Made by a program: the position numbers and the translations under genes. From NCBI GenBank assembly GCA_002104935.1, contig MCGT01000033.1, forward strand, positions 248,001 through 312,000: 64,000 nucleotides of DNA, given 5' to 3'. The notes below the pieces were generated by a model that saw nothing but the letters and a program-made list of their open reading frames with translations, was not told the DNA's origin and ran no database searches. This DNA is from Hesseltinella vesiculosa. Its lineage: Eukaryota; Mucoromycota; Mucoromycetes; Mucorales; Cunninghamellaceae. Of the stretch, positions 1 to 64,000 are shown piece after piece (the stretch's first letter is position 1; every line of letters starts with the position of its first letter).

Positions 1-286
1 GGTGGCATTGATCTTGGCACGTGTTTGTCTACAAGTAGAGCATTCGCACAAATTCTGTGCCTTGGTTTCTACGTTTCAATAATGAGAGCATCGATGAGAC
101 AACAGATGAAAAATAAATCAATAAAACTAGACGGATTCACCAAAAAAAAAAAAAAATAGAAAACGTACTGGAATGGAGCCATGTGTAGGCAGTGTAGATG
201 GTGGAAGGGATCAAGACAATCGATAAGACGGATAACAGGAAATAGAAGAAGTTGAACCCTTCTTCATCGTAAGTGTATTCGGCCAT
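1..286 (-). CDS. SEC63: Sec63-like ER translocon J-protein, N-terminal fragment
   Basis: Partial gene running off the left edge. Exon 1 is 169-286 (start codon 284-286) and exon 2 begins at 68 after a GTACGT...AG intron of about 100 bases. The protein starts MAEYTYDEEGFNFFYF and continues into a hydrophobic stretch ending in IPSTIYTAYTW. This resembles the start of animal and fungal Sec63 (acidic YDxxG followed by FFYF and the first membrane span). Exon 2 gives a Cys-containing segment with CECSTC, as in fungal Sec63 after the first span. Sec63 is an ER membrane J-domain protein that recruits BiP/Kar2 to the Sec61 channel for post-translational translocation. The J domain and Brl region lie outside the window, so the assignment rests on about 60 residues. 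Confidence 0.75.
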
Positions 287-2745
287 GGGTTGTCCAAAAA
301 CAAAAAGAGTTGAAGAAGGAGAACCCAGAAGCTTTTTTTTTCTTATTTATGCGGGGATTTTGACCAAAAGCATGTCAGTCAGCCATTGGCCGGTTCACCC
401 TGACCATCTTCCCTTTTTGGAATGAGCCTGTCAAGACTCATTTTTTTGATTCTTGCATTTCTGCCTGCTGTACACGTCTACGCAAGCGATAAAGTCAGTA
501 AGTAAATGAGACAGAGTTGAAAGCCACTTGGCTTTCGCGTGCTTTTCGTCCAACCCAATTGGCTGACGAGCTATCCTTCATGGTTGGGCCGTTTCTCCTT
601 TCTCGCCACGAGCGGATGTTTTCATTCGCGCCACAGAGTCCTGAGGGGTATAACCACACCCTATCCTGCATGTACATGATATTTAAAGGGGATTAGCTCG
701 ATGGCTAGCCATCTGACAAAAAAAATCTTTATGCCACCGCAACACAGCTGTGTAGATCGACGTTGGCATGACTGCTGTAACTTGGGAATAACGATGGTGC
801 TGGGAAAAAATCAAGCCAACCAGTGTGTTTCATGGGTTCACCACAACCTTACTAGGATCTCAGCAGAGACAAGCCGTTGCAGGGTTTTTATTCTGGGGTT
901 TCAAGGCGCGTAGGAAAGGAATGGAAAAATTGAACTGGTAGAGGACTTGTGAATATCCCGGTCATCAGAGCTAAAATGCGCAAAAAGTACGCCTCAGAGG
1001 CGTGCAAGAAGAGTAAGCTATTCCATAATAGGATTGGTAACGAAGCCCAGGTTTTACGTCTGGAGACCAGGGAGATTTTAAAGCTGCCAAACCGGATAAG
1101 GATCAAAAGACAGTGGGGGTATCTGGGAGACTGCACAGCGAAGACAAATCTCATCTCAGGGAGAATATGGAATCTGTAGCGTACTTACGCCGTCTACGAA
1201 AATGCCTGCGTCAAAAGCTGGCGCGCGCACTGCAAATGGAGAGAGGATGAAAAAGGCCTGCTGTTTTCAATCTCCGAGGCTAGTAGGTGCGCTGGCGAGT
1301 GTCAGCCAATAAGGGTGGATTTTGGCATGCAGGTAGACCAGTGATGGATAGGTATGCACTGGTGTGTCAGTGCTCTGTAGTTACATAAAAAAAACGCGCC
1401 AATTAATAAAGCTTCACACAAAGTTGGCCCTTCCCACATCGCAAAAGAAGAACATCTGTTCAATGACGTATCAACCGCATCATCGTAACCAATCTTATTC
1501 ATGCCTTGAGATAATCATTAGCCAAGCTGGTCTAGTTTGAACCTATAGGAGATACGCAGCTGTTGGTCAAGCACACGGGAGCACTGGGGGGGGGAAGATG
1601 GATGAGAAAGGTTGGATACGGTGGTCTTAAAATGGATAGGAAAACCGAGACGCAAAACGATTCCGCGATCGCGCCGGCTCGTGCAATCCATGCGTGCGTC
1701 CACTTGATTTATTCTAACCACCAGGCAAGAACCCATCGTACACTTGGCCATTTTAAAACATGTGGACTGACCCAAAGAAAACGATGAATCTCCGGCTGCC
1801 AAATGTAGGCAATGCGTTTCAAATAAAAGCTGCTGCCCATCGAGTCGAGTATTAAAAATTCCCATCATGAAACCGAAAGGCACAAGCACCTGTGCCATCG
1901 CCTCAGGGAGGAGATGGAAGGGGTCGCCGTGGCGGAGAAAAGCTGCAGCTGGGGTTGGCACGTCTTGGCGCGCGGACTTTCCCAGATGAGGAAATGGCGG
2001 GCATGACCTATTTTTTTTTTTCCTTCGCAGGTGGTGATATACAGTCCTTTTGATTTTTTCTATCATTAGGACGATAGGCTGATCCGTAGCTGTAAAGGGC
2101 TACCATCAAGGAGAGTAATGAGAATATGGAGATCATCTTTTCTTTTTTTTTTTTTTAATTCTGTAAAGCACTGGGTACAATTGCTCAGCATATTAAACAA
2201 AGAAATAAACGGGGGAGCTCAACAACTTGCCATTTTCAATGGGTTGTCCTTCAAATCAAATACTGGGATCGGCTGGCCTCGGCCCATTGCTTTTTTATAG
2301 CTGCAGATGCCAGGGAAGGCAAACCGGTCCTATTTTGGCAAAGGATGGCCCGTTTGACACCTAGCGCAAGCTGAAAAGGGCCAATCGGGGTTTCCATATA
2401 TGGAATCCTGCGGCGAAGGAGGCTAGCGCGAAGGATGCAGTCCATCCATTTTTCTTTTTCTAGAAGATTGGCATTGCTATTTCTGGTTCCCTTGAAAAGA
2501 TGGCAAAACAATCCAGTATGACCCATGTAGATGAGGAACACAGGAGGACCCAAGAAAAACAAGGGAATGATCACAAAGAAAGGTGGGGGGCCTGAGCGTT
2601 GGGGGGGGGGGCAGTGCCACAGGTTGCACGAGGACACACAGAGAATCCTACATTGTATTTTTTATACGTCCACTTTTAATTCTTTTTTATAAAAAGTTAC
2701 ACAGAGAAATGGAATGGGGGGGGGAGGTTACAATGTTCACCAAGT
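287..2745. other. 2.5-kb gap with no supportable gene
   Basis: Between the SEC63 start and the SRP68 stop. Short open frames occur on both strands (longest 1518-2066, minus). They lack family motifs, have low-complexity ends and are interrupted by homopolymers. No tRNA-like fold, transposon ends or tandem array was recognised. It probably holds the SEC63 promoter and the SRP68 3' flank. Confidence 0.5.
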
Positions 2746-5041
2746 TTAGTTGGCGCCTCCAAAGCCAAAGAATTTCCAAAGGCCAGACCCCTTTTCAGCC
2801 GAGGCCCTTTCTTGAAGAGCTTCGGGGTATCTGATATGGTTGGCAGCAAGATCAAAGTAGAAAGGTTTACAAGGCGCAGGCTGGAATTTGGGAGGGAAGT
2901 TGATCAAACGAGGAACCTTTTGGCCAGGTGTCGTCAAACTTGTTGGGTAGGTATCCAACCGCTGAATTAAGGTCTCCTATTTTTTTTTTTTTTTTAAAAA
3001 AAAAAAGTAAGCGATCTCATTATTGTTGCCATTTGCGCATGCTTCCCGACTCCCCCGATTTTTGTTTCTCCAAGCCAACAATAAAAATCTTAAATAAATC
3101 TCCACGCGCAACACACACACACATGTATAAATGTATTTTATACAGCACACAGAGCCTCCCCCTCTCTTGGATGTTGTCAAATTGGCTTACCACCTCATTA
3201 TCATCGATGGAAGCAACTTCCTTTTCCGTCGAATCAGGTTGATCATCATGATGCAAGTACCACTGGGCCTGGGCCTTCCAAATGCCAGATTGGATGGAGA
3301 TTTCCAGACTTTGTAAGTCTTGAGGCGTCACTTTGAGCACAGCTTCATCATCAAAACCTCGGGATTGTTGTAGCAATTGTTTCGTTTGCACCAGATGAGT
3401 TTGCGCACGTTGATACAATGCCAGAGCCTCTGGCATCATTTGAGAATCCACATAAGCCACTGCCACCAATAAACATCTACTCATAGGCAGATGTGAGCTA
3501 AGGGAGTCACGTTTTTTTTTTTTTTTTTTTTTACCTTTGCGCCTTGAAAAATCCTGTGAGAATATCCAATTCGGATTCAAATGCATGGCGCTCCTTGACG
3601 CCCGTCAGATCTTGGATGTAACCCACTTGCTAAACAGGCAAAAACACACCCGTCAGTCTCCGGCCATCCTAACAGGCCTATTGTTTGTTTTGCTTTTTAC
3701 CTTGAGGATGTCATCCCAGAGCTTGATGCGGTGTTGGGTTTTTTCCAAAGTGGATAACAAGGCTTTGTTGCGTTGGATAGTGTAGGCATAGTAGTGATAG
3801 GTGACAAAGGTTTGGACCCAGGCCATTTGCTCCGATGCCTTGGATGACTTGGTAGAGGCTACTTTGGCGGCGGCTTCCTTGTCTTCCTTGACGAGCTTCT
3901 TGACGCGCTTTTCGACATCGGCCCAGGCGGACAGCACTGCGTCATAGCGTTCGACGACTTGCTTGTCGTCGTCGGTGTTGCTCAGATCCAGCGAGCCGGT
4001 GACGTCCCTGGCATGGTGCACGGCGTCTGCCAAAGCAGGTTGGGTCAGCGTCAGAGGTTCGTAGCGCCACAGGAAGGTGTTGTTGGCGCGGCCGTCTTGG
4101 GTGGTGGCAGGGGACACGCCGAGGGTCGAGGTCAGTTGCGACTCAAGCGCATCAAGGCTATGCTGCTTCTTGAGCGATGCGATCAACGTATCCATGTCCT
4201 GGTCGGTGGGGCATTGCAGCTTGTAGGCACAGAAACGGAGGTTGGCGTCCATGTCATCGATGGCGGCATAGGCTAGTGACGCCTGCTGAGGGTTGGTAGA
4301 GTGCGAGGTGGTAGCAAAGCGGTCGTAGATGGTGCGGGCTTCCAGCAGGCTGGCCAAACAGGCCGACCACTGCTGCTGCTCAAAGTCCAGGTAGCCTTGG
4401 ATTGTGGCAGCGTAAGCCTTGGCGTAGAGCAGGGTGCGTGGGTCGACGACTTGCTGCTCGCAGTGCACATACAGTTGCTTGGCGGACTCCACGGCGCGCT
4501 TCAAGCGTTTGGTCAAATGGTGACGCTTGCGAGTGTCGAGGCTGTTGGTCGATTCCTGCTTGAGCTCCATGCTGTAGGCCCAGGCTCGTTCGGTCTCGTA
4601 CACAAACAGGTGCAAGTAGCGCACATCATCAAATTGCTCAGGCAACTCTTTTTTCTTGTTGACCTTTTTGCTGTTGGGTTCGGTCAAGGACAGCATCTGA
4701 CGAAGGCGATGCACACGGCGAGTGCAGTGTTCTCTGAAAGAATGTAAAAACGATGGGTGATTAACTTCTTTTGTCGTAAGTCTGCATCCTGTACCTGTAA
4801 CGTTGGTAATCATGATGACGCAACCCGTATTGCATACGAGCTTCATTGATGAGCTGGAGCACTATAGAGAAGGAGACGATGAAAGAAAAGGTGAGTGTCA
4901 TTGTTTGCGTTGGTCGTCATCAACTTACAGTCAAAGGACATGGGCTTCTTGTCAACGCAGATACCTATGAATGTATAAAAACATCAGTGGGATGCGTGGT
5001 TTATCAGTCAGATAAAGAAGCTTACTTTCAGCCGTAGACAT
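2746..5041 (-). CDS. SRP68: Signal recognition particle subunit SRP68
   Basis: Seven exons on the minus strand join in frame to 582 residues: 5026-5041, 4929-4964, 4861-4795, 4733-3701, 3629-3535, 3476-3191 and 2961-2746. The first coding exon is only 16 bases. The N-terminal part reads LINEARMQYGLRHHDYQRYR then CTRRVHRLRQ, the basic RNA-binding region typical of SRP68. The middle is helical (TPR-like) and the C-terminus has PCKPFYFDLAANHI followed by a Gly/Phe-rich tail, the SRP72-contacting end. Length is close to the animal protein of about 620 residues. SRP68 binds 7S RNA with SRP72 and is needed for co-translational ER targeting. The last junction (3191 to 2961) was placed by family similarity. 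Confidence 0.95.
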
Positions 5042-6063
5042 GATGACCAATGGTGGGGATTGTGGAAGGAAAAGGGTGAAAGGAAGGACTTTGAATTCTT
5101 TATTTTTTTGCTGGCACTTTTTCCGTGGCTGGTTTCGTTTTCTTTCCAACCTTTTTTTTTTTTTTTTCATCTGTCTGTATTGGGGCATATACAACAAAGG
5201 TAAATGAAGAATCCCGTGAAGAGAAAGGGAGAGTGTATGAGGAGGAGAAGGATGATGATTATATCCCAGAGGATCCTGAGAAGGATCACTTGGACCTTCT
5301 TTTTTTGCAGTCGCAAGGAACGGAGGATGTCCATTGCTGCATTGTTTTGTGGATGATTCAATGGCTTGAGCTATTGGGATCATCCCTTGCGAGGAACAAT
5401 GGTATTGATCTCGTTTTTTTTTCCTAAAAAAAAAAAAACGTTCTTTGTTGCAAATTTGAGGTTTCGGTTCTTCGATGATCACAGCAAAAGCTGGAAAAAA
5501 TCAAAACGCTTGATATGAATCCTTCCCCCCCCTTTTTACACTGCTCTTTTGTGTGATGCTAGTAACCCAACTCACTCTTTTATTAATATTCTCCAGAATC
5601 CATGATCTCTTGATCACTGGCCGGCTTTGTCTCGCAAACGCGACGTGATCCTGGCCCTGCCGGTTTGTATGTTGCCCCTGGCTCGCTGGTGGTCTTTCGA
5701 CGCAAGTGCAGAAATTGAACAGATGCTGGGCAGACCATCAAAGGGAAGTGTGAGAGAGATGCATGCCGAGATCGACCGAAGAAAAAAGGAGTGGGGTTTG
5801 GGGGGTGGGGCAGCTGCAGACTTGTTTGCTGGATTTCCAAAAGAAAGAGTGCTTGTGACCTCTCACTTTTGATCTTGATCAAATAAAAATAGTTCGATTT
5901 TTTTTTTGCGTGTTTATTTGATTTATTAATTACATACAATAGCAGGCAAGGCCGAAGAGAAAGGATAATGTACTATAGAAATATAGGATATGGAAATAGC
6001 AGACAGAAACAAAAAAATGTATACAAAATAAAATAAAAAAAAAGTAAGCAAGCCACTTTTTTT
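5042..6063. other. Gap of about 1 kb, no gene seen
   Basis: SRP68 promoter side and the 3' flank of the zinc-finger gene. It holds poly-T runs and short spurious frames on both strands. Nothing with a recognisable motif was found. Confidence 0.5.
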
Positions 6064-6999
6064 TTACAGAGGGTTCAGTAGGTGCTGGATGGAAGGTAAT
6101 TTGATTTGCTCAGGGGTATAGGTGGAAACAAAGTTGGTGTGAAGGGCTTCCATGGATGCTTTCAATAGAGGTGACGAGGGGAGCGGCGAGGTGGGAGGAG
6201 GAGAATCGGTGGCCGAGCCTGAAGAGACCGATGATGCATAAGTGGGGCTGTGGCAGGCGGACAGGGCGGGCGAAGGAGGGGCGGAAAAGAGTCTGGCGAG
6301 GAGGTCCGGATCATCAAGACTATCAGCTTTGAGCACCACACCATGGAGTTTCTCGATGTGCCGCAGTAGCTGGCCACGACGCCAGAAGGATTTATAGCAG
6401 CCGGCGGATGGGCAATGATGGAGCTTGGCATGGCTGGAGGGCGCTGGAGAAGAGGCAGCAGCGTCAGACGCATCGGTGGACATGGAATGGACGGAGGAGG
6501 TGGAGCCGCGATGTTGCCATGGATCGGTATCGGTGATGGTTGGCGTTGGGGAGAGGGGGGAATGAGGTTTCTTTGCAAACGTTTGGCAGGGTTGGACAAA
6601 GCGTAGGATGGAGCAATGTTGCTGTTGTCGGGCATAAGCTTCTTCCTCGTCCGCGGTGCGAGGCTTACCAGACAGGTTGAAGCGGCGGACCTTGCGTCGT
6701 CGTTGTAAAAGCATGGTGGGGGGTGAGGTGTGGACTTTGATGTGGCGACGAAGCTCGTCGGACCGAGCGAAGCGCTTGTCACATTGAGGGAACGTGCACG
6801 CGTGAGGCTTTTCACCAGTGTGGGTTCGCACATGGCGCACCTTGTGTTCCAGGCGATAGAATGACTTATGGCAATATTCACATTGATAGGGCCGTTGGTT
6901 TGGCACGGTTTCAGTTAGACAGGGTAACATGGACGAATACATTGCCTGGGCGTTGTTGGCCAGAGGATTCATGAGCATGGCAAGATCACCTTTTGACAT
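6064..6999 (-). CDS. CreA/Mig1-like C2H2 transcription factor with an extra finger
   Basis: Single-exon gene of 311 residues. The start at 6999 (MSKGDLAML) is chosen because the frame upstream encodes a low-complexity hydrophobic run. Two tandem C2H2 fingers near residues 36-90 read [20 protein letters not shown], then HTGEKPHAC and [11 protein letters not shown]. The finger order, the linker and the RLEH/RSDEL recognition helices match the CreA/Mig1 carbon-repressor group, which binds SYGGRG-type promoter sites. A third, separated C2H2-like finger near residues 195-220 (CPSAGC...[10 protein letters not shown]) is not part of canonical CreA. The C-terminus is Ser/Pro-rich and ends in IQHLLNPL, which could be a short interaction motif (inference). 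Whether it represses glucose-controlled genes cannot be read from sequence. Confidence 0.85.
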
Positions 7000-8770
7000 T
7001 AGGAATATATACAGGTACGCTAAAAGGTATATTGAATAAGAAATTGAATTCAGGTAAAGATATTTACAAAAAAAAGGGAGAGAGAAGAAAAACAGAAGCA
7101 AGAAAGAAGAGTAAGAGGAGGCGGTTTAAATAGGGTCTTTTTTGAATGTCATCCTTTGGGTCTTTTCCCCTTCTCGCCCGATTTCTTTTATGTGCAACGT
7201 CTGCATGAGGCTGTATAAATAAATTTTAGAATGAAGCTCTGTGTGTACCAACCCACACAACAAAACAAGATTGCCATTTTGAGGAATCTTTTTTTTTCAT
7301 TTATTCCTGTGCATTCCTATTAAGGTTTTTTTTTTCAGAGCTCTACCAAAACAGAGGGTCAACATTTTGGGGTAAGGGAATCCCTTGTTTTTCTATCCCC
7401 CCCACTTGCATCATATTATAACAAAAGGGGCTCTGTGTGCTATTCTAAATGATTTTAAGTTGCGTATAAATAACGAGTTGTTGCCGGATCTGCTTTCCAT
7501 GCTCGACCCTTTCACCAAAAAGTAAAATAAAAAAAATCAATGTTGTTCCATTTTTCCAAATAGAATCATGTTGTCTTTTTGTCAATCGATAAACCTACTT
7601 GATAGTATCAAGATGCACGGACTCACAAGCGAACATGCACACCACCCAGCCATCACTCTTGAGGGAAAAAAATCAGCCAGCTTTTCAGTTGATTCCCCTT
7701 TTTTTGACGAGAAATTCCCAGCCAAGTGCATGCTATTGTCATGGGTTGTGTCACACCTCTTTAATGCTCGCCATGATGAAATAAAATAGCACATGGTTAG
7801 TATAAAATAGCAAGTGCTCATAAATAAAAGAAAGTTTTCTCTGTGTGAAATGCACTTTTGGTATACTTTTTTTAAAGTACAGTCTCTGCACTTTTTTTTT
7901 TTCGCACCCCTTCCATGTCAACAAGGCAAGCTCTAGCCTTTTCGAACAACGCTGGTTGTAAAAGGAAACTCCCCCCTTTTTTTTCCAGCAGGGAACTCGG
8001 GAAAGAGGGTAGGGCACAGGATGAAAAAGGGAACTGTGTGGAGGCTCCTCGTTTTTTTCTGCTCCCTCTTCTCTGTGTGTGTCTTGATTTCAAACACCAT
8101 GGAGATGGTTTCATTTTTCCAGCCCTTGCTGATTAGCCAGGCCACTTAAATCAAACTTGGTTTTAGGAAAGCTTTGATGCGCTGGACGTGATAATAACCC
8201 ATGCCTTGCTTTTTTTTCCAGAGTAGACAAGAGGTCAGTGCATGACGAAACATCTTACTTAATCAAAAACGGCGGTTCCGGTTCTCAACTGTTCTAAAAG
8301 ACCATTTTAAACAATGCACACACACCTTCCCAAGTCACACAGATGCTATTCTAAATTTTTTTATGCACAGTACTCTACCTCTACGTCTCCTCCTGCAATG
8401 ACCGTATTTGGAAAATGCATTGCCAACCACGAGTCGGATTCACACGAAGAATGCCTACATCTCTCTTCATTGCATTGCATGATTTTTTATTTTTTCGTGG
8501 CGCTATGAAAGCCATCCTTCTTTCCCTTGCTTTCTTTACAATGCCAAATCAAACGAGTTTTTCCAGACTTGCCACGAACAGGGTGGATGAGTAAAAAAGG
8601 TAATTTTTTTCGTTCCTTGATCTGTCTCGGTGTTGCCATGGCAACTGATTGCTTTGGCCAGCTGATTGGCTGGCTCCGCTTCTCGGCCAAAAAAAAAAAA
8701 AAAAAACTGCGGGCTTCAAACGCTGTTCTTCTTGTCCTCTTCTGTTTTATCTTTTTTTTTTTTTTTAAAC
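7000..8770. other. 1.8-kb divergent intergenic region
   Basis: Separates the divergently transcribed zinc-finger gene and Rab7 gene. It contains poly-T and poly-A tracts and pyrimidine-rich stretches just upstream of the Rab7 start. Several short open frames overlap each other on both strands (7568-8145) without recognisable domains. I see no gene or repeat. Confidence 0.5.
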
Positions 8771-9864
8771 ATGTCATCAGCATCTAAAAAGAAAGTCTTG
8801 CTCAAAGTAAGTGCTTACCTACAATAAAAAGAAACAAACACGGTGCTAATTGGCTTTGTAATTTCATTTTCAAGGTCATTATCCTAGGGGACAGTGGGTA
8901 AGTTTCTTTTTTATCTCGTTTCATCGTTTTTCAACTGAAGAAAAAAAAAAAATCCGTGGTCATGAAACATTCGAGTAGAGAATAACTCCATTGTTTTTTT
9001 CCTAGCGTTGGTAAAACTTCGTTGATGAACCAATATGTTAACAAAAAGTTCTCGAGCGCATACAAGGCCACTATCGTAATAAGTTTTTTCGTCCATCCTT
9101 GGCATACCAATCCTCATGCTTTTTTTTTTCTCCCTCTCTACTATTTTTTTTCCTACTCTATTTTACCCTAGGGTGCCGACTTTTTAACCAAAGAAGTCAT
9201 GGTCGATGATAAACTGGTCACCATGCAGGTAGATCACATATGAATCCTCTTGTTGTTGAAACTCTTTTTCTTCCTCACACCCAAACGTTTCATTCCGTTT
9301 GTAGATTTGGGATACAGCCGGACAAGAACGATTCCAATCTTTGGGGGTTGCTTTTTACCGAGGAGCTGACTGCTGCGTGTTGGTATATGATGTGAATAAT
9401 AACAAGAGCTACGAATCGCTGGGTAAGTCTCAAGTTTTAAAAAATCGGATCATGTGAGCTCATTTTTTTTTTTAGGTCAATGGCATGATGAATTCCTGGT
9501 GCAAGCTTCTCCACGGGACCCTGACAACTTTCCATTTGTCGTATTGGGTAACAAAGTAGACGTTGATGAATCCAAGCGCATGGTAGGCAAAACATAAAAA
9601 GGGCCAACCTCGAGATCTCATTTTTTGGTTGGATCGGAGCAGGTATCGCAAAAACGAGCCATGGCCTTTTGCCAAGCCAAGGGCAACATTCCTTACTTTG
9701 AAACCTCGGCCAAGGAAGCGATCAATGTCGAACAGGCCTTCCAAACCATCGCCAAGAATGCCCTCCAACAAGAAACCGACGTAGAATTGTACAGCGATTT
9801 CAACGACCCCATCCGCATCGACAATGATCACTCCAACAAGGACTTCAATGGTTGTGCCTGCTAA
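8771..9864 (+). CDS. YPT7: Rab7-family small GTPase (Ypt7)
   Basis: Seven exons (8771-8806, 8875-8897, 9006-9075, 9172-9228, 9305-9422, 9476-9582, 9643-9864) give 210 residues, the usual Rab length. All nucleotide-binding motifs are present: GDSGVGKTSL (P-loop), the effector threonine in [22 protein letters not shown] and ETSAKEA. The Rab7-type effector region [13 protein letters not shown] identifies the subfamily. The C-terminus is CAC, a double geranylgeranylation signal. In fungi Ypt7 recruits HOPS and retromer-linked factors for late endosome-vacuole and vacuole-vacuole fusion. Exon 2 is only 23 bases. It converges with the vacuolar phosphatase gene 193 bases downstream. Confidence 0.97.
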
Positions 9865-10057
9865 AGCCCTCTCCAACTTATTTTTTACACCCTTGACAAA
9901 ACATACACGCTTTCTACTTTTTTTTTTCATGCCTCCCTTTGGTTGGTTGTAGGTACTGTACTTGTAATGGCGCTCCCCGATAATGTGCCAATAAATAGTT
10001 TATTTTTTTAAAAAAAACACATCTTCAAAAAACAGCAAAGCGAGAACAAAAAAGAAA

Positions 10058-12224
10058 TCAATCTTGGTTACGTTGGTGGTTGGACAGCATGGTGGTATAA
10101 TCAGTGTTGTCTTGGACAGAGAATTGCTGGCCTTCGTTCAATCGGCGAGTGATGTCATCCAAATCCAAGTCCAAGTAATTGACAATGAAATCCCCGATTT
10201 CCGTGTTTTCATGACTACCACGAAGCTTGTCGGTGCCTGGGCCTTCTGCATAGAGATTCACATCCACAGCTGTATGACCCCAAGTGGTAAACTATCGAAA
10301 AAAAAAAAATGAAGTTCTATCCCACAAAAAGAAGAAAAAAAAAGAGCGCTTGCCAACTTACACCAATCAAAGCACGACGACTAACAATGTCGGCGAAAAG
10401 AGTGACCAAGACTTCCATGTTCTTGCCAGAATCTGCCCAGTCTTGGATGCGTTTCAGTTCGATCTTGGTGGCATCAGGCACACCCAGCCCTTCGGCAACC
10501 AATGTCTTCTCCAAATAGTCGACTGTGGCAGTGTTGGTCTGCAATGCTTGAGCCCACATTTGAGCCAGCACTTCAGACGAGTTCGTCACACGCTGGATCA
10601 CTTCGGGGTTCCTGGGTAAAGATGACATCATCATGAGCAAATGATAAGGTTACTCTGTTCATTTGTTACCATTTGTACTCTGGGTAATCTGGGCCAGCTT
10701 GGCTGCCCACGGTCAAGCCACCGGTTTCGTGGTCGCTAGTGGAAATCACCACAGTGTTGGGATGATCACGCACAAACTCCTTCACCAATTGAGCGGTGCG
10801 CTGGTATTCCAAAATTTCATGCACATGCGTGGCGGCGTCGTTACTGTTCCCCCCGAAAAAAAATCCGAGGTCAGCGTGTGATTTTTTAATTTTTTTCAAT
10901 CCCACTCCCCGTTGTCTCCGACTTACGAATGAGCAGCCATGTCGATACGACTGCCTTCAATCATCAAAAAGAAGCCTTGGTCAGCTTGTTCGGCAGCATG
11001 TGACAAGATATCCAGGGCCTTGGTCACCATTTCCTTGAGGGAAGGTTCTTCCGAAGGACGACGATCAATTTCATAAGACATGTGCTACATCAGAAAAAAA
11101 TAAAAGATGAAAAGATCTGTTCCCCTTGTTCGTTTTGGAAAATCTAATGTTGTTTACATGAGGAGTAAATACGCCCATCAGTGGCAATTGGACATTTTTG
11201 GCTTGAAGGGCATCGAATTCTTTGCGGGTGCGATGGACGGCCCAACCGAATTTCTCTTCAGCTTCCTTGAACAAATCACGTTGGTCGGCGCGGCAGCTGA
11301 CATGATCAGTGACGTTGGGCAGGAATTCACAGCTACCACCACCAAACATGAGATCCACGGTGCGACCCAGAGGGTTGTAACCAATTTGCTGCTCGGCAAT
11401 GGCAGCTTCCCAGTCACGCCAAGCAACATGCGCAGAGAAGGATGCAGGGGTGGCGTGGGTGACCCGGGACGTCACCACCAACCCAGTCAACATGTTGTGA
11501 TGGATCTTGGCCGATTCCAGCACAGTACCACAAGCTTGCTTTTCGGGATCAACTATAATGAGAAGAGCATTAGGTTAGCACAATTGGCTTTCCCAGCGAC
11601 CAGTTTCTCCTTACCACCGATGGCTCCATTGTAGGACTTCAAGGCACAGGAAAAAGCAGTAGCACCAGCAGCGCTATCAGTCACCAAGCTGGAGGAGCTT
11701 TGAGTACGGCTGTGACCCACATGGATTTCATCCAACGGCAACATGGCACCTTTGGGCTCAAGGTTTTCATGCCACTGATAATATTGGCGGGCAAATGTTT
11801 CCGAGGCGGGCCCAAAGCCATCACTGATCATCATAATCACATTGCGCTTGGGCATGGTCACTACAAAAGCCATCGAAGTTCAAATGCATCAGTATAACTA
11901 ACTATCTTCGTTCCATTCTTCCGCACTCATTTACCTTCTTCCTTGGAAAAGAACATCACAGCGCCTGTAACAACCACCGCAGCAATGGCACTCACCACCA
12001 CAGCAGCCAAAGCACGATGCTTGGTTGTTTTTTGCTCAAAAAACTAAACAATGAGAGAAAGTTAAAATCGTAAAAAAGTGATAGACAAAAAAAAAAAAAC
12101 CGAGTTGGCCATGAAGAAAGGGGTGGGAAATAAAAAGTAGGCTGCTTACCTTTGGCTTGGAGGGAATGGTGGAGACGCCATCGTCTTCATGTGTAGGTAT
12201 AGTGCTGTAATTTTTACTTGTCAT
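10058..12224 (-). CDS. PHO8: Vacuolar (repressible) alkaline phosphatase, Pho8-like
   Basis: Eight exons join in frame to 546 residues: 12150-12224, 11935-12043, 11615-11860, 11158-11552, 10927-11084, 10670-10843, 10362-10611 and 10058-10291. A short cytosolic tail is followed by one membrane span (about residues 35-55, Ala/Val-rich), as in type II vacuolar Pho8. The alkaline phosphatase core follows: MMISDGFGPAS (metal site), VTDSAAGATAFS (catalytic serine in DSA), EGSRIDMAAH (Asp and His four apart, Zn ligands), STSDHETGG and WGHTAVDV. The enzyme removes phosphate from small esters in the vacuole. The residue after the metal-binding Asp is Met where His is usual in eukaryotes; it is not itself a ligand in the E. 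coli enzyme. Confidence 0.96.
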
Positions 12225-12499
12225 GAAGCAAAGAGTATAAAAGAGATAGGAAAAAAAAAAAAGAAAAAGAAAAAGAAAAAAGAGTGATAAGAGAGAGAGA
12301 GTAAAAAAGAACAAATCACGGGCAACGGCAAAGAAAGGCAAAAAGAGAGGTGGTGTGGAAAAAAGGTTCAAACGCCGCGCTTTAAAAATGGGCAAATGAG
12401 CACCGCCCGGTGTTTGTCTCAAAATCTCTCATCGTTTTTCATTCTTTTTGTTTCACCTCTTCTCTCCCAGTGAAAATCCGAGGAACAGCCAGTTCGATC

Positions 12500-13740
12500 A
12501 TGGGCAAATCATCAAAGGACAAACGTGACGTGGTAAACTAGCTGACCATCGGTCTTTGCCTTATTTTATTTTATTTTTCTTGACGAATTCATCACGGCAT
12601 CGATCTCTTCCTCACGCTTTCTCGATCTCGTATTCGTTGTAGTATTATCGTCTCGCCAAAGAACAAGGCTGGCGAGCCCGCAGTGCATTTAAATTGCTAC
12701 AGCTCGATGAAGAATTCAATCTATTTGACAACGTCCATTACGCTGTGGATCTTTGTGCGGCACCTGGTAGTTGGTCGCAAGTCTTGACGAAAAAGCTTGG
12801 GTAGGAAAATCAACATCCCATGATCTCGTAGCCTTTGTCCTTACCTTTTTGAATCCTTGTAGTGAAAACCATCAAAAGAGTCCCCAGGAACAAGAACCTA
12901 AGATTGTGGCTGTCGATCTGCAAGCAATGGCGCCACTGGATGGTGTCATTCAAATCCAAGGCGATATCACCAAGGAATCGACTGCTGATGAAATCATAGG
13001 CCATTTTGACGGCAAACTGGCTGACCTTGTGATTTGTGACGGTGCACCCGATGTTACTGGCCTGCATGATATGGACGAATATATTCAAGCCCAACTGCTG
13101 CTAGCTGTAAGGTCTTTTTAAAGTGGTGTAGAGTAGCCAAGGGCTGCCAGGCTTGGCTCACGCTCTTTTTTTTTTTTCGTAGGCGTTGAACATCACGACA
13201 CACGTGCTTCGACCGGGAGGCACCTTTGTGGCCAAGATCTTCCGAGGCAAAGACGTCACTCTCTTATATTCCCAACTCAAAATGTTCTTCCCTGTGGTTA
13301 CCTGCAGCAAGCCTCGAAGCTCTCGCAACTCCAGCATTGAATCGTTCATCGTCTGCCAAAACTATCAGCCTCCTGCTGATTACAAACCCACCATGGTCAA
13401 CCCTCTGTTGGATTTGCAATATGGTAGAGCTTACTGGAAAAAAAAATAAGGCTGGTTACTGACTTGTCTTGTTCCTAGATGCAAAGAATGAAATGGTGGG
13501 ACCTAACCGAGTGATTGTCCCATTTATTGCCTGTGGTGATATCAAGTAAGCCTGCGCATTTATTTTTTGCTCTGCTCTCGAGATCCACTCATTTTTTCTT
13601 TTTCTTACAGTGGCTACGATGCCGACCGTACCTATCCATTGCAATCCACCTATACGCCTCTGGATCCTCTCCAGCCTCCCATCACAGCTCCCTACAAAAC
13701 TGCCATTTCTTTACGAAGAAACAACATTTCCACCGCATAG
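12500..13740 (+). CDS. TRM7: tRNA (cytidine/guanosine 2'-O) methyltransferase, Trm7/FTSJ1-like
   Basis: Six exons (12500-12532, 12643-12800, 12863-13106, 13183-13423, 13479-13545, 13611-13740) encode 290 residues. The N-terminus [11 protein letters not shown] then [18 protein letters not shown] is the Trm7/FtsJ start. The SAM motif [12 protein letters not shown], the catalytic aspartate in [11 protein letters not shown], the lysine in GGTFVAKIF and the glutamate in SSIESF complete the K-D-K-E tetrad of RrmJ-type methyltransferases. Trm7 methylates positions 32 and 34 of the anticodon loop with partner subunits in the cytoplasm. The start lies 275 bases from the divergent phosphatase start, so the two may share a promoter region. 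SPB1-type rRNA enzymes are longer and are excluded by size. Confidence 0.96.
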
Positions 13741-14316
13741 ACAGTCCTGGTCCCCCCAATAAATCGTCCCTCTTTTTTTTTATTTATTTATTGTAGAAAG
13801 GCAGCAAAGAGGTGAGCAGATCGCGCCTTTGGACATCGTGAGTCATGCGAGCCACCTTTGCATAGGTCCCGACTTAAGGAGCAGTTCGTCTTGGTACCAC
13901 TTTGACGTTTCATCTAAAAAAATGAAACAGGTAGCAGTACAGTACTTGGGCATTAGCTGTCATCGCCGAGTGTGTTATTTCCTGCCTTGCATTATGTTCA
14001 TCTCATCGTGCTGGTAACCTTGACACCTCCAGGTGAATCCTCGGCAAAGAATATATCCCCAGTTCAAAGGTTCTCGAATTTTTCGATGTTTCAAGGGTCT
14101 GCTCGATTATCCCTGAAAGGCTTGCCAGAGAATGCTTGGCACATTCAGTTGAGGACCCGCTGTTCGTTTTTAAAACGCAGAAGGAACAGGAACATCTCCA
14201 TTCCTCTTTTTCAAGCCTATTTATTATTTTCTTTTTTATTGGAAAAAAAAAAAACAAGCCAAAGGCCCAGGTGATAAATAACAAAGAAAGAAAAAAAATA
14301 AACTGGTGGAGGGCGA
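13741..14316. other. Convergent gap, no gene seen
   Basis: Lies between the TRM7 stop and the SWI3-like stop. AT-rich with A and T runs; it presumably holds both 3' untranslated regions. Confidence 0.5.
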
Positions 14317-16452
14317 TCAAAACGGCATCATATTTTGTGGATGGTGGCCGTCTCGTTGCGAGGATTGCTGCATTTGCATTTGGGCTTGCATCTGCTGTTG
14401 TTGCAGCCGCTGTTGAATAAATGCATGTGGTGTGGTTTGTTGAGGGTGAGGCTGCTGTTGTAGGTACATGGGGGACATGTTGGATTGGGCTGCAGAGGCC
14501 ATGGGATGGTTACCAGGCACAAAACCAAGTGAGCCGGGCGGCTGGGGGTGGTTGGGAGAAGGCATGCCAGGTGACGACTGTGAAGGATGGGAGAGATGAT
14601 GGTGTGGTGGGTGATGGGCAGCGGCGGCAGCGGCAGCCATTTGTTCCTGTAGTTGCGCGGGTGTCATGGCGCCAAGCGTTTGTTTTTGTTGTAGATGATG
14701 CTGATGTTGCGGGTGGTGGTGTTGTTGTTGTTGTTGCTGCTGCTGCAGCTGTTGCTGTTGCTCTTGTTGATGATGTTGTTGTTGTTGCTGTTGCTGCAGC
14801 AAATGTTGCTGCTGTTGCTGTAATTGCTGTTGCTGCTGTTGTCTTTGGATCATTTGTTGCTGCTGCAGGGTCGCATAACCGTACTTTTTCAAAAAGGCTT
14901 GTCGTAGCGAGGTCAGCGAGTCTTGAAGTGACGTTTGCTCACGACCAAGCGAGTATCGCTCCTTTTCCAGCCGCTGTCGCTCCTCTTCTAAAAGTGATTC
15001 CTTGTCGGCATAATGTGAGGTCTGGGCTTGGGCCTGCTCCAGTCGCGCACGGATCCATTGGTACAGCACGTTGCGTCGTTCCAGCTCTTCCTTTTCCTTT
15101 GCGGCATGTTCGTTTGTTGGCGGGGCAACGGTGGGGCGTTCCTCAAACAGCGGTGCGGCAGCGACAGGAGGTTGCACGATTGAGGCCAAAAAAGCCACAG
15201 TCGACAAGATGGGATGGTGCTTGGATGGATGCTATTCATACAAACGGGAGACAGGTCAGACCTCAGCCAGGCAGGTGCCTTTTTTTTTTTTTTCTTCCTT
15301 GATTGACTTTACCTTGGCCACCCGGTCATATTGTAATAAGCCTAGATCGGCTACAGGGATATCATAACTAGGTTCTTGGGGAACCAACCCGAGGTATTGC
15401 AAGACACATTGGTCACGGGTGCGGGTCTGGACGTGGTCGGACACCTTGTTCCAGTCGCCATCAAACTTGGCCATGGCTTCGTTGAGCAGCTCCAGTTCCT
15501 CCACTGTCCATGGTAGCATCCAGGGATCATCCTTGAGAGGCGTGACGTGTTTGGTGAACTGCTCAGGTTGGAGGTCAAACGAATAGTTGCAGTTGACGTA
15601 GCATTCCTCGCACAGGGTGGTGGCAGCAGCGGTGTACCATACATGGCCTTGGTGGGTGGCGTCCGTGTCACATGTGCGCTCCCCGTCTCCATCGACTTCC
15701 ATAGCATCGGGCTTGTCCTGTTCTGGTGTGGTGGGCGACGCAGGCTTTGTCGAGGAAGATGAAAACGTGTGGATGGTCGCAGAGTCGACGTTCTGCTTTT
15801 CCATGGCAGGTAACGGTGACGACGAGGGAGGTGGCGAGGGCAGATGTTGTTGCACACTGAAGGGGTCGAGCTGCTGGGTTTCCAGGGCATGGGGTGTCAG
15901 CTTGGTCATCGTGGTAGCATCGACCTGGTAGTTGATGAGGCCCCATTGCTCCAAAAAGGCATGGACGCGCATAATGGCACAGACATCGCCCATGAGGTTG
16001 CGGCGGCAGGCTGTGACAGTCAGGTAGTCGGCCGGGTTCATGCGGTAGCTGTGGATCATGAAATCTCGGTAGGTCTTGTACATGGATGGTGTCTTTTGTT
16101 TGTTTTTGCTGGTGAAGAACTCCGGCATGGCCTGGAGTTCCAAGTCATGGATCTGCTTAAAGTCAAACCAGGCAGCATACGATGGAATGACGGTGGGATG
16201 GGCCTGTAACGAGTTGAATTTGATGACAGTCGGTTGAGATTTGTTGTCCTGGTCCGTTGGTGTGGGTGATGTTGCTGGCTGTTCGTCCGAAGGCTCGTTG
16301 GCCAATTCCTTGGTAGGCTGTGGGTCAAACGCCAGATGGTCGTGATCGAGATGGGAAAGTTCAGGATGCAGCTGGCTCATGGCTTTAAAAGTTGAATCAT
16401 CAAGGCCACTGGTAGGTAAGGAGGGTTCAGGGAGGCCAGAAGAATCCATCAT
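14317..16452 (-). CDS. SWI3: SWIRM/SANT chromatin remodeller subunit (Swi3/Rsc8 family)
   Basis: Two exons (15313-16452 and 14317-15231) give 684 residues. A SWIRM domain (about residues 80-175) is marked by IPSYAAWFD, YRDFMIHSYRMNP and RVHAFLEQWGLINY. A Cys/His cluster (CEECYVNC) resembling the ZZ-like insert follows. A SANT domain is seen in PWTVEELELLNEAMAKFDGDW. Then comes the Swi3 motif STVAFLASIVQPPVAAA, a Glu/Arg-rich coiled coil used for dimerisation, and a C-terminal Gln/His tract. This architecture is Swi3/Rsc8/SMARCC, a core scaffold of SWI/SNF and RSC. Which complex cannot be decided here. The polyglutamine tract near 14680-14860 is probably length-variable. Confidence 0.95.
14680..14865 (-). 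repeat. CAG/CAA trinucleotide tract (polyGln/His)
   Basis: Near-continuous CAA/CAG/CAT codons on the minus strand inside the Swi3-like gene, giving runs of glutamine broken by histidine and leucine. The mix of synonymous codons suggests partial stabilisation. On the plus strand the same tract produces spurious Val/Ala-rich frames. Confidence 0.9.
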
Positions 16453-16779
16453 TTTGGTTAATCAAAACAAAAGAAAAAAAAAGAAAATAAGAATCAACAG
16501 GAGGAAGAGAGTAATACAGCAAATATGCAGCTATTGAATTTCGTGTGAATGGGGAAGGAGAACAAGATATTATCTACAATGGATGAACACGGCACGTAAC
16601 AATGAAAGAAGAAAAGGGGAGGTCTTGGGAAAGAGACTCTTTTTTTTTTTCCTTGTTGTTTTGCTTAACGCTGTCGGCCAATCAAATGCGCATATTCCCC
16701 TTACAGCAGAAAAGTGCCTTAGTTACCAGTAGCCCTGCGTGCTTTGGTATTCTTTCTTTCTCTTCACTGAAAGCAAACG

Positions 16780-17040
16780 CTGCGAAGTGCTATTGAGTGA
16801 TTGGGTTGGTATGAAAATTTATAAGGGCGCGCAAGCATGAATGATGATGGTGCTAAAAAAAGAAAAAGCTGGTCGTTTATGAAGGTCTCCCGGCCAACTT
16901 TTTCGGCAGCTTCATTTTGACATCTCCAAATTCTCAGCTAGAAATAATAAAAAATCAGTCTTTTTCACCCAAGATCAAAAATCACAGTATAAAATGAGAA
17001 ATATCCTTTATTACCTTTACAACTCTGTCAACGGATGTAA
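16780..17040 (+). repeat. Dispersed repeat family, copy 1
   Basis: Aligns by eye with copy 2 at 17283 and with the reverse complement of the 28.2-kb copy. The shared order of blocks is GAGTGATTGG, CATGAATGATG, a block ending in CGGCCAAC, TTTTGACATCTCC, CTCAGCTA, then AAAAAATCAGTC. It is diverged, with many substitutions and small indels, so it is probably old. The limits are approximate. Confidence 0.6.
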
Positions 17041-17282
17041 GAGCTCAGAGGTTGGTTTCGTGTGATAAAAAAAAAAAAAAACTGGATCTGACTCGACGAA
17101 AATCTTGCCGTATGTCTCTCTACTCCTCGACTTTGTGATCCAATACAGCTAAAATTATGTCCGTCATCACTGCTCACCGTCTACTACCGTTACCATCATT
17201 TAAACTTGAAGTCAAACGGACGGTCTAGGCATTGGCCCACTTCGCTATAATCCCTCTTACGAACTGCATTCGCCAAAGGCGC

Positions 17283-17580
17283 TGTGCGGAAACTCAATAT
17301 GGCAGTCCTTCTTTTTGGAGAAAAAAAAATAAAAGCAAACGTGCCCAGCTCTTTTGAATGATTCAATTGGTGTGAAATTTTGAGCAAATACGCAAATTCA
17401 TGAATGATGGTGATACTGAAAACATCAGGTCGATTGAGGAAAGTTGCCCAGCCAACCTTGACCACTTTAAAAATGGGCAAAGACAAGTGACACCAGCTAA
17501 AAAGTCGGCCATTCACCGAGGAACCCTCAGGCGATCTGATAAAAAATCACAGTGCAAGATTCCTCTACAAAATGGGGAGA
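17283..17580 (+). repeat. Dispersed repeat family, copy 2
   Basis: Same orientation as copy 1, about 0.5 kb downstream. The blocks run from GCGGAAACTCAATATGGCAG through GAATGATTCAATTGG, CATGAATGATGGTG and GCCCAGCCAACC to CAGCTAAAAAGTCGGCCATT. The 17196-17516 minus-strand frame crossing it is open by chance or is a relic; similar peptides appear in the 28.2- and 29.3-kb copies. Confidence 0.65.
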
Positions 17581-18046
17581 AATGACCTTGATTAAAGCTG
17601 CAAGTCTCTCATATGGCGGACGGAAAAGCTAGAGGCAAATACAATGAAAAACTACTTGCATACACTTGATTTCGCACTTCAACCTGATCTAGATGTTGGC
17701 CCAATTCGTTCGCCTGTAACTACGCTTATTGCATGAAGGCTTGCAGTATCAACGTCGATGAACATACGTTGTGCCGATACCACAACCCCCCCCCCCAGCG
17801 ACATCTATGGATGACTGCCGATAAAGGCCAACTGGATGAGAGACGCTGATGGTTAAAGAGGTTACTCAGGTCGTGACCTGAGAGTTGGCCTGGCGCCAGA
17901 GCAGCGACATTGAAGACATGCAGGACAAAAGAGGAAATGGCCTGATTGAGTTTAAACAATAAGGCTGCTCCCTTTTTTCCTTTGTCTTTTCTAGTACTTT
18001 CCCCCTTTTTTTTTCCTTTTTTTTCCCCCAATAGCCTTGAACAACA

Positions 18047-20490
18047 ATGCGACGACACCAATTGATCCATGTGGTGTGGTTTCTATCAGTGTGGCTAGGG
18101 GTTCATGCTGATGAACATTCGCATCGGGTAAGCACCGCAAGGAATAAAAAAGGACGTGTTCATTTATTTCTCTTGGCCAGTACACGAAAGGCGAAGAGGT
18201 GGTGATATGGATGAACACGATTGGGCCACTTTACAATCGACAGGAAACATACCCATTTTTCCAGCTTCCATTCTGCTTTGGTGATTCACCTCTGGAGCAT
18301 CATCATGAAACCTTGGGCGAAGCCCTTCAAGGCATGGACCTTATCAACTCGGGCATCCCTGTGCGTTTCCTTGGTAAGACCGCCAATAACGATAAACCCT
18401 GTTCCGTTTTACTCACGGCCCAGCCCTTTGCACGCGCACTTATTTTAGAGGAAGTGAACTACGAGCCCTACTGCCAAAAAACCTTGCAGCACGATGACAT
18501 TGAAATGTTTAGATATGCCGTCCATTCACAATATTGGTATACAATGTTTGTGGGTAAGAAAGAAAACGGGCGTCGACAAGAAGAGCAGCAAGAGATTGGG
18601 TTCCGCTCACACGAATGATTTTTCATGTAGATGACCTACCTGTTGGTGGTTTCATTGGTGCCATTGAGGACCCTGATAGTGCAGAAACCATGCAGTATCA
18701 CCTCTTTACTCACAAGTCGTTCCTGATTGAATACAACCAAGATCGGGTAAGTTTACATTTTATGCCAGGACAAATGAGGAAAGTGGGACGTATTTTTGGT
18801 TTAGTCTTTTGCTTATGCTTATAATAGATTATTGCTGTTACACTGCAAGAAACAGCCACTCAAAGCTCAACCGCTCGACTTGACCACAAACAGCCTTCAT
18901 TACCAATCACCTTTACCTATTCGGTGACCTGGCGCGCCACAACAGACACCTTCCAAGACCGGTTCTCCCGCCTTTTAGAATCAGATTTCTTTGAACATCA
19001 AGTTCATTGGCTCTCCATCTGCAGCTCGTTTATGATGGTCATATTCCTGTTAGGCCTTGTGTCCACCATTTTGATCCGCACCCTGAAAAACGACTATGCC
19101 CGCTACGACCGTGAACCTTCTTTGGCTGATTTTGTAAGACCCAACTTTCAGCCCCTCCTCTGGCGATTCCTCATGTTTGTCACTTTGTTTAGGACCGAGA
19201 TTTTGGTGATGACTGGGGTTGGAAACAAGTTCATGGCGATGTGTTCCGTCGTCCTGACTTTTTGATGGTGCTATCAGCTCTACTTGGCTCTGGTAGTCAA
19301 CTGGTGATCCTTGCTGGCGTGGTCATCTTGTATACCATGTTGGGCGATCTCTATGTGGAACGTGCCACCATCCTGACTGCGACCATTTTCCTCTATGCAT
19401 TGACGTCTGCTGTGTCTGGTTATACAAGCGCTCGATTTTATGTTTACTATGGAGGTAGCTCATTTGAGACGAAGACAGTCGGATGGCAAAAGCTTGGCGC
19501 TCACTCGGTACTCTTCTCTCGTTTGATAGGCAAACAATGGGTTCACAATGTGCTCTTGACAGCAAGTCTTTGGCCAGGCGTCTTGCTCTGCATTGGAGGC
19601 TACATCAACCTGATTGCTGTGTTTTATTCAAGCTCCAAGGCCATTGCCTTTCCCATCATGGTAAGTGGTTCGACGCAGGGTGAAGGAAATAACGCGCTGA
19701 CCATTTTTATAAAATCATAGGTGGCCATGCTTGCAATTTGGCTGTTTTTGTGCTTCCCTTTAACGCTGCTGGGGGCAATTATTGGCCGTAATTACGGTGC
19801 TACCGTTGATTTCCCCTGCAGTGTACATGCGATTCCTCGGCCGATTCCTAGCAAACCCTGGTTTGTCGAGCCGACCGTCTTGATTTTGATGGGCGGAGTG
19901 CTACCATTTGCATCGATCTTCATCGAAATCTACTTTATCTTCACTTCCTTCTGGACATACCGCATATATTACGTGTATGGCTTCATGCTGTTTGTGTTCC
20001 TGATCCTCCTAATGGTGTGCGCATGCGTCTCGATCGTGATTACCTACTTTTTGCTCAACTCCGAAGATCATCGCTGGTAAGTCCCTCGATGACCCTGACC
20101 TCGTTTTTTTATCTTTATCTTTTACTGATAGGCATTGGGTGAGCTTTTGGTCGTGTGCATCCACCGCCGGTTATGTTTACGCCTATGCCATTTATTACTA
20201 TTTCGTGAAAACAAAGCAAGTGGTAGCATGAACGCGAAGGATAAGCTCATGAAGCTGACTGTATTTTTTTATAGGATGACAGGGCTGTTCCAGACAAGCT
20301 TCTATTTTGGGTACTGTGGATTACTATGCACTGGGCTGGCGTTGATGTTAGGTAAGTGTCTTTCCTCGCACCATTGCTTGTGCACAATCGCTGACACACT
20401 TTTTTTTACTTTATTACTGCAGGGTTTATTGGATACATGGCCTCAACATTTTTTGTGCGAAGGATCTACCGAAACGTGAAAATTGACTGA
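18047..20490 (+). CDS. TM9SF3: Transmembrane 9 superfamily protein, TM9SF3-like (nonaspanin)
   Basis: Ten exons (18047-18127, 18181-18553, 18631-18746, 18828-19133, 19193-19454, 19530-19660, 19721-20076, 20132-20215, 20275-20351, 20423-20490) give 617 residues. It has a signal peptide (residues 1-22), a luminal domain with [18 protein letters not shown] and [11 protein letters not shown], then nine hydrophobic spans. Conserved nonaspanin blocks include [27 protein letters not shown]-like [22 protein letters not shown] and [10 protein letters not shown], ending [10 protein letters not shown]. The ending and the luminal domain match TM9SF3 better than Emp70/TM9SF2. The family acts in Golgi/endosome sorting of membrane proteins. 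The intron at 20216 appears to be GC-AG, and the intron 19455-19529 is frame-neutral and stop-free. Confidence 0.95.
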
Positions 20491-20737
20491 CGCTGAAAAT
20501 TAAACTGGCCATCCCGCTCTTTTTTTTTTTTTTTTTTTTTTTTTTGCAACGGCACGGACTTGGTCTCAGGATGTTGTGGGGCGTAGCTTCTCGCAAGTAA
20601 TGCCAGAAGGGGTTAGACTGACCTGAGGCGGCCAAGCAGTGGTGCCAGGCGAGACTCATAGCTCAGAAGGGGGAGAAAAGAAAGCAATTGGGCCAATTAG
20701 GTCTACTTTTTATCCCCAAGCCCATTTTTTTATTTTT

Positions 20738-21447
20738 CATGATTAGTCGTGACCAGGCAATTTGTTTGCTCTTTTGTGAAGAGTATAACGAAGGAAATGC
20801 AGCAAGACTTCGGAAGCGAATCGAGGATATGAAAGATTTTGAAATTTGCTATGAAAATGATCCACAGGATCCTGTTTTAATTCACCTTCGGCTCTGGCAC
20901 GCCAAGGCATTCAAGTATAAACGATATGAATAGCAACAATTGGTCGCATAGTTCTGCAATTAAACATATCCAAAACATCAGCGTCATTAAGAATTTGGTC
21001 TCTGCTGATAACCTTCACATCGTTGTCAAAAGGAATATGGTCGATAATAATGGGTTGCAGATTTGGATTGTTGCTGTCAAAAGTTAGATTAATTTTTCAG
21101 CCATCACAGTTTACTATGATGTTCTATCAATTTTTCTTACGAGATAAAAGTTTTCACGTCTTCGCAATTCGTCGTCAGTCCAGCAACGTCCAGGATAACC
21201 TACTCGATTCTGCATGTCTGCTGCTGGCAAGGTAGCAGTGGTAACGAAATGCGTTGGCAAAAAGTTTGGTTTTCCACCGCGTTTTTCTTGCCAGGTAGAT
21301 GGTGCACTGTGAACGAAAATTCTTGCAAGGTCAAAATCCATCTCGAGTGATATCCTCGATTCGCTGACGAAGCTGTTCTGCATTTCCTTCATTATACTCT
21401 TCGCAGAAGAGTAAACATATTGCTTGGTCGCGACTTGCGATCATGAA
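20738..21447. repeat. Inverted duplication of a coding-like fragment
   Basis: The plus-strand stretch 20738-20832 and the reverse complement of 21353-21447 are clearly related. Both run from TTCATGAT through CTCTT, GAAGAGTATAA and GAAGGAAATGCAG to GCGAATCGAGGATAT. Both arms translate to the same peptide, with CEEYNEGNA and a RIED motif. Substitutions sit partly at third codon positions, suggesting past coding use. No intact gene links the arms. Confidence 0.75.
21114..21447 (-). pseudogene. Degenerate mobile-element ORF fragment, family unknown
   Basis: The minus-strand frame starts in the inverted arm (SRDQAICLLFCEEYNEGNA) and, after a frame change near 21370, reads FVHSAPSTWQEKRGGKPNF, then RVGYPGRCWTDDELRRREN. 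The composition looks like former protein-coding sequence. I do not recognise the family. It may be the continuation of the Cys-rich ORF upstream at 21602-22032, whose last codons are followed by a plausible GTAAAT splice donor. Confidence 0.4.
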
Positions 21448-21496
21448 AAAAAAGTAGGGAAAGATAAGACGGACACTTTGGAATGAACGAGGAGGT

Positions 21497-22224
21497 TCAG
21501 AAAATTCACGGATACGAAGTTACACTCAGCCTGGGATTGCCCAATAAAATCATTTTTCTGTTTTTGGATTTTCTTTTTTTCCAATTTCCTTCCCATTTAC
21601 CTGGAAGATGTTGTCAATACTCGCTTGAGCTTGCGCAGGAAGCGTAAAAAGGCGATAGCTGAGCGTCTTGAAGGGCCATGGATAAGCTTAAAATAGAACA
21701 TGAAGCCTGACGTTTCATAGAGATGCACAATGAAATGACGCGCAAATGTCGCCAACCAGCAAGTCGACAAGGTTGTCAGGAAGATGCACTTTGATAGGCA
21801 GAGCAGGGTTGTGACGGAACTGGCCATAAAATTCATCTAGCACATCCCAGTTAATCATTGCTTCAGAAGGGGGAGATCGTTGGCGGGCGGCACTGTTTCG
21901 GCAGCGGATGCAAGTGCTGTACCGGCATCTGCGTCCTTCAAAATGCACTGGAGGTCGTTTACATTTGCAATCACTACAGCGAGCGATGGGCACTTGATCA
22001 GTTACTTGCAATAAAGCGTTTAATGGAGGCATTATCCAGGCGTGTAACGTTGTGTGATGGCATTATAAGAAATAGCGAAGAGAAAGAGATATCAGGAAAA
22101 GGTGTTAAAAAAAGCAAGTAAGCTTTTCTCTTCCCATCCCCCCTTTTTTTTGCCAAAAACAGAAAAGTGATTTTATTGGACAATCCCAGGCTGAGTGTAA
22201 CTTGCGTATCCGTGAATTTTTTGA
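21497..22224. mobile_element. TIR-bounded 0.73-kb element
   Basis: Left end 21497-21567 and right end 22153-22224 are 71-72 bp inverted repeats differing at only about five positions, including one single-base indel. Shared core blocks are ATTCACGGATACG, AAGTTACACTCAGCCTGG and CCAATAAAATCA, ending in TTTTCTGTTTTTGG. The interior is unique and holds a minus-strand Cys-rich ORF. No transposase is visible, so it is either non-autonomous or an inverted duplication around a captured exon. No convincing target-site duplication was seen at the ends. Confidence 0.7.
21602..22032 (-). pseudogene. Cys-rich (zinc-finger-like) ORF inside the TIR element, frameshifted
   Basis: Starts MPPLNALLQV and has a Cys cluster: CSDCKC, then CRYSTCIRCRN. 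A hydrophilic region (FYGQFRHNPALPIKV) follows, and the frame closes near 21715. An overlapping frame carries on with HLYETSGFMFYFKLIHG to a plausible splice donor (TCCAG|GTAAAT) near 21601. A one-base shift or a missed intron would join the two. Similar CxxC-(n)-CxxCRN modules occur in repetitive fungal proteins; the function here is unknown. Confidence 0.45.
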
Positions 22225-22531
22225 CTTACACTTTGGTCCATTTTTTTTCAACCCAGCTGGACCATTTTTTTCCAATTGAAAAAAAGCTGACTCTTTCAAT
22301 GAGGGACACCCAAAGTGACTGATTAAAAAATCACATCTGTCTCAGACAGTGGAGGGAAGAGCTAGAAAATTTTCTGCACCAGATTTTGCTGAGCTGACAC
22401 CTGCATAAACTACTATAGCACATGCGATGCATGTATATTATTTTGTTGCATTTTACAAGGCTTTATTGCAAGGGGAGGGGAAGGAAAATTGATATACACT
22501 CATTTAACAAAAAGGAAAGAGGGAAGGCTGC

Positions 22532-23290
22532 TTAAGCAGCTGTAGAGGCAGTATGGGTTTTTGCTTCGGCCACAGCCAAGTTGCGGAAGGCATAGGCGAT
22601 GTCATGAGCTTTGAGGGTGTGGTTGATCTTGTTCCAAGAGGCACGCACACGCTCTTTGTATTCGTCATCAGCTTGGCGGTTAATGAGCTTGGTCTTGCGG
22701 CCCTTTGTGGGCACCACCTTGGCAGTCATTTCAAAGCTCCAGTAGCGGAAGCAGTAGACCTTGACAACATCTAAGAACATAAAGTAGACCAGCGAGATAC
22801 CTAGCACAGCAAAGCCCCAGCCGTAACCACAAGGAGCAACGCCTTCACGTTGGCCAAACACACCGTAAACGGAGAAGAACAGGGCAAGCACTTGGGTGGC
22901 CAACACACACGCAGCAAAGATCCAATGAGGCATGTTTTCCCACCAGAAGCCAGGCACACGAGTGGAAAAGATGACAAAGTGGGGTGCTAAAAAAAAAAAT
23001 AAAAAAAAAAGTCAGCCTCGGTATTTTTTTAAGGCTCGGTTGCTGCTCGTACCAGAGGAGATGTGGAGGTACATGATCGAGTGAAGTTCTTCTTCAGTAA
23101 CATGGAACACATCACGAGCAATGTAAAAGTGAGCAAAGGACAAGGCAGCCAAAAGGATAGCAAGGATGAAGGACAGGGTCAGCAGTTGGCCAATACGCCA
23201 CTTGTCAGGACGGTCAGAAATTTGAGTGTTGTCCACAGAGATGACGAGCGTTGCAGCATCATTCTACAGTACAAAAAGAGAAGACAGGTG

Positions 23291-23337
<47 letters not shown>

Positions 23338-25429
23338 GTAAAAAAGGACCTACCAAGACACAAATCATGATCAACAAAATAGCAGGCATGCGCCAGTCTT
23401 CAACCATGGTGACGATGAACATGAAGATCAAAAAGTGGATCGTGGAGGTGATTCGGTACAAAGCATAGGATCGGAGACGTTGGAAGATGGCACGCGAGGT
23501 CTTGACGCCGTCAATGATGGTAGACAACCCAGGAGCAAGGAGGACAATGTCGGCAGCAGAACGAGCAGCGTCGGTACAGCCAGAAACGGCAATACCCACG
23601 TTGGCTTTCTTCAGAGCAGGAGCATCGTTGACACCATCACCAGTCATGCCCACAAGCAGGCCCTTGTTCTGGAGCAATTCAACGACACGATACTTGTGTT
23701 CAGGAATGACTTGGGCAAAGCCGTCGGCACGTTGACAATGGACAGTGACTTCATCTTCAGACTTGGTAGGGTCCACAAGGTGGTTGGCATCCAGGATGAC
23801 TCGACCCATGCCGAGACGTTGGGCCACTTCTTTCGCAATGATCAGCTGGTCACCGGTAATCATCTTGACATCAACACCGAGGCTGTTACAGTCACGGATG
23901 GTATCGGCCGAGTCAGGGCGAGGAGGATCAAGCAGAGAGATCATACCAATCAATTCAAAGGTCTCGAGATCACCAGGGATCGTCTTGGCCACACCGAGGG
24001 CACGCAGGCCACGACGGGCAAGGGAGTTGACAGCACGGACGGCATCATCATGACCACCCACCAAGCGAGTGATGACTTGAGGAGCACCTTTGGCTACGCG
24101 GAAGGATTCGTTGGTTTCGAGGTCGAGGATGGTGGCCTGGGTCATTTTGGTCACAGGGTTGAAGGGCTGGAACTGGGTCACTTTGTAGCCGGGCACATCA
24201 CGTTGGCCTTGAGGGCGATTGCGCAGGACATCGACAGATTCTTCGGCGGCACGTCGCACAGCCACTTCGATGGGGTCATTGGCACCAGGCTCCGCAGCCA
24301 AGTACGAGTAGAGCAGGATGTCATCGGCTGTGTAGTCATTGTTCAGCCAGGGTTCATCAAACGTGAGTTCGTTCAGCGTCAGCGTGCCGGTCTTGTCCGA
24401 GCAGAGCACAGACACCGAGGCCAGTTCTTCCACAGCGGTCAGGCGCTTGACAATCACCTTTTTGGCAGCGAGTTGCTTGGCACCCAGAGCCATGGTCACC
24501 GACATCACGGTAGGCAGGCCGACAGGGATGGCAGCCACCGTCAAGACCAGGCAGTTTTCAAGCACGTCACGCCAGTTTTGAGGATTGCGGACCATTTGGG
24601 TAATAAAAACAATGACGACCAGCACCACCGTGGCCCAGATCAGCACATTGCCGATCTTGTTGATGATCTTCTGGAAGTGACCTTCATCAGCAGTAATGGC
24701 AATCAAGTTCGCAGCGCGCCCAATAAACGTGTTGGCTCCGGTCTTGGTCACCACAGAGAGTTGCTGGCCTTGCTTGACAATGGAGGACGAGTAGACAGTG
24801 TTACCCTTGTTCTTGTGGACAGGCAGGGATTCACCAGTCAGGGCAGATTGATCGATCTGCAGCTCCGAGTTGGTTTCTTCACCATTCACACCCAGGCCAA
24901 GGAGGCGGCCATCAGCAGGCACAATGTCACCAATACGCAAAACAAAGATATCACCAGGCACCAGTTCCCGCACATCGACTTCAATCAGGTCACCGTCACG
25001 GAAGACACGGGTCTTCAGAGCCAGAGTTTGACGTAGGGCATCCAAAGCAGATTCGGCCTTGGCTTCTTCAATAAAACCAATCAAGGCATTGATAAACAGA
25101 AGGGCCAAAATGATGGCAAAGTCAAGCCAATCACCAACCACTGCAGCAATGATGCAGGCAATTTCAATCAGATAGGAGATAGGGCCCATAAAATAACGAA
25201 TGAACTTGAGAAATGGGTTTGCCTTGCGCTCAGGAAGCTCATTGTAACCAAACTGAGTCAAGCGCTCCTTGACCTCATCACCCGTCAAGCCAGTGTTTGG
25301 GTCGGTTTGGATCAAGGCTTCCAATTCAGGTGAGATTTCGTCTTCATGCTCCACGTGTTCTTGTTCTTCAAATTCCACCTCCTTCTTCTCATCAACCACA
25401 GTGTCCGTGGGTTTCTTCTCGTCAGTCAT
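22532..25429 (-). CDS. PMA1: Plasma-membrane P-type H+-ATPase (Pma1)
   Basis: Three exons (23354-25429, 23053-23263, 22532-22986) give 913 residues, the normal length. The start is the ATG at 25429; the frame extends two codons further but with no ATG. Type IIIA P-ATPase motifs are all present: LTGESLPV, the phosphorylated aspartate in CSDKTGTLTLNEL, KGAPQVI, MITGDQLIIAKEVA and TGDGVNDAPALKKA. The membrane part includes AAIPVGLPTVMSVTMALGA, and the Asn-Asp-Ala block starting exon 2 is typical. It pumps protons out of the cell and sets the membrane potential used by proton-coupled carriers such as the MFS genes here. The C-terminal regulatory tail is short and ends THTASTAA. Intron 1 contains an A37 run on the plus strand (23297-23333). 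Confidence 0.98.
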
Positions 25430-28029
25430 TACCACAATAAAACAGCAAACGTCTGATTAAGAAGGTGTATAAAAAAAGGGAATAATAAAAAGCTGGAGAA
25501 AATGTAAATCAGAAGAAGAAAAAAAAAAAAAGAAAAGGGGAGGACCGGCAAAGAAAAGGTGAGAGAAAAATAAAATTGGGCGAGCGCAAAAAAAAAAAAA
25601 AAAAAAGCGGGAAAATGTAAGGAGTCTTAACAGGCGATCAGCAAAACTAAATCATAATAAAATGAAGGACGATTCCCACATGGCGATAATTCTCATGGAT
25701 TCTGACAAAAAACGACAACCACCCATTCCGTGATTTGTTTGTCGCCCATTGACAAGGTCAACAAAAAAAAATTTTTTTTTAGCCGTGGCTGCAAGTTGAT
25801 GATGGGTGTTATTTTTTCCCTTGATGTCATAGTTCCATTTCAAGAGTCTTTTTTTTATTTTTGTGATCCCACTTTTTGTTTTCCCATCACCAAAGGGTTG
25901 TGTGTATGTGTTCTTGTTACTTTGTACTCATTCACAAAAGATCACTTGTTCCCGTTTTTCCATAACAACCTCACCACATGAACTGCCCCTTTTTGGTTAC
26001 TTTATGAAACAATCAAAAAATAAGCAGGAACAAGCCGAAGCTTCGCTCACAATGTCGGTTTGAGAGATTTTCTTTCTGGAAACGCTTGTGCTTAAGCTGT
26101 GGAAAGTGAAGTGCAGCCCATTTACATGCCGACAAACCAGCTTAAATAAGTGACAATGCACATCCTTGTTCACATGTTTTATTTCAGCAACTCTATCATT
26201 CGTATAGGGCATATGCAAGTAAAGTGAACAGAAGAATAAAAAAGAACCATCGCCAGTGAAATGGCCAGCATGGCAGGTCAAAAACTCCTAATAAAGTGCA
26301 TTTTTCAGACTCAGCGCGATGCAGATTCATGCAGGTCTGCTTACCCCTCCTGTTTCCTAACCAACACTGATTATCTACTACACACACAATCGACGATCAA
26401 CAAGTAAAATAGGCTGGCAAAAAAAACAATGGTTCATACAAAACAGGAAACGTCGTATAACACAAACAAAAAAACATTTTTTTTTTCTCTTTGAAAATGT
26501 CACGCTGATCCAGTGTCACCTTACGCCCCTTAAGATTGCCAAATATGAAAACACCGAAGCCAAAAAGCGAGAAACAACCCAGAACAATAAAACAAGAATT
26601 CATCTCACGTGACGAAATCAAATGGATGTGTTTGGTTTTTTTTCTTTTTTTCGTTTATGGATGTTCCATGAATTCGATGGCCAAAAATAATTCTCCATGT
26701 ATGGGAATCAACACTCACAAGGATGCACAGATCCATCTTTTCTCACCTAGTAACTGTGGGGAACAGTCAGAAACACCATCGCTTCTACCCGACTCGACTT
26801 TTTTTTTGAAAAGCACCATTCCAATGGAAGCCCGTTCCTTGATGACAATCGGCATGAACTATGTACAATTTTAATCGTCGTGCCTCGGTGATGAGAACGA
26901 ATAAAAAGGAGATCACAAGAACCAGACGGCTCCTGTGTTACATGAATCCTGGGCACTTAATAAACCCAAGTGCATGCAATTTCGTGAAAATACCCACAAT
27001 CAAAAAAAAAAAAAAAAAAGCCACGCTGTGAATCTCAAAAGAAACTGACAAAAACAAAAAGAGGACCAAGTATAAAAGACAATCAAAAACAATTGGTCTT
27101 TTTCTCTTCCTTTTTTTTTTCTTTTTTCAAAACCTCTTTTGCCTCGTTCTCCAGACCCAACCTTCTATCTCGAAACTTTAAAAAAAAGGTTTTTTCTTCT
27201 TATTTTGTGATCCGCTGGTCTGCCTCGGATCATTTAATTGTGGGTTAGTTTACCAAGGAATAGGCAAAATTCACACGTCGCGTTACACCTTTGCCTTTTT
27301 TTTTTTTTTCGTCGCTGCAGAAATACAATTTCTTTCGACAGTACACCAATAGGTTGGAAACAATTGGGAAGCTCTCTCTTATCATAAAACCCCACAATCT
27401 ACCGTACCCTCTTGGCTTTGACCGCAGCGATTTGAAGGGGGAAAAGAAAAAGAGCGAGAAAAAAAATGACAAGAACAAATTTAAGGAGGTGGTAAAGAAA
27501 TGCAAAGCTTGTGTACCCAAGCACGTGCCGGGAAAAATTCAATGGGTTTCATGGTCTGGGTGGCTTGATCAACCATGTGGTGCCATCGAACCATGTCTGG
27601 ATAAGGCACGTTATTTACAAAAAGGTGGTTACAGCGCGAGGAATCTGTTGGCATAGACAGCGCCAAACAAGGTGACCAAGTCATGCTTCAACTGCGGATG
27701 CGGCTAAAAGGCTGTACCACTGTGTCTGGTCTTGTGCAAGTCTGCCATGAGTATTTTTGAATAACGCCAGCTGCTTCAGAGAAAGCATGCCTTCAGTTCA
27801 AATAGATGATTTTTTGTTTTCTTTCTTCCGCCTGCATTTAGCGGCTGCCAGGTTATATGCAGTAGGAGCCGAAAAATAAAAAAGCGCATGCGATATAGTT
27901 TTAGTGCATGTTTGCCAGCCCTCGAGCACTCCTCCTGTGCCTGAGAGAGCTGTAGCATGAATTCAAAGTCATTTCTCACCATGTTGAACTCGCGTGCAAA
28001 ATTTTGGGTGAATTTATTTAAAGCGATTC

Positions 28030-28490
28030 TGCACGATGGTTTTTGATCGGACGGTCCAGGGGGGTCGGCCGGTCCCCTGAGGAAAATGGCCGACTTTTTT
28101 ATTTTTTTAGCTGAGGAATCGGAGGTGTCAAAACGCAGTTGGCCAAGCGTTGGCTGGGCGACCTTTGCCGAACGCCCTAATTTTTTCAGCACTGCCATCG
28201 TTCATGGTTTTGCGGACTCAAGCAAAACTTCACATCGATCCAATCACTCAAAAGTGGTGCGCAGCATCTTGATTTTTTTTCTCATTTTGAGAAAAAGAAT
28301 GAATGGACACATTCAGTCTCCGCACATGCTTTCTTAGCTGGTGCAAGCACGTAGGGCAATGAGCCTTGCCAAGTGCGTTTTGATTTCTCCGATGCCTCAG
28401 CTAAAAAAATGAAAAAATCGGCCATTTTCCCCAATGGGACCTGTCACCCCCGGACAGTCTGAACAAAAACCACATCGAAAAATTGGTCCA
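28030..28490 (-). mobile_element. MITE-like copy of the dispersed family with inverted arms (copy 3)
   Basis: Arms at about 28030-28145 and 28365-28485 are inverted copies. Both contain GCGTTTTGA, CTCAGCTAAAAAAAT, CGGCCATTTTCC and AACAAAAACCA-like blocks when read in the same sense. Between them is the interior shared with copies 1, 2, 4 and 5, in reverse orientation to copies 1 and 2. The outer ends read CGATGG and CACATCG. Size about 0.45 kb, no transposase. Confidence 0.65.
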
Positions 28491-29209
28491 TATTTTGCAC
28501 GTAAAAAAATGCATGGCTCCCATTTGCAAGAGACTAAGTCAAAATCAAGGTCACAATGATTAAGTTAATAGAACCAAAAATCATAAGCAAGCCAGAGTCA
28601 TACGAATGGTGATACTGATATTGATTGTCCTGTGATGGATTTGTACTGCAGTTTCGCCTCGGTCGGTTTTTTATTTCTTATTTTTGGCTTCCCAGAAGAT
28701 AATAGACATAGGGCTATCAGAACCAGTAGCAGCATTTTCTTGAAACGTTGGCCAATTCAGGGAAGGCATTGCATTGTCAACGTGTTGCTTAAACACAGCT
28801 TGATTGGTCGATGTCGCCATGGCTGCAAAAAATGCTTATATGAAGAGAAAAAACTACATGCGTGATTTTGCATCATACTTACCTTCATCCCAAACAGAGC
28901 ATCCAGTGTTGGTCGCAATGCCGCCAGATATGCAGCATGGTGAGCGATGACGACGAAATAACCATCATCGGATTTTTTAAGCTTGTACAATTAGCTGGCA
29001 TTACTGACCAGGCTAATCTTTTTTTTTTTTTGCTGTGCACCAGCCAACCAACAAGACATTGTAATCAACAAGAATGGCAAAGAATTTCTCATCAGGGGGT
29101 CATCATTGATAAACAGCACCGAGGAAATGAAGATCCAAAACGGTGACAAAGCTCGGATGCAGCAATTTGTGGAGTTTGTACCATTAAAATCGATGGCGAG
29201 CAACTACTA

Positions 29210-29425
29210 CAGCGAAAATGGCAAAACTTTGGCTGGGCGGCTTTCACCAATCGACCTGATTTTTCAACCCAACCACCATTCATGAGTTTGTTCACTCCTG
29301 CAAATTTCCCATTGGTCCAATCATGCAAACGTGCTACACAAGCGTACACAAGTTTTTCTCAAAACGAAGAAAACACATTGCCATATTCAACCTCCGCACA
29401 GTGCCTTGCTTCTATTTCTTGGTCT
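29210..29425 (-). repeat. Dispersed repeat family, copy 4
   Basis: The interior part of the family only: TTGGCTGGGCGGC, CCAATCGACCTGATTTTTCA, CATTCATGAG, ATTGGTCCAATCATGC and CCTCCGCACAGTGCC. It has the same sense as copy 3. It adjoins the 3' end of the degenerate gene at 29430. Confidence 0.6.
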
Positions 29426-29429
29426 TGTC

Positions 29430-30840
29430 GCCAATACCCAGAAGTTGATCAAAAACGGTGACATATTCTGGCAGAAGGCTCTCACATTGGTCCAGCGATA
29501 TGGCATCTATTTCGGCAAGCAGTCTGTTCCAATGATGTGCTTTCATCCCAATATTGTAGATTTGACAACGCCAGTCATGGAGTGACTATTTTCTTTTTGT
29601 TAGAGTGTGCCTACTTTAATATTTCACTCACTTACATGCCAGTTCTTTTGACCTTGGCCATATAATTCTTTACTTGCCAAAAAAAGTCGAAGAACTGATA
29701 AATTCCTGCGCAAATTGCTCCAATCGCGTCATTTGCTGTAATTCATTCGGAGATCAGGGTCCGCTTCGGAGCTACTAGGAAGAGCATTTGCTGCAGGTAA
29801 CGATGTCGTATGATCATACCTAAACGATAGATTTCGCACAGACAATTGGTAGATATTGCCGTAAAAAAAGGATTCAGTTTCCATTTCAGTGCTGCTGCTG
29901 CCGTGAGAATCATTCTCGTGCAGGTCATCAGCTGAGTTAACGGATGGTGCGTTGTCGCCAGTGGTTGTTGGTTGATTTGCAATCGGCGACACTGGTTTGA
30001 CTAAATCGAGCTTTGCTGTAAACAGTTCGAAAATAGCAGCCGCATCGAGAGACAGAGAATAAAGAGATCCGGCGGATACGATTGAGGAGTTTCAGTTGCA
30101 TTTGCAGTAACTGGGAGTGCATTCATTCCAACAATGACATAGAAGTCACAGGCATCAACCTAATAACCTAGAATGAGTATATTACTAATAAGAACGGAGG
30201 ACTCACCGTCGGTGTCACCAAAGTCATGGTGTGCGATCAGACCATTTGGTTTTGCTTTTAAACTAAAAAAAGTTGTATGAATATTATTCATGAACAAGAG
30301 CGGTGACTTACGTATCACACAGAGGTATTTTGTTGGCAACCTTCAATGAAAGGCCAAACATTGCTGCCATTATGACGTAACTGATCTTTATCAAGATGGT
30401 TCTTGTTGACGGACCAGCTGGCAATGATTCTTTCGCGACAACGTAGTTATCGACTATTATCCTGATATTAGCTGACAATCTTTCCGGGGTAGTTGTCCTG
30501 CCTTTTGATGCCAAACTTGAGAGAAAGAAAATCGTAAAAGAGAATTGGATAAAAAAAAAAAAAAAAAAAAAAAAAAAAGACCATCTTTTTTCAGTAATGC
30601 AGCTCCCCGTTGTGACGAGGAAATTTCTGGAAGCGCTGCTTAACCAAGAATAGCTCAACGATCCCTGCGGCGCCTTGAGCGAGACAAGATCACGGCAGAG
30701 CATCTTGCTTTGTTGGTATTGTCGGCAGCGTCGTTGGTGTGCTCTCTTATGCAATGGCCCTCTTGGAATTGACCAATTTTGCTGCTGGTTCCTCGCCATC
30801 GACATTTGATTGGCTCATTTTTGACCATGGACGGTCAAAG
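29430..30840 (-). pseudogene. Degenerate multi-exon gene, family not recognised
   Basis: Several coding-like minus-strand segments follow one another. One ends ANKIPLCDT at a GTAAGT donor (about 30310). Next comes KAKPNGLIAHHDFGDTDG ending at GTGAGT, then VDACDFYVIVGMNALPV. After a one-base frame change there is a segment with AAAIFELFTAKLDLVKPVSP, which reads on into a Ser/Asp-rich stretch to a stop near 29729. A last piece (SLLPEYVTVFDQLLGIGDK) lies near 29440-29510. Phases do not match at the second junction and stops interrupt the frame, so I call it broken. A 28-base A run (30551-30578) lies upstream. Confidence 0.45.
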
Positions 30841-30972
30841 AACGAATTTTTACTGTAATCAGATGTGGGTGGTTTTTGAAAGGTGCCTACCTCCACATAA
30901 TGGTATTACTAAATTAAATACGATTGTTATATTTTTTTATTTGTATTAAGAGTCGTTGTGTGGTAAGGATGG

Positions 30973-33900
30973 TTAATGGTGGGGTGCGGGATCGGCCCAA
31001 GAATTACTGCTTTGCCAGGATGGGCCATGTTGAGGTGAGGTGGGTGAGGTGGGTGAGATGGGGGCCAAAGAGGGGCGATAGCCAGATTTCTGTGGTTGGG
31101 GCCGTTGCTGCTGTGAGATGGGTCTAAGAGGGATGGTAGTGGGAGAGGAAGGCTCGGCCATTTCTGTCATGAGGATGGAATCGTCTGGGGGAAGATCTCT
31201 TGTTGCAAGTGGGGATGGTGCATTGCGTTGGTGTTCGTCGGGGTAGTAAGGTTCATGTTGTTGGTGTGGTGGAGGTGGTGGGCTGTGATAGGTGTCAGGC
31301 GACGAGGAAGATTCGGCCAAGGCAATGGCGTCCTGGTCAGCAAAAGGAGTATCGCTGTCGTTGGAGCCGGCAGAGTTGGCCTTGCGAGGAACACCATAAT
31401 CCTTGAAGATGTCAAAGGCGCTGCGGGGTCGATCCAAGAAGCGAGGAGTGGGCAGATTGCGCTCTTGGGCCATTTGCACACGACGCTCTTTTTCATAGTC
31501 ACTCCATTTCTTCATGGTGATCACCGAGCTGTCGAATTCGCCTTCCTTGTCGCCATGGCTCTTTTCCTTGTCTTCGCCCTCGACCTTGCGCGTTTCACCC
31601 CAGGAGAAGTCGTCAAAATGCCAGTAGGCATAGACAGGCAGGACAAAGTTCCAGACAGGCAAAGAAAATAGGTAGATGAACATCCAGCCGACGTACACCA
31701 GCTTGCGGCTGGTCATGACAATCAGGACGGCAGGCAGACCGAGAATCAGGGCCAGAAGGATCAAAGGCAGCACTGCAGGTTGACCCATAATGGCTTTGAC
31801 AACAAGGTACAGCGTAAAAGAAATGGCTGCAGGGAGTGCCAAGGTACCGACCAGTTCCATGAAGACAACAAACTGCATCGAGAAACAAAACGTCCCGCAC
31901 AGATCGTGCACGAACAGCAACTCCATCAGGTTGTGGATGGTCGAGTTAATCCAACGACGGCGTTGGGACAATAGCACTTTGAATGTGTCAGGTACCACAG
32001 TTTTGCAACTTTTTCGTAAAAAAAAAAAAAAATAGGGAGGGTAAGGTGCTGATCTGAAATGGACAGGTAAAAAAAAAAATGAGAGGCGCATGCTTACACA
32101 GACTGAGGGACAAACATCATTTTTCGGTTGGGGAACGTGCGCAACATCAGGGTGGACAAGTAACGATCTTCGCCAAGCAAGAGTAGGTTTTTCTTGTGAA
32201 GGGTATCTACCACGTTTTCCGAGTAATGTTCCACAATGTCAGGGTTGGCAAGAATAGGCACCCAGTAACCGTCCGGGCCTTTGGGTGCCTTGATTCGATA
32301 CATGCAGAAGCAGCCAGGCAAGCAAGTGACAATACCAAACACAGATTCAAAAGCCTTGCTTTGGTGATGAGAAATATAGTATTCGAACACTGAAAACCGT
32401 GGGTGAGAAAAAAAAATGAGTTTCTCATTTCATTTGTCACACATCCCATTATCATTGTCCTACCTTGAATCATGGTCACCCAACTGTCCATCTTGTTTGC
32501 GATCTTTGTTTCACCGCACATGCCGATGATTTCAGGATCTTTGACGGCACAACCGACCATTCGTGTGAGAGCATCAGGAAAGAGCTTGGTATCGGCATCG
32601 ACCATCAGACACAGCTCGTATTGATCGGGGGTGATGCCAGTGACGCGCCACATGCTGTTGAAGAGTTGGTATTCCATGGTGGTCATGCGTTCGTCGAACA
32701 TGACTTTTTGCATGAATTGCATGAGGACAATCTGGGAGTCGCGCTTGCCACGGTTTCCTGGCTTGGCCGAGGAAGCTTCGGCAGGAGTGCCACACTTGAC
32801 GATGGTGATCATGGGCACGCGCTGTTGATGCGAGGGGTCGATTGTTTTGTCGTCGTATTTGTAATAACCTGCATACACCTTGGCCATGTTGTTTCGCTTA
32901 CTGCCGTCGGCAATGGCGACATAATGTGTTGGCTGGACTTGGTGCTCGGGCACAATCAGGTTGCGCATCATTCCCAGGCAAATATCGGGTGTTGACTGTG
33001 CGTTGCCGGAGCCGGTGATGACACCATCACAGATCACCACGATCATCTTGTGCGAGTTGGGGTAATCGCTAGTAGCAATGGAGTCGAGGGTCGTGCGCAG
33101 GCCATCTTCGCCTTCGGAATAACAAGTGACTAAGCAGATGGTGTGGGCCAAAGGAAACTTGAATGGCATGAAATCAGGAGCTGGCTGACGTACGACGTGA
33201 GGTGAGAGTGGGAAAGGACAGGTAGTTGATCCTGAGCTGGAGGATTCGCCGCTGTTAAAGTCGGAAGAGATCGATGAGCGGCGAGGGCTGTTTTCGCCAA
33301 GCATTCGGAAGGACGGTGTGGATCCGAAGAAGGTGGATTGACGACCGCCAAAACCGTCCATGCCGCTAAAGCAGAAAGAAAGATGGTCAGGCACCTTTTT
33401 CCGTTTTTTTTTTCCCTGTTTGCCAATTTACCTAGGAGAGCGCCAGTTAGAACCGGTGGGGGTTTGGACACCGTCGAAGCGACCAGAGAGGTTTCGATGT
33501 GTAGAGAAACGGGAGGTTTGAGGGAATAATGACTTGCGCTTGTTTTGGTTGTTGTTGTTGCCAAAATACATGGTCTGCCGCTGAGCTTTGCTGAGGGGAC
33601 CGGTCATAGCCATGTTGGAGGCCCAGTTTTCGATTTCCTTTTGACGTTTCATGCGGGCTTTGTAAGAGTTGCCTTCTTTAAAGTGACCGAGTCTCCATGA
33701 CAAGAACCAACCAAACACAACAGCTAGGCCAAAACGGATGCCGATCACGCCGAGAATGACGACCAGCGACACGTACAGCACAATGTCGGAGCTGATACAA
33801 CCGATACTCAAAGTGTCCATGGAGCCTACCTTGATTGTTTGGGACAAACACTGGGCTTCAAGCTTGAGGGAATCACCGTTTGCTCTTGTTGACGAGATCA

Positions 33901-35505
33901 CATGGCTGATGTCTTTGCCAATAAAATTGCTGGGGTTTGCTTGAAGTTGACTGACCAACCCATTCGTTGGCACATTCCACACTGTTGTTGGTAACGAATT
34001 CAGCAAGGCGATATTCCAAACATCCCTATTAAAAAAAAGGGGGGAGCGGAGACGAGAATTAAAAAAGGTTAGGCTGGTGGTAGGGCAAGCTAGTTTTTTT
34101 TTTCTTTCTGCGCTTACCCATTGTACACCACTAACTGTTCGCCAGAGGTAGAGACATGATCCCAATCATAATAGACACGAGCAGATTTGGTCAGTCCTTT
34201 CTTGGTAGGGACACCTTGATCGGCAAATTGGTTGTACATGGCCGTTGCCTTGGGCGAGTTGTGGCAGTCGGTGGTGTTAGAGAACTGGGCTGGGTTGGGC
34301 GGAGTGGTACTGTTGGGGTTGAAGAGCTGGCAAGGGAAATAGACTTTGGCGGTGTTTGCGGCTTTTGGAGTGAAGATCTGATCACATTCAGGGGTTCGTT
34401 TCTGGAACAAAAAGGAGGCATCGTAGCCACCGGCGTTCACTGGAGGGTACATGATGTTTGAAGCATTCATCCCGGGAGCTGCAGGGTGATTCCATTCGGC
34501 CAAAAGATACGCCCAACCGTGAATGATCAAGTAGCCGTTATTGACGCTGCCACCCTGCACTGACAATGGAGGTGTGGGACACACGGCTTGGGTGAAGCCA
34601 AACGTCAGAAAACCCACAAACGCCATGATCGATAGAATAAAGGACAGAAGCCCAATCTTTTCACGCCAAGCACGTTGGGCAGGTTTTGTGGAGATGCCTT
34701 AAGAATAGGAGAGTCAGCCGATGTTTTTGTTTGTTTTGGGAAGGAGTGACAGCTTACCAAAGATGCTTAAAATGGCACCAGGTATACAACAGGTCAGTAA
34801 ACGGCAGTAGAGCCACCAGGGATCCGGCAGTTTTTCCGAAAAAGTCAATGGTTTTGTCAAGTCGATAGCGCCGGCGTGGATATCTTCTTGCTGTTCGTCG
34901 AAGAGCACGTTGGTATTCTTATCTCGAGCCAGAATGCTTTTGCCACGGCGCACGTAAACTTGACGGTTGTTGGTAGGTTTGCGTTCCAAGCGCTGGCTGA
35001 TTTTGCGGCGCAAGCTAATTTTTCTTGACGTGGCTGGGGGAGGAGGTGGGGGTTGGCGGTGGTTTTGTGGAGGCTGCTGGTGTTGCTGATACGGTTGTGG
35101 AGGATGTTGCTGATGCGGCTGAGGAGGATGTTGTTGATATGGCTGAGGAGGATGTTGCTGGTATGGCTGAGGAGGTTGGTGATATGGTTGTGGAGGGGGA
35201 GAGCCAGGAGGGACAATAGGAGGCTGCTCATGTGCTGGCACGTACGCACCTGGGCTAAGAGGAGCATACTGGTTTTGTAAATATGGCTGGTTACCCGTGG
35301 TACTTGGTGCTACAGTTTGAGGCTGGCCGCGACTGATTGTGCGTTGACGATAGTGGTATTGTCGGTGAGTGGCATCCACTCGTTCACGTTCAGGCCGCAC
35401 CAGGGATCGCTGACGTCTGGGAGGTCCACCTTGCTCCCGCTGTGAAGGGCGACGAGACATGCGAGATGAAGAGGAAAATGTGCGTTCCAAATCAGAGTTT
35501 TCCAT
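30973..35505 (-). CDS. CHS: Chitin synthase, class IV-like (Chs3/ChsD group)
   Basis: Six exons (34758-35505, 34118-34697, 33432-34025, 32464-33365, 32098-32389, 30973-32008) give 1383 residues. A basic, Pro/Gln-rich cytosolic N-terminus is followed by two membrane spans, a long extracellular loop and another span. The GT2 catalytic region has CLMVDADTK (metal/UDP Asp), [11 protein letters not shown] and the signature [19 protein letters not shown]. Several spans and an Asp/Ser/Pro-rich tail follow. The division-2 layout without a myosin head fits class IV. The enzyme polymerises UDP-GlcNAc and extrudes chitin at the plasma membrane; Chs3-type enzymes are regulated by trafficking. The acceptor of the last intron (AAAAAG|TTGC) is atypical but restores a conserved VCKTVVPD block. 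Confidence 0.96.
35050..35200 (-). repeat. In-gene 24-30 bp tandem repeat (Pro/Gln/His-rich)
   Basis: About five imperfect copies of a unit encoding QPYQQHPP lie in the disordered N-terminus of the chitin synthase. Units differ by single substitutions, for example QPHQQHPP, and the final unit is shorter. Confidence 0.85.
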
Positions 35506-37318
35506 GCTAAACAGTATACAACAAAATGTCTAATGGAGCTACTTGTACAAAAAGAAGAAATAAAAAGCTGGGAACGCGGTATCAGCTCAGGGGAAAGGGG
35601 CAGGGCAGTAATCAAAAAAAGATAACCTGGATACTATACACAACAATAAATAATTATAAGAGACTGTTTTTACGTTGACATGCAAAAAAAAAAACCACTA
35701 GTAAAAAAAATGAATAGAAAGGAAAAGGAAGAAAAAAGGAGGGTATCAAAAAATAAAGTATTTAGCGGCCTTGTGTAACCAACAACGATTTGCTGCTTTT
35801 GATTTTAAACCCCCTTGAAGATTACTGCCACCATCCTCCTTTTCCCCTTGAAAAGAATCGCAGCATGATCATGAAACTCTCTTTACAAACAGTCAAAGCA
35901 GGACACATCTCCTAATCATCCAACCTTTCAAAACAGTTAGCAAAAATAAGTCAAAAAAAACCTTGAATCCCCAAAAGGAAACTAGCGGATCACAAAAAAA
36001 AAATTGCAAAATTCCCCATTCTCGTTGGATTTTGGCGGTGTGTAACCAAGACCAATTTGCACCTCCCTCAAAGGGTATTTTATTGTTTGCATATGGTTCA
36101 CCAGGCCCACCAAAAAAAGATTCGCTGGAAGTGCTACTCTTCCCTCATAACCCATAACATTATCGTTTGTGTACGCATTTATCAGGTGTCAATGCTAAAA
36201 TTATCCCTAATGAGCCACAAGTTCTCCAAAAGCACACTCTCCCATTGGACCAGAGCCAAGAAAACTCTAAATTGCCGAGATAAGGTATTGCCTGTTGATG
36301 ATCTTTCCAAAATACCCTCTTCTTCCCATTGGGCGCTAGCCCAAATGTCTTGTCATTCCGGGCTCGAGGATGCCCGACCATTTTCGTGCTACCCTTTCCG
36401 AACATTCCTTTACACGCCCAAAAAGTCCTCTTGTTTTTTTTCTGCATCAAGTAGCAAACATTTCTGCTCCATGTCAAATGATGTCATGCAAAATAAAAAA
36501 ACATGAAAACAACAATACCCTTATACGAAGGTATTCTAATGGAAACAATAGTCCAGGCTTTGGCCATGCTCTAACCTTCCGCCATACCTCCTTTTCCCCT
36601 GTTTTGTCGATCCATGATGCAGCATGGCCACTGATCGCCTGCGAAAGGGGGAGTGAGTTTTTTTTTTTTTTTTTTTTTTTGGCAAAGCCGCCATGGGCAA
36701 CTGTTTGTCACTTCTAGTTAACCTGTAGAGAAGTTGCAGCTTCATAGGATGCTTATTCCAAGACACTTTATCTCAAAGGTCCGTGCTTTTAATCATGATC
36801 ATTGCTGCTCAGTGAAGAGCCAATCAGGTGAGGTAGGATTTTGGCATGTTTTATTCACCACCCGCCTGTTCCAGTATGCCTTTAACTAGTCCATTTTCAC
36901 AACGAGAGTCCCAGACTATCTGTGCGCAAAATTCCAGGTGATCTAATTTTCGATGATTTTTTGCACAGGTCGATCGAGCGACCCACAGGCCATTATTCAA
37001 TGAAAAAATGGATCACTGCCCAGCGCTTTTGAACCAACGGATCAAGCTCCAGTGTTGCATGAGAACAGTACTCCATAAATGATGAGGATACTGTAATATT
37101 GGATCGAGGAACAAAGGTTTTCCGACCAACTTGTGTACGATTTCGTTTTGGGATGTCTTTATCACCAGCTAAAAAAACGATCCAAAAAACAATCCAGCCA
37201 AGATCAAAGCTGCAATTCATTCTCCGCCAACGGACCATTTTCTTTCCCACTTTTTCAGTGCACCTTTTGTTCTTCTCTGTCTCATCCGTTCTGTCGCCAC
37301 TTTCCTTTCTTATTCATA
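35506..37318. other. 1.8-kb divergent intergenic region
   Basis: Separates the chitin synthase and ATG20-like starts. It is AT-rich with a T23-type run near 36659. One copy of the dispersed family lies at about 37020-37210. No gene was supported; the frames at 36057-36506 and its antisense have no recognisable motif. Confidence 0.5.
37020..37210 (+). repeat. Dispersed repeat family, copy 5
   Basis: Same sense as copies 1 and 2: CATAAATGATGAGGATACTG, GGATCGAGG, TTCCGACCAACTTG, CGTTTTGGGATGTC, then CCAGCTAAAAAAACGATCC. It is the most diverged copy and ends about 110 bases before the ATG20-like start codon, so it may overlap promoter or leader sequence. Confidence 0.5.
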
Positions 37319-39336
37319 ATGACCACAGCAAATTCATATTACACACCATGTAGCTGCAACATTCATCGGCTGTTGACCTCGGATGACAGTTTTATCTACA
37401 TTACCGGTTCACAGAAACAATCCGACGCTGCTGGAAAAGCTTACGTTGCTTACAACATTCGTTTAGGGGTAAAGTCTCACGTTTGATCTGTCGTCTCCCT
37501 TCTTACATGTTTCGTTTGGTTTTTGCACATTTGCTCAATGTTTAGAGTATGGAATCGAAGCATCGCTATAGCGAATTTGAATCTCTCTGTAAAGCTCTTA
37601 CCAAACTCCATCCAACCGTCATTGTCCCCCCGATTCCCGAGAAGCATTCCATAAGTAAGTCCATGTCTTGGCAGTAGACGACCTCCACAGCTTCTTAGTA
37701 ATGCTTTCGTTTTACAGTGGATTACGCTGCCTTGCAAACACGAGTCAAAGATGATATTGCCATGGTGGAAAAGCGCAAACGCATGCTCCAAACCTTTTTG
37801 AACCGTGTTGCCAAGCATCCTGTCTTGAACCATGACCATGTCTTTCATCGGTTTCTCGAATCGGGTGTGCCATGGGTACAGAAAAACGAGTGCATGGAAA
37901 TACCTCTTATTAAGCGTCTCTCTCATAGTCGGATGTCCTGCACTCGCCTCCACTCTCGATCATGCCTAAGAATACGATGCAAATGATAGTCAATAACGAT
38001 ATCCTTGCTGCCCGCGGCAACTCGAATCATATCCTTTCCAGTCACCTGATACCAATTCCCTCTGCCACTTATATTTTGAACAACCCTGACCCTCAATTCG
38101 AAGAATCTGAGCAGTTCACCTACCGTGTCGCCAATTACATGAGCAACAACCTAGAGAAAAGCCAACGCAAAGTCATTCGTCGTCTTGGTGGCAAGTTATC
38201 TCCGGGTTTGATGTAGGAGGCGATCACTGACCTCCACTTTTTTTTTTTTTTTTGTAGAATTAGCAAACGACTATGCCGAACTCGGAGCTGTGTACAATGG
38301 GTTCAGTCTGAATGAAGAAAATGAAGTGGCGAATGCTATTGAAAAGATCGGTCAAGCCGTCGATGCCTCCTATTCAAACATGGGTGAAATGGTACTTGTG
38401 AAACACTACTCAGCACGTGCATTGAAGGATGGGATGCCTGACTTTTTATTTTTTTTTCGGGCCGTCTAGGTGACAATGCTCGAAGGCGACTTTGCCGAAC
38501 CTATTCAAGAATATGCCCAGTTTGCCCACACGATTAAGCAGGTGCTCAAATTCCGCCACATGAAACATGCCCAGGTCGAAATGATCGAAACATCTTTGGC
38601 TTCGAAAAAGGAGCACATGCAGGAACTGTCGGACATGGAAGGGGAAGCGCGGCGCCTGGAAGAAGCAATCGCCCGCGAACACACCATCGGACAAAACGCT
38701 GTCAACGTGGACGACATTAACAATGGTACTGTCGATGCCGATGGTAACCCTATCAGCGCACCCAACGGCTTTGATCCTGTGCAAAGCAACCCTTATGCTC
38801 GCCCTCCCACCAGCCCTACCACTTCCAGCCCATCAGCTCGCCGTGCTTCCATCTCCAGCCCTGCTCGCCGTCGATCCCGGTACGCCTGGTCCGGTCCTAT
38901 GCAAATGGTCAATGCCGTCAGCCACACTATTCAAGGCCTGATCGATGTGGATCCTGTGGCAACAAGACGTAACCAAATTGGAAAAACAAAGGATGCCATT
39001 AACATTGTAAGTTGCCGATAAAAAAAAATATAGGATGCACGCGCTCACCTTCCGTACTAGCTGGAAGAGGCTTTGGATATTACTCAGTTGGATTTGGAAG
39101 GAATTTCCAAGGATGTACAGGCCGATCTAGATAGATTCCAAACTGAAAAAATAAGCGACCTCAAGGACATGTTGCTCGCGTTTGCCAAAGCCCATATTCG
39201 ATACTGCCAAAAGGTTAGCATCCTTGCTTTTGATTCCGACCTCTCCTCCGCCATGCTGATTTTTTTTTTCTTGTAGAATTTGGAGTCTTGGCAAGAAGTG
39301 AAGGATGACATCGACAAAATCCCTGTACAGTTCTAA
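37319..39336 (+). CDS. ATG20: PX-BAR sorting nexin, Atg20/Snx41-like
   Basis: Eight exons (37319-37468, 37546-37654, 37718-37875, 37929-38190, 38258-38391, 38470-39006, 39061-39213, 39277-39336) give 520 residues. The PX domain holds the phosphoinositide motif HRYSEFESLCKAL and VPPIPEKHS, then RKRMLQTFLNR and DHVFHRFLE. A linker with EVLHSPP-like DVLHSPPLSILPKN, seen in Atg20/Snx41, leads into a coiled BAR region (ELANDYAELGAVYNGFSL, then AQFAHTIKQVLKFRHMKHAQ). The BAR helices are interrupted by a Ser/Pro/Arg-rich insert, another Snx41/Atg20 trait. The family works with Snx4 in endosomal recycling and selective autophagy. The intron after 38190 seems to start with GCAAGT; a GT three bases upstream is the alternative. 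Confidence 0.92.
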
Positions 39337-40113
39337 TCAAGGCACGGTCCGCCTTTTTTTTTTTTTTTTCTGATTGCCTACAGGATTATCTTCCTCCCTC
39401 TCTCTTTTTATTAACCTCACGCCCCCCCTTTTGTACATACAAAATCATTAAACTCGTACCTTCCTCTAAATCTGTCACATGGCGTTGCGTCCGATATGTT
39501 TCAAGACAATCATTTTTCCAGGTATCAGTCCACTTTTCAAGAACAGAACATCATCTTGATCATGCTGAATGCCACGTCTTTTGTCCGTCGTAGTTCACAG
39601 GGTTTGCTACCCCCCCCCCCCCAACACTCGCCTTGTTGATTTGAGAGAGTGGTTGACATTGAAAAACGCCACTTCCAACGTCGTTTATTAAAATGTTGGG
39701 GTTTAATATACGCCTTCCCAGAGCCGTCTTAATTGCTGTTGTTCTTGTAGGCGTAGCTCAACCTTGTCGCAAATATCTAAGGAGAAAGTCAAATGCATCG
39801 GTCAGATCACGTGGGGCTCAATGTCCTTTGGCTTTACCTTTTCCATATTGCTTTACCAAGTCGACGTCGACCGACAGTCTGTCATGCTGCTTTGCTTCTG
39901 CCTTGGACAAAACTACCGTGTTCATCAACGACAATGGTTTGCCAGGGTGCCAGCGCACGAGCACAGCTTGCTTTTGTGGCCCGGACAGCACACTTTCCCC
40001 ATGCCAAATTTCCTCAAAGATATACGCAACGTCGCGCAAATCCAAGGGGCAAAACCTAAGCGAAAAAAAAAACCCAGGTAAGATCCAGCCCCAGCTCTTT
40101 CTTGCCACAACCA
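39337..40113. other. Convergent gap, no gene seen
   Basis: Lies between the ATG20-like and Tcd-like stops. It contains a C12 run (39610-39621) and poly-T tracts. Three overlapping plus-strand frames at 39693-40127 lack motifs and overlap an antisense frame. Confidence 0.5.
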
Positions 40114-41227
40114 TTACTTTGATTTGAAGATCTTGCTTTCTCGAGCCAGGAGGTCGCGATGCAGGCGGTTATATAAACCATCGCGCAGCTTGATTGGTAG
40201 TGGGTCGTAGCCAGGGTATTGAGTCAGATCTAGGAGAACATGGGAAGCAATGGAGCTGCCAAACAGGCTTGGCAAGGTGCCAAGGACGGGAAGAATACGA
40301 GAGCGGAAATCAGGCAGCGCAGCATAATCATCTGCCTCATCCACACGTGATTCCTCTATGCAAGATGAAAGCGGTGGAGTCAGCAGCTGATCTTTCTTCG
40401 TTTTCTATGGGAAATGCATTACCCAGAGGCAGGAGTTTGACATGATGAGGCTTTTCGGTGGAGTAGACGACGGGAATGCCTCGATCAATGTTGAACTTGC
40501 GCAGGTGGCGACGGACAGTGCGGGCTAACGGATCTTCCAGGGTTTCGCTGATGTCGGTGATTTGGATTCGAGATGGGTCCGATTTGGCACCGGCGCCCAT
40601 GGAGCTGATCACTTTGAGTTGATGGTCATAGCAGTAATGAATCAAGTCGACCTTGGTTTGGATGTTGTCAATGGCATCGACAATATAATCGGGTTGGCCG
40701 CGGAGGAGGTCGTCGGCGGTGGCGGCTGAAAACAGCTCGATACGAGCGTCAATGTCGCAGTCAGGGGCAATGAGCTTCAGATGCTTTTGCATAGCGCGCA
40801 CTTTGGGAGTGCCAACATCGTCCAAAGTTGCAACGGCATGTCGATTCAAGCTGCTGAGAGTCACCTGGTCAAAATCGATCAGGCGCAAGCGCTTGACACC
40901 AGCCCGTAGCAGCATCAATGCTGTCCATGACCCAACGCCACCCACGCCAACTACAACCACGAAGCTTTTTTCGAGTTTCTCCATGGCTGCATCCCCTAGG
41001 ATCACCCGTTCTCCCGTCAAGATAGGCCGCAGTTCCAATGGCAAGGAGCGCGTTGACGATGGATCGGTGGCTGACCAAGACGATCGGCGCGATTGGTGTT
41101 TGATTTTGTTGTTGATTTTGCGCTGCTGCCAATGTTGGTAGCCGAGGATGGCGGATGCTGTTGCCGTTGAGGCTGCAAAGGCAGTTAACGTCCATTTGTT
41201 GACATATCGATCGTAATCACGGCTCAT
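40114..41227 (-). CDS. TCD1: tRNA threonylcarbamoyladenosine dehydratase (Tcd1/TcdA family)
   Basis: Two exons (40423-41227 and 40114-40355) give 348 residues. An N-terminal hydrophobic segment (about residues 9-26, Ala/Thr-rich) fits the mitochondrial outer-membrane anchor of fungal Tcd proteins. The E1-like ThiF fold follows: ATP site VVVGVGGVGSWTALMLLRAG, DFDQVTLSSLNRHAVA, DAIDNIQTKVDLI and SSMGAGAKSDPSRI. The late block DFRSRILPVLGTLPSLFG is typical. The enzyme cyclises t6A37 to ct6A in tRNAs using ATP. The start at 41227 (MSRDYDRYVNKW) is preferred; an in-frame ATG 14 codons upstream is possible. Divergent from HUL5 with 152 bases between start codons. Confidence 0.94.
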
Positions 41228-41379
41228 GACAAAGATTGCTACCGTAGCAAAGTGCCCAAAAATAAACAAAATAAAAAATAAAAATAAAAAAGTGCTGGGT
41301 TGGGATTTTTTGACTCGAAACCTTTTGAAGCGTTGAAAACGTCACCTCTCTTTTCCATTTCAAATCTTTTATTGCAGCC
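41228..41379. promoter_or_regulatory. Short divergent promoter region of TCD1-like and HUL5-like genes
   Basis: Only 152 bases separate the two start codons. The middle has repeated AAAATAAAAAATAAAAATAAAA, a likely nucleosome-free A/T tract that could serve both genes. No specific factor site was identified. Confidence 0.55.
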
Positions 41380-44300
41380 ATGAATTTTTCGTTTGAAGGC
41401 AATTATAAATCAAAACGAAATATCAACCTTGGTGGTGTGCGGACTCAATCAGACAAGAAGAGTCTCATGGCCAAGGCACAAGAGGAAAGAAAGGCTAGAG
41501 AGAAGGACCGATTACGTTGGAAGAGCGCTATCAGGATCCAGGTAAAAGCGACCAGAGCGGCGAACCCTTGACTTTAATGTTTCTTGTTTGCTCTAGTCGT
41601 TTTATCGAGGACGAACAGTAGCCGGTGTGTGCCGGCAGGAATGGCGACGCCAGCTTGATCAGGCGCTTCAACATCTGCAAAGTGCCGCTACAGGTACGTA
41701 CTCGACGCTACCCGAAGCTACGGATGCACTCGTCCCTTGTCTTGTCCTTTGTCTGCGCCTACTGCTGCTGCTCTCCCAATCGTCCCCATGCGCATCGCTC
41801 TCCAGGTTTTACGACATCTTGCTTGCCAGTCAAGCCCAAATGTCCGTCGCCAACGAACCTGTCTCCTGGCTGCAGATCTACCTCACATCCAACATGGATA
41901 GTGCTACCAAGTCGTGGCTGACGGTGCTGCTTGCCGAACGATTGATACTAAAGAGCTCATCGCATGAATCGATCTTGCTACTGCACACCATCACACAACC
42001 CTCGCACTATCCCGACCGCTCTACCTATCTCTCTGTGATGACCCACCTGCTCACAAAGGGCCAACTCCTTGCCAGCGTTGCCCTGTATGCTCGACTTTAT
42101 TCACATGACCATGGGGTTGTGTTAGATGTTGTCAGCTCCCTTTTGACGAATTTGGACTCACCTGGTCAATCGCTAGACCTCCCTCCTCCTGCTCCTCTCA
42201 GCTTCCAACAGCAGACTCCGCCTGTCGCGCCTCTTGCCAGCCCTTTCAGCTGGGCACCTATCACCTCTCCTGCTCCAGCGCCAACTGTTTTATCCCGTGC
42301 TTACCTGTTGCAGCGATGTGCCATGGATATACTGACCGTCCCTGGTATCATATCGTACGCCCAGCTGGTATCACTCCAAAACCTCCCCTTTGGCGAATTA
42401 CTCGGCGCCATTCTCGATTACTTCCAACACACGCCCCGCGGACAAGCCTTCGCGGATGAAGACATCGCTTGCTTGTGGATCAACATCACCATGCTTAGTC
42501 AGCATGCATCTCTCCACCTGCAGCAGTCTTTGCTGGTAAATCTCTCTTTTGTGATGACGAATAACCTTGCTGACCAATATGACCGTCACTAGATTCCCTA
42601 TTTACAAACCCTTCAAACGCTGCTCTGCAAGCTGCCTGTGCATTACTTGTCGGACCCAACACAGACCAAATCCGATCTGGACTCGAGTGACTCGGAAGAG
42701 GACAACCAGCAGCCCGAATCAGCACCTCTTTCGTATGCCAGTCCTTGGGTTAAGGATCAACTTGCTCAGCTGTATACCAAGGCCAACTTCAAGTCACTGT
42801 TACTTCGGTTTGTCGACCTGTGCCATGATACGGCATTGATTGGACCTGTGTCCAGTCTCTTTGTCACCTTCCTTGTCCGATGGCCTGCACAAAAAGACGC
42901 TCTTCTCAACACGCTCCTTTACCATCAACCGCCGCACCAGCCAACATTCATCGAGCTGCTATGGCAAACCTGGCACACCTCGACCGTGATGTCTGTGTTT
43001 GAAAATAACCAAATCATTTACCAACTGGAACAAGCTCGTGATGCTCTCTTGGGTAAAAAAAAAAATGCTGCGGGTAGGATGGCGGGCCAGACTTCCTCTA
43101 AATCGCTTTTGTGTATGACACCTGTTCTCTTTTAGATGCCCCTGCGCCTGACATTTGGTCAATACTCTATCTATTTTGTGAACTGGAATCTCGCTTGCTA
43201 CTGACTGTGGGCGATGATGAATTTTATAACCAGCCTTCCACACACCATTTGCTCTCCTTGGATGACATAGCCCGCCTGGCAACTTGCCTCAAGGTAAATG
43301 GAAGCACATGCATTGAGAGAGAAAAAAATACGTTGGCTTACCTCTTTTATTACTTTTGAGTAGAACATTGGGTTTGTACTGTTTTGGAGACCAGCTGTAT
43401 TTGAGACGGACACGTCATTGGGTGCAGTTCAAGTTGGACCACTTCGTCATGCAGTCACCACGCTCGTGCGACAAGTTCATATGCGAGAGTAAGCCCACGC
43501 TTTTGACTTTTTTTTTATTATTGCGTTTTTGACCCCTTTGCTGCTTATTTTCTTATAGCTCGCGTCGATCTTTCTGTCCAAAGGATCATTGGCTGATCCC
43601 AGGTTTAGATACTGAAGGGTTCTGGAATGCAGTTGTGGCTGAGGCTGAAGCACAAGAAACACAAGATCAACAGGAAGGACAAGGACTCACTTCACGACCA
43701 ACGGCACTTTCAAGAAAAACGACCTCTGCCCTAGCTAGTGCTGTCAGTCCTAGGCTCAATTTGCTTAACCATCTTCCCTTTGTCCTACCTTTTGAACATC
43801 GCGTGCAACTTTTCCGACTGTTCATCGCCAACGATCGACACCGCCTGGGCATCCGGGAATGGGGCCGGCCTAAAATGGAAGTACAGATCCGCCGGGATCA
43901 CGTCTTTGAAGATGGCTACCGCCAGCTGTTCCCGCTTGGTGCCAGTCTTAAAGATTGGATCGCCATCTCCTTCATCGATGCCTTTGGCCTGCCAGAGAGC
44001 GGCATTGACGGCGGCGGCGTGTTCAAGGAATTTCTCACAAGGTAAGATCGATGCAAGTGGTTAGACATCGGCACGAATACATCTCATTTCTTTTTCTGCA
44101 TAGTCTCGGCCAAGAAGCTTTCAATGCCCACTATGGTCTCTTTGCAGCCACTCCAGATCAACTTTTGTATCCTCAACCTAGTCAAATTGCTATCGATGGT
44201 AAGCTGAAACCGTTTGGCTCTGCCACCAAACCGAGCTGACCTTTTCGCTTCACTTCATGTCATTTTTTTTCTTCAGCCAACCAGCTTGCAAATTTCACAT

Positions 44301-44843
44301 TTCTCGGCATGATCATTGGCAAGGCGCTATATGAGGGGATCCTGCTCGATGTAGGGTTTGCTGACTTCTTTTTGAAAAAGTGTCTTGGCTATGCCAATTA
44401 TCGTAAGCGACATTCTTGGCTTCGTTTATTTTTCATCTGAGCTGAACATCATGTATTCCCGGGTGCCCTTTTTCAGTGGACGATCTCCCCTCGCTGGATC
44501 CTGATCTTTACAAAGGGCTGATGCAAGTCAAACACTTCCAAGGCAATGTCGAGGACTTGTGCTTGGACTTCTCGCTAACAGACAATGGTATGGCCAAGAG
44601 TGCACTGGATATTACTGAAGACGGCCACGTGTTCACTTTTTCTTTTTCTTTTGCAGATGGCATCCACACTGTAAATCTGATCCCTCGTGGTAACGAAATC
44701 CAAGTGACTAATGAAAACAAGATTCGGTACGTCTACCTGGTGGCCAACTATCGTTTAAACGTGCAAATTGCCCGTCAATGCAAGGCCTTTTTTAACGGTC
44801 TTTCAACTATCATTGACCCCAAATGGTTGCGCATGTTCAATCA

Positions 44844-44879
<36 letters not shown>

Positions 44880-45345
44880 ACCCGTTTTTATGGTTAAAAG
44901 CAAGAGGCTCAGATCTTGATGGGAGGAGCTGCGGTGCCGATTGATTTGGGAGACCTTCGACGAAACACAACTTATGCCAGCTACGATGACACAGACCCCA
45001 CCATCCAGTATCTTTGGCAGGCCCTGAACGAATTCAGCAATAATGACCGTATGAAGTTTGTCAAGTTCGTGACCTCGTGTGCACGACCTCCAATCCTTGG
45101 CTTTAAGGAATTGCAACCCCCACTCTGTATTCGAAAGGCAGGTGACGATGAAACCCGTTTACCCACCAGCTCAACATGCGTTAACTTGCTCAAGCTACCA
45201 GCCTATACCAGTTACCAAGTGCTGAAAGAGTAAGCCTTCTTTTGGCACCCTGGCGTTCCTACGTGTACGACTTACCCTTTGTTTTTTATTGTATAGAAAG
45301 CTACTGTACTCCATCAATGCACACGCTGGTTTTGATCTCTCTTAG
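41380..45345 (+). CDS. HUL5: HECT E3 ubiquitin ligase, Hul5/UBE3C type
   Basis: Twelve exons (41380-41541, 41597-42535, 42593-43052, 43136-43293, 43364-43488, 43559-44041, 44104-44198, 44277-44402, 44477-44587, 44657-44844, 44901-45229, 45297-45345) give 1074 residues, close to human UBE3C. The N-terminus FSFEGNYKSKRNINLGG, followed by an IQ-like RIQSFYRGR, is diagnostic of UBE3C. The HECT domain includes RRDHVFEDGYRQL, GIDGGGVFKEFL, NFTFLGMIIGKALYEGIL, KFVTSCARPPILGF and the catalytic Cys in LPTSSTCVNLLKLP. Hul5 is a proteasome-associated chain-extending ligase. Intron 44588-44656 is frame-neutral and stop-free, so retention would also give an open protein. The acceptor of the A30-containing intron (44845-44900) is AAAAG|CAAGAG. 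Confidence 0.96.
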
Positions 45346-45507
45346 ATTTTTTTTTTTGCTTCATACCCATCTTTTGTTCCTCGATCATTCGGAAGTTAAA
45401 AAAACGTTTTGAGCAATGGCGCAGGGTCTTTTTATTTTTTTTCAGCGACGGAGAGAGAGCTTACCTGTTTTTTTTACATTTTCATTCTTTGCTGCACACC
45501 TTTAAAT

Positions 45508-46480
45508 ATGGCCAAGACAAGAAAACATCAGAAGAAAGTCATTGAATCCTCTGCTGATGAGCTATCCGAGGAAGATCAATTATTTAGCGATGCCGAGGAG
45601 GAAGCTGATCAACTCGAGGACGACGACATTGACGAGCTTGCTAACGACGATGAGGAGCTGTCCGACGAATTAGATGATGACGTGGATGAAATGGATGAGG
45701 AAGACGAAGAGCCTGAAGATGAAGAAGAGCAGCTCCCAACCCCATCACGATCCAAAGGCCGATCCAAAAACAAGAAGCGGGTTCTTGAAAGCGAGAGCGA
45801 TGAAGACGATATGATGGAAGTGCTTCGCAACAAGCCCATGACCAAGCGGCAGCGTGCAAAAATGAACCGAGAGGATGACGACGAGCTCCTGGAACTTCCC
45901 ATGGGTAAGAGAAAGAGGATGCAGGGTAAGACCAGGAAACGTTCTCAACATTTTTACTGACCAGATACCGGCAAGAAGCAGCTGCGCACCCAGGAAGAAG
46001 AGGCATTACGACGATCAGAAGTGGCCCGACGACGCAAAAACCAAAGCATTCAACGAGCTGAAAAGGACAAGGTAAAATAAAAGAGCGCGTTCACGCTTGG
46101 ATGGAAATGTCGAACCTAGCATTCTAAACCTTTTTTCTTTCTTTCTGTAGCAAGATACCATCAACCGACTGTTGAAAAAGCAAGCCGGCAAAAGCAAAAA
46201 GAATGAAGTCAGTGAGGCAGACCAGCCAAAACACAAACGACACCACGATCCCCATGCCATCCGCTATGTCCAATGCCCACAAGAAAGCACGCTCAACATT
46301 CCTGAGAAGCTCACCGTCGACGAGGTCTTTGGTTGGCAGCCTTGGGATAACAAGCGATCACCAAAGCCCATGGAGACCTGTGACGTCCAAGGCTGTACCA
46401 ATATCAAAAAATACACTGCAAAATCCAGCGGCAAGGCTGTCTGTTCGCTGGAGCATTACAAAATGGTCGAGGCAAAATAA
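45508..46480 (+). CDS. IES2: INO80 complex subunit, Ies2/INO80B-like (PAPA-1 + zf-HIT)
   Basis: Three exons (45508-45904, 45965-46071, 46151-46480) give 277 residues. The N-terminal half is strongly acidic (Asp/Glu runs, residues 15-80), then basic with TKRQRAKMNRE. The PAPA-1 region is seen in EEEALRRSEVARRRKNQSIQ and QDTINRLLKKQAGK. A C-terminal HIT-type zinc finger reads CDVQGCTNIKKYTAKSSGKA, then VCSLEHY. Ies2 is a nuclear INO80 subunit that stimulates nucleosome sliding. The first donor is ambiguous: GTAAGA at 45905 (60-base intron) or in-phase GTAAGA at 45926, which would leave a 39-base intron, so the first is preferred. Stop lies 154 bases from the convergent complex I gene. Confidence 0.92.
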
Positions 46481-46634
46481 ATAAAAAAAAATCATGCATT
46501 CAGAAACAGAGGCACAGTGTTTATTGGTAAAAGCGAGAAAATGGTGGAGGGGTGTAGGGTGGCAATCTATAAGAAGATGAATGATCAAAAACTATAAAAC
46601 AAAAGAGTGATATCGGGTGTGGAGAGGTGTCGTT

Positions 46635-47162
46635 TTAAGAGCGGTCCTTCTTGCGATAACCTTCGACACGGTTGGTTTTGATGGTCCCGAGGTACAAGTC
46701 GGCAAGAGCACGGCAGCTGTCGTCTGAAGAAAAGGAAAAGAATAGGTATCAGTCAAAATCGATCTCGAGAGGCTAATGTGTCAGCGTCGCTTACAGTGGT
46801 TGACGCCTTCAGTTCGATAGCATTCGTCCAACTTCTCGCGGATAATACGGGCTTCCATGACCTTGACCCAATCATCACGGATCTTTTGCTGACGGGCAGC
46901 ATACACAGCTAATGAATCGAAAACAAAACAAAAAGAAAAAGTACATGATGTACAAGGTCAATCAGACGTTGATGGTCGATGGGTTAAAAAGCTTTTTTTT
47001 TTTTTTTTACCTTTGTGGTCTTTAGGATCGACTTGGTCCAAGGTGGGGACACTAATCAAAGAGAAACACTGGCGCATGAATAGACAAGCTCTCTAAAACG
47101 AGATGGGTATCGTACCGTTCGAATTGTTGATGTTCAGGGTATTCCCAGTTGGAGGTGGCCAT
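46635..47162 (-). CDS. NDUFB10: Mitochondrial complex I subunit, NDUFB10/PDSW-like
   Basis: Four small exons (47116-47162, 47011-47051, 46795-46908, 46635-46723) join in phase to 96 residues; no single frame is long enough to be noticed alone. The protein is MATSNWEYPEHQQFER, a Pro/Asp-rich stretch, then IRDDWVKVMEARIIREKLDE and CYRTEGVNHYDSC. The two cysteines with the EG-N-Y spacing and the helix before them match NDUFB10, whose paired cysteines form intermembrane-space disulfides. The C-terminus YRKKDRS is basic. It is an accessory subunit of the proton-pumping membrane arm. No cleavable presequence is apparent, as expected for this family. Confidence 0.85.
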
Positions 47163-48884
47163 GTTGAATAAGCTGTAAAGAAAAACGAGAGGAAAAGAAA
47201 AACAAAAAAAAGGCTCACAAAAAAAAAAGGCATGCAGCGGAAAATGAAGCTTTTTAGCCGTGACTTGCTGTTTTTGTGAGGTTTCTCTTTTCTTTCTCCT
47301 TTTCTTTCACATGCTATGGTAATGTCATATTTTTGGCGAGAGAATGGGAGTGAACAAATAGGGTTCTCTAAAAAGGATGATATCTTTGGTAAACGAAATG
47401 AATGGCTTGTGGGCTGAGGTCATTATACGGAATCAAAAGCAGTGAAGCTGAACCCTCTGCGCAAGCATCTGAGGTTCGACCCCTTTTTTTTCAGACCCTC
47501 CAACTTGTCGTTGACGAAGCTTATAAAGGCAATTGATACACTGATAGTAGAGCAACCTTCCTTTGTTTATGACTGTGGGATTAATTTGATTACGAGAATC
47601 TCATCATCATCATCATTATTCATAGGCAAAAAATCACTTATCTCGGCTCACATCTTGACGAGCCTCTTCCACATGACTTGTTGCAGTGTGATTAATCAAT
47701 GCTTAGGCCACTGTGGAAGTGAGCAAGAGCTGTACTCGCGATGACTTTGCGCCATTTATTCAGCATCATCCCCCCCCCCTGTATGATTCACCAGCCCCTC
47801 TAACTCAGCTATCGTGCAATGCCTCTTCGCGTCTGCTGCAACCTGTCGATAGCTCTCTCTTGCTCCTGTTTAGTGCCCATTTTGCTCTTTTGTCTCGCAT
47901 TCCTCTTTTCTCCAACGACTTGGCTTGGCTGGACCTATCATTGACAAGGTCTTTGTTGCCACTTGTGCTAGACTTTGCGTGGAAAGAAAGAAGAATCTTT
48001 TCTTGACGTCGCCATTCCCCCTTGGCTTTGATGACCTAGTCCAGATCCACTGAAGCAAACCATTGGACATCCGCCCTGAAACAGTTCTGGTAGTGTTTAA
48101 CAGACACCTTTTATGGGCTGCCGATGATTTTTGGTAAAGCTGGCCTGGTGTGGATCAAAAGCATCGTAAAAGTGAAAAGTTGGTAAGAATGCTCTCCAGT
48201 GTGAAATAAACTCTCATGGTTCGGCAATCTTTCGATTGCGTTTGGACAGCTGGGATTCAAGGCGAGGCTTTGCTCTCTTTAACAACAGCAACGGAGTATT
48301 GCACCTTCATTGAAGGCAAGACGCCGTGATGCCATTCGTCTTCAATGACAATAATCTTGACGGCTTAGGTAATATCCCCACCAAAAAGCATCATTCATTG
48401 TTGACCCACCTCGTTTCTTTTCTTGGTGCCAAGGTGTGGTAGGTTTGAGAGTTGCCATGCCATCGCCCCCACGTGCGCACTATTTTTTTTTTGCAGGGAG
48501 ATCAGAGGTTCATTCCAGCCGTCTGGATGGATCTTGTGACACCTGGACATTTTCCTTTTGCCCTGTATTTCCATTTGTGGTTCTCCCCGGTTGACGGCCA
48601 TGGAGTGTCGCAAAAGTAGCATGACCAAAGATGACGTCGGGAACGAGAAAGAATAAAAAAAACAAGGTTTTCCTTTTTTTTTTCACCCATCCACCCTGCG
48701 TGTGAAGAGTACAGATGTTAAGAGGGTTGTACGGGCTGGGGATCGAGGGTTACTCAGGCAGTGCATTTTGGGCGTTAATAAAGTTTCCGTCCCCTTTTGT
48801 CATTTTGTTCCAAACTTTTTTTTTTTACCTTTTCCCTCTTTCCCTTCCCATTCTTATTTTTTCTCACAATTTGAGCTCTACAAA
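47163..48884. other. 1.7-kb intergenic region, no gene seen
   Basis: Lies upstream of both the complex I gene and the first MFS gene. AT-rich with T runs (48663-48682, 48816-48827). A stretch near 47463-47481 resembles a tRNA B box but no cloverleaf was found. Pyrimidine-rich DNA just before the MFS start is probably its promoter/leader. Confidence 0.5.
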
Positions 48885-50892
48885 ATGAGCGTACAAGAGA
48901 TCACTCTCAAAGAAAAGCTGCAAATCAGCGAGGACGAATACAAACACACCGAGAAAAAGGACATTGATGAGCCATCACCACCTCCACCGTACGTCAAATC
49001 AGACGTGGAGAAGCGACTGGTGAGACGCATGCTGTGGATCCTTTTGCCCTTTGTTTGGGCAGTGATTTTCGTCACGGTAAACCTAGCCCAACTCCCTATG
49101 TCTCTATGATTGCTCAATGGCTTTTTTCCTCTGCGATTTAGTTTGTAGACAAGGCCCTCCTCTCGGTCAGTGCTGTGTACGGCTTGATGGAAGATGCCCA
49201 CCTGTCTGACTCTCAGTTTTCATGGGTCGCCGCTGTAGTATTCCTAGGCTACCTTGTATTCCAAAGTAACTTTGATCATGAAAAAAAAAGGGGGGACAGA
49301 GCTCGAGCGGGGATCGCATAATTTTTTTAATAGCACTGTCTCACTTTAACCATATATGAATTAATTGATAGTACCAAATAATATCCTCATCCAGCGTTTA
49401 CGACTGTCAAAGTATCTTGGCACGCTTCTTCTAATTTGGGGTGTCGTGGTCATAGCAACCGCATTTGCAAATTCCTTTGAACAGCTCATGGGGCTCCGGT
49501 TTCTGCTTGGGGCAAGCATCATTACCAAAAATAGATTGCCCAAAAATACGGATAGCCAAGCTCAACTCGTCTTCTCAATTAGGCCTTTGAGTCTGGCTGC
49601 TATCCAATTGTCTACATCATCCTGAATGCACTCTTTCGACGATCTGGTAATCCTCCCTCGCCGTGTTGGCAGCTCGCAGCCATTGACTCTGTTTTTTCTG
49701 GACCGTAGAGCAGCACTTTGTTTATGCCTTTACCATTGTCAGCGCAGGGACTGGCGCCCTGATTGGCACTGCCCTTGGCTATGTCGTCATTCTCACACTC
49801 GACTATAAAGAATTTGGCACCATGGGCGTGTGGCGTGCTTGGCGATGGTAGACTTTTCGATTTTACTCCCCGCCCCTCATGCCGACTGACCATTTCTAGG
49901 GCATACTTCATCTTTGGCATGGTCACCATCGGCGTAGGTGTTGCTGTCTTCTTTTTGCTACCTGACACTCCATACGCCAAACTGTTCAAGCTGAACGAAG
50001 AAGAAAAAAAGGTAGTACAAGATCGCACATTGGACAACATGACCACCCGCACCTACACGATCAAGCGCGCCCATATCTTCGAGGCATTGTCCGAATTCAA
50101 TTTTTACGCAAGCGGCCTGGTGAACCTGTTGCTCAGCATGGCAAATGCAGGCATGATCGCCTATGCTGTCATCCTTGTCAAGTCCTTTGGGTTTTCTGTA
50201 AGTCAGTTTGATATTTCCACTGAAAAGGGTTCATTTTTTTTTTTTTTTTTTGCCGCCGACAGCCAATGATCGCGACAGCCATGCAAATGCCATCCGGTGC
50301 TGTGGGGGCCATTTTTGCCCTTCTTGCATCTTTGTCTATTCGCGTCACAGGGCAACAATTTTACTGCTGCGTCGCCTTTTTGTGCATCACTGTCCTTGGC
50401 TTTATCATCCTGCTTGCTGCCGAATCCACAGCCGGTAAAATGACTGGGTTCTACTTGACATGGGCTCTAAGTGGATCCATTGCCATTCAATTGGCCGTGG
50501 TCTCCAGTAATATCATTGGCTACACCAAAAAGGTGACCTACTATGGATTCTACGTAGCTGCAGGGTAAAGAAAAATCGGGGCACGCAGCCTAACGCTCGC
50601 TCATCTTGTTTTTCTTTTTTTTTTTTTTGTGTGTGTGTGCGAGCTTAGAACTGTCGGCTCCTTCCTTGGCCCGTTCCTGATGGTTCCTAGCCAAAATTTT
50701 GTTGGCGGTTACGGCGGTTACATTGGCTGCTGTACGGTCGCTACCATTTTGCTTCTGTCTATGCGTTGGCTCATGAACCGCGAAAACCAAAAACGACGCG
50801 CTAATCCAGTCCCACCTCCAGTCTTGGATGAAAATGGCGTGCCCCCTGATCTGACTGACAAGGAGAACCTTGCCCACATTTACAAGCTGTGA
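48885..50892 (+). CDS. MFS transporter, anion:cation symporter (Dal5/allantoate permease-like), copy 1
   Basis: Eight exons (48885-49076, 49142-49265, 49372-49511, 49583-49646, 49709-49847, 49900-50197, 50263-50564, 50649-50892) give 500 residues. A cytosolic N-terminus is followed by LVRRMLWILLPFVW and FVDKALLSVSAVYGLMED, the start of helix 1 in fungal ACS-family carriers. Further blocks are YLVFQIPNNILIQR, FESGCYPIVYIILNALFRR and PDTPYAKLFKLNEEE in the central loop, then TGQQFY and YTKKVTYYGFYVAAGTVGSFLGP. About 12 helices are predicted by hydrophobicity. Members move organic anions such as allantoate, ureidosuccinate or vitamin-like acids with protons; the substrate is unknown. The intron after 49511 begins GCAAGC, where its paralogue has GTAGGA at the same codon. 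Confidence 0.92.
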
Positions 50893-51881
50893 CGAAAAAG
50901 AAACGGCCAGACTTCGAATTTACCCACATAATCCACGCCTCCTTACTCTTATTATATGTATTAAACCGAGATGCACCCACGAATCTACTATATTGCGCCC
51001 CCCGTTAAGTTGATCTCCTTTCTTCAGCCAAGCTTGGGCTGCTCTGGCGCAGAAAACGGCCGCTAAAATCTGCCAGGAGGCTTTTCCGCTTTTTTTTGTC
51101 AGAAAATTTTCCACCTTTCTAATTTCCCTGCTTTCTGGTCACCCAGAATGGATATCTCCATTTTCACTTTTCTCACTGGTTAACCAGCTGACTCAAATGT
51201 ACAAGATTTGTTCTCCTGATTTTTTGTCCCAGCTTTGCTCTTTGAACCAAAAGCTGCCTGTCAGCAAAAGTTTCGGCGCCATCTTCTATTTTTTTCAACA
51301 AAAGAGATATCGATCATTATCAATTAGTACAAAAAAAAACGAGAGCAATTGTTCTTTTTACTTCGGTTTTGCAAAGGCAAAGAGCTCGTTCAGAAGCAGC
51401 GCCTTGGACATTGTCCACGGTATGAAAAGGGATGAGGACAGGCTGGGCGAGGTTAGATAAAATGACGCAGGTTAGATATAATCAGGCTGGTCGAGGTTAG
51501 ATAAAATGGAGAAGGTTAGATAAAATGGAGTAAGTTAGATATAAACAGCATCGAGGCTAGATAAAATAGAGTAGGTTAGATATAAACAGCGGTGAGGTTG
51601 GATAAAAATGGAGGCTAGAAGAAGAAGAACAACGGCGCTGTGAAGAGTGGTTCAACGAACACGTCAATGAGGTGACGTGACGCCAACTGTGTTCACTCAG
51701 GGAGTTCAACTGCCGAAGACAACAGCAACAGCAAACAGCAAATCGCTTGTTGTGCCTCTTTTTTTTTCGGCCCTGACTCCCAGGGATTTATTGACCTTAG
51801 CCTGTTTACTTTTCCCCTTTCAACTTTTTTTTCTTTCATCCTTTTCTTCTTTTTCTCTTTTTATCCCATTCACATCTCTCC
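50893..51881. other. Intergenic region with the left TATCTAACCT-type array
   Basis: MFS copy 1 3' flank, then a region with no recognised gene, then the short minus-oriented array at 51440-51610 (separate entry) and a T/C-rich stretch before the next start codon. Confidence 0.6.
51440..51610 (-). repeat. Left array of GGTTAGATA units (reverse of the right array)
   Basis: About eight GGTTAGATA-type motifs spaced 17-25 bases apart, for example GAGGTTAGATAAAATGACGC and AGGTTAGATATAA. Read on the opposite strand these are the TATCTAACCT units of the array at 59868-60930. This copy is shorter and more diverged. Confidence 0.85.
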
Positions 51882-53583
51882 ATGACAGTTCAAAACTGTT
51901 GCCCATTCTGTGAAATCAAAGAAGGACAAGATCCAAAAACATTTAGTACTGGTCAAAAAGTACGTGACCATATTTTGAAGGTGCACAAACACATCCTACT
52001 TTCGTATCGCTCGAGAGGTAAGAAGGCTACCATGAACACGTCAAGGACTTGGTACAGCTGCCCTTCATGTGACAAACACTTTGAAAACCGACATCTTTTG
52101 CAAGAGCACGCCGTTTGCCACATATGCCGGTAAAAAACAAGATATTTTTTGGGGGAGGGGTATAACAAACAGTTGTTACTGCTTTAGATCGCCTTCGCCA
52201 GCATCACTCTCAACAGAATCCAGCGACAGTGCTCCAATTGATGATTGTGCCAATTGCAGCGGAGATGATTTGGCCGCATTTGCAGCATATCGCAATGACT
52301 CCAGCTCACACGTCAAAGATATTCTTGCAGTTGACAGCAAAATCAGCGATTTACTGTAAGCTTTTGTTGCTCTCTGATCCTTTCTTCTAAATTCTCTTTA
52401 TTAGGGCTGTTTCATCGATTATGCTGCTGCAAAAGCGCGTAGATTACAATCATCCACTGTCACCAGAAATGCAAGCTAGCCTCCGACGAACAATACTGGA
52501 TCCACTTGCCAGGAAATTCGACCCTTTGGCAAAATCTACACTCAATGACTGTGTGCTTGTATGTTAGAACCGTCTAATGCACTTCTTGTCTTTTTCTGAC
52601 CTCTATGGCTTCTAGGAATACGTAGACGACACTCGCAGCCTTTTAAAAACAAGGATCAAACTTTTGGAAATGGCTGATGGCAGCACTGGGCCCTCTCGGA
52701 ATGTGATTCTTGCCTTGGAGTCATTGTGAGTGTCAGGCATTTTTGCACTCTCTGACACGACGAATTTTATTTATTTATTTATTTATTGTTTTTTTTTTTT
52801 ACAGGATTCCAGCACACAAGGATCTTGACCGAGCGATGCTGCAAGAAAGCGAGATTTGTTCATCATTTGTGCATCCATTCATACAGTCTTTGTGCGCCCT
52901 TGACCACCCGTCCAAACTGGCCAAATGGTATGATTAAGCGTAAATTGTATCATAACCTGTGAGTCCTCACCGGTTTCTTTGATTTTGTATCATAGCGCCA
53001 ACACCATCCCAACCGATGAAGCCGGTGATTCAACCAGCCGACCTGACTACATCGTGGATGTATATGAAGAATACACAAGGGTCTTCTCGTCGTGCTTTGG
53101 CGAGGTCAAGGGGGATGGTGCCAGTGCCAAATCAGCTGCGTTTGATTTCTACCGCTTGTCCGTTTTTGGCAAAAACCAAATGGATGCCCATGGCCTCAAT
53201 ATGATCTTGCTCTTCCAGGTTGTCGGTATGAAAGTTGAACCAAAAAAAACCCCGCAGCATTTCCTGTAACCTATTTTTATTTCCCAGGTACGGACCTTAC
53301 CTTTTACTTGTTGAAGCATTTGCAAGAAGATGTGTATGCCATGGTTGAAGTGGTTACGATTGGGCTTCCAAGAACGCGGGGGTTCTTCAAGACCATTTTA
53401 GGCGACATCGACAATATTTTGACCATCGCTCATATACACAACAGCATCGAACGTCTGGAAACCCCCTTGACCCCCTCCGCGACCCTACCGATCGAATATG
53501 CACGTCATGAAACCAAGACTCTACCAAAGAAACGAAAGTTGCCCCTTGGCCACTTGGCAACAAGCTTATCCATGAAACACTAG
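51882..53583 (+). CDS. C2H2-finger protein with a PD-(D/E)xK-like motif, unknown function
   Basis: Seven exons with consensus borders (51882-52129, 52188-52355, 52405-52558, 52616-52725, 52805-52927, 52996-53225, 53288-53583) give 442 residues in frame. The N-terminus has two zinc-finger-like units: CCPFCEIKEG...H..VHKH and CPSCDKHFENRHLLQEH. The middle is helical. Near residues 270-295 it reads RPDYIVDVYEEY and then FGEVKGDG; a PD pair followed about 17 residues later by ExK is the core layout of PD-(D/E)xK nucleases. The block FYRLSVFGKNQMDAHGLN follows. The C-terminus is basic (KTLPKKRKLPLG), a likely nuclear signal. I know of no named family. The intact splicing frame suggests it is functional or recent. 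It is the leftmost gene of the bracketed block. Confidence 0.75.
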
Positions 53584-53846
53584 GTTTTAATAAATTCCTC
53601 GACAAGGGTATGACAAGCACAGCGCAAAAATGAGGACCTCGCTCACCCGTTGTCACCAAAAGCATACTCTGATTGCTTTCGAGCATTTTCGATATTTTTC
53701 TTTTCTTTCCTGATTGTTGTCCTCAATGCTTAGAATATATATGTCCATCTGAGCCATCAGATGGGGAGGAGAGTATATAACAAAGTGTCGAGAGATGAAA
53801 TTGGGGGGAGGGGGTGATAGCAGACCAGGTTCAAAATACCACAGGG

Positions 53847-55290
53847 TCATTCGTCATCAGACCATAGGCGCGGAGTGCAGGTCGCTGATAATGAATCCCG
53901 AGCAAACGAGTTCTTGCATGCCTTGTATGATGCACAGTCAGGATTGACGCAGCAACTTGTCCCTAAATTGGTCTTGCGGTTTCCATAGGTTTTCTTGGAG
54001 GGGTGGATGATTCGATGTGGGCAGATTGGACACACCATCGATGTCCTTGCTTCATTTGTAATGAGGGCGATAGAGTGTTGGCGGGTGAAACGTCGGTGCA
54101 TGTCCTATGGCATGGACTAATGTGCCTTGGGGGTGTTCACGTTTGGCTTCCACTACGATCTTCGTCTTGACGACCTTTGTCCGCCAAGCAATGAGGAGAC
54201 GCTGGCGTTCAAACTTGTCTTGGTGGTAAAATGCGCGGACTGCAGGGGCCAAACCACGGATGGTGTCGTATCGGTATTGGAAGGTGGAAAGATCGTAGGC
54301 TGTTGACAGGCTGTTCTTAGCAATCACCGACTCAGCTTGACTTGCAGCTTGGCCCTGGGGAGTCTAGTAAAAAAAAAGTCAGTTTTGTTCGCAGAACTCT
54401 CCCAGCTCTCTTCTAGCCATCCTACCTTGGCTTTGTCACGTTGTAGCTTCTGATTGAACTTCCATTGGCCAGTCTTCCAAACGAGATCCCGTGAAGTGAT
54501 GATGGTGGGTTTGTTGAGCTTCACCGATCTTCCTTCTTTGATAGCTTCCAGGTCTGCTGCTGAATGGGTCACGGTTGTGGCCAGGGTGACGATCCCGTAG
54601 TCAGTTCCTGGCACCGAAAGGTCACTGCAGTTGATTTGCAAGGCGACGTGATTTGGGTCTTCCTCCACGCGGGTTGTCTTTTTCAGGATAGTTGCTGGCA
54701 CCGACGGCTCATTGCTGTTGGCTTTCTTCTTCTTGCCCTTTTTGCCTTTTATTTCCTCGGCCTTGAAAATAAAGGAGATGAGGTAAATTTCTTCCGCTTC
54801 GTCCCATCCTTTTCAAGAATTACCTTTTGGAGGTCGTACCGAATGGACCGCAGCCTGGCAAGTTCGTCTTGAACAACAGGTACATCCCTCGTAGTTTTCT
54901 GGGCACCATTCTTCAGGAATCGCTCCATTTTCACATCGGCATTTTTTTTTGGAAGGCTCGTCTGAATAAAAAAAATTAGATGAGTAACACATGGCTTCCA
55001 TGTCTTTTTTATATCCTATTTACCTTCACGGCCGGTTGGTGAGGTGTTGGATATATCTTTGGGACCAGCAGGCTTGCCATGGACTTGACTGGTGAAGGAG
55101 GCATATGTTCAGAGGGATAAGCATAGTCTGTGTCCTTCATGGCGCGTCGATGCTTCATGAGTGCATTGCAGGCATCACGCTTGGTCTTGGCCATGCGATT
55201 TCTTTCTTTTTCGGCTTCGGATATATCAGTTTTCAGGGTATCCAAGGAAGTGCGAGCAATGCAAAGAGAGAAAGGAAACAAAGAAAAAAG
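53847..55290 (-). pseudogene. Truncated, frameshifted Fanzor (TnpB-like) relic
   Basis: Reads as the C-terminal third of the 55621-59554 gene. Exons are about 55290-55024, 54961-54824, 54761-54426 and 54363-53847, with the same intron positions. It keeps the coiled KERNRMAKTKRDACNAL region, VEEDPNH, the RuvC-I-like GTDYGIVTLATTVTH, KTGQWKFNQ and the zinc-finger end TNEARTSMVCPIC...CCVNPDC...FARDSLS. Relative to its sibling, about 56 bases are lost at about 54098, which shifts the frame between AIGH and the FTRQHS segment. Everything N-terminal of the coiled region is missing. It is therefore a dead copy, inverted relative to the larger gene. Identity to the sibling is moderate, so the two are not a recent duplication. 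Confidence 0.85.
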
Positions 55291-55620
55291 AGAAAGAAAA
55301 AGGAGGCTCGCCACTTTTTTTGGTGTTGCACAAAACCTGAGTCTTCCAATCAAAAAGCTCTTTCCTGATCACAGATCCCTCCATCCATTTTTGAGTAAAA
55401 ATGCAGTTTGGGGAGTGAAGGCTACCAAGTGAGGATAGAATGACAGGGGAGATATAGCCAATAAACCTCGCACAAGCTTCCCAACGCATAATATTTCCAT
55501 CACTTTGTTCCGGTCAAAGGGTCACGCGCCCGCTCTTCAAACCCTTCTTCCTTGCCAATTCAAACTCATCTCTTCGTCCTTTTTCTCTTCGTCTTTTTTT
55601 TTCACCTTGCTTTCGTCCTG
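55291..55620. other. Spacer between the inverted Fanzor copies
   Basis: The minus strand has a coding-like stretch (start near 55489, MRWEACARFIGYISPV) that runs into the relic's truncated 5' end through a T/C-rich tract. It could be a fragment of another gene joined by the insertion. The plus strand ends in a T/C-rich leader of the Fanzor gene. Confidence 0.45.
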
Positions 55621-58600
55621 ATGGGTAAACGTCGTTCTCAACAGCTGTCTGAACGACCATCAACAAAACCTTTGCTAAGCCTTAACGATGAAACGGAGGC
55701 CAAGGAGGTACTCATTCTTGAAATGCAGCGGTACATCAAGGCGAAGCTGTTGAATGCGAAGGATCATGGCAAGACCAAGACCGAGCTGGACAATGTTCTA
55801 CGGCTACCGAAAGGCCTACTGAAGAATATTGATGATGCCTGCCATTGGAAGCCCGGTTCCTTTGCCGCAAAGTACCACAAGAAGATCGCGTTCATGCAAG
55901 TCTGGAAAAGCACGCTGAAGGAATCCTTTGCATCTTTGTCCTCTGAAGCCATGGCTACCGCATCAACACTGCAAGCGTCCTCCTCCTCTGCTGCGTCGCC
56001 CTTGTCTACCGATCCATCTTCTTCCACAGCTCCACCTGCCACCACGATAAAAGAAGAGATCCGTGGAACTCACAAGGGCCTGACATCGATCTTGGCAAGC
56101 GATATCAAAGACACTGGCACAGGTCAATCACTGAAAAATGAGCTTTTTGGCGTATTCAAGACAGCGATGAGTGAAGCAACCAATTACTGCCAAGAAATGA
56201 CATTTTTAATGCAAGCGACGATGTTAAAATTTGCAACAACACCGGACCCTGATTGGTACAATGGTATGATGGAAATCAGGCCACTACATAAAAAAAACCA
56301 GCTGATGGACTCACTTCCTTTTTTGTTGTTGGACAGTCTGCATCTGATCTTGTCCCTGTCGCTGCCTTTCGCCACCCTGACGAACTGGGCCGAGAAATGA
56401 CATTTTCCGCGCTTCCTCCTCCTGCCCGTGCGTTGACAGACGACCTATTCTCTATTGGCCACATCCAATACCTCTTCTCGTCAACCTTCAGCAAGACCCG
56501 GGCATCAACAAAAGCCAACCGTCCAGTGTGGTCCTACCTGGATGTGGATGTCACAACTCGTCGCCCTGACCTTGGTATCATGACCAGTGAGCTGCGATCC
56601 ATCTACAACAACAAGATGGAAACCAGCATTCAAAACCTTCTTTCCGGGAAAACGTTCAGGACGATGCTTCGATATCTGCTGCGCCTGCTCCTGCGAGTTT
56701 TTATCACGTTCCCTGTTCCGAATATGTCTAATTTATATATTGCGGCTACTTTAGAGACTCATCGTTTGCGGCTTGCCCCCCAACGAGAACAACGCCACCA
56801 CGATGCCAAAGCAAAGGCAGCTGCCACCAAGGCTGAGAATATCAAGGTAATGCTACCCTTCATCTGGCTGTCCAACAAGTAACCAATGTTTTCCTTTTTT
56901 TAAACAGGCAGTCGAAGTCAACCAAGCGCGTCAATTGAAAAAACAATGGTCCCATGTGCGCATAGCATTGAGGCGCCAGGAATGGCAGTTGGCGAAGGAC
57001 AAGACCAAGGCATCATTCACCGGCATGAAGCAGCATGGATATGATGCACGGATCTCACACTTGAAATCCGTTATGGTGAGATGACATGCTGGCAATGACT
57101 GAATGTTGGTCTCATGTTTTATTTTATAAATAGGAATCATTGGATTCCCAAAGAAAAGCTGCCCGCAAAGTTGCTGAGGAAGAGCGGCAAAAGGTAATGG
57201 ATCTCGGCGGGTAAGGAATCACAAAATTGGTGTCTGACTTCTTTTTCCTCGGCCATTCTTGATACAGCCAAAGCCCTTGTCTGCAACTGAAGCAGCCCCA
57301 TTGGACCCCAATGCTGATGAAGATGTATGATTGGCTAAGAGCATGCAAAGGTTGCCAAGGTTATTTCACTGATGCTCACCCTTTTTTTAGGACCAAGACA
57401 AAGAGGACTTGGATGCCATGGACGATTTGGATAGCGCGGGGTATGATCTCGACAACTTGCCCTCCAGTGGAAATGCTCAAGATGTATCCGCACGCCGCCT
57501 TGGAACCATACAGGGAATTTTGTCGCGATTGCTCTGGGATGAGAGCCTTCCACCATTGTTGGATGCTACGATGGTGCGCAAGCAGTCGAAGAACCTCGAT
57601 CCATCTGACAACGAGCTCAGCACGATGAAGCGCATCTACCAGCACCTGAAGCCTTATATGGTGTACGATGGGCCGAAGCATCCCAAGCGCCTCCAATACC
57701 GCAAAATCAACCTCATCATGCTCGGAAACCAAGCCCTTCGTCTTTGTGGGTACCACAAATTTTGCCAGCAGTACTGCCCAGTCGTGTCAGCCGGGTCGCT
57801 GTACACCCTTTCCATGAACGCCCCAGCCCTGTACGAGTTGCTCCATAAGAAGGTTGACATGCGATCAATAGGCGTGACAAGCACGCCAACTGCAAGACAG
57901 AACAAGCACGGCGTCTTCTCTGCAATTTTCGACATGGACGAAGTCACCAAGGCCTGCACGAAGAATGGCACTGAATTCATTTTCCGAATGGACGTGACGC
58001 CCGCCTTTGATACGCTGCTCTTTGGTAAAACGGTCAAACCACGTCAGCAGTCGATGTATGAAAAGCGACTCAAGGCCACCTCTTCCGATTTCGACACGAC
58101 ATCCATGCCTACCAACAGCATCCATGATCATGACCTAGACACCATTGGCAAAGCCATCTCACTTGCTGAAAAAGAACGCGACCGCCTCACCAAGGCAAAG
58201 CGAGACACTACGAAGCAGCTGGACAGCACTCGCCGTGCCATGAAGAAGTCAACAATCGTCAACCACCCATCAACTACCAATACAAGCAAAGGCAAAGGTA
58301 ACTGAATTAGAGGGAATGAATCAGGGGAAGGGGCCACATCATTTATTTATTTTGGTAGGCAAGGCAGAAACAGCCAAGTTTACAATGATTAAAGAAGAGC
58401 GACAGTTGAAAGTGGCAGTCCAGAAGGCTACAAGTGACGTGCATGCTGCTCAAGACACCCTTGCCGATCTACGACAGACACGATACCAACTACAAAAGGT
58501 AAGCTCACATGAAGTGGGATAGGAATGCGGAGGCACAGGCGGCTGGAGGTACTTACATTCCGCTTTTTTCCTTCCTGAAGGTAGCTGACACCAAGAAGTC

Positions 58601-59554
58601 CAAGAAAACAAAGCCCTTGCCACCTATTCCTCCAACCAAAATAAGCAAGACCACTCGTGTTGAGGAGGATCCTCGTCATACGTTGCTTGACCTTAATCTC
58701 AAGGAATGTCATATATCTGGCACGGACTATGGCATCGTGACATTGGCAACAACGGTGACTCACAATTTCGAGGAGCTGGAAAAACTGAAAGCTGGTCAGT
58801 TCTTCAAATTACCAAAGGCAAAAAAGCTGGTTGCAAAGGATATTGCGTGGAAGACAGGACAGATCCAGCTGCAGCAGCGATTGCAACGTACCAAAGTAAA
58901 AGTAAGAGGCGCATAATCCCTGATTTCAATGAACAACGCTGACTCGTTTTTTTTTTTTGTTTGCAGACCAGTGAAGGTCGAGAAGTATGTCAAGCCGAAG
59001 GCATTCTCGCAGAGAATTCCCTTGCCTCAGCCAGGTCTGTCCAGCAGCTGAACGTTCGCTTTGAAAAAATACGATCCAATGCACCAAAAGTCCGTGCCTT
59101 TTACCATAACCCGCAACTCGAGCGTCGACGCCGTCACTTACAATGGCGACAGTGGCTGGTGAAGACAAGGATCCCTGTCGCTGCCAAGCGAAAGCATGAC
59201 CAAACCCTGATCCAAGCCATTGGTCACGCAGGCACTGGCGTTGGCACAAGAGTGGGTGGCCATTTTCGACTTGGTGGTAAATGGCACAGACGCATATCTC
59301 GACAACATACCATCGTCCTTGTCACCAATGAAGCCCGTACATCGATGACATGCCCTTTCTGCCGCCACCGCATCATTCACCCCCGCAAAGCTGTCAATGG
59401 CAAGTCCAAATTGAACCTGGGTACCTCTTGCTGTGCCAATCCATGCTGTGAATCGTATCAGCAGCAAAAAAACTGCTTCAGTCGAGACGCCCTTTCCTGT
59501 ACTTGCATTGCTTTGCGATGCTATGGACAATTGACAAATTGTGAAATCTTATGA
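55621..59554 (+). CDS. Fanzor (eukaryotic TnpB-like RNA-guided nuclease) gene
   Basis: Nine exons modelled: 55621-56263, 56395-56846, 56908-57075, 57134-57193, 57270-57326, 57391-58297, 58359-58498, 58581-58901 and 58967-59554, about 1111 residues. The C-terminal half carries the published TnpB/Fanzor signature D-x(125-275)-[TS][TS]-xx-C4 finger-x(5-50)-RD. The Asp is in ISGTDYGIVTLATT (about residue 858), TS in NEARTSMTCPFC (about 1041), cysteines in TSCCANPCC, and RD in CFSRDALS (about 1089). The N-terminal part is basic with coiled segments (QLKKQWSHVRIALRRQEWQL). Fanzor proteins are RuvC nucleases guided by a non-coding RNA from the element's 3' side. The junction after exon 1 is uncertain: the best-looking acceptor (56336) is out of phase. 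The rest is in frame. Confidence 0.8.
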
Positions 59555-59867
59555 ACGACTTTGAAACCTTCTGACCGACTTTGTACAATGCACCATGCTT
59601 TGTGAGTGTGAGGCGGCGGCTCCGTCATCAAGACGTGAAAACTTGGTAATGATATCACAAAAATATAACACAGCATCATCTCATTTGTATTTTTCCTGCT
59701 GTGCATCCTTTGTCCCTACCTTTTCTGGAAAATCATTCGTAAGTCCATTTGGTTTCCCTGATTCGCCCCTTCACGCTTAACTCACCCCATTTTATTCCAT
59801 ATTTGTTAGTTTATTTTGTGACATCTTTCCTCTGAAATTTGCGACTTTTTTAATTTCAATAAAGTGT
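59555..59867 (+). other. 3' flank of the Fanzor gene, candidate guide-RNA region
   Basis: About 310 bases between the Fanzor stop and the tandem array. In known TnpB and Fanzor loci the guide RNA overlaps the 3' end of the nuclease gene and runs toward the element end. No homologous RNA fold can be assigned from sequence alone, so this is inference. A canonical AATAAA lies at about 59859-59864. Confidence 0.3.
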
Positions 59868-60930
59868 ATCTAACCTGTGTCTTTTTATCTAACCTTGCCC
59901 CTTTTATATCTAACCTGTGTTCATTTTTATCTAACCTCGCCCCTTTTATATCTAACCTGTGTTCATTTTTATCTAACCTCGCCGCTTTTATATCTAACCT
60001 GTGTCTTTTTATCTAACCTTGCCGCTTTTATATCTAACCTGTGTTCATTTTTATCTAACCTCGCCGCTTTTATATCTAACCTGTGTCTTTTTATCTAACC
60101 TTGCCCCTTTTATATCTAACCTGTGTTCATTTTTATCTAACCTCGCCGCTTTTATATCTAACCTGTGTTCATTTTTATCTAACCTCGCCGCTTTTATATC
60201 TAACCTGTGTTCATTTTTATCTAACCTCGCCGCTTTTATATCTAACCTGTGTCTTTTTATCTAACCTGCCCTTTTATATCTAACCTGTGTCTTTTTATCT
60301 AACCTTGCCCTTTTATATCTAACTGTGTTCATTTTTATCTAACCTCGCCGCTTTTATATCTAACCTGTGTCTTTTTATCTAACCTCGCCCCTTTTATATC
60401 TAACCTGTGTTCATTTTTATCTAACCTTGCCGCTTTTATATCTAACCTGTGTCTTTTTATCTAACCTTGCCCCTTTTATATCTAACCTGTGTTCATTTTT
60501 ATCTAACCTCGCCGCTTTTATATCTAACCTGTGTCTTTTTATCTAACCTTGCCGCTTTTATATCTAACCTGTGTTCATTTTTATCTAACCTCGCCGCTTT
60601 TATATCTAACCTGTGTCTTTTTATCTAACCTTGCCCCTTTTATATCTAACCTGTGTTCATTTTTATCTAACCTCGCCGCTTTTATATCTAACCTGTGTCT
60701 TTTTATCTAACCTCGCCGCTTTTATATCTAACCTGTGTCTTTTTACTAACCTTGCCCCTTTTATATCTAACCTGTGTTCATTTTTATCTAACCTCGCCGC
60801 TTTTATATCTAACCTGTGTCTTTTTATCTAACCTCGCCCCTTTTATATCTAACCTGTGTTCATTTTTATCTAACCTCGCCGCTTTTATATCTAACCTGTG
60901 TTCATTTTTTATCTAACCTTGCCGCTTTTA
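59868..60930 (+). repeat. Right array, 40/42-bp dimeric tandem repeat
   Basis: About 25 units of a dimer made of two related halves of about 20 bases, each containing TATCTAACCT. Typical halves are TATCTAACCTGTGTTCATTT and ATCTAACCTCGCCGCTTTTA; the shorter variant has GTGTCTTTTT. Few units carry single-base losses (for example near 60266 and 60323), so the array is fairly homogeneous. Open frames with a YLTC repeat across it are by-products. Confidence 0.97.
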
Positions 60931-61055
60931 CAGTATTTTTAGTTGGCGCGCAGGATAGAATTTTTAGCAGGCAAAAGGATTCCAATTCACAGGCAAAATA
61001 AAATTGACTGCACGCAAACCAGGTCTGATTTGCACGCAAAGCATTTCCAGTGCAC

Positions 61056-61905
61056 GTGAATCTGTTTTCTACCCACCGCAAACCAGACCTCCGACTCCTG
61101 CAAAACTGATCTCCACCTCACGCAAACCAGATCTCCAGTGCACGCAAAAAAAAAAGTTAAAAATAAAAAAATAAGCACCGTCATTTATTTTTCTTGAAAA
61201 AAAGAAAGAAGTGCAGGGACTAGAGCTTCTCCTCCTTGCTCAAACAACGATCAAAAGAGGTGAGGGAGTGCCGGATCCATCCTTGGCAATCGCTTGGTGT
61301 GACGGAGAGAGCAGCCTCGCGGATTATTGGGGCCAAAGAGTCTTGATTGTCCAAGGGGGACCGGCGCACACCTGCCTTGATTTTGGCCCAACATTCCTCA
61401 ATCGGGTTGCGTCCTGCAGTTTTCTTGTACAAATTGCATTGTCGTGTATTCTCTGATTTGTAAATGTCCAGTGCTTTTATAAGTGTCACACTGCGCCTGA
61501 ATCTCCCGCCCATTCTTTTTTTCTTGTCGCACTTACGTTCAAGATGTCATCAACGTGAGTTGCCCGCTGCCCATCCTTTTTTTCTTGTCACACTAACGTT
61601 CAAGATGTCACCCAGGTGAGTTGCCCGCCGCCCACCCTTTTTTTTGCGACAAGAAAAAAAGGATGGGTGGGAGACTCGGGCGCAGCGTGACACTTATAAA
61701 AGCACTGGACATTTGAGCAAGGAGGAGAAGCTCTAGTCCCTGCACCTCTTTTTTTTTTTCAGGAAAAATAAATGAAGGTGCTTTTTTTTAAAAAAAAAAA
61801 AAATAATCTATTTTTTGCGTGCACTGGAGATCTGGTTTGCGTGAGGTGGAGATTAGGTTTGCAGGAGTCAGAGGTCTGGTTTGCGTGGGTAGAAAACAGA
61901 TTCAC
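61056..61905. mobile_element. Foldback element derived from a Tc1/mariner-IS630 transposon
   Basis: Arms 61056-61244 and 61712-61905 are long inverted repeats. Shared blocks are GTGAATCTGTTTTCTACCCA, CGCAAACCAGA, CTCCACCTCACGCAAACC and GCAGGGACTAGAGCTTCTCC. A second inner pair (61462-61497 and about 61679-61713, blocks GTCCAGTGCTTTTATAAG and TGCGCC) makes the unit almost palindromic. Subterminal CGCAAACCAG motifs recur within each arm. The interior carries a transposase C-terminal relic. Confidence 0.85.
61220..61420 (-). pseudogene. C-terminal relic of a DDE (IS630/Tc1-mariner type) transposase
   Basis: The minus-strand frame reads NPIEECWAKIKAGVRR, then SPLDNQDSLAPIIREA, SDCQGWIRHSL and DRCLSKEEKL, then stop. 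NPIE with the catalytic acidic residue followed by W.K.K is the end of the DDE domain in this superfamily. The first two catalytic aspartates and the DNA-binding N-terminus are missing, so it cannot be active. The frame continues upstream without recognisable transposase sequence. Confidence 0.85.
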
Positions 61906-62465
61906 ATTGATCTTCTATTTGCCGTTGCAAAGAATGAGAAGGCAGCGAGCTTCACCAGTCACTTCCTGCGACTCAGCCCACCTACATGCACAAAAATACG
62001 GACTACTGTGACTAACTGATACCTAGCGATCGCACGCTAACAGTGACGACCTCCTGCACATCTTTCCTAACTAGGAAAAAAAAGTCTCGCTTAAAATAAA
62101 TTCTGCACCCTTCAACCTTTTTTTTTATGGGACGGAGCAAAGGCCGAAGTGGTTCCACGATAAAGGCATTAAAAATAACGGAAACCTAGCCACAATGCCA
62201 AGATGCATGCATGAAAATTTGGTCTGGCACGTGCCACGTGCTCTAACCCCACGCGTAGCTCCTTTTTTTCTGTTTTTACAATGTCTTGCACAGGGTGCTT
62301 CTTGATCACGGAAGAATAATGGCCGGTGTGATTGCTCAGGAGATTGCACCAAGATCGACGTGCCAAGGCGCGGTTTCGAAATAAGCCCTTTTTTTTTTTT
62401 TGCATAAAAGAGCGCAAGCCCGTAGTGAAAAAATGCATCCCCCGTTCTTTTTTAGGCTTTTGACA

Positions 62466-64000
62466 ATGGATTCCTCGAGAACAAATCAGCCAATTGACAT
62501 GGTGCCTTTGATGCGAGATCAAGGCAAAGGCGTAGAAGATCAGCAGCAACCCTTTATCAAAACACCTGCAGAAAAGAAACTAGTGACACGTATGATGCTT
62601 ATCGTTCTACCACTCGTTTGGTTAGGTACCTTTTTTCCTTTTTCCTGATTTAATTCCCAATTGATCTCGTTTTTTTTTTCTGCTTGTACAGTTCAATTCG
62701 TGTCCGTATGTACATTCTCTTTCTGGAAAGTTAGAAAAAATCCACGCTTTTACTAACTCCGCCGTTGCTGTGTAGTTTGTCGACCAGGCGATGCTCTCCG
62801 TGAGCGCTGTCAACAGTTTATTTACAGATATCAACATAGACACGATTCAATACTCATGGATTGCTGCCTCCATCAACCTTGGTTACTTGATATATACATT
62901 GTAAAGGAAGTTGACTGGGAAGCCTCTCTCTCATTTTTTTTTTCGCTAGCCCAAACAACCTCTTAATGCAGCGTATGCCTCTGGCAAGATATTTAAGTCT
63001 GTTGCTGTTTTTGCAAGGCGGTATTGTGGTGGCCACGGCGTTTGCCAATAATTTTACTCAAATGCTTGCGCTCCGTATATTGCTTGGGGTAGGAAATGAG
63101 GATACCCATCCAGTCGATTGCTCATATTTTTTTTTGCGGTGTGGATGGTGTTAGATTTTTGAATCAGGCATATCGCCGGTGATCATCCTTGTTTTAAACA
63201 CGTTGTTCCGGCGGTCCGAACAAGGCTTTGTCTTTGGGTTCACGGTGTTTGCTTCGGGATCGGGCACAGTAGTGGGTACGTTGCTTGGAGCCGAGGTGAT
63301 GCAGAGGCTCGACCTGAAGCCATTTGCAAATCTGGGAACATGGCATGCCTGGCGATGGTGAGGAAAAGTTAAGTAAGAAAAGATACAGACCTAATTGGAT
63401 GTTTTTTTTTATACAGGGGGTATTTTATGTTTGGCTTTGTCACCATTGCCATCTCGTTGCTGGTGCTGGTTGCTTTTCCCGACACGCCCTACGCACGAAT
63501 CTTTCGCCTGTCGGAAGATGAAAAGAAGATCGTCCGTGACCGTGTTGCTGACAACATGGTGACCCGCACTCACGAAATCAAACGCTCACACATTTGGGAG
63601 GCTCTGAAAGAATTTCGATTTTGGAGTAATGCCCTGGTCAACCTTTTGGCTAACATGCAAAACTCTGGTATGGTTACTTTTGGGGTGATCATTGTTGAGT
63701 CTCTTGGTTTCTCGGTAGGATCCCGCGACGGCGGTACATGCACAGACTTATTTTTTTTTGTTTGGACAGTCGCTTGAAGCAACAATGCTACAGATCCCTT
63801 CGGGGGCAATTGCTGGGGTGTTTGCGCTCCTAGCATCTCTGGCCATCCGTGTTACTGGACAGCAAATGTACAGCAGCCTGATATTCCTGCTGATTACAAC
63901 TGTTGGCTACGTTTTGCTTTTGACAACAGAGACGGCCGCTGGACAGCTCTTCGGCTACTACCTTCAATGGGCCATCTTGGGGCTGCAAGTCATCCAACTG
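62466..64000 (+). CDS. MFS transporter, Dal5-like, copy 2 (3' end outside window)
   Basis: Seven exons within the window: 62466-62625, 62692-62705, 62776-62900, 62950-63088, 63155-63357, 63417-63714 and 63770 onward, open to the edge. It is clearly related to the copy at 48885: FVDQAMLSVSAVNSL, PNNLLMQRMPLARYL, FESGISPVIILVLNTLFRR, FPDTPYARIFRLSEDEKKI and RVTGQQMYSS match in order. Exon 2 is a 14-base micro-exon absent from copy 1, while copy 1 has an intron in the RRS|EQ block that is absent here. The start MDSSRTNQPIDMV is preferred over an in-frame upstream ATG at 62400. Substrate unknown; the family is proton-coupled organic-anion uptake. Confidence 0.9.

Follow-up and report, generated by a model that had tools for sequence, protein, structure and literature searches.

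Bacterial TnpB proteins, known from IS605 and IS607 elements, are built around a RuvC and zinc-finger core. Among Fanzors, their eukaryotic counterparts, the closest described systems to the gene considered here include two Fanzor1 proteins: SpuFz1 of Spizellomyces punctatus, whose locus (the Spu-1 element) spans about 2.1 kb with one open reading frame and whose RNA consists of a 75-nt scaffold followed by the guide, and PpFz1 of Parasitella parasitica, which carries an FRI insertion of about 100 amino acids. The published catalytic residues of SpuFz1 include E541 and D606, the omegaRNA of PpFz1 has a stem-loop SL1 and one SL2, and the Fanzor motif is given as D-X(125,275)-[TS]-[TS]-X-X-[C4]-X(5,50)-RD, with a rearranged glutamate in the pattern ExxxxxxCxxC. 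Fanzor1 genes are also described as residing in Tc1/mariner elements such as PUl-4 (Bao and Jurka, 2013).

We read the gene at positions 55621-59554 (forward strand) of the window, by which we mean the whole 64,000-nucleotide stretch of Hesseltinella vesiculosa DNA that was analysed, as a divergent Fanzor1-like RNA-guided DNA endonuclease in a non-autonomous, TA-flanked element, with a predicted omegaRNA and presumed insertion in trans, and we put the probability of this reading at roughly 0.85. Its observed side comprises a resemblance to SpuFz1 in which catalytic residues are conserved, several mobile subfamilies whose 3' ends are exact (as are the 5' ends in A and B), purifying selection, a covarying RNA block, and TT-TA and TA-T flanks.

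The gene model runs from an ATG at 55621 to a stop codon at 59552-59554 through nine exons separated by eight GT..AG introns of 58-82 nt, and exons 2-9 form a single continuous frame. Exon 1 (55621-56263), with the start codon and the N-terminal region, is 35% identical to the related protein P0002 from its first methionine. After intron 1 (56264-56336) come exons 2-7 (56337-58498 overall: exon 2, 56337-56846; exon 3, 56908-57075; exon 4, 57134-57193; exon 5, 57268-57324; exon 6, 57391-58297; exon 7, 58359-58498), exon 8 (58581-58901) and exon 9 (58967-59554), all on the forward strand. Because identity to P0002 extends through exon 1, exons 2-5 (39%) and exons 6-9 (46%), the model is supported along its full length. 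The encoded protein would be roughly 1,050-1,130 amino acids long; about 874 of these precede the GTDYG motif and include 135 lysines and arginines against 101 aspartates and glutamates. An earlier note on this DNA had described motif-bearing exons in frame with clean splice sites and an unusually long, basic N-terminal half, and both descriptions hold.

Within this protein, the order and spacing of the Fanzor motif are reproduced. The GTDYG aspartate in exon 8 stands 182 residues ahead of TS, and in exon 9 the zinc finger CPFC...CANPC is followed after 11 residues by RD; the glutamate lies six residues ahead of CxxC (E-ARTSMT-CPFC), as in Fanzors, and aligns with E541 of SpuFz1. Counted by hand, the codon of the GTDYG aspartate is at 58725-58727, the glutamate of ExxxxxxCxxC at 59330-59332, the four zinc-binding cysteines within 59351-59449, and the RD aspartate at 59486-59488, the exon 9 sites lying in a sequence that reads NEARTSMTCPFC...CCANPC...FSRD. 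The window protein and five homologues, 44-84% identical to it, all share the catalytic D, E and D and the four zinc cysteines, which are kept as well in the further homologue P0008, where RD is replaced by HD; the RuvC-I motif GTDYG is likewise unvarying across these six sequences and P0008. Since these residues are invariant and the family profile finds SpuFz1 first among PDB sequences, we take the signature to be no chance resemblance. The same invariance bears on whether the protein, though derived from a Fanzor, has lost its nuclease function and serves the transposon in another role, for example, in DNA binding or regulation. Such a loss would suit the very divergent region ahead of RuvC, the DYG in place of DPG, and the lack of a Pfam match over cut-off, but the retention of all seven residues and of a covarying RNA block in five subfamilies argues against it, and we consider it improbable enough to carry little weight.

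The assignment to Fanzors comes mainly from profile evidence. In a search of 177,635 PDB sequences, the best match of the family profile was SpuFz1 (E = 6.8e-4), and with a Mortierella relative added to the profile SpuFz1 was the top match and alone significant (E = 9e-7), with E, TS, C4, NP, and RD colinear. In this profile alignment E541 and D606 of SpuFz1 fall column by column on the family glutamate and aspartate, and the second half of the zinc finger is CX4C in both (CTNPNC in SpuFz1 and, for example, CANPNC in subfamily C). The RuvC-I aspartate lies outside the match, so two of the three catalytic residues are aligned and the correspondence of the first rests on motif and order. Sub-significant matches of the same profile were to two oligoribonucleases (E 0.13 and 0.18), PpFz1 (0.16), and Cas12f (0.19). 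The PpFz1 match is confined to the surroundings of the zinc finger and full-length similarity to the family is not detectable; its host, Parasitella, belongs to the same fungal order (Mucorales) as Hesseltinella. That the best match, SpuFz1, is a Fanzor1 is the sole pointer to Fanzor1 rather than Fanzor2.

Other searches returned less. Single-sequence searches of the PDB with the window protein and P0008 gave no relevant match, AlphaFold models were poor (pLDDT 42 and 55) with no Foldseek match at E <= 0.001, and no Pfam or NCBIfam model exceeded its cut-off for the family proteins; scores for PF07282 stayed below the curated cut-off (best E 0.0038, in one of six sequences; E 0.016 for P0004), with the four cysteines conserved. 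These results could be taken to mean that the protein has nothing to do with Fanzors, being a zinc-finger protein from a fungal transposon with a motif that looks like TnpB by chance, but the significant and colinear SpuFz1 match makes this scarcely credible, and we judge that the absent domain matches and poor models do not outweigh it. The profile evidence, the two aligned catalytic residues, and the mobile-element setting thus support a divergent Fanzor, distant but recognisable, as the earlier note had proposed from a RuvC-I-like aspartate, about 182 residues to TS, C4, and RD in order; a lack of Fanzor/TnpB profile hits, which it had named as refuting, was observed in Pfam and NCBIfam at their cut-offs.

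The Hesseltinella genome also holds canonical Fanzors, with 46 matches to PF07282 and none to PF01385, the OrfB_IS605 N-terminal domain. Five of them were read (L001, L002, L003, L007, and L008) and share with the family the signature order D, E-x6-CxxC, RD, but differ from it in CxxC...CxxC and QRDxNxxRNI. The family's RuvC-I motif is DYG, that of these five DPG. An hhalign comparison of the family with four of the genome's canonical Fanzors gave a weaker signal than the SpuFz1 match, with P values of 8.3e-4 and 1.6e-4 at low probabilities (24% and 50%). A protein search with a canonical Fanzor as query retrieved only two Hesseltinella proteins, of 248 and 201 amino acids, the query length having limited the candidates.

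The family is carried by a eukaryotic transposable element: at least 95 tblastn matches occur in the genome, and close copies, 98-99.9% identical, share abrupt ends beyond which the flanks are unrelated. One kind of 3' terminus, ending in TA before unrelated flanks, is common to all five subfamilies examined; in the window it is AATAAAGTGTA (59858-59868, forward strand; TA at 59867-59868). Both ends were seen in subfamilies A and B only, where the element is TA-flanked. A search with patterns taken from ends previously seen found the left end TACAGTC (A and B only) after eight distinct flanks, seven of which read TT-TA, and the GTGTA-type right end before 27, all but one of which (26/27) start with T. 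From these TT-TA and TA-T flanks a TTTA-type target motif (TAM) is predicted, unlike the CATA of SpuFz1. The element's own two ends are imperfect terminal inverted repeats and appear to resemble those of a Tc1/mariner DDE_3 transposon resident in the genome (10 of 11 positions are identical between the A left end, CAGTCTTTCCA, and the DDE_3 element, CACTCTTTCCA). Like Spu-1, this is a multicopy element with inverted repeats (imperfect here), no internal transposase, conserved bases ahead of its left end, and a putative RNA downstream of the stop codon; unlike SpuFz1, it has about 4.5 kb, nine exons, a protein of more than 1,000 amino acids, and the DYG motif. It is Fanzor-only, TA-flanked, and mariner-like at its ends, as are the described Tc1/mariner Fanzor1 elements (Bao and Jurka, 2013), from which it differs in that its protein falls below the Pfam zinc-ribbon cut-off. 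Flanks without duplication beyond TA had raised the idea of a Helitron or IS607/Crypton-like element, without terminal inverted repeats or target site duplication, which was provisionally set aside as less likely in view of the TA at both ends and the similar DDE_3 ends. A subtelomeric location of subfamily B was rejected: the four contig ends inspected (last 150 bases each) have no telomere-like repeat, and the position of several B copies at the ends of contigs is probably an effect of assemblies breaking at repeats.

Starting 29 nt downstream of the stop codon, a two-hairpin RNA block (59583-59651, forward strand; 70.3 bits with its covariance model; second stem about 4 bp) recurs in 5/5 subfamilies examined. 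It covaries (both-side-changed cells number 33, whereas shuffles give 13.9 and sliding gives 0-4) and is 55/59 identical to a sister copy, compared with 111/157 for the UTR that follows. Strong matches of the model were confined to the family among 19 sources searched; the block (R1) was not found in the four canonical Fanzors searched (L001-L003 and L007), and Rfam gave no match on 55000-60200 up to E 5. We regard the block as the best candidate for an omegaRNA scaffold. Unlike the scaffold of SpuFz1, which the guide follows, it is separated from the downstream end of the element by 110-222 nt, and this distance, together with its nearness to the stop codon, would suit an element of mRNA 3'-UTR processing or translation control. 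That alternative is unlikely but deserves attention; against it stand the confinement to the family and the resemblance of the two stem-loops to the SL1/SL2 layout described for the omegaRNAs of SpuFz1 and PpFz1. For the candidate scaffold, the intervening 110-222 nt are T-rich, a donor-like GTAA follows the TGA[AC]AAC of the second hairpin within 3-9 nt in nine of ten representatives, and the terminus reads AAG|TGTA. B- and E-type copies have no AG for 82-155 nt before the terminal AAG; A, C, and D types have an intron-like segment with TTAG/GTAG between block and end. The spliceosome might conceivably assemble the omegaRNA by removing an intron from GTAA to the terminal AAG, or through the TTAG/GTAG segment in A, C, and D, bringing the scaffold beside a flank-derived guide, though we think this quite unlikely.

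Under the Fanzor1-like reading, the block would be the scaffold of the omegaRNA, and DNA flanking the right end of the element would supply the guide. Protein and omegaRNA would cut empty target sites beside a TTTA-type motif, which may help the element to persist or copy itself, and a Tc1/mariner (DDE_3) transposase, perhaps the resident one, would provide insertion in trans. The putative RuvC and zinc-finger core and the presumed right-end guide RNA recall bacterial TnpB, from which the family differs by its rearranged glutamate, eukaryotic introns, and large N-terminal region. As this family, at about 1.6 times the usual size, suggests, early-diverging fungi harbour more Fanzor diversity than domain libraries detect; a single genome is enough to read off its likely RNA partner, its target motif, and the ends of its transposon. 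Predictions open to direct testing follow (scaffold, guide start, and TTTA-type TAM) for one more branch of RNA-guided nucleases in eukaryotes, and the family is a system in which to ask why such enzymes are carried by transposons.

The window copy itself is probably broken and no longer able to produce the full protein, since exons 1 and 2, unlike those of the sister copies, do not meet in the same frame, a point that the earlier note missed. About 13 nt at the 3' end of intron 1, at the boundary with exon 2, are missing that are present in L043 and L044, the two sister copies reaching there; this puts exon 1 out of frame when joined through the obvious, conserved splice sites. Its left end is also eroded, the probable 5' terminus lying at approximately 55368-55375 (forward strand) by alignment with six sister 5' ends (ATTTACAGTC). 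The suggestion in the earlier note of a possibly active nuclease is thus not supported for this copy. Its lineage was under purifying selection in the past, with dN/dS against a sister copy of 0.11-0.30 (0.30 in exon 1, 0.11 over the last 84 codons of exon 8, and 0.16 in exon 9). A minisatellite adjoins the copy. Head to head with it, on the reverse strand at 53847-55250, lies another, degenerate member of the family that is truncated at its 5' end (48-60% identity by tblastn, in-frame stops at 53871-54677), whose stretch up to about 55250 was assigned by reading an open reading frame that resembles P0002.

The gene at 55621-59554 (forward strand) represents a divergent, Fanzor1-like family that is mobile in the Hesseltinella vesiculosa genome and carries a candidate guide-RNA scaffold. 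The earlier note had called it a Fanzor gene and looked to profile searches for confirmation. Single-sequence searches with the window protein found nothing in Pfam, NCBIfam, or, using phmmer, the PDB, and PF07282 was matched by one of six family members at an E-value (0.0038) short of the cut-off. When six C-terminal sequences (from the window copy, another four H. vesiculosa copies, and the Halteromyces radiatus protein P0001) were combined into a profile, its top match among 177,635 PDB sequences was Fanzor1 of Spizellomyces punctatus (SpuFz1; E = 6.8e-4); a Mortierella alpina relative, P0008, was found at E = 3e-9, and adding it improved the SpuFz1 match to E = 9e-7, which upholds the Fanzor assignment. 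SpuFz1 is the sole significant match, because among the 11 PDB matches listed for the extended profile oligoribonucleases (second and fourth, E = 0.13 and 0.18) interleave with Fanzor1 of Parasitella parasitica (PpFz1; third, 0.16) and two Cas12f entries (fifth and sixth, 0.19). Counted along the printed alignment, the E of DEYKTS is residue 935 and the D of NRD residue 1000 in the SpuFz1 MBP-fusion chain; with an offset of 394 they become E541 and D606, the published catalytic residues, and they align with the Glu and Asp of the H. vesiculosa family; the RuvC-I Asp (SpuFz1 D383) falls outside the aligned stretch and corresponds by motif only. Comparison by hhalign with four canonical, PF07282-matching Fanzors of the same genome put E-x-x-TS and CxxC in register (P = 8.3e-4 and 1.6e-4) with probabilities of just 24% and 50%, and AlphaFold models from 4 and 11 sequences (pLDDT 42 and 55) gave no useful fold match.

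With the C-terminal 279 amino acids as query, tblastn returned at least 95 matches in the genome (27.05 Mb, 85 contigs), none overlapping its 46 PF07282 matches when both lists were compared. Unlike this family, the five canonical Fanzors that we read have WG(V/I)DPG, a CSKCG-type first half, and WQRDxNxxRN. Subfamilies were defined by identity to the window protein, itself a member of A: 84% for A sister copies, about 45% for B, 63% for C, 51% for D, and about 43-45% for E. Close copies in A, B, and C share about 98-99.9% DNA identity, which then stops abruptly; this figure leaves out the window copy and the other A relatives at the 80% level. A truncated family copy with stops, on the reverse strand at 53847-55250, is arranged head to head with the gene described here. 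Beyond Hesseltinella vesiculosa, a member of Mucorales, homologues occur in Halteromyces radiatus, Mycoemilia scoparia (partial), and Mortierella alpina. Open-access literature searches for Fanzor with Mucoromycota or with Hesseltinella returned nothing, a search for H. vesiculosa with transposable matched only work on DNA methylation of other organisms, and by title none of the open-access papers listed concerned this family; Bao and Jurka (2013) include Rhizopus, Phycomyces, and Mucor among the sources of their Fanzor1 families. Fanzor background was drawn from PMC10432273, PMC10711439, PMC3627910, and PMC11423790.

The gene model has nine exons and eight introns of 58-82 nt between an ATG at 55621 and a stop codon at 59552-59554, and sequence comparison with P0002, a protein of the same species, supports it over its full length (35% identity in exon 1 from the first Met, 39% in exons 2-5, 46% in exons 6-9). 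The earlier note saw clean splice sites and one frame for the exons that carry the signature parts, and a possibly active nuclease. Exons 2-9 do share one frame, but the obvious splice sites of intron 1 (56264-56336) put exon 1 out of frame, and all six in-frame alternatives for this junction found by brute force lose coding sequence or need other sites. In L043 and L044, the only sister copies with retrieved sequence extending to this point, the acceptor region includes about 13 nt that the window copy lacks; the window copy is probably defective rather than active. Exon 1 is open in five of six sister copies; the other, a near-identical A copy at C2:136001-138600, has a one-base frameshift in it; some recently spread copies are therefore damaged. 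Between the window copy and one sister copy, dN/dS, which covers both lineages together, is 0.30 in exon 1, 0.11 over the final 84 codons of exon 8, and 0.16 in exon 9 (38, 27, and 52.5 synonymous differences). We infer that the protein was under selection and that the window copy was damaged afterwards.

Copies from all five subfamilies have similar 3' ends, with an AAGTGTA terminus and few variants (3 of 27 ends, L033, L079, and L063/L078, differ by point changes within the final seven bases). For loci whose end fits patterns built from ends already seen, copies lacking such an end being left out, 26 of 27 distinct right flanks start with T; in the exception, CACTCTTTCC, a DDE_3 transposon has inserted precisely at the TA and its end forms the flank (three loci). 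Seven of eight distinct left flanks, from A and B only, have TT before TACAGTC, and the eighth is the DDE_3 transposon. These counts give the element layout TT-TA-[CAGTC...GTG]-TA-T. SpuFz1, according to published work, has the TAM CATA and a conserved CA before its left repeat; CATA can be read as this CA plus TA, and by analogy we predict a TTTA-type TAM for the H. vesiculosa family. An A sister element on C2 spans about 4.46 kb between its ends, about the length of gene plus UTRs, and thus has no space for a transposase. Twelve further places carry the A 5' end at 78-88% identity. Three of the four fetched (L070-L072 of L070-L073; C12:1098507, C13:362269, and C35:50701) hold other, DPG-type Fanzor-like ORFs, their left-end sequence being common to this family, and L070 and L071 apparently hold two different Fanzor-like genes. 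An A-type 5' end of 100% identity at C18:382895-382998, with no family coding match listed nearby among the at least 95, is possibly a Fanzor-less element or a truncation.

The candidate omegaRNA scaffold (59583-59651) begins 29 nt past the window stop codon, and its 11-bp and 4-bp hairpins can form in 13 copies from five subfamilies. For this structure, named after inspecting these same sequences, 83.9% of alignment cells pair (against 72.0 for shuffled alignments), 33 cells carry changes on each side (13.9), and the covariation score is 0.444 (0.224), each value reached in 0 of 500 shuffles; sliding the structure along the alignment yields 0-4 both-side-changed cells. Against this, both-side-changed pairs number 10 versus 7.3 (attained in 22 of 500 shuffles), the number of further pair types is matched in 353 of 500, pairs 10-35, 11-34, 12-33, and 48-58 are broken in five to seven of the 13 sequences, and RNAalifold alone gives seven pairs, exclusively in the first hairpin. 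Window and sister copy are identical at 55 of 59 positions inside the block versus 111 of 157 in the following stretch, and all four differences preserve pairing. A covariance model matched strongly (55-73 bits) in 10 of 19 sources searched, covering all five subfamilies, and also found copies outside its training set (the most distinct being L015 and L061); among these sources no match fell in the truncated copy L029, the minus-strand copy in the window, or any of eight loci carrying other Fanzor types (L001-L003, L007, L070-L073), and two weak window matches (13.4 and 10.6 bits) seem fortuitous. The layout resembles that of the SpuFz1 and PpFz1 omegaRNAs, described in published work as SL1 and one SL2 followed by the guide.

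The published SpuFz1 scaffold has 75 nt and is followed by a 14-15-nt guide, whereas here the block lies 110-222 nt from the element end (10 representatives measured). GTAA occurs 3-9 nt past the block in nine of the 10 (GTAAG in seven of these nine), B has an unusual AG-free tract before its terminal AAG (P = 0.0015 and 0.0025), in E types this tract stands out weakly (0.03-0.08) and in A, C, and D it does not (0.14-0.58), and the C2 copy of A apparently uses an AAG acceptor in its intron 8; on these grounds, splicing between block and element end is possible.

The DDE_3 transposon (1.73 kb end to end at C34:703550-705279) has an open stretch of 337 amino acids in the sequence examined (PF13358, E = 4e-27), agrees with the A left end at 10 of its first 11 bases, and has no TT in two left flanks of its own (L088, L089). 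At six places (C34:703550, C34:725382, C29:180998, C59:2705, C52:4751, and L046 on C26), this Tc1/mariner-type element lies precisely at the TA that terminates a Fanzor element, and it also forms series with others of its kind, their ends separated by about 2 bp (C1:935501-937237; TA at C34:726155-726156), which suggests that element ends are preferred targets. At C5:208661, a canonical Fanzor adjoins an opposite-strand 256-amino-acid ORF that by eye is DDE_3-type transposase-like. In the window, a 42-bp minisatellite of 26 copies (59867-60930; a relative lies in reverse orientation at 51439-51613) starts exactly at the Fanzor element's terminal TA and, if the guide model holds, would supply this copy's guide. 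Immediately after it, a degenerate Tc1/mariner-like element (about 60931-62030) starts with TACAGTATTTTTAG and has inverted repeats of 70-78 nt; no Pfam model matched its minus-strand NPIEECW stretch. An end similar to that of this element follows the Fanzor copy on C50.
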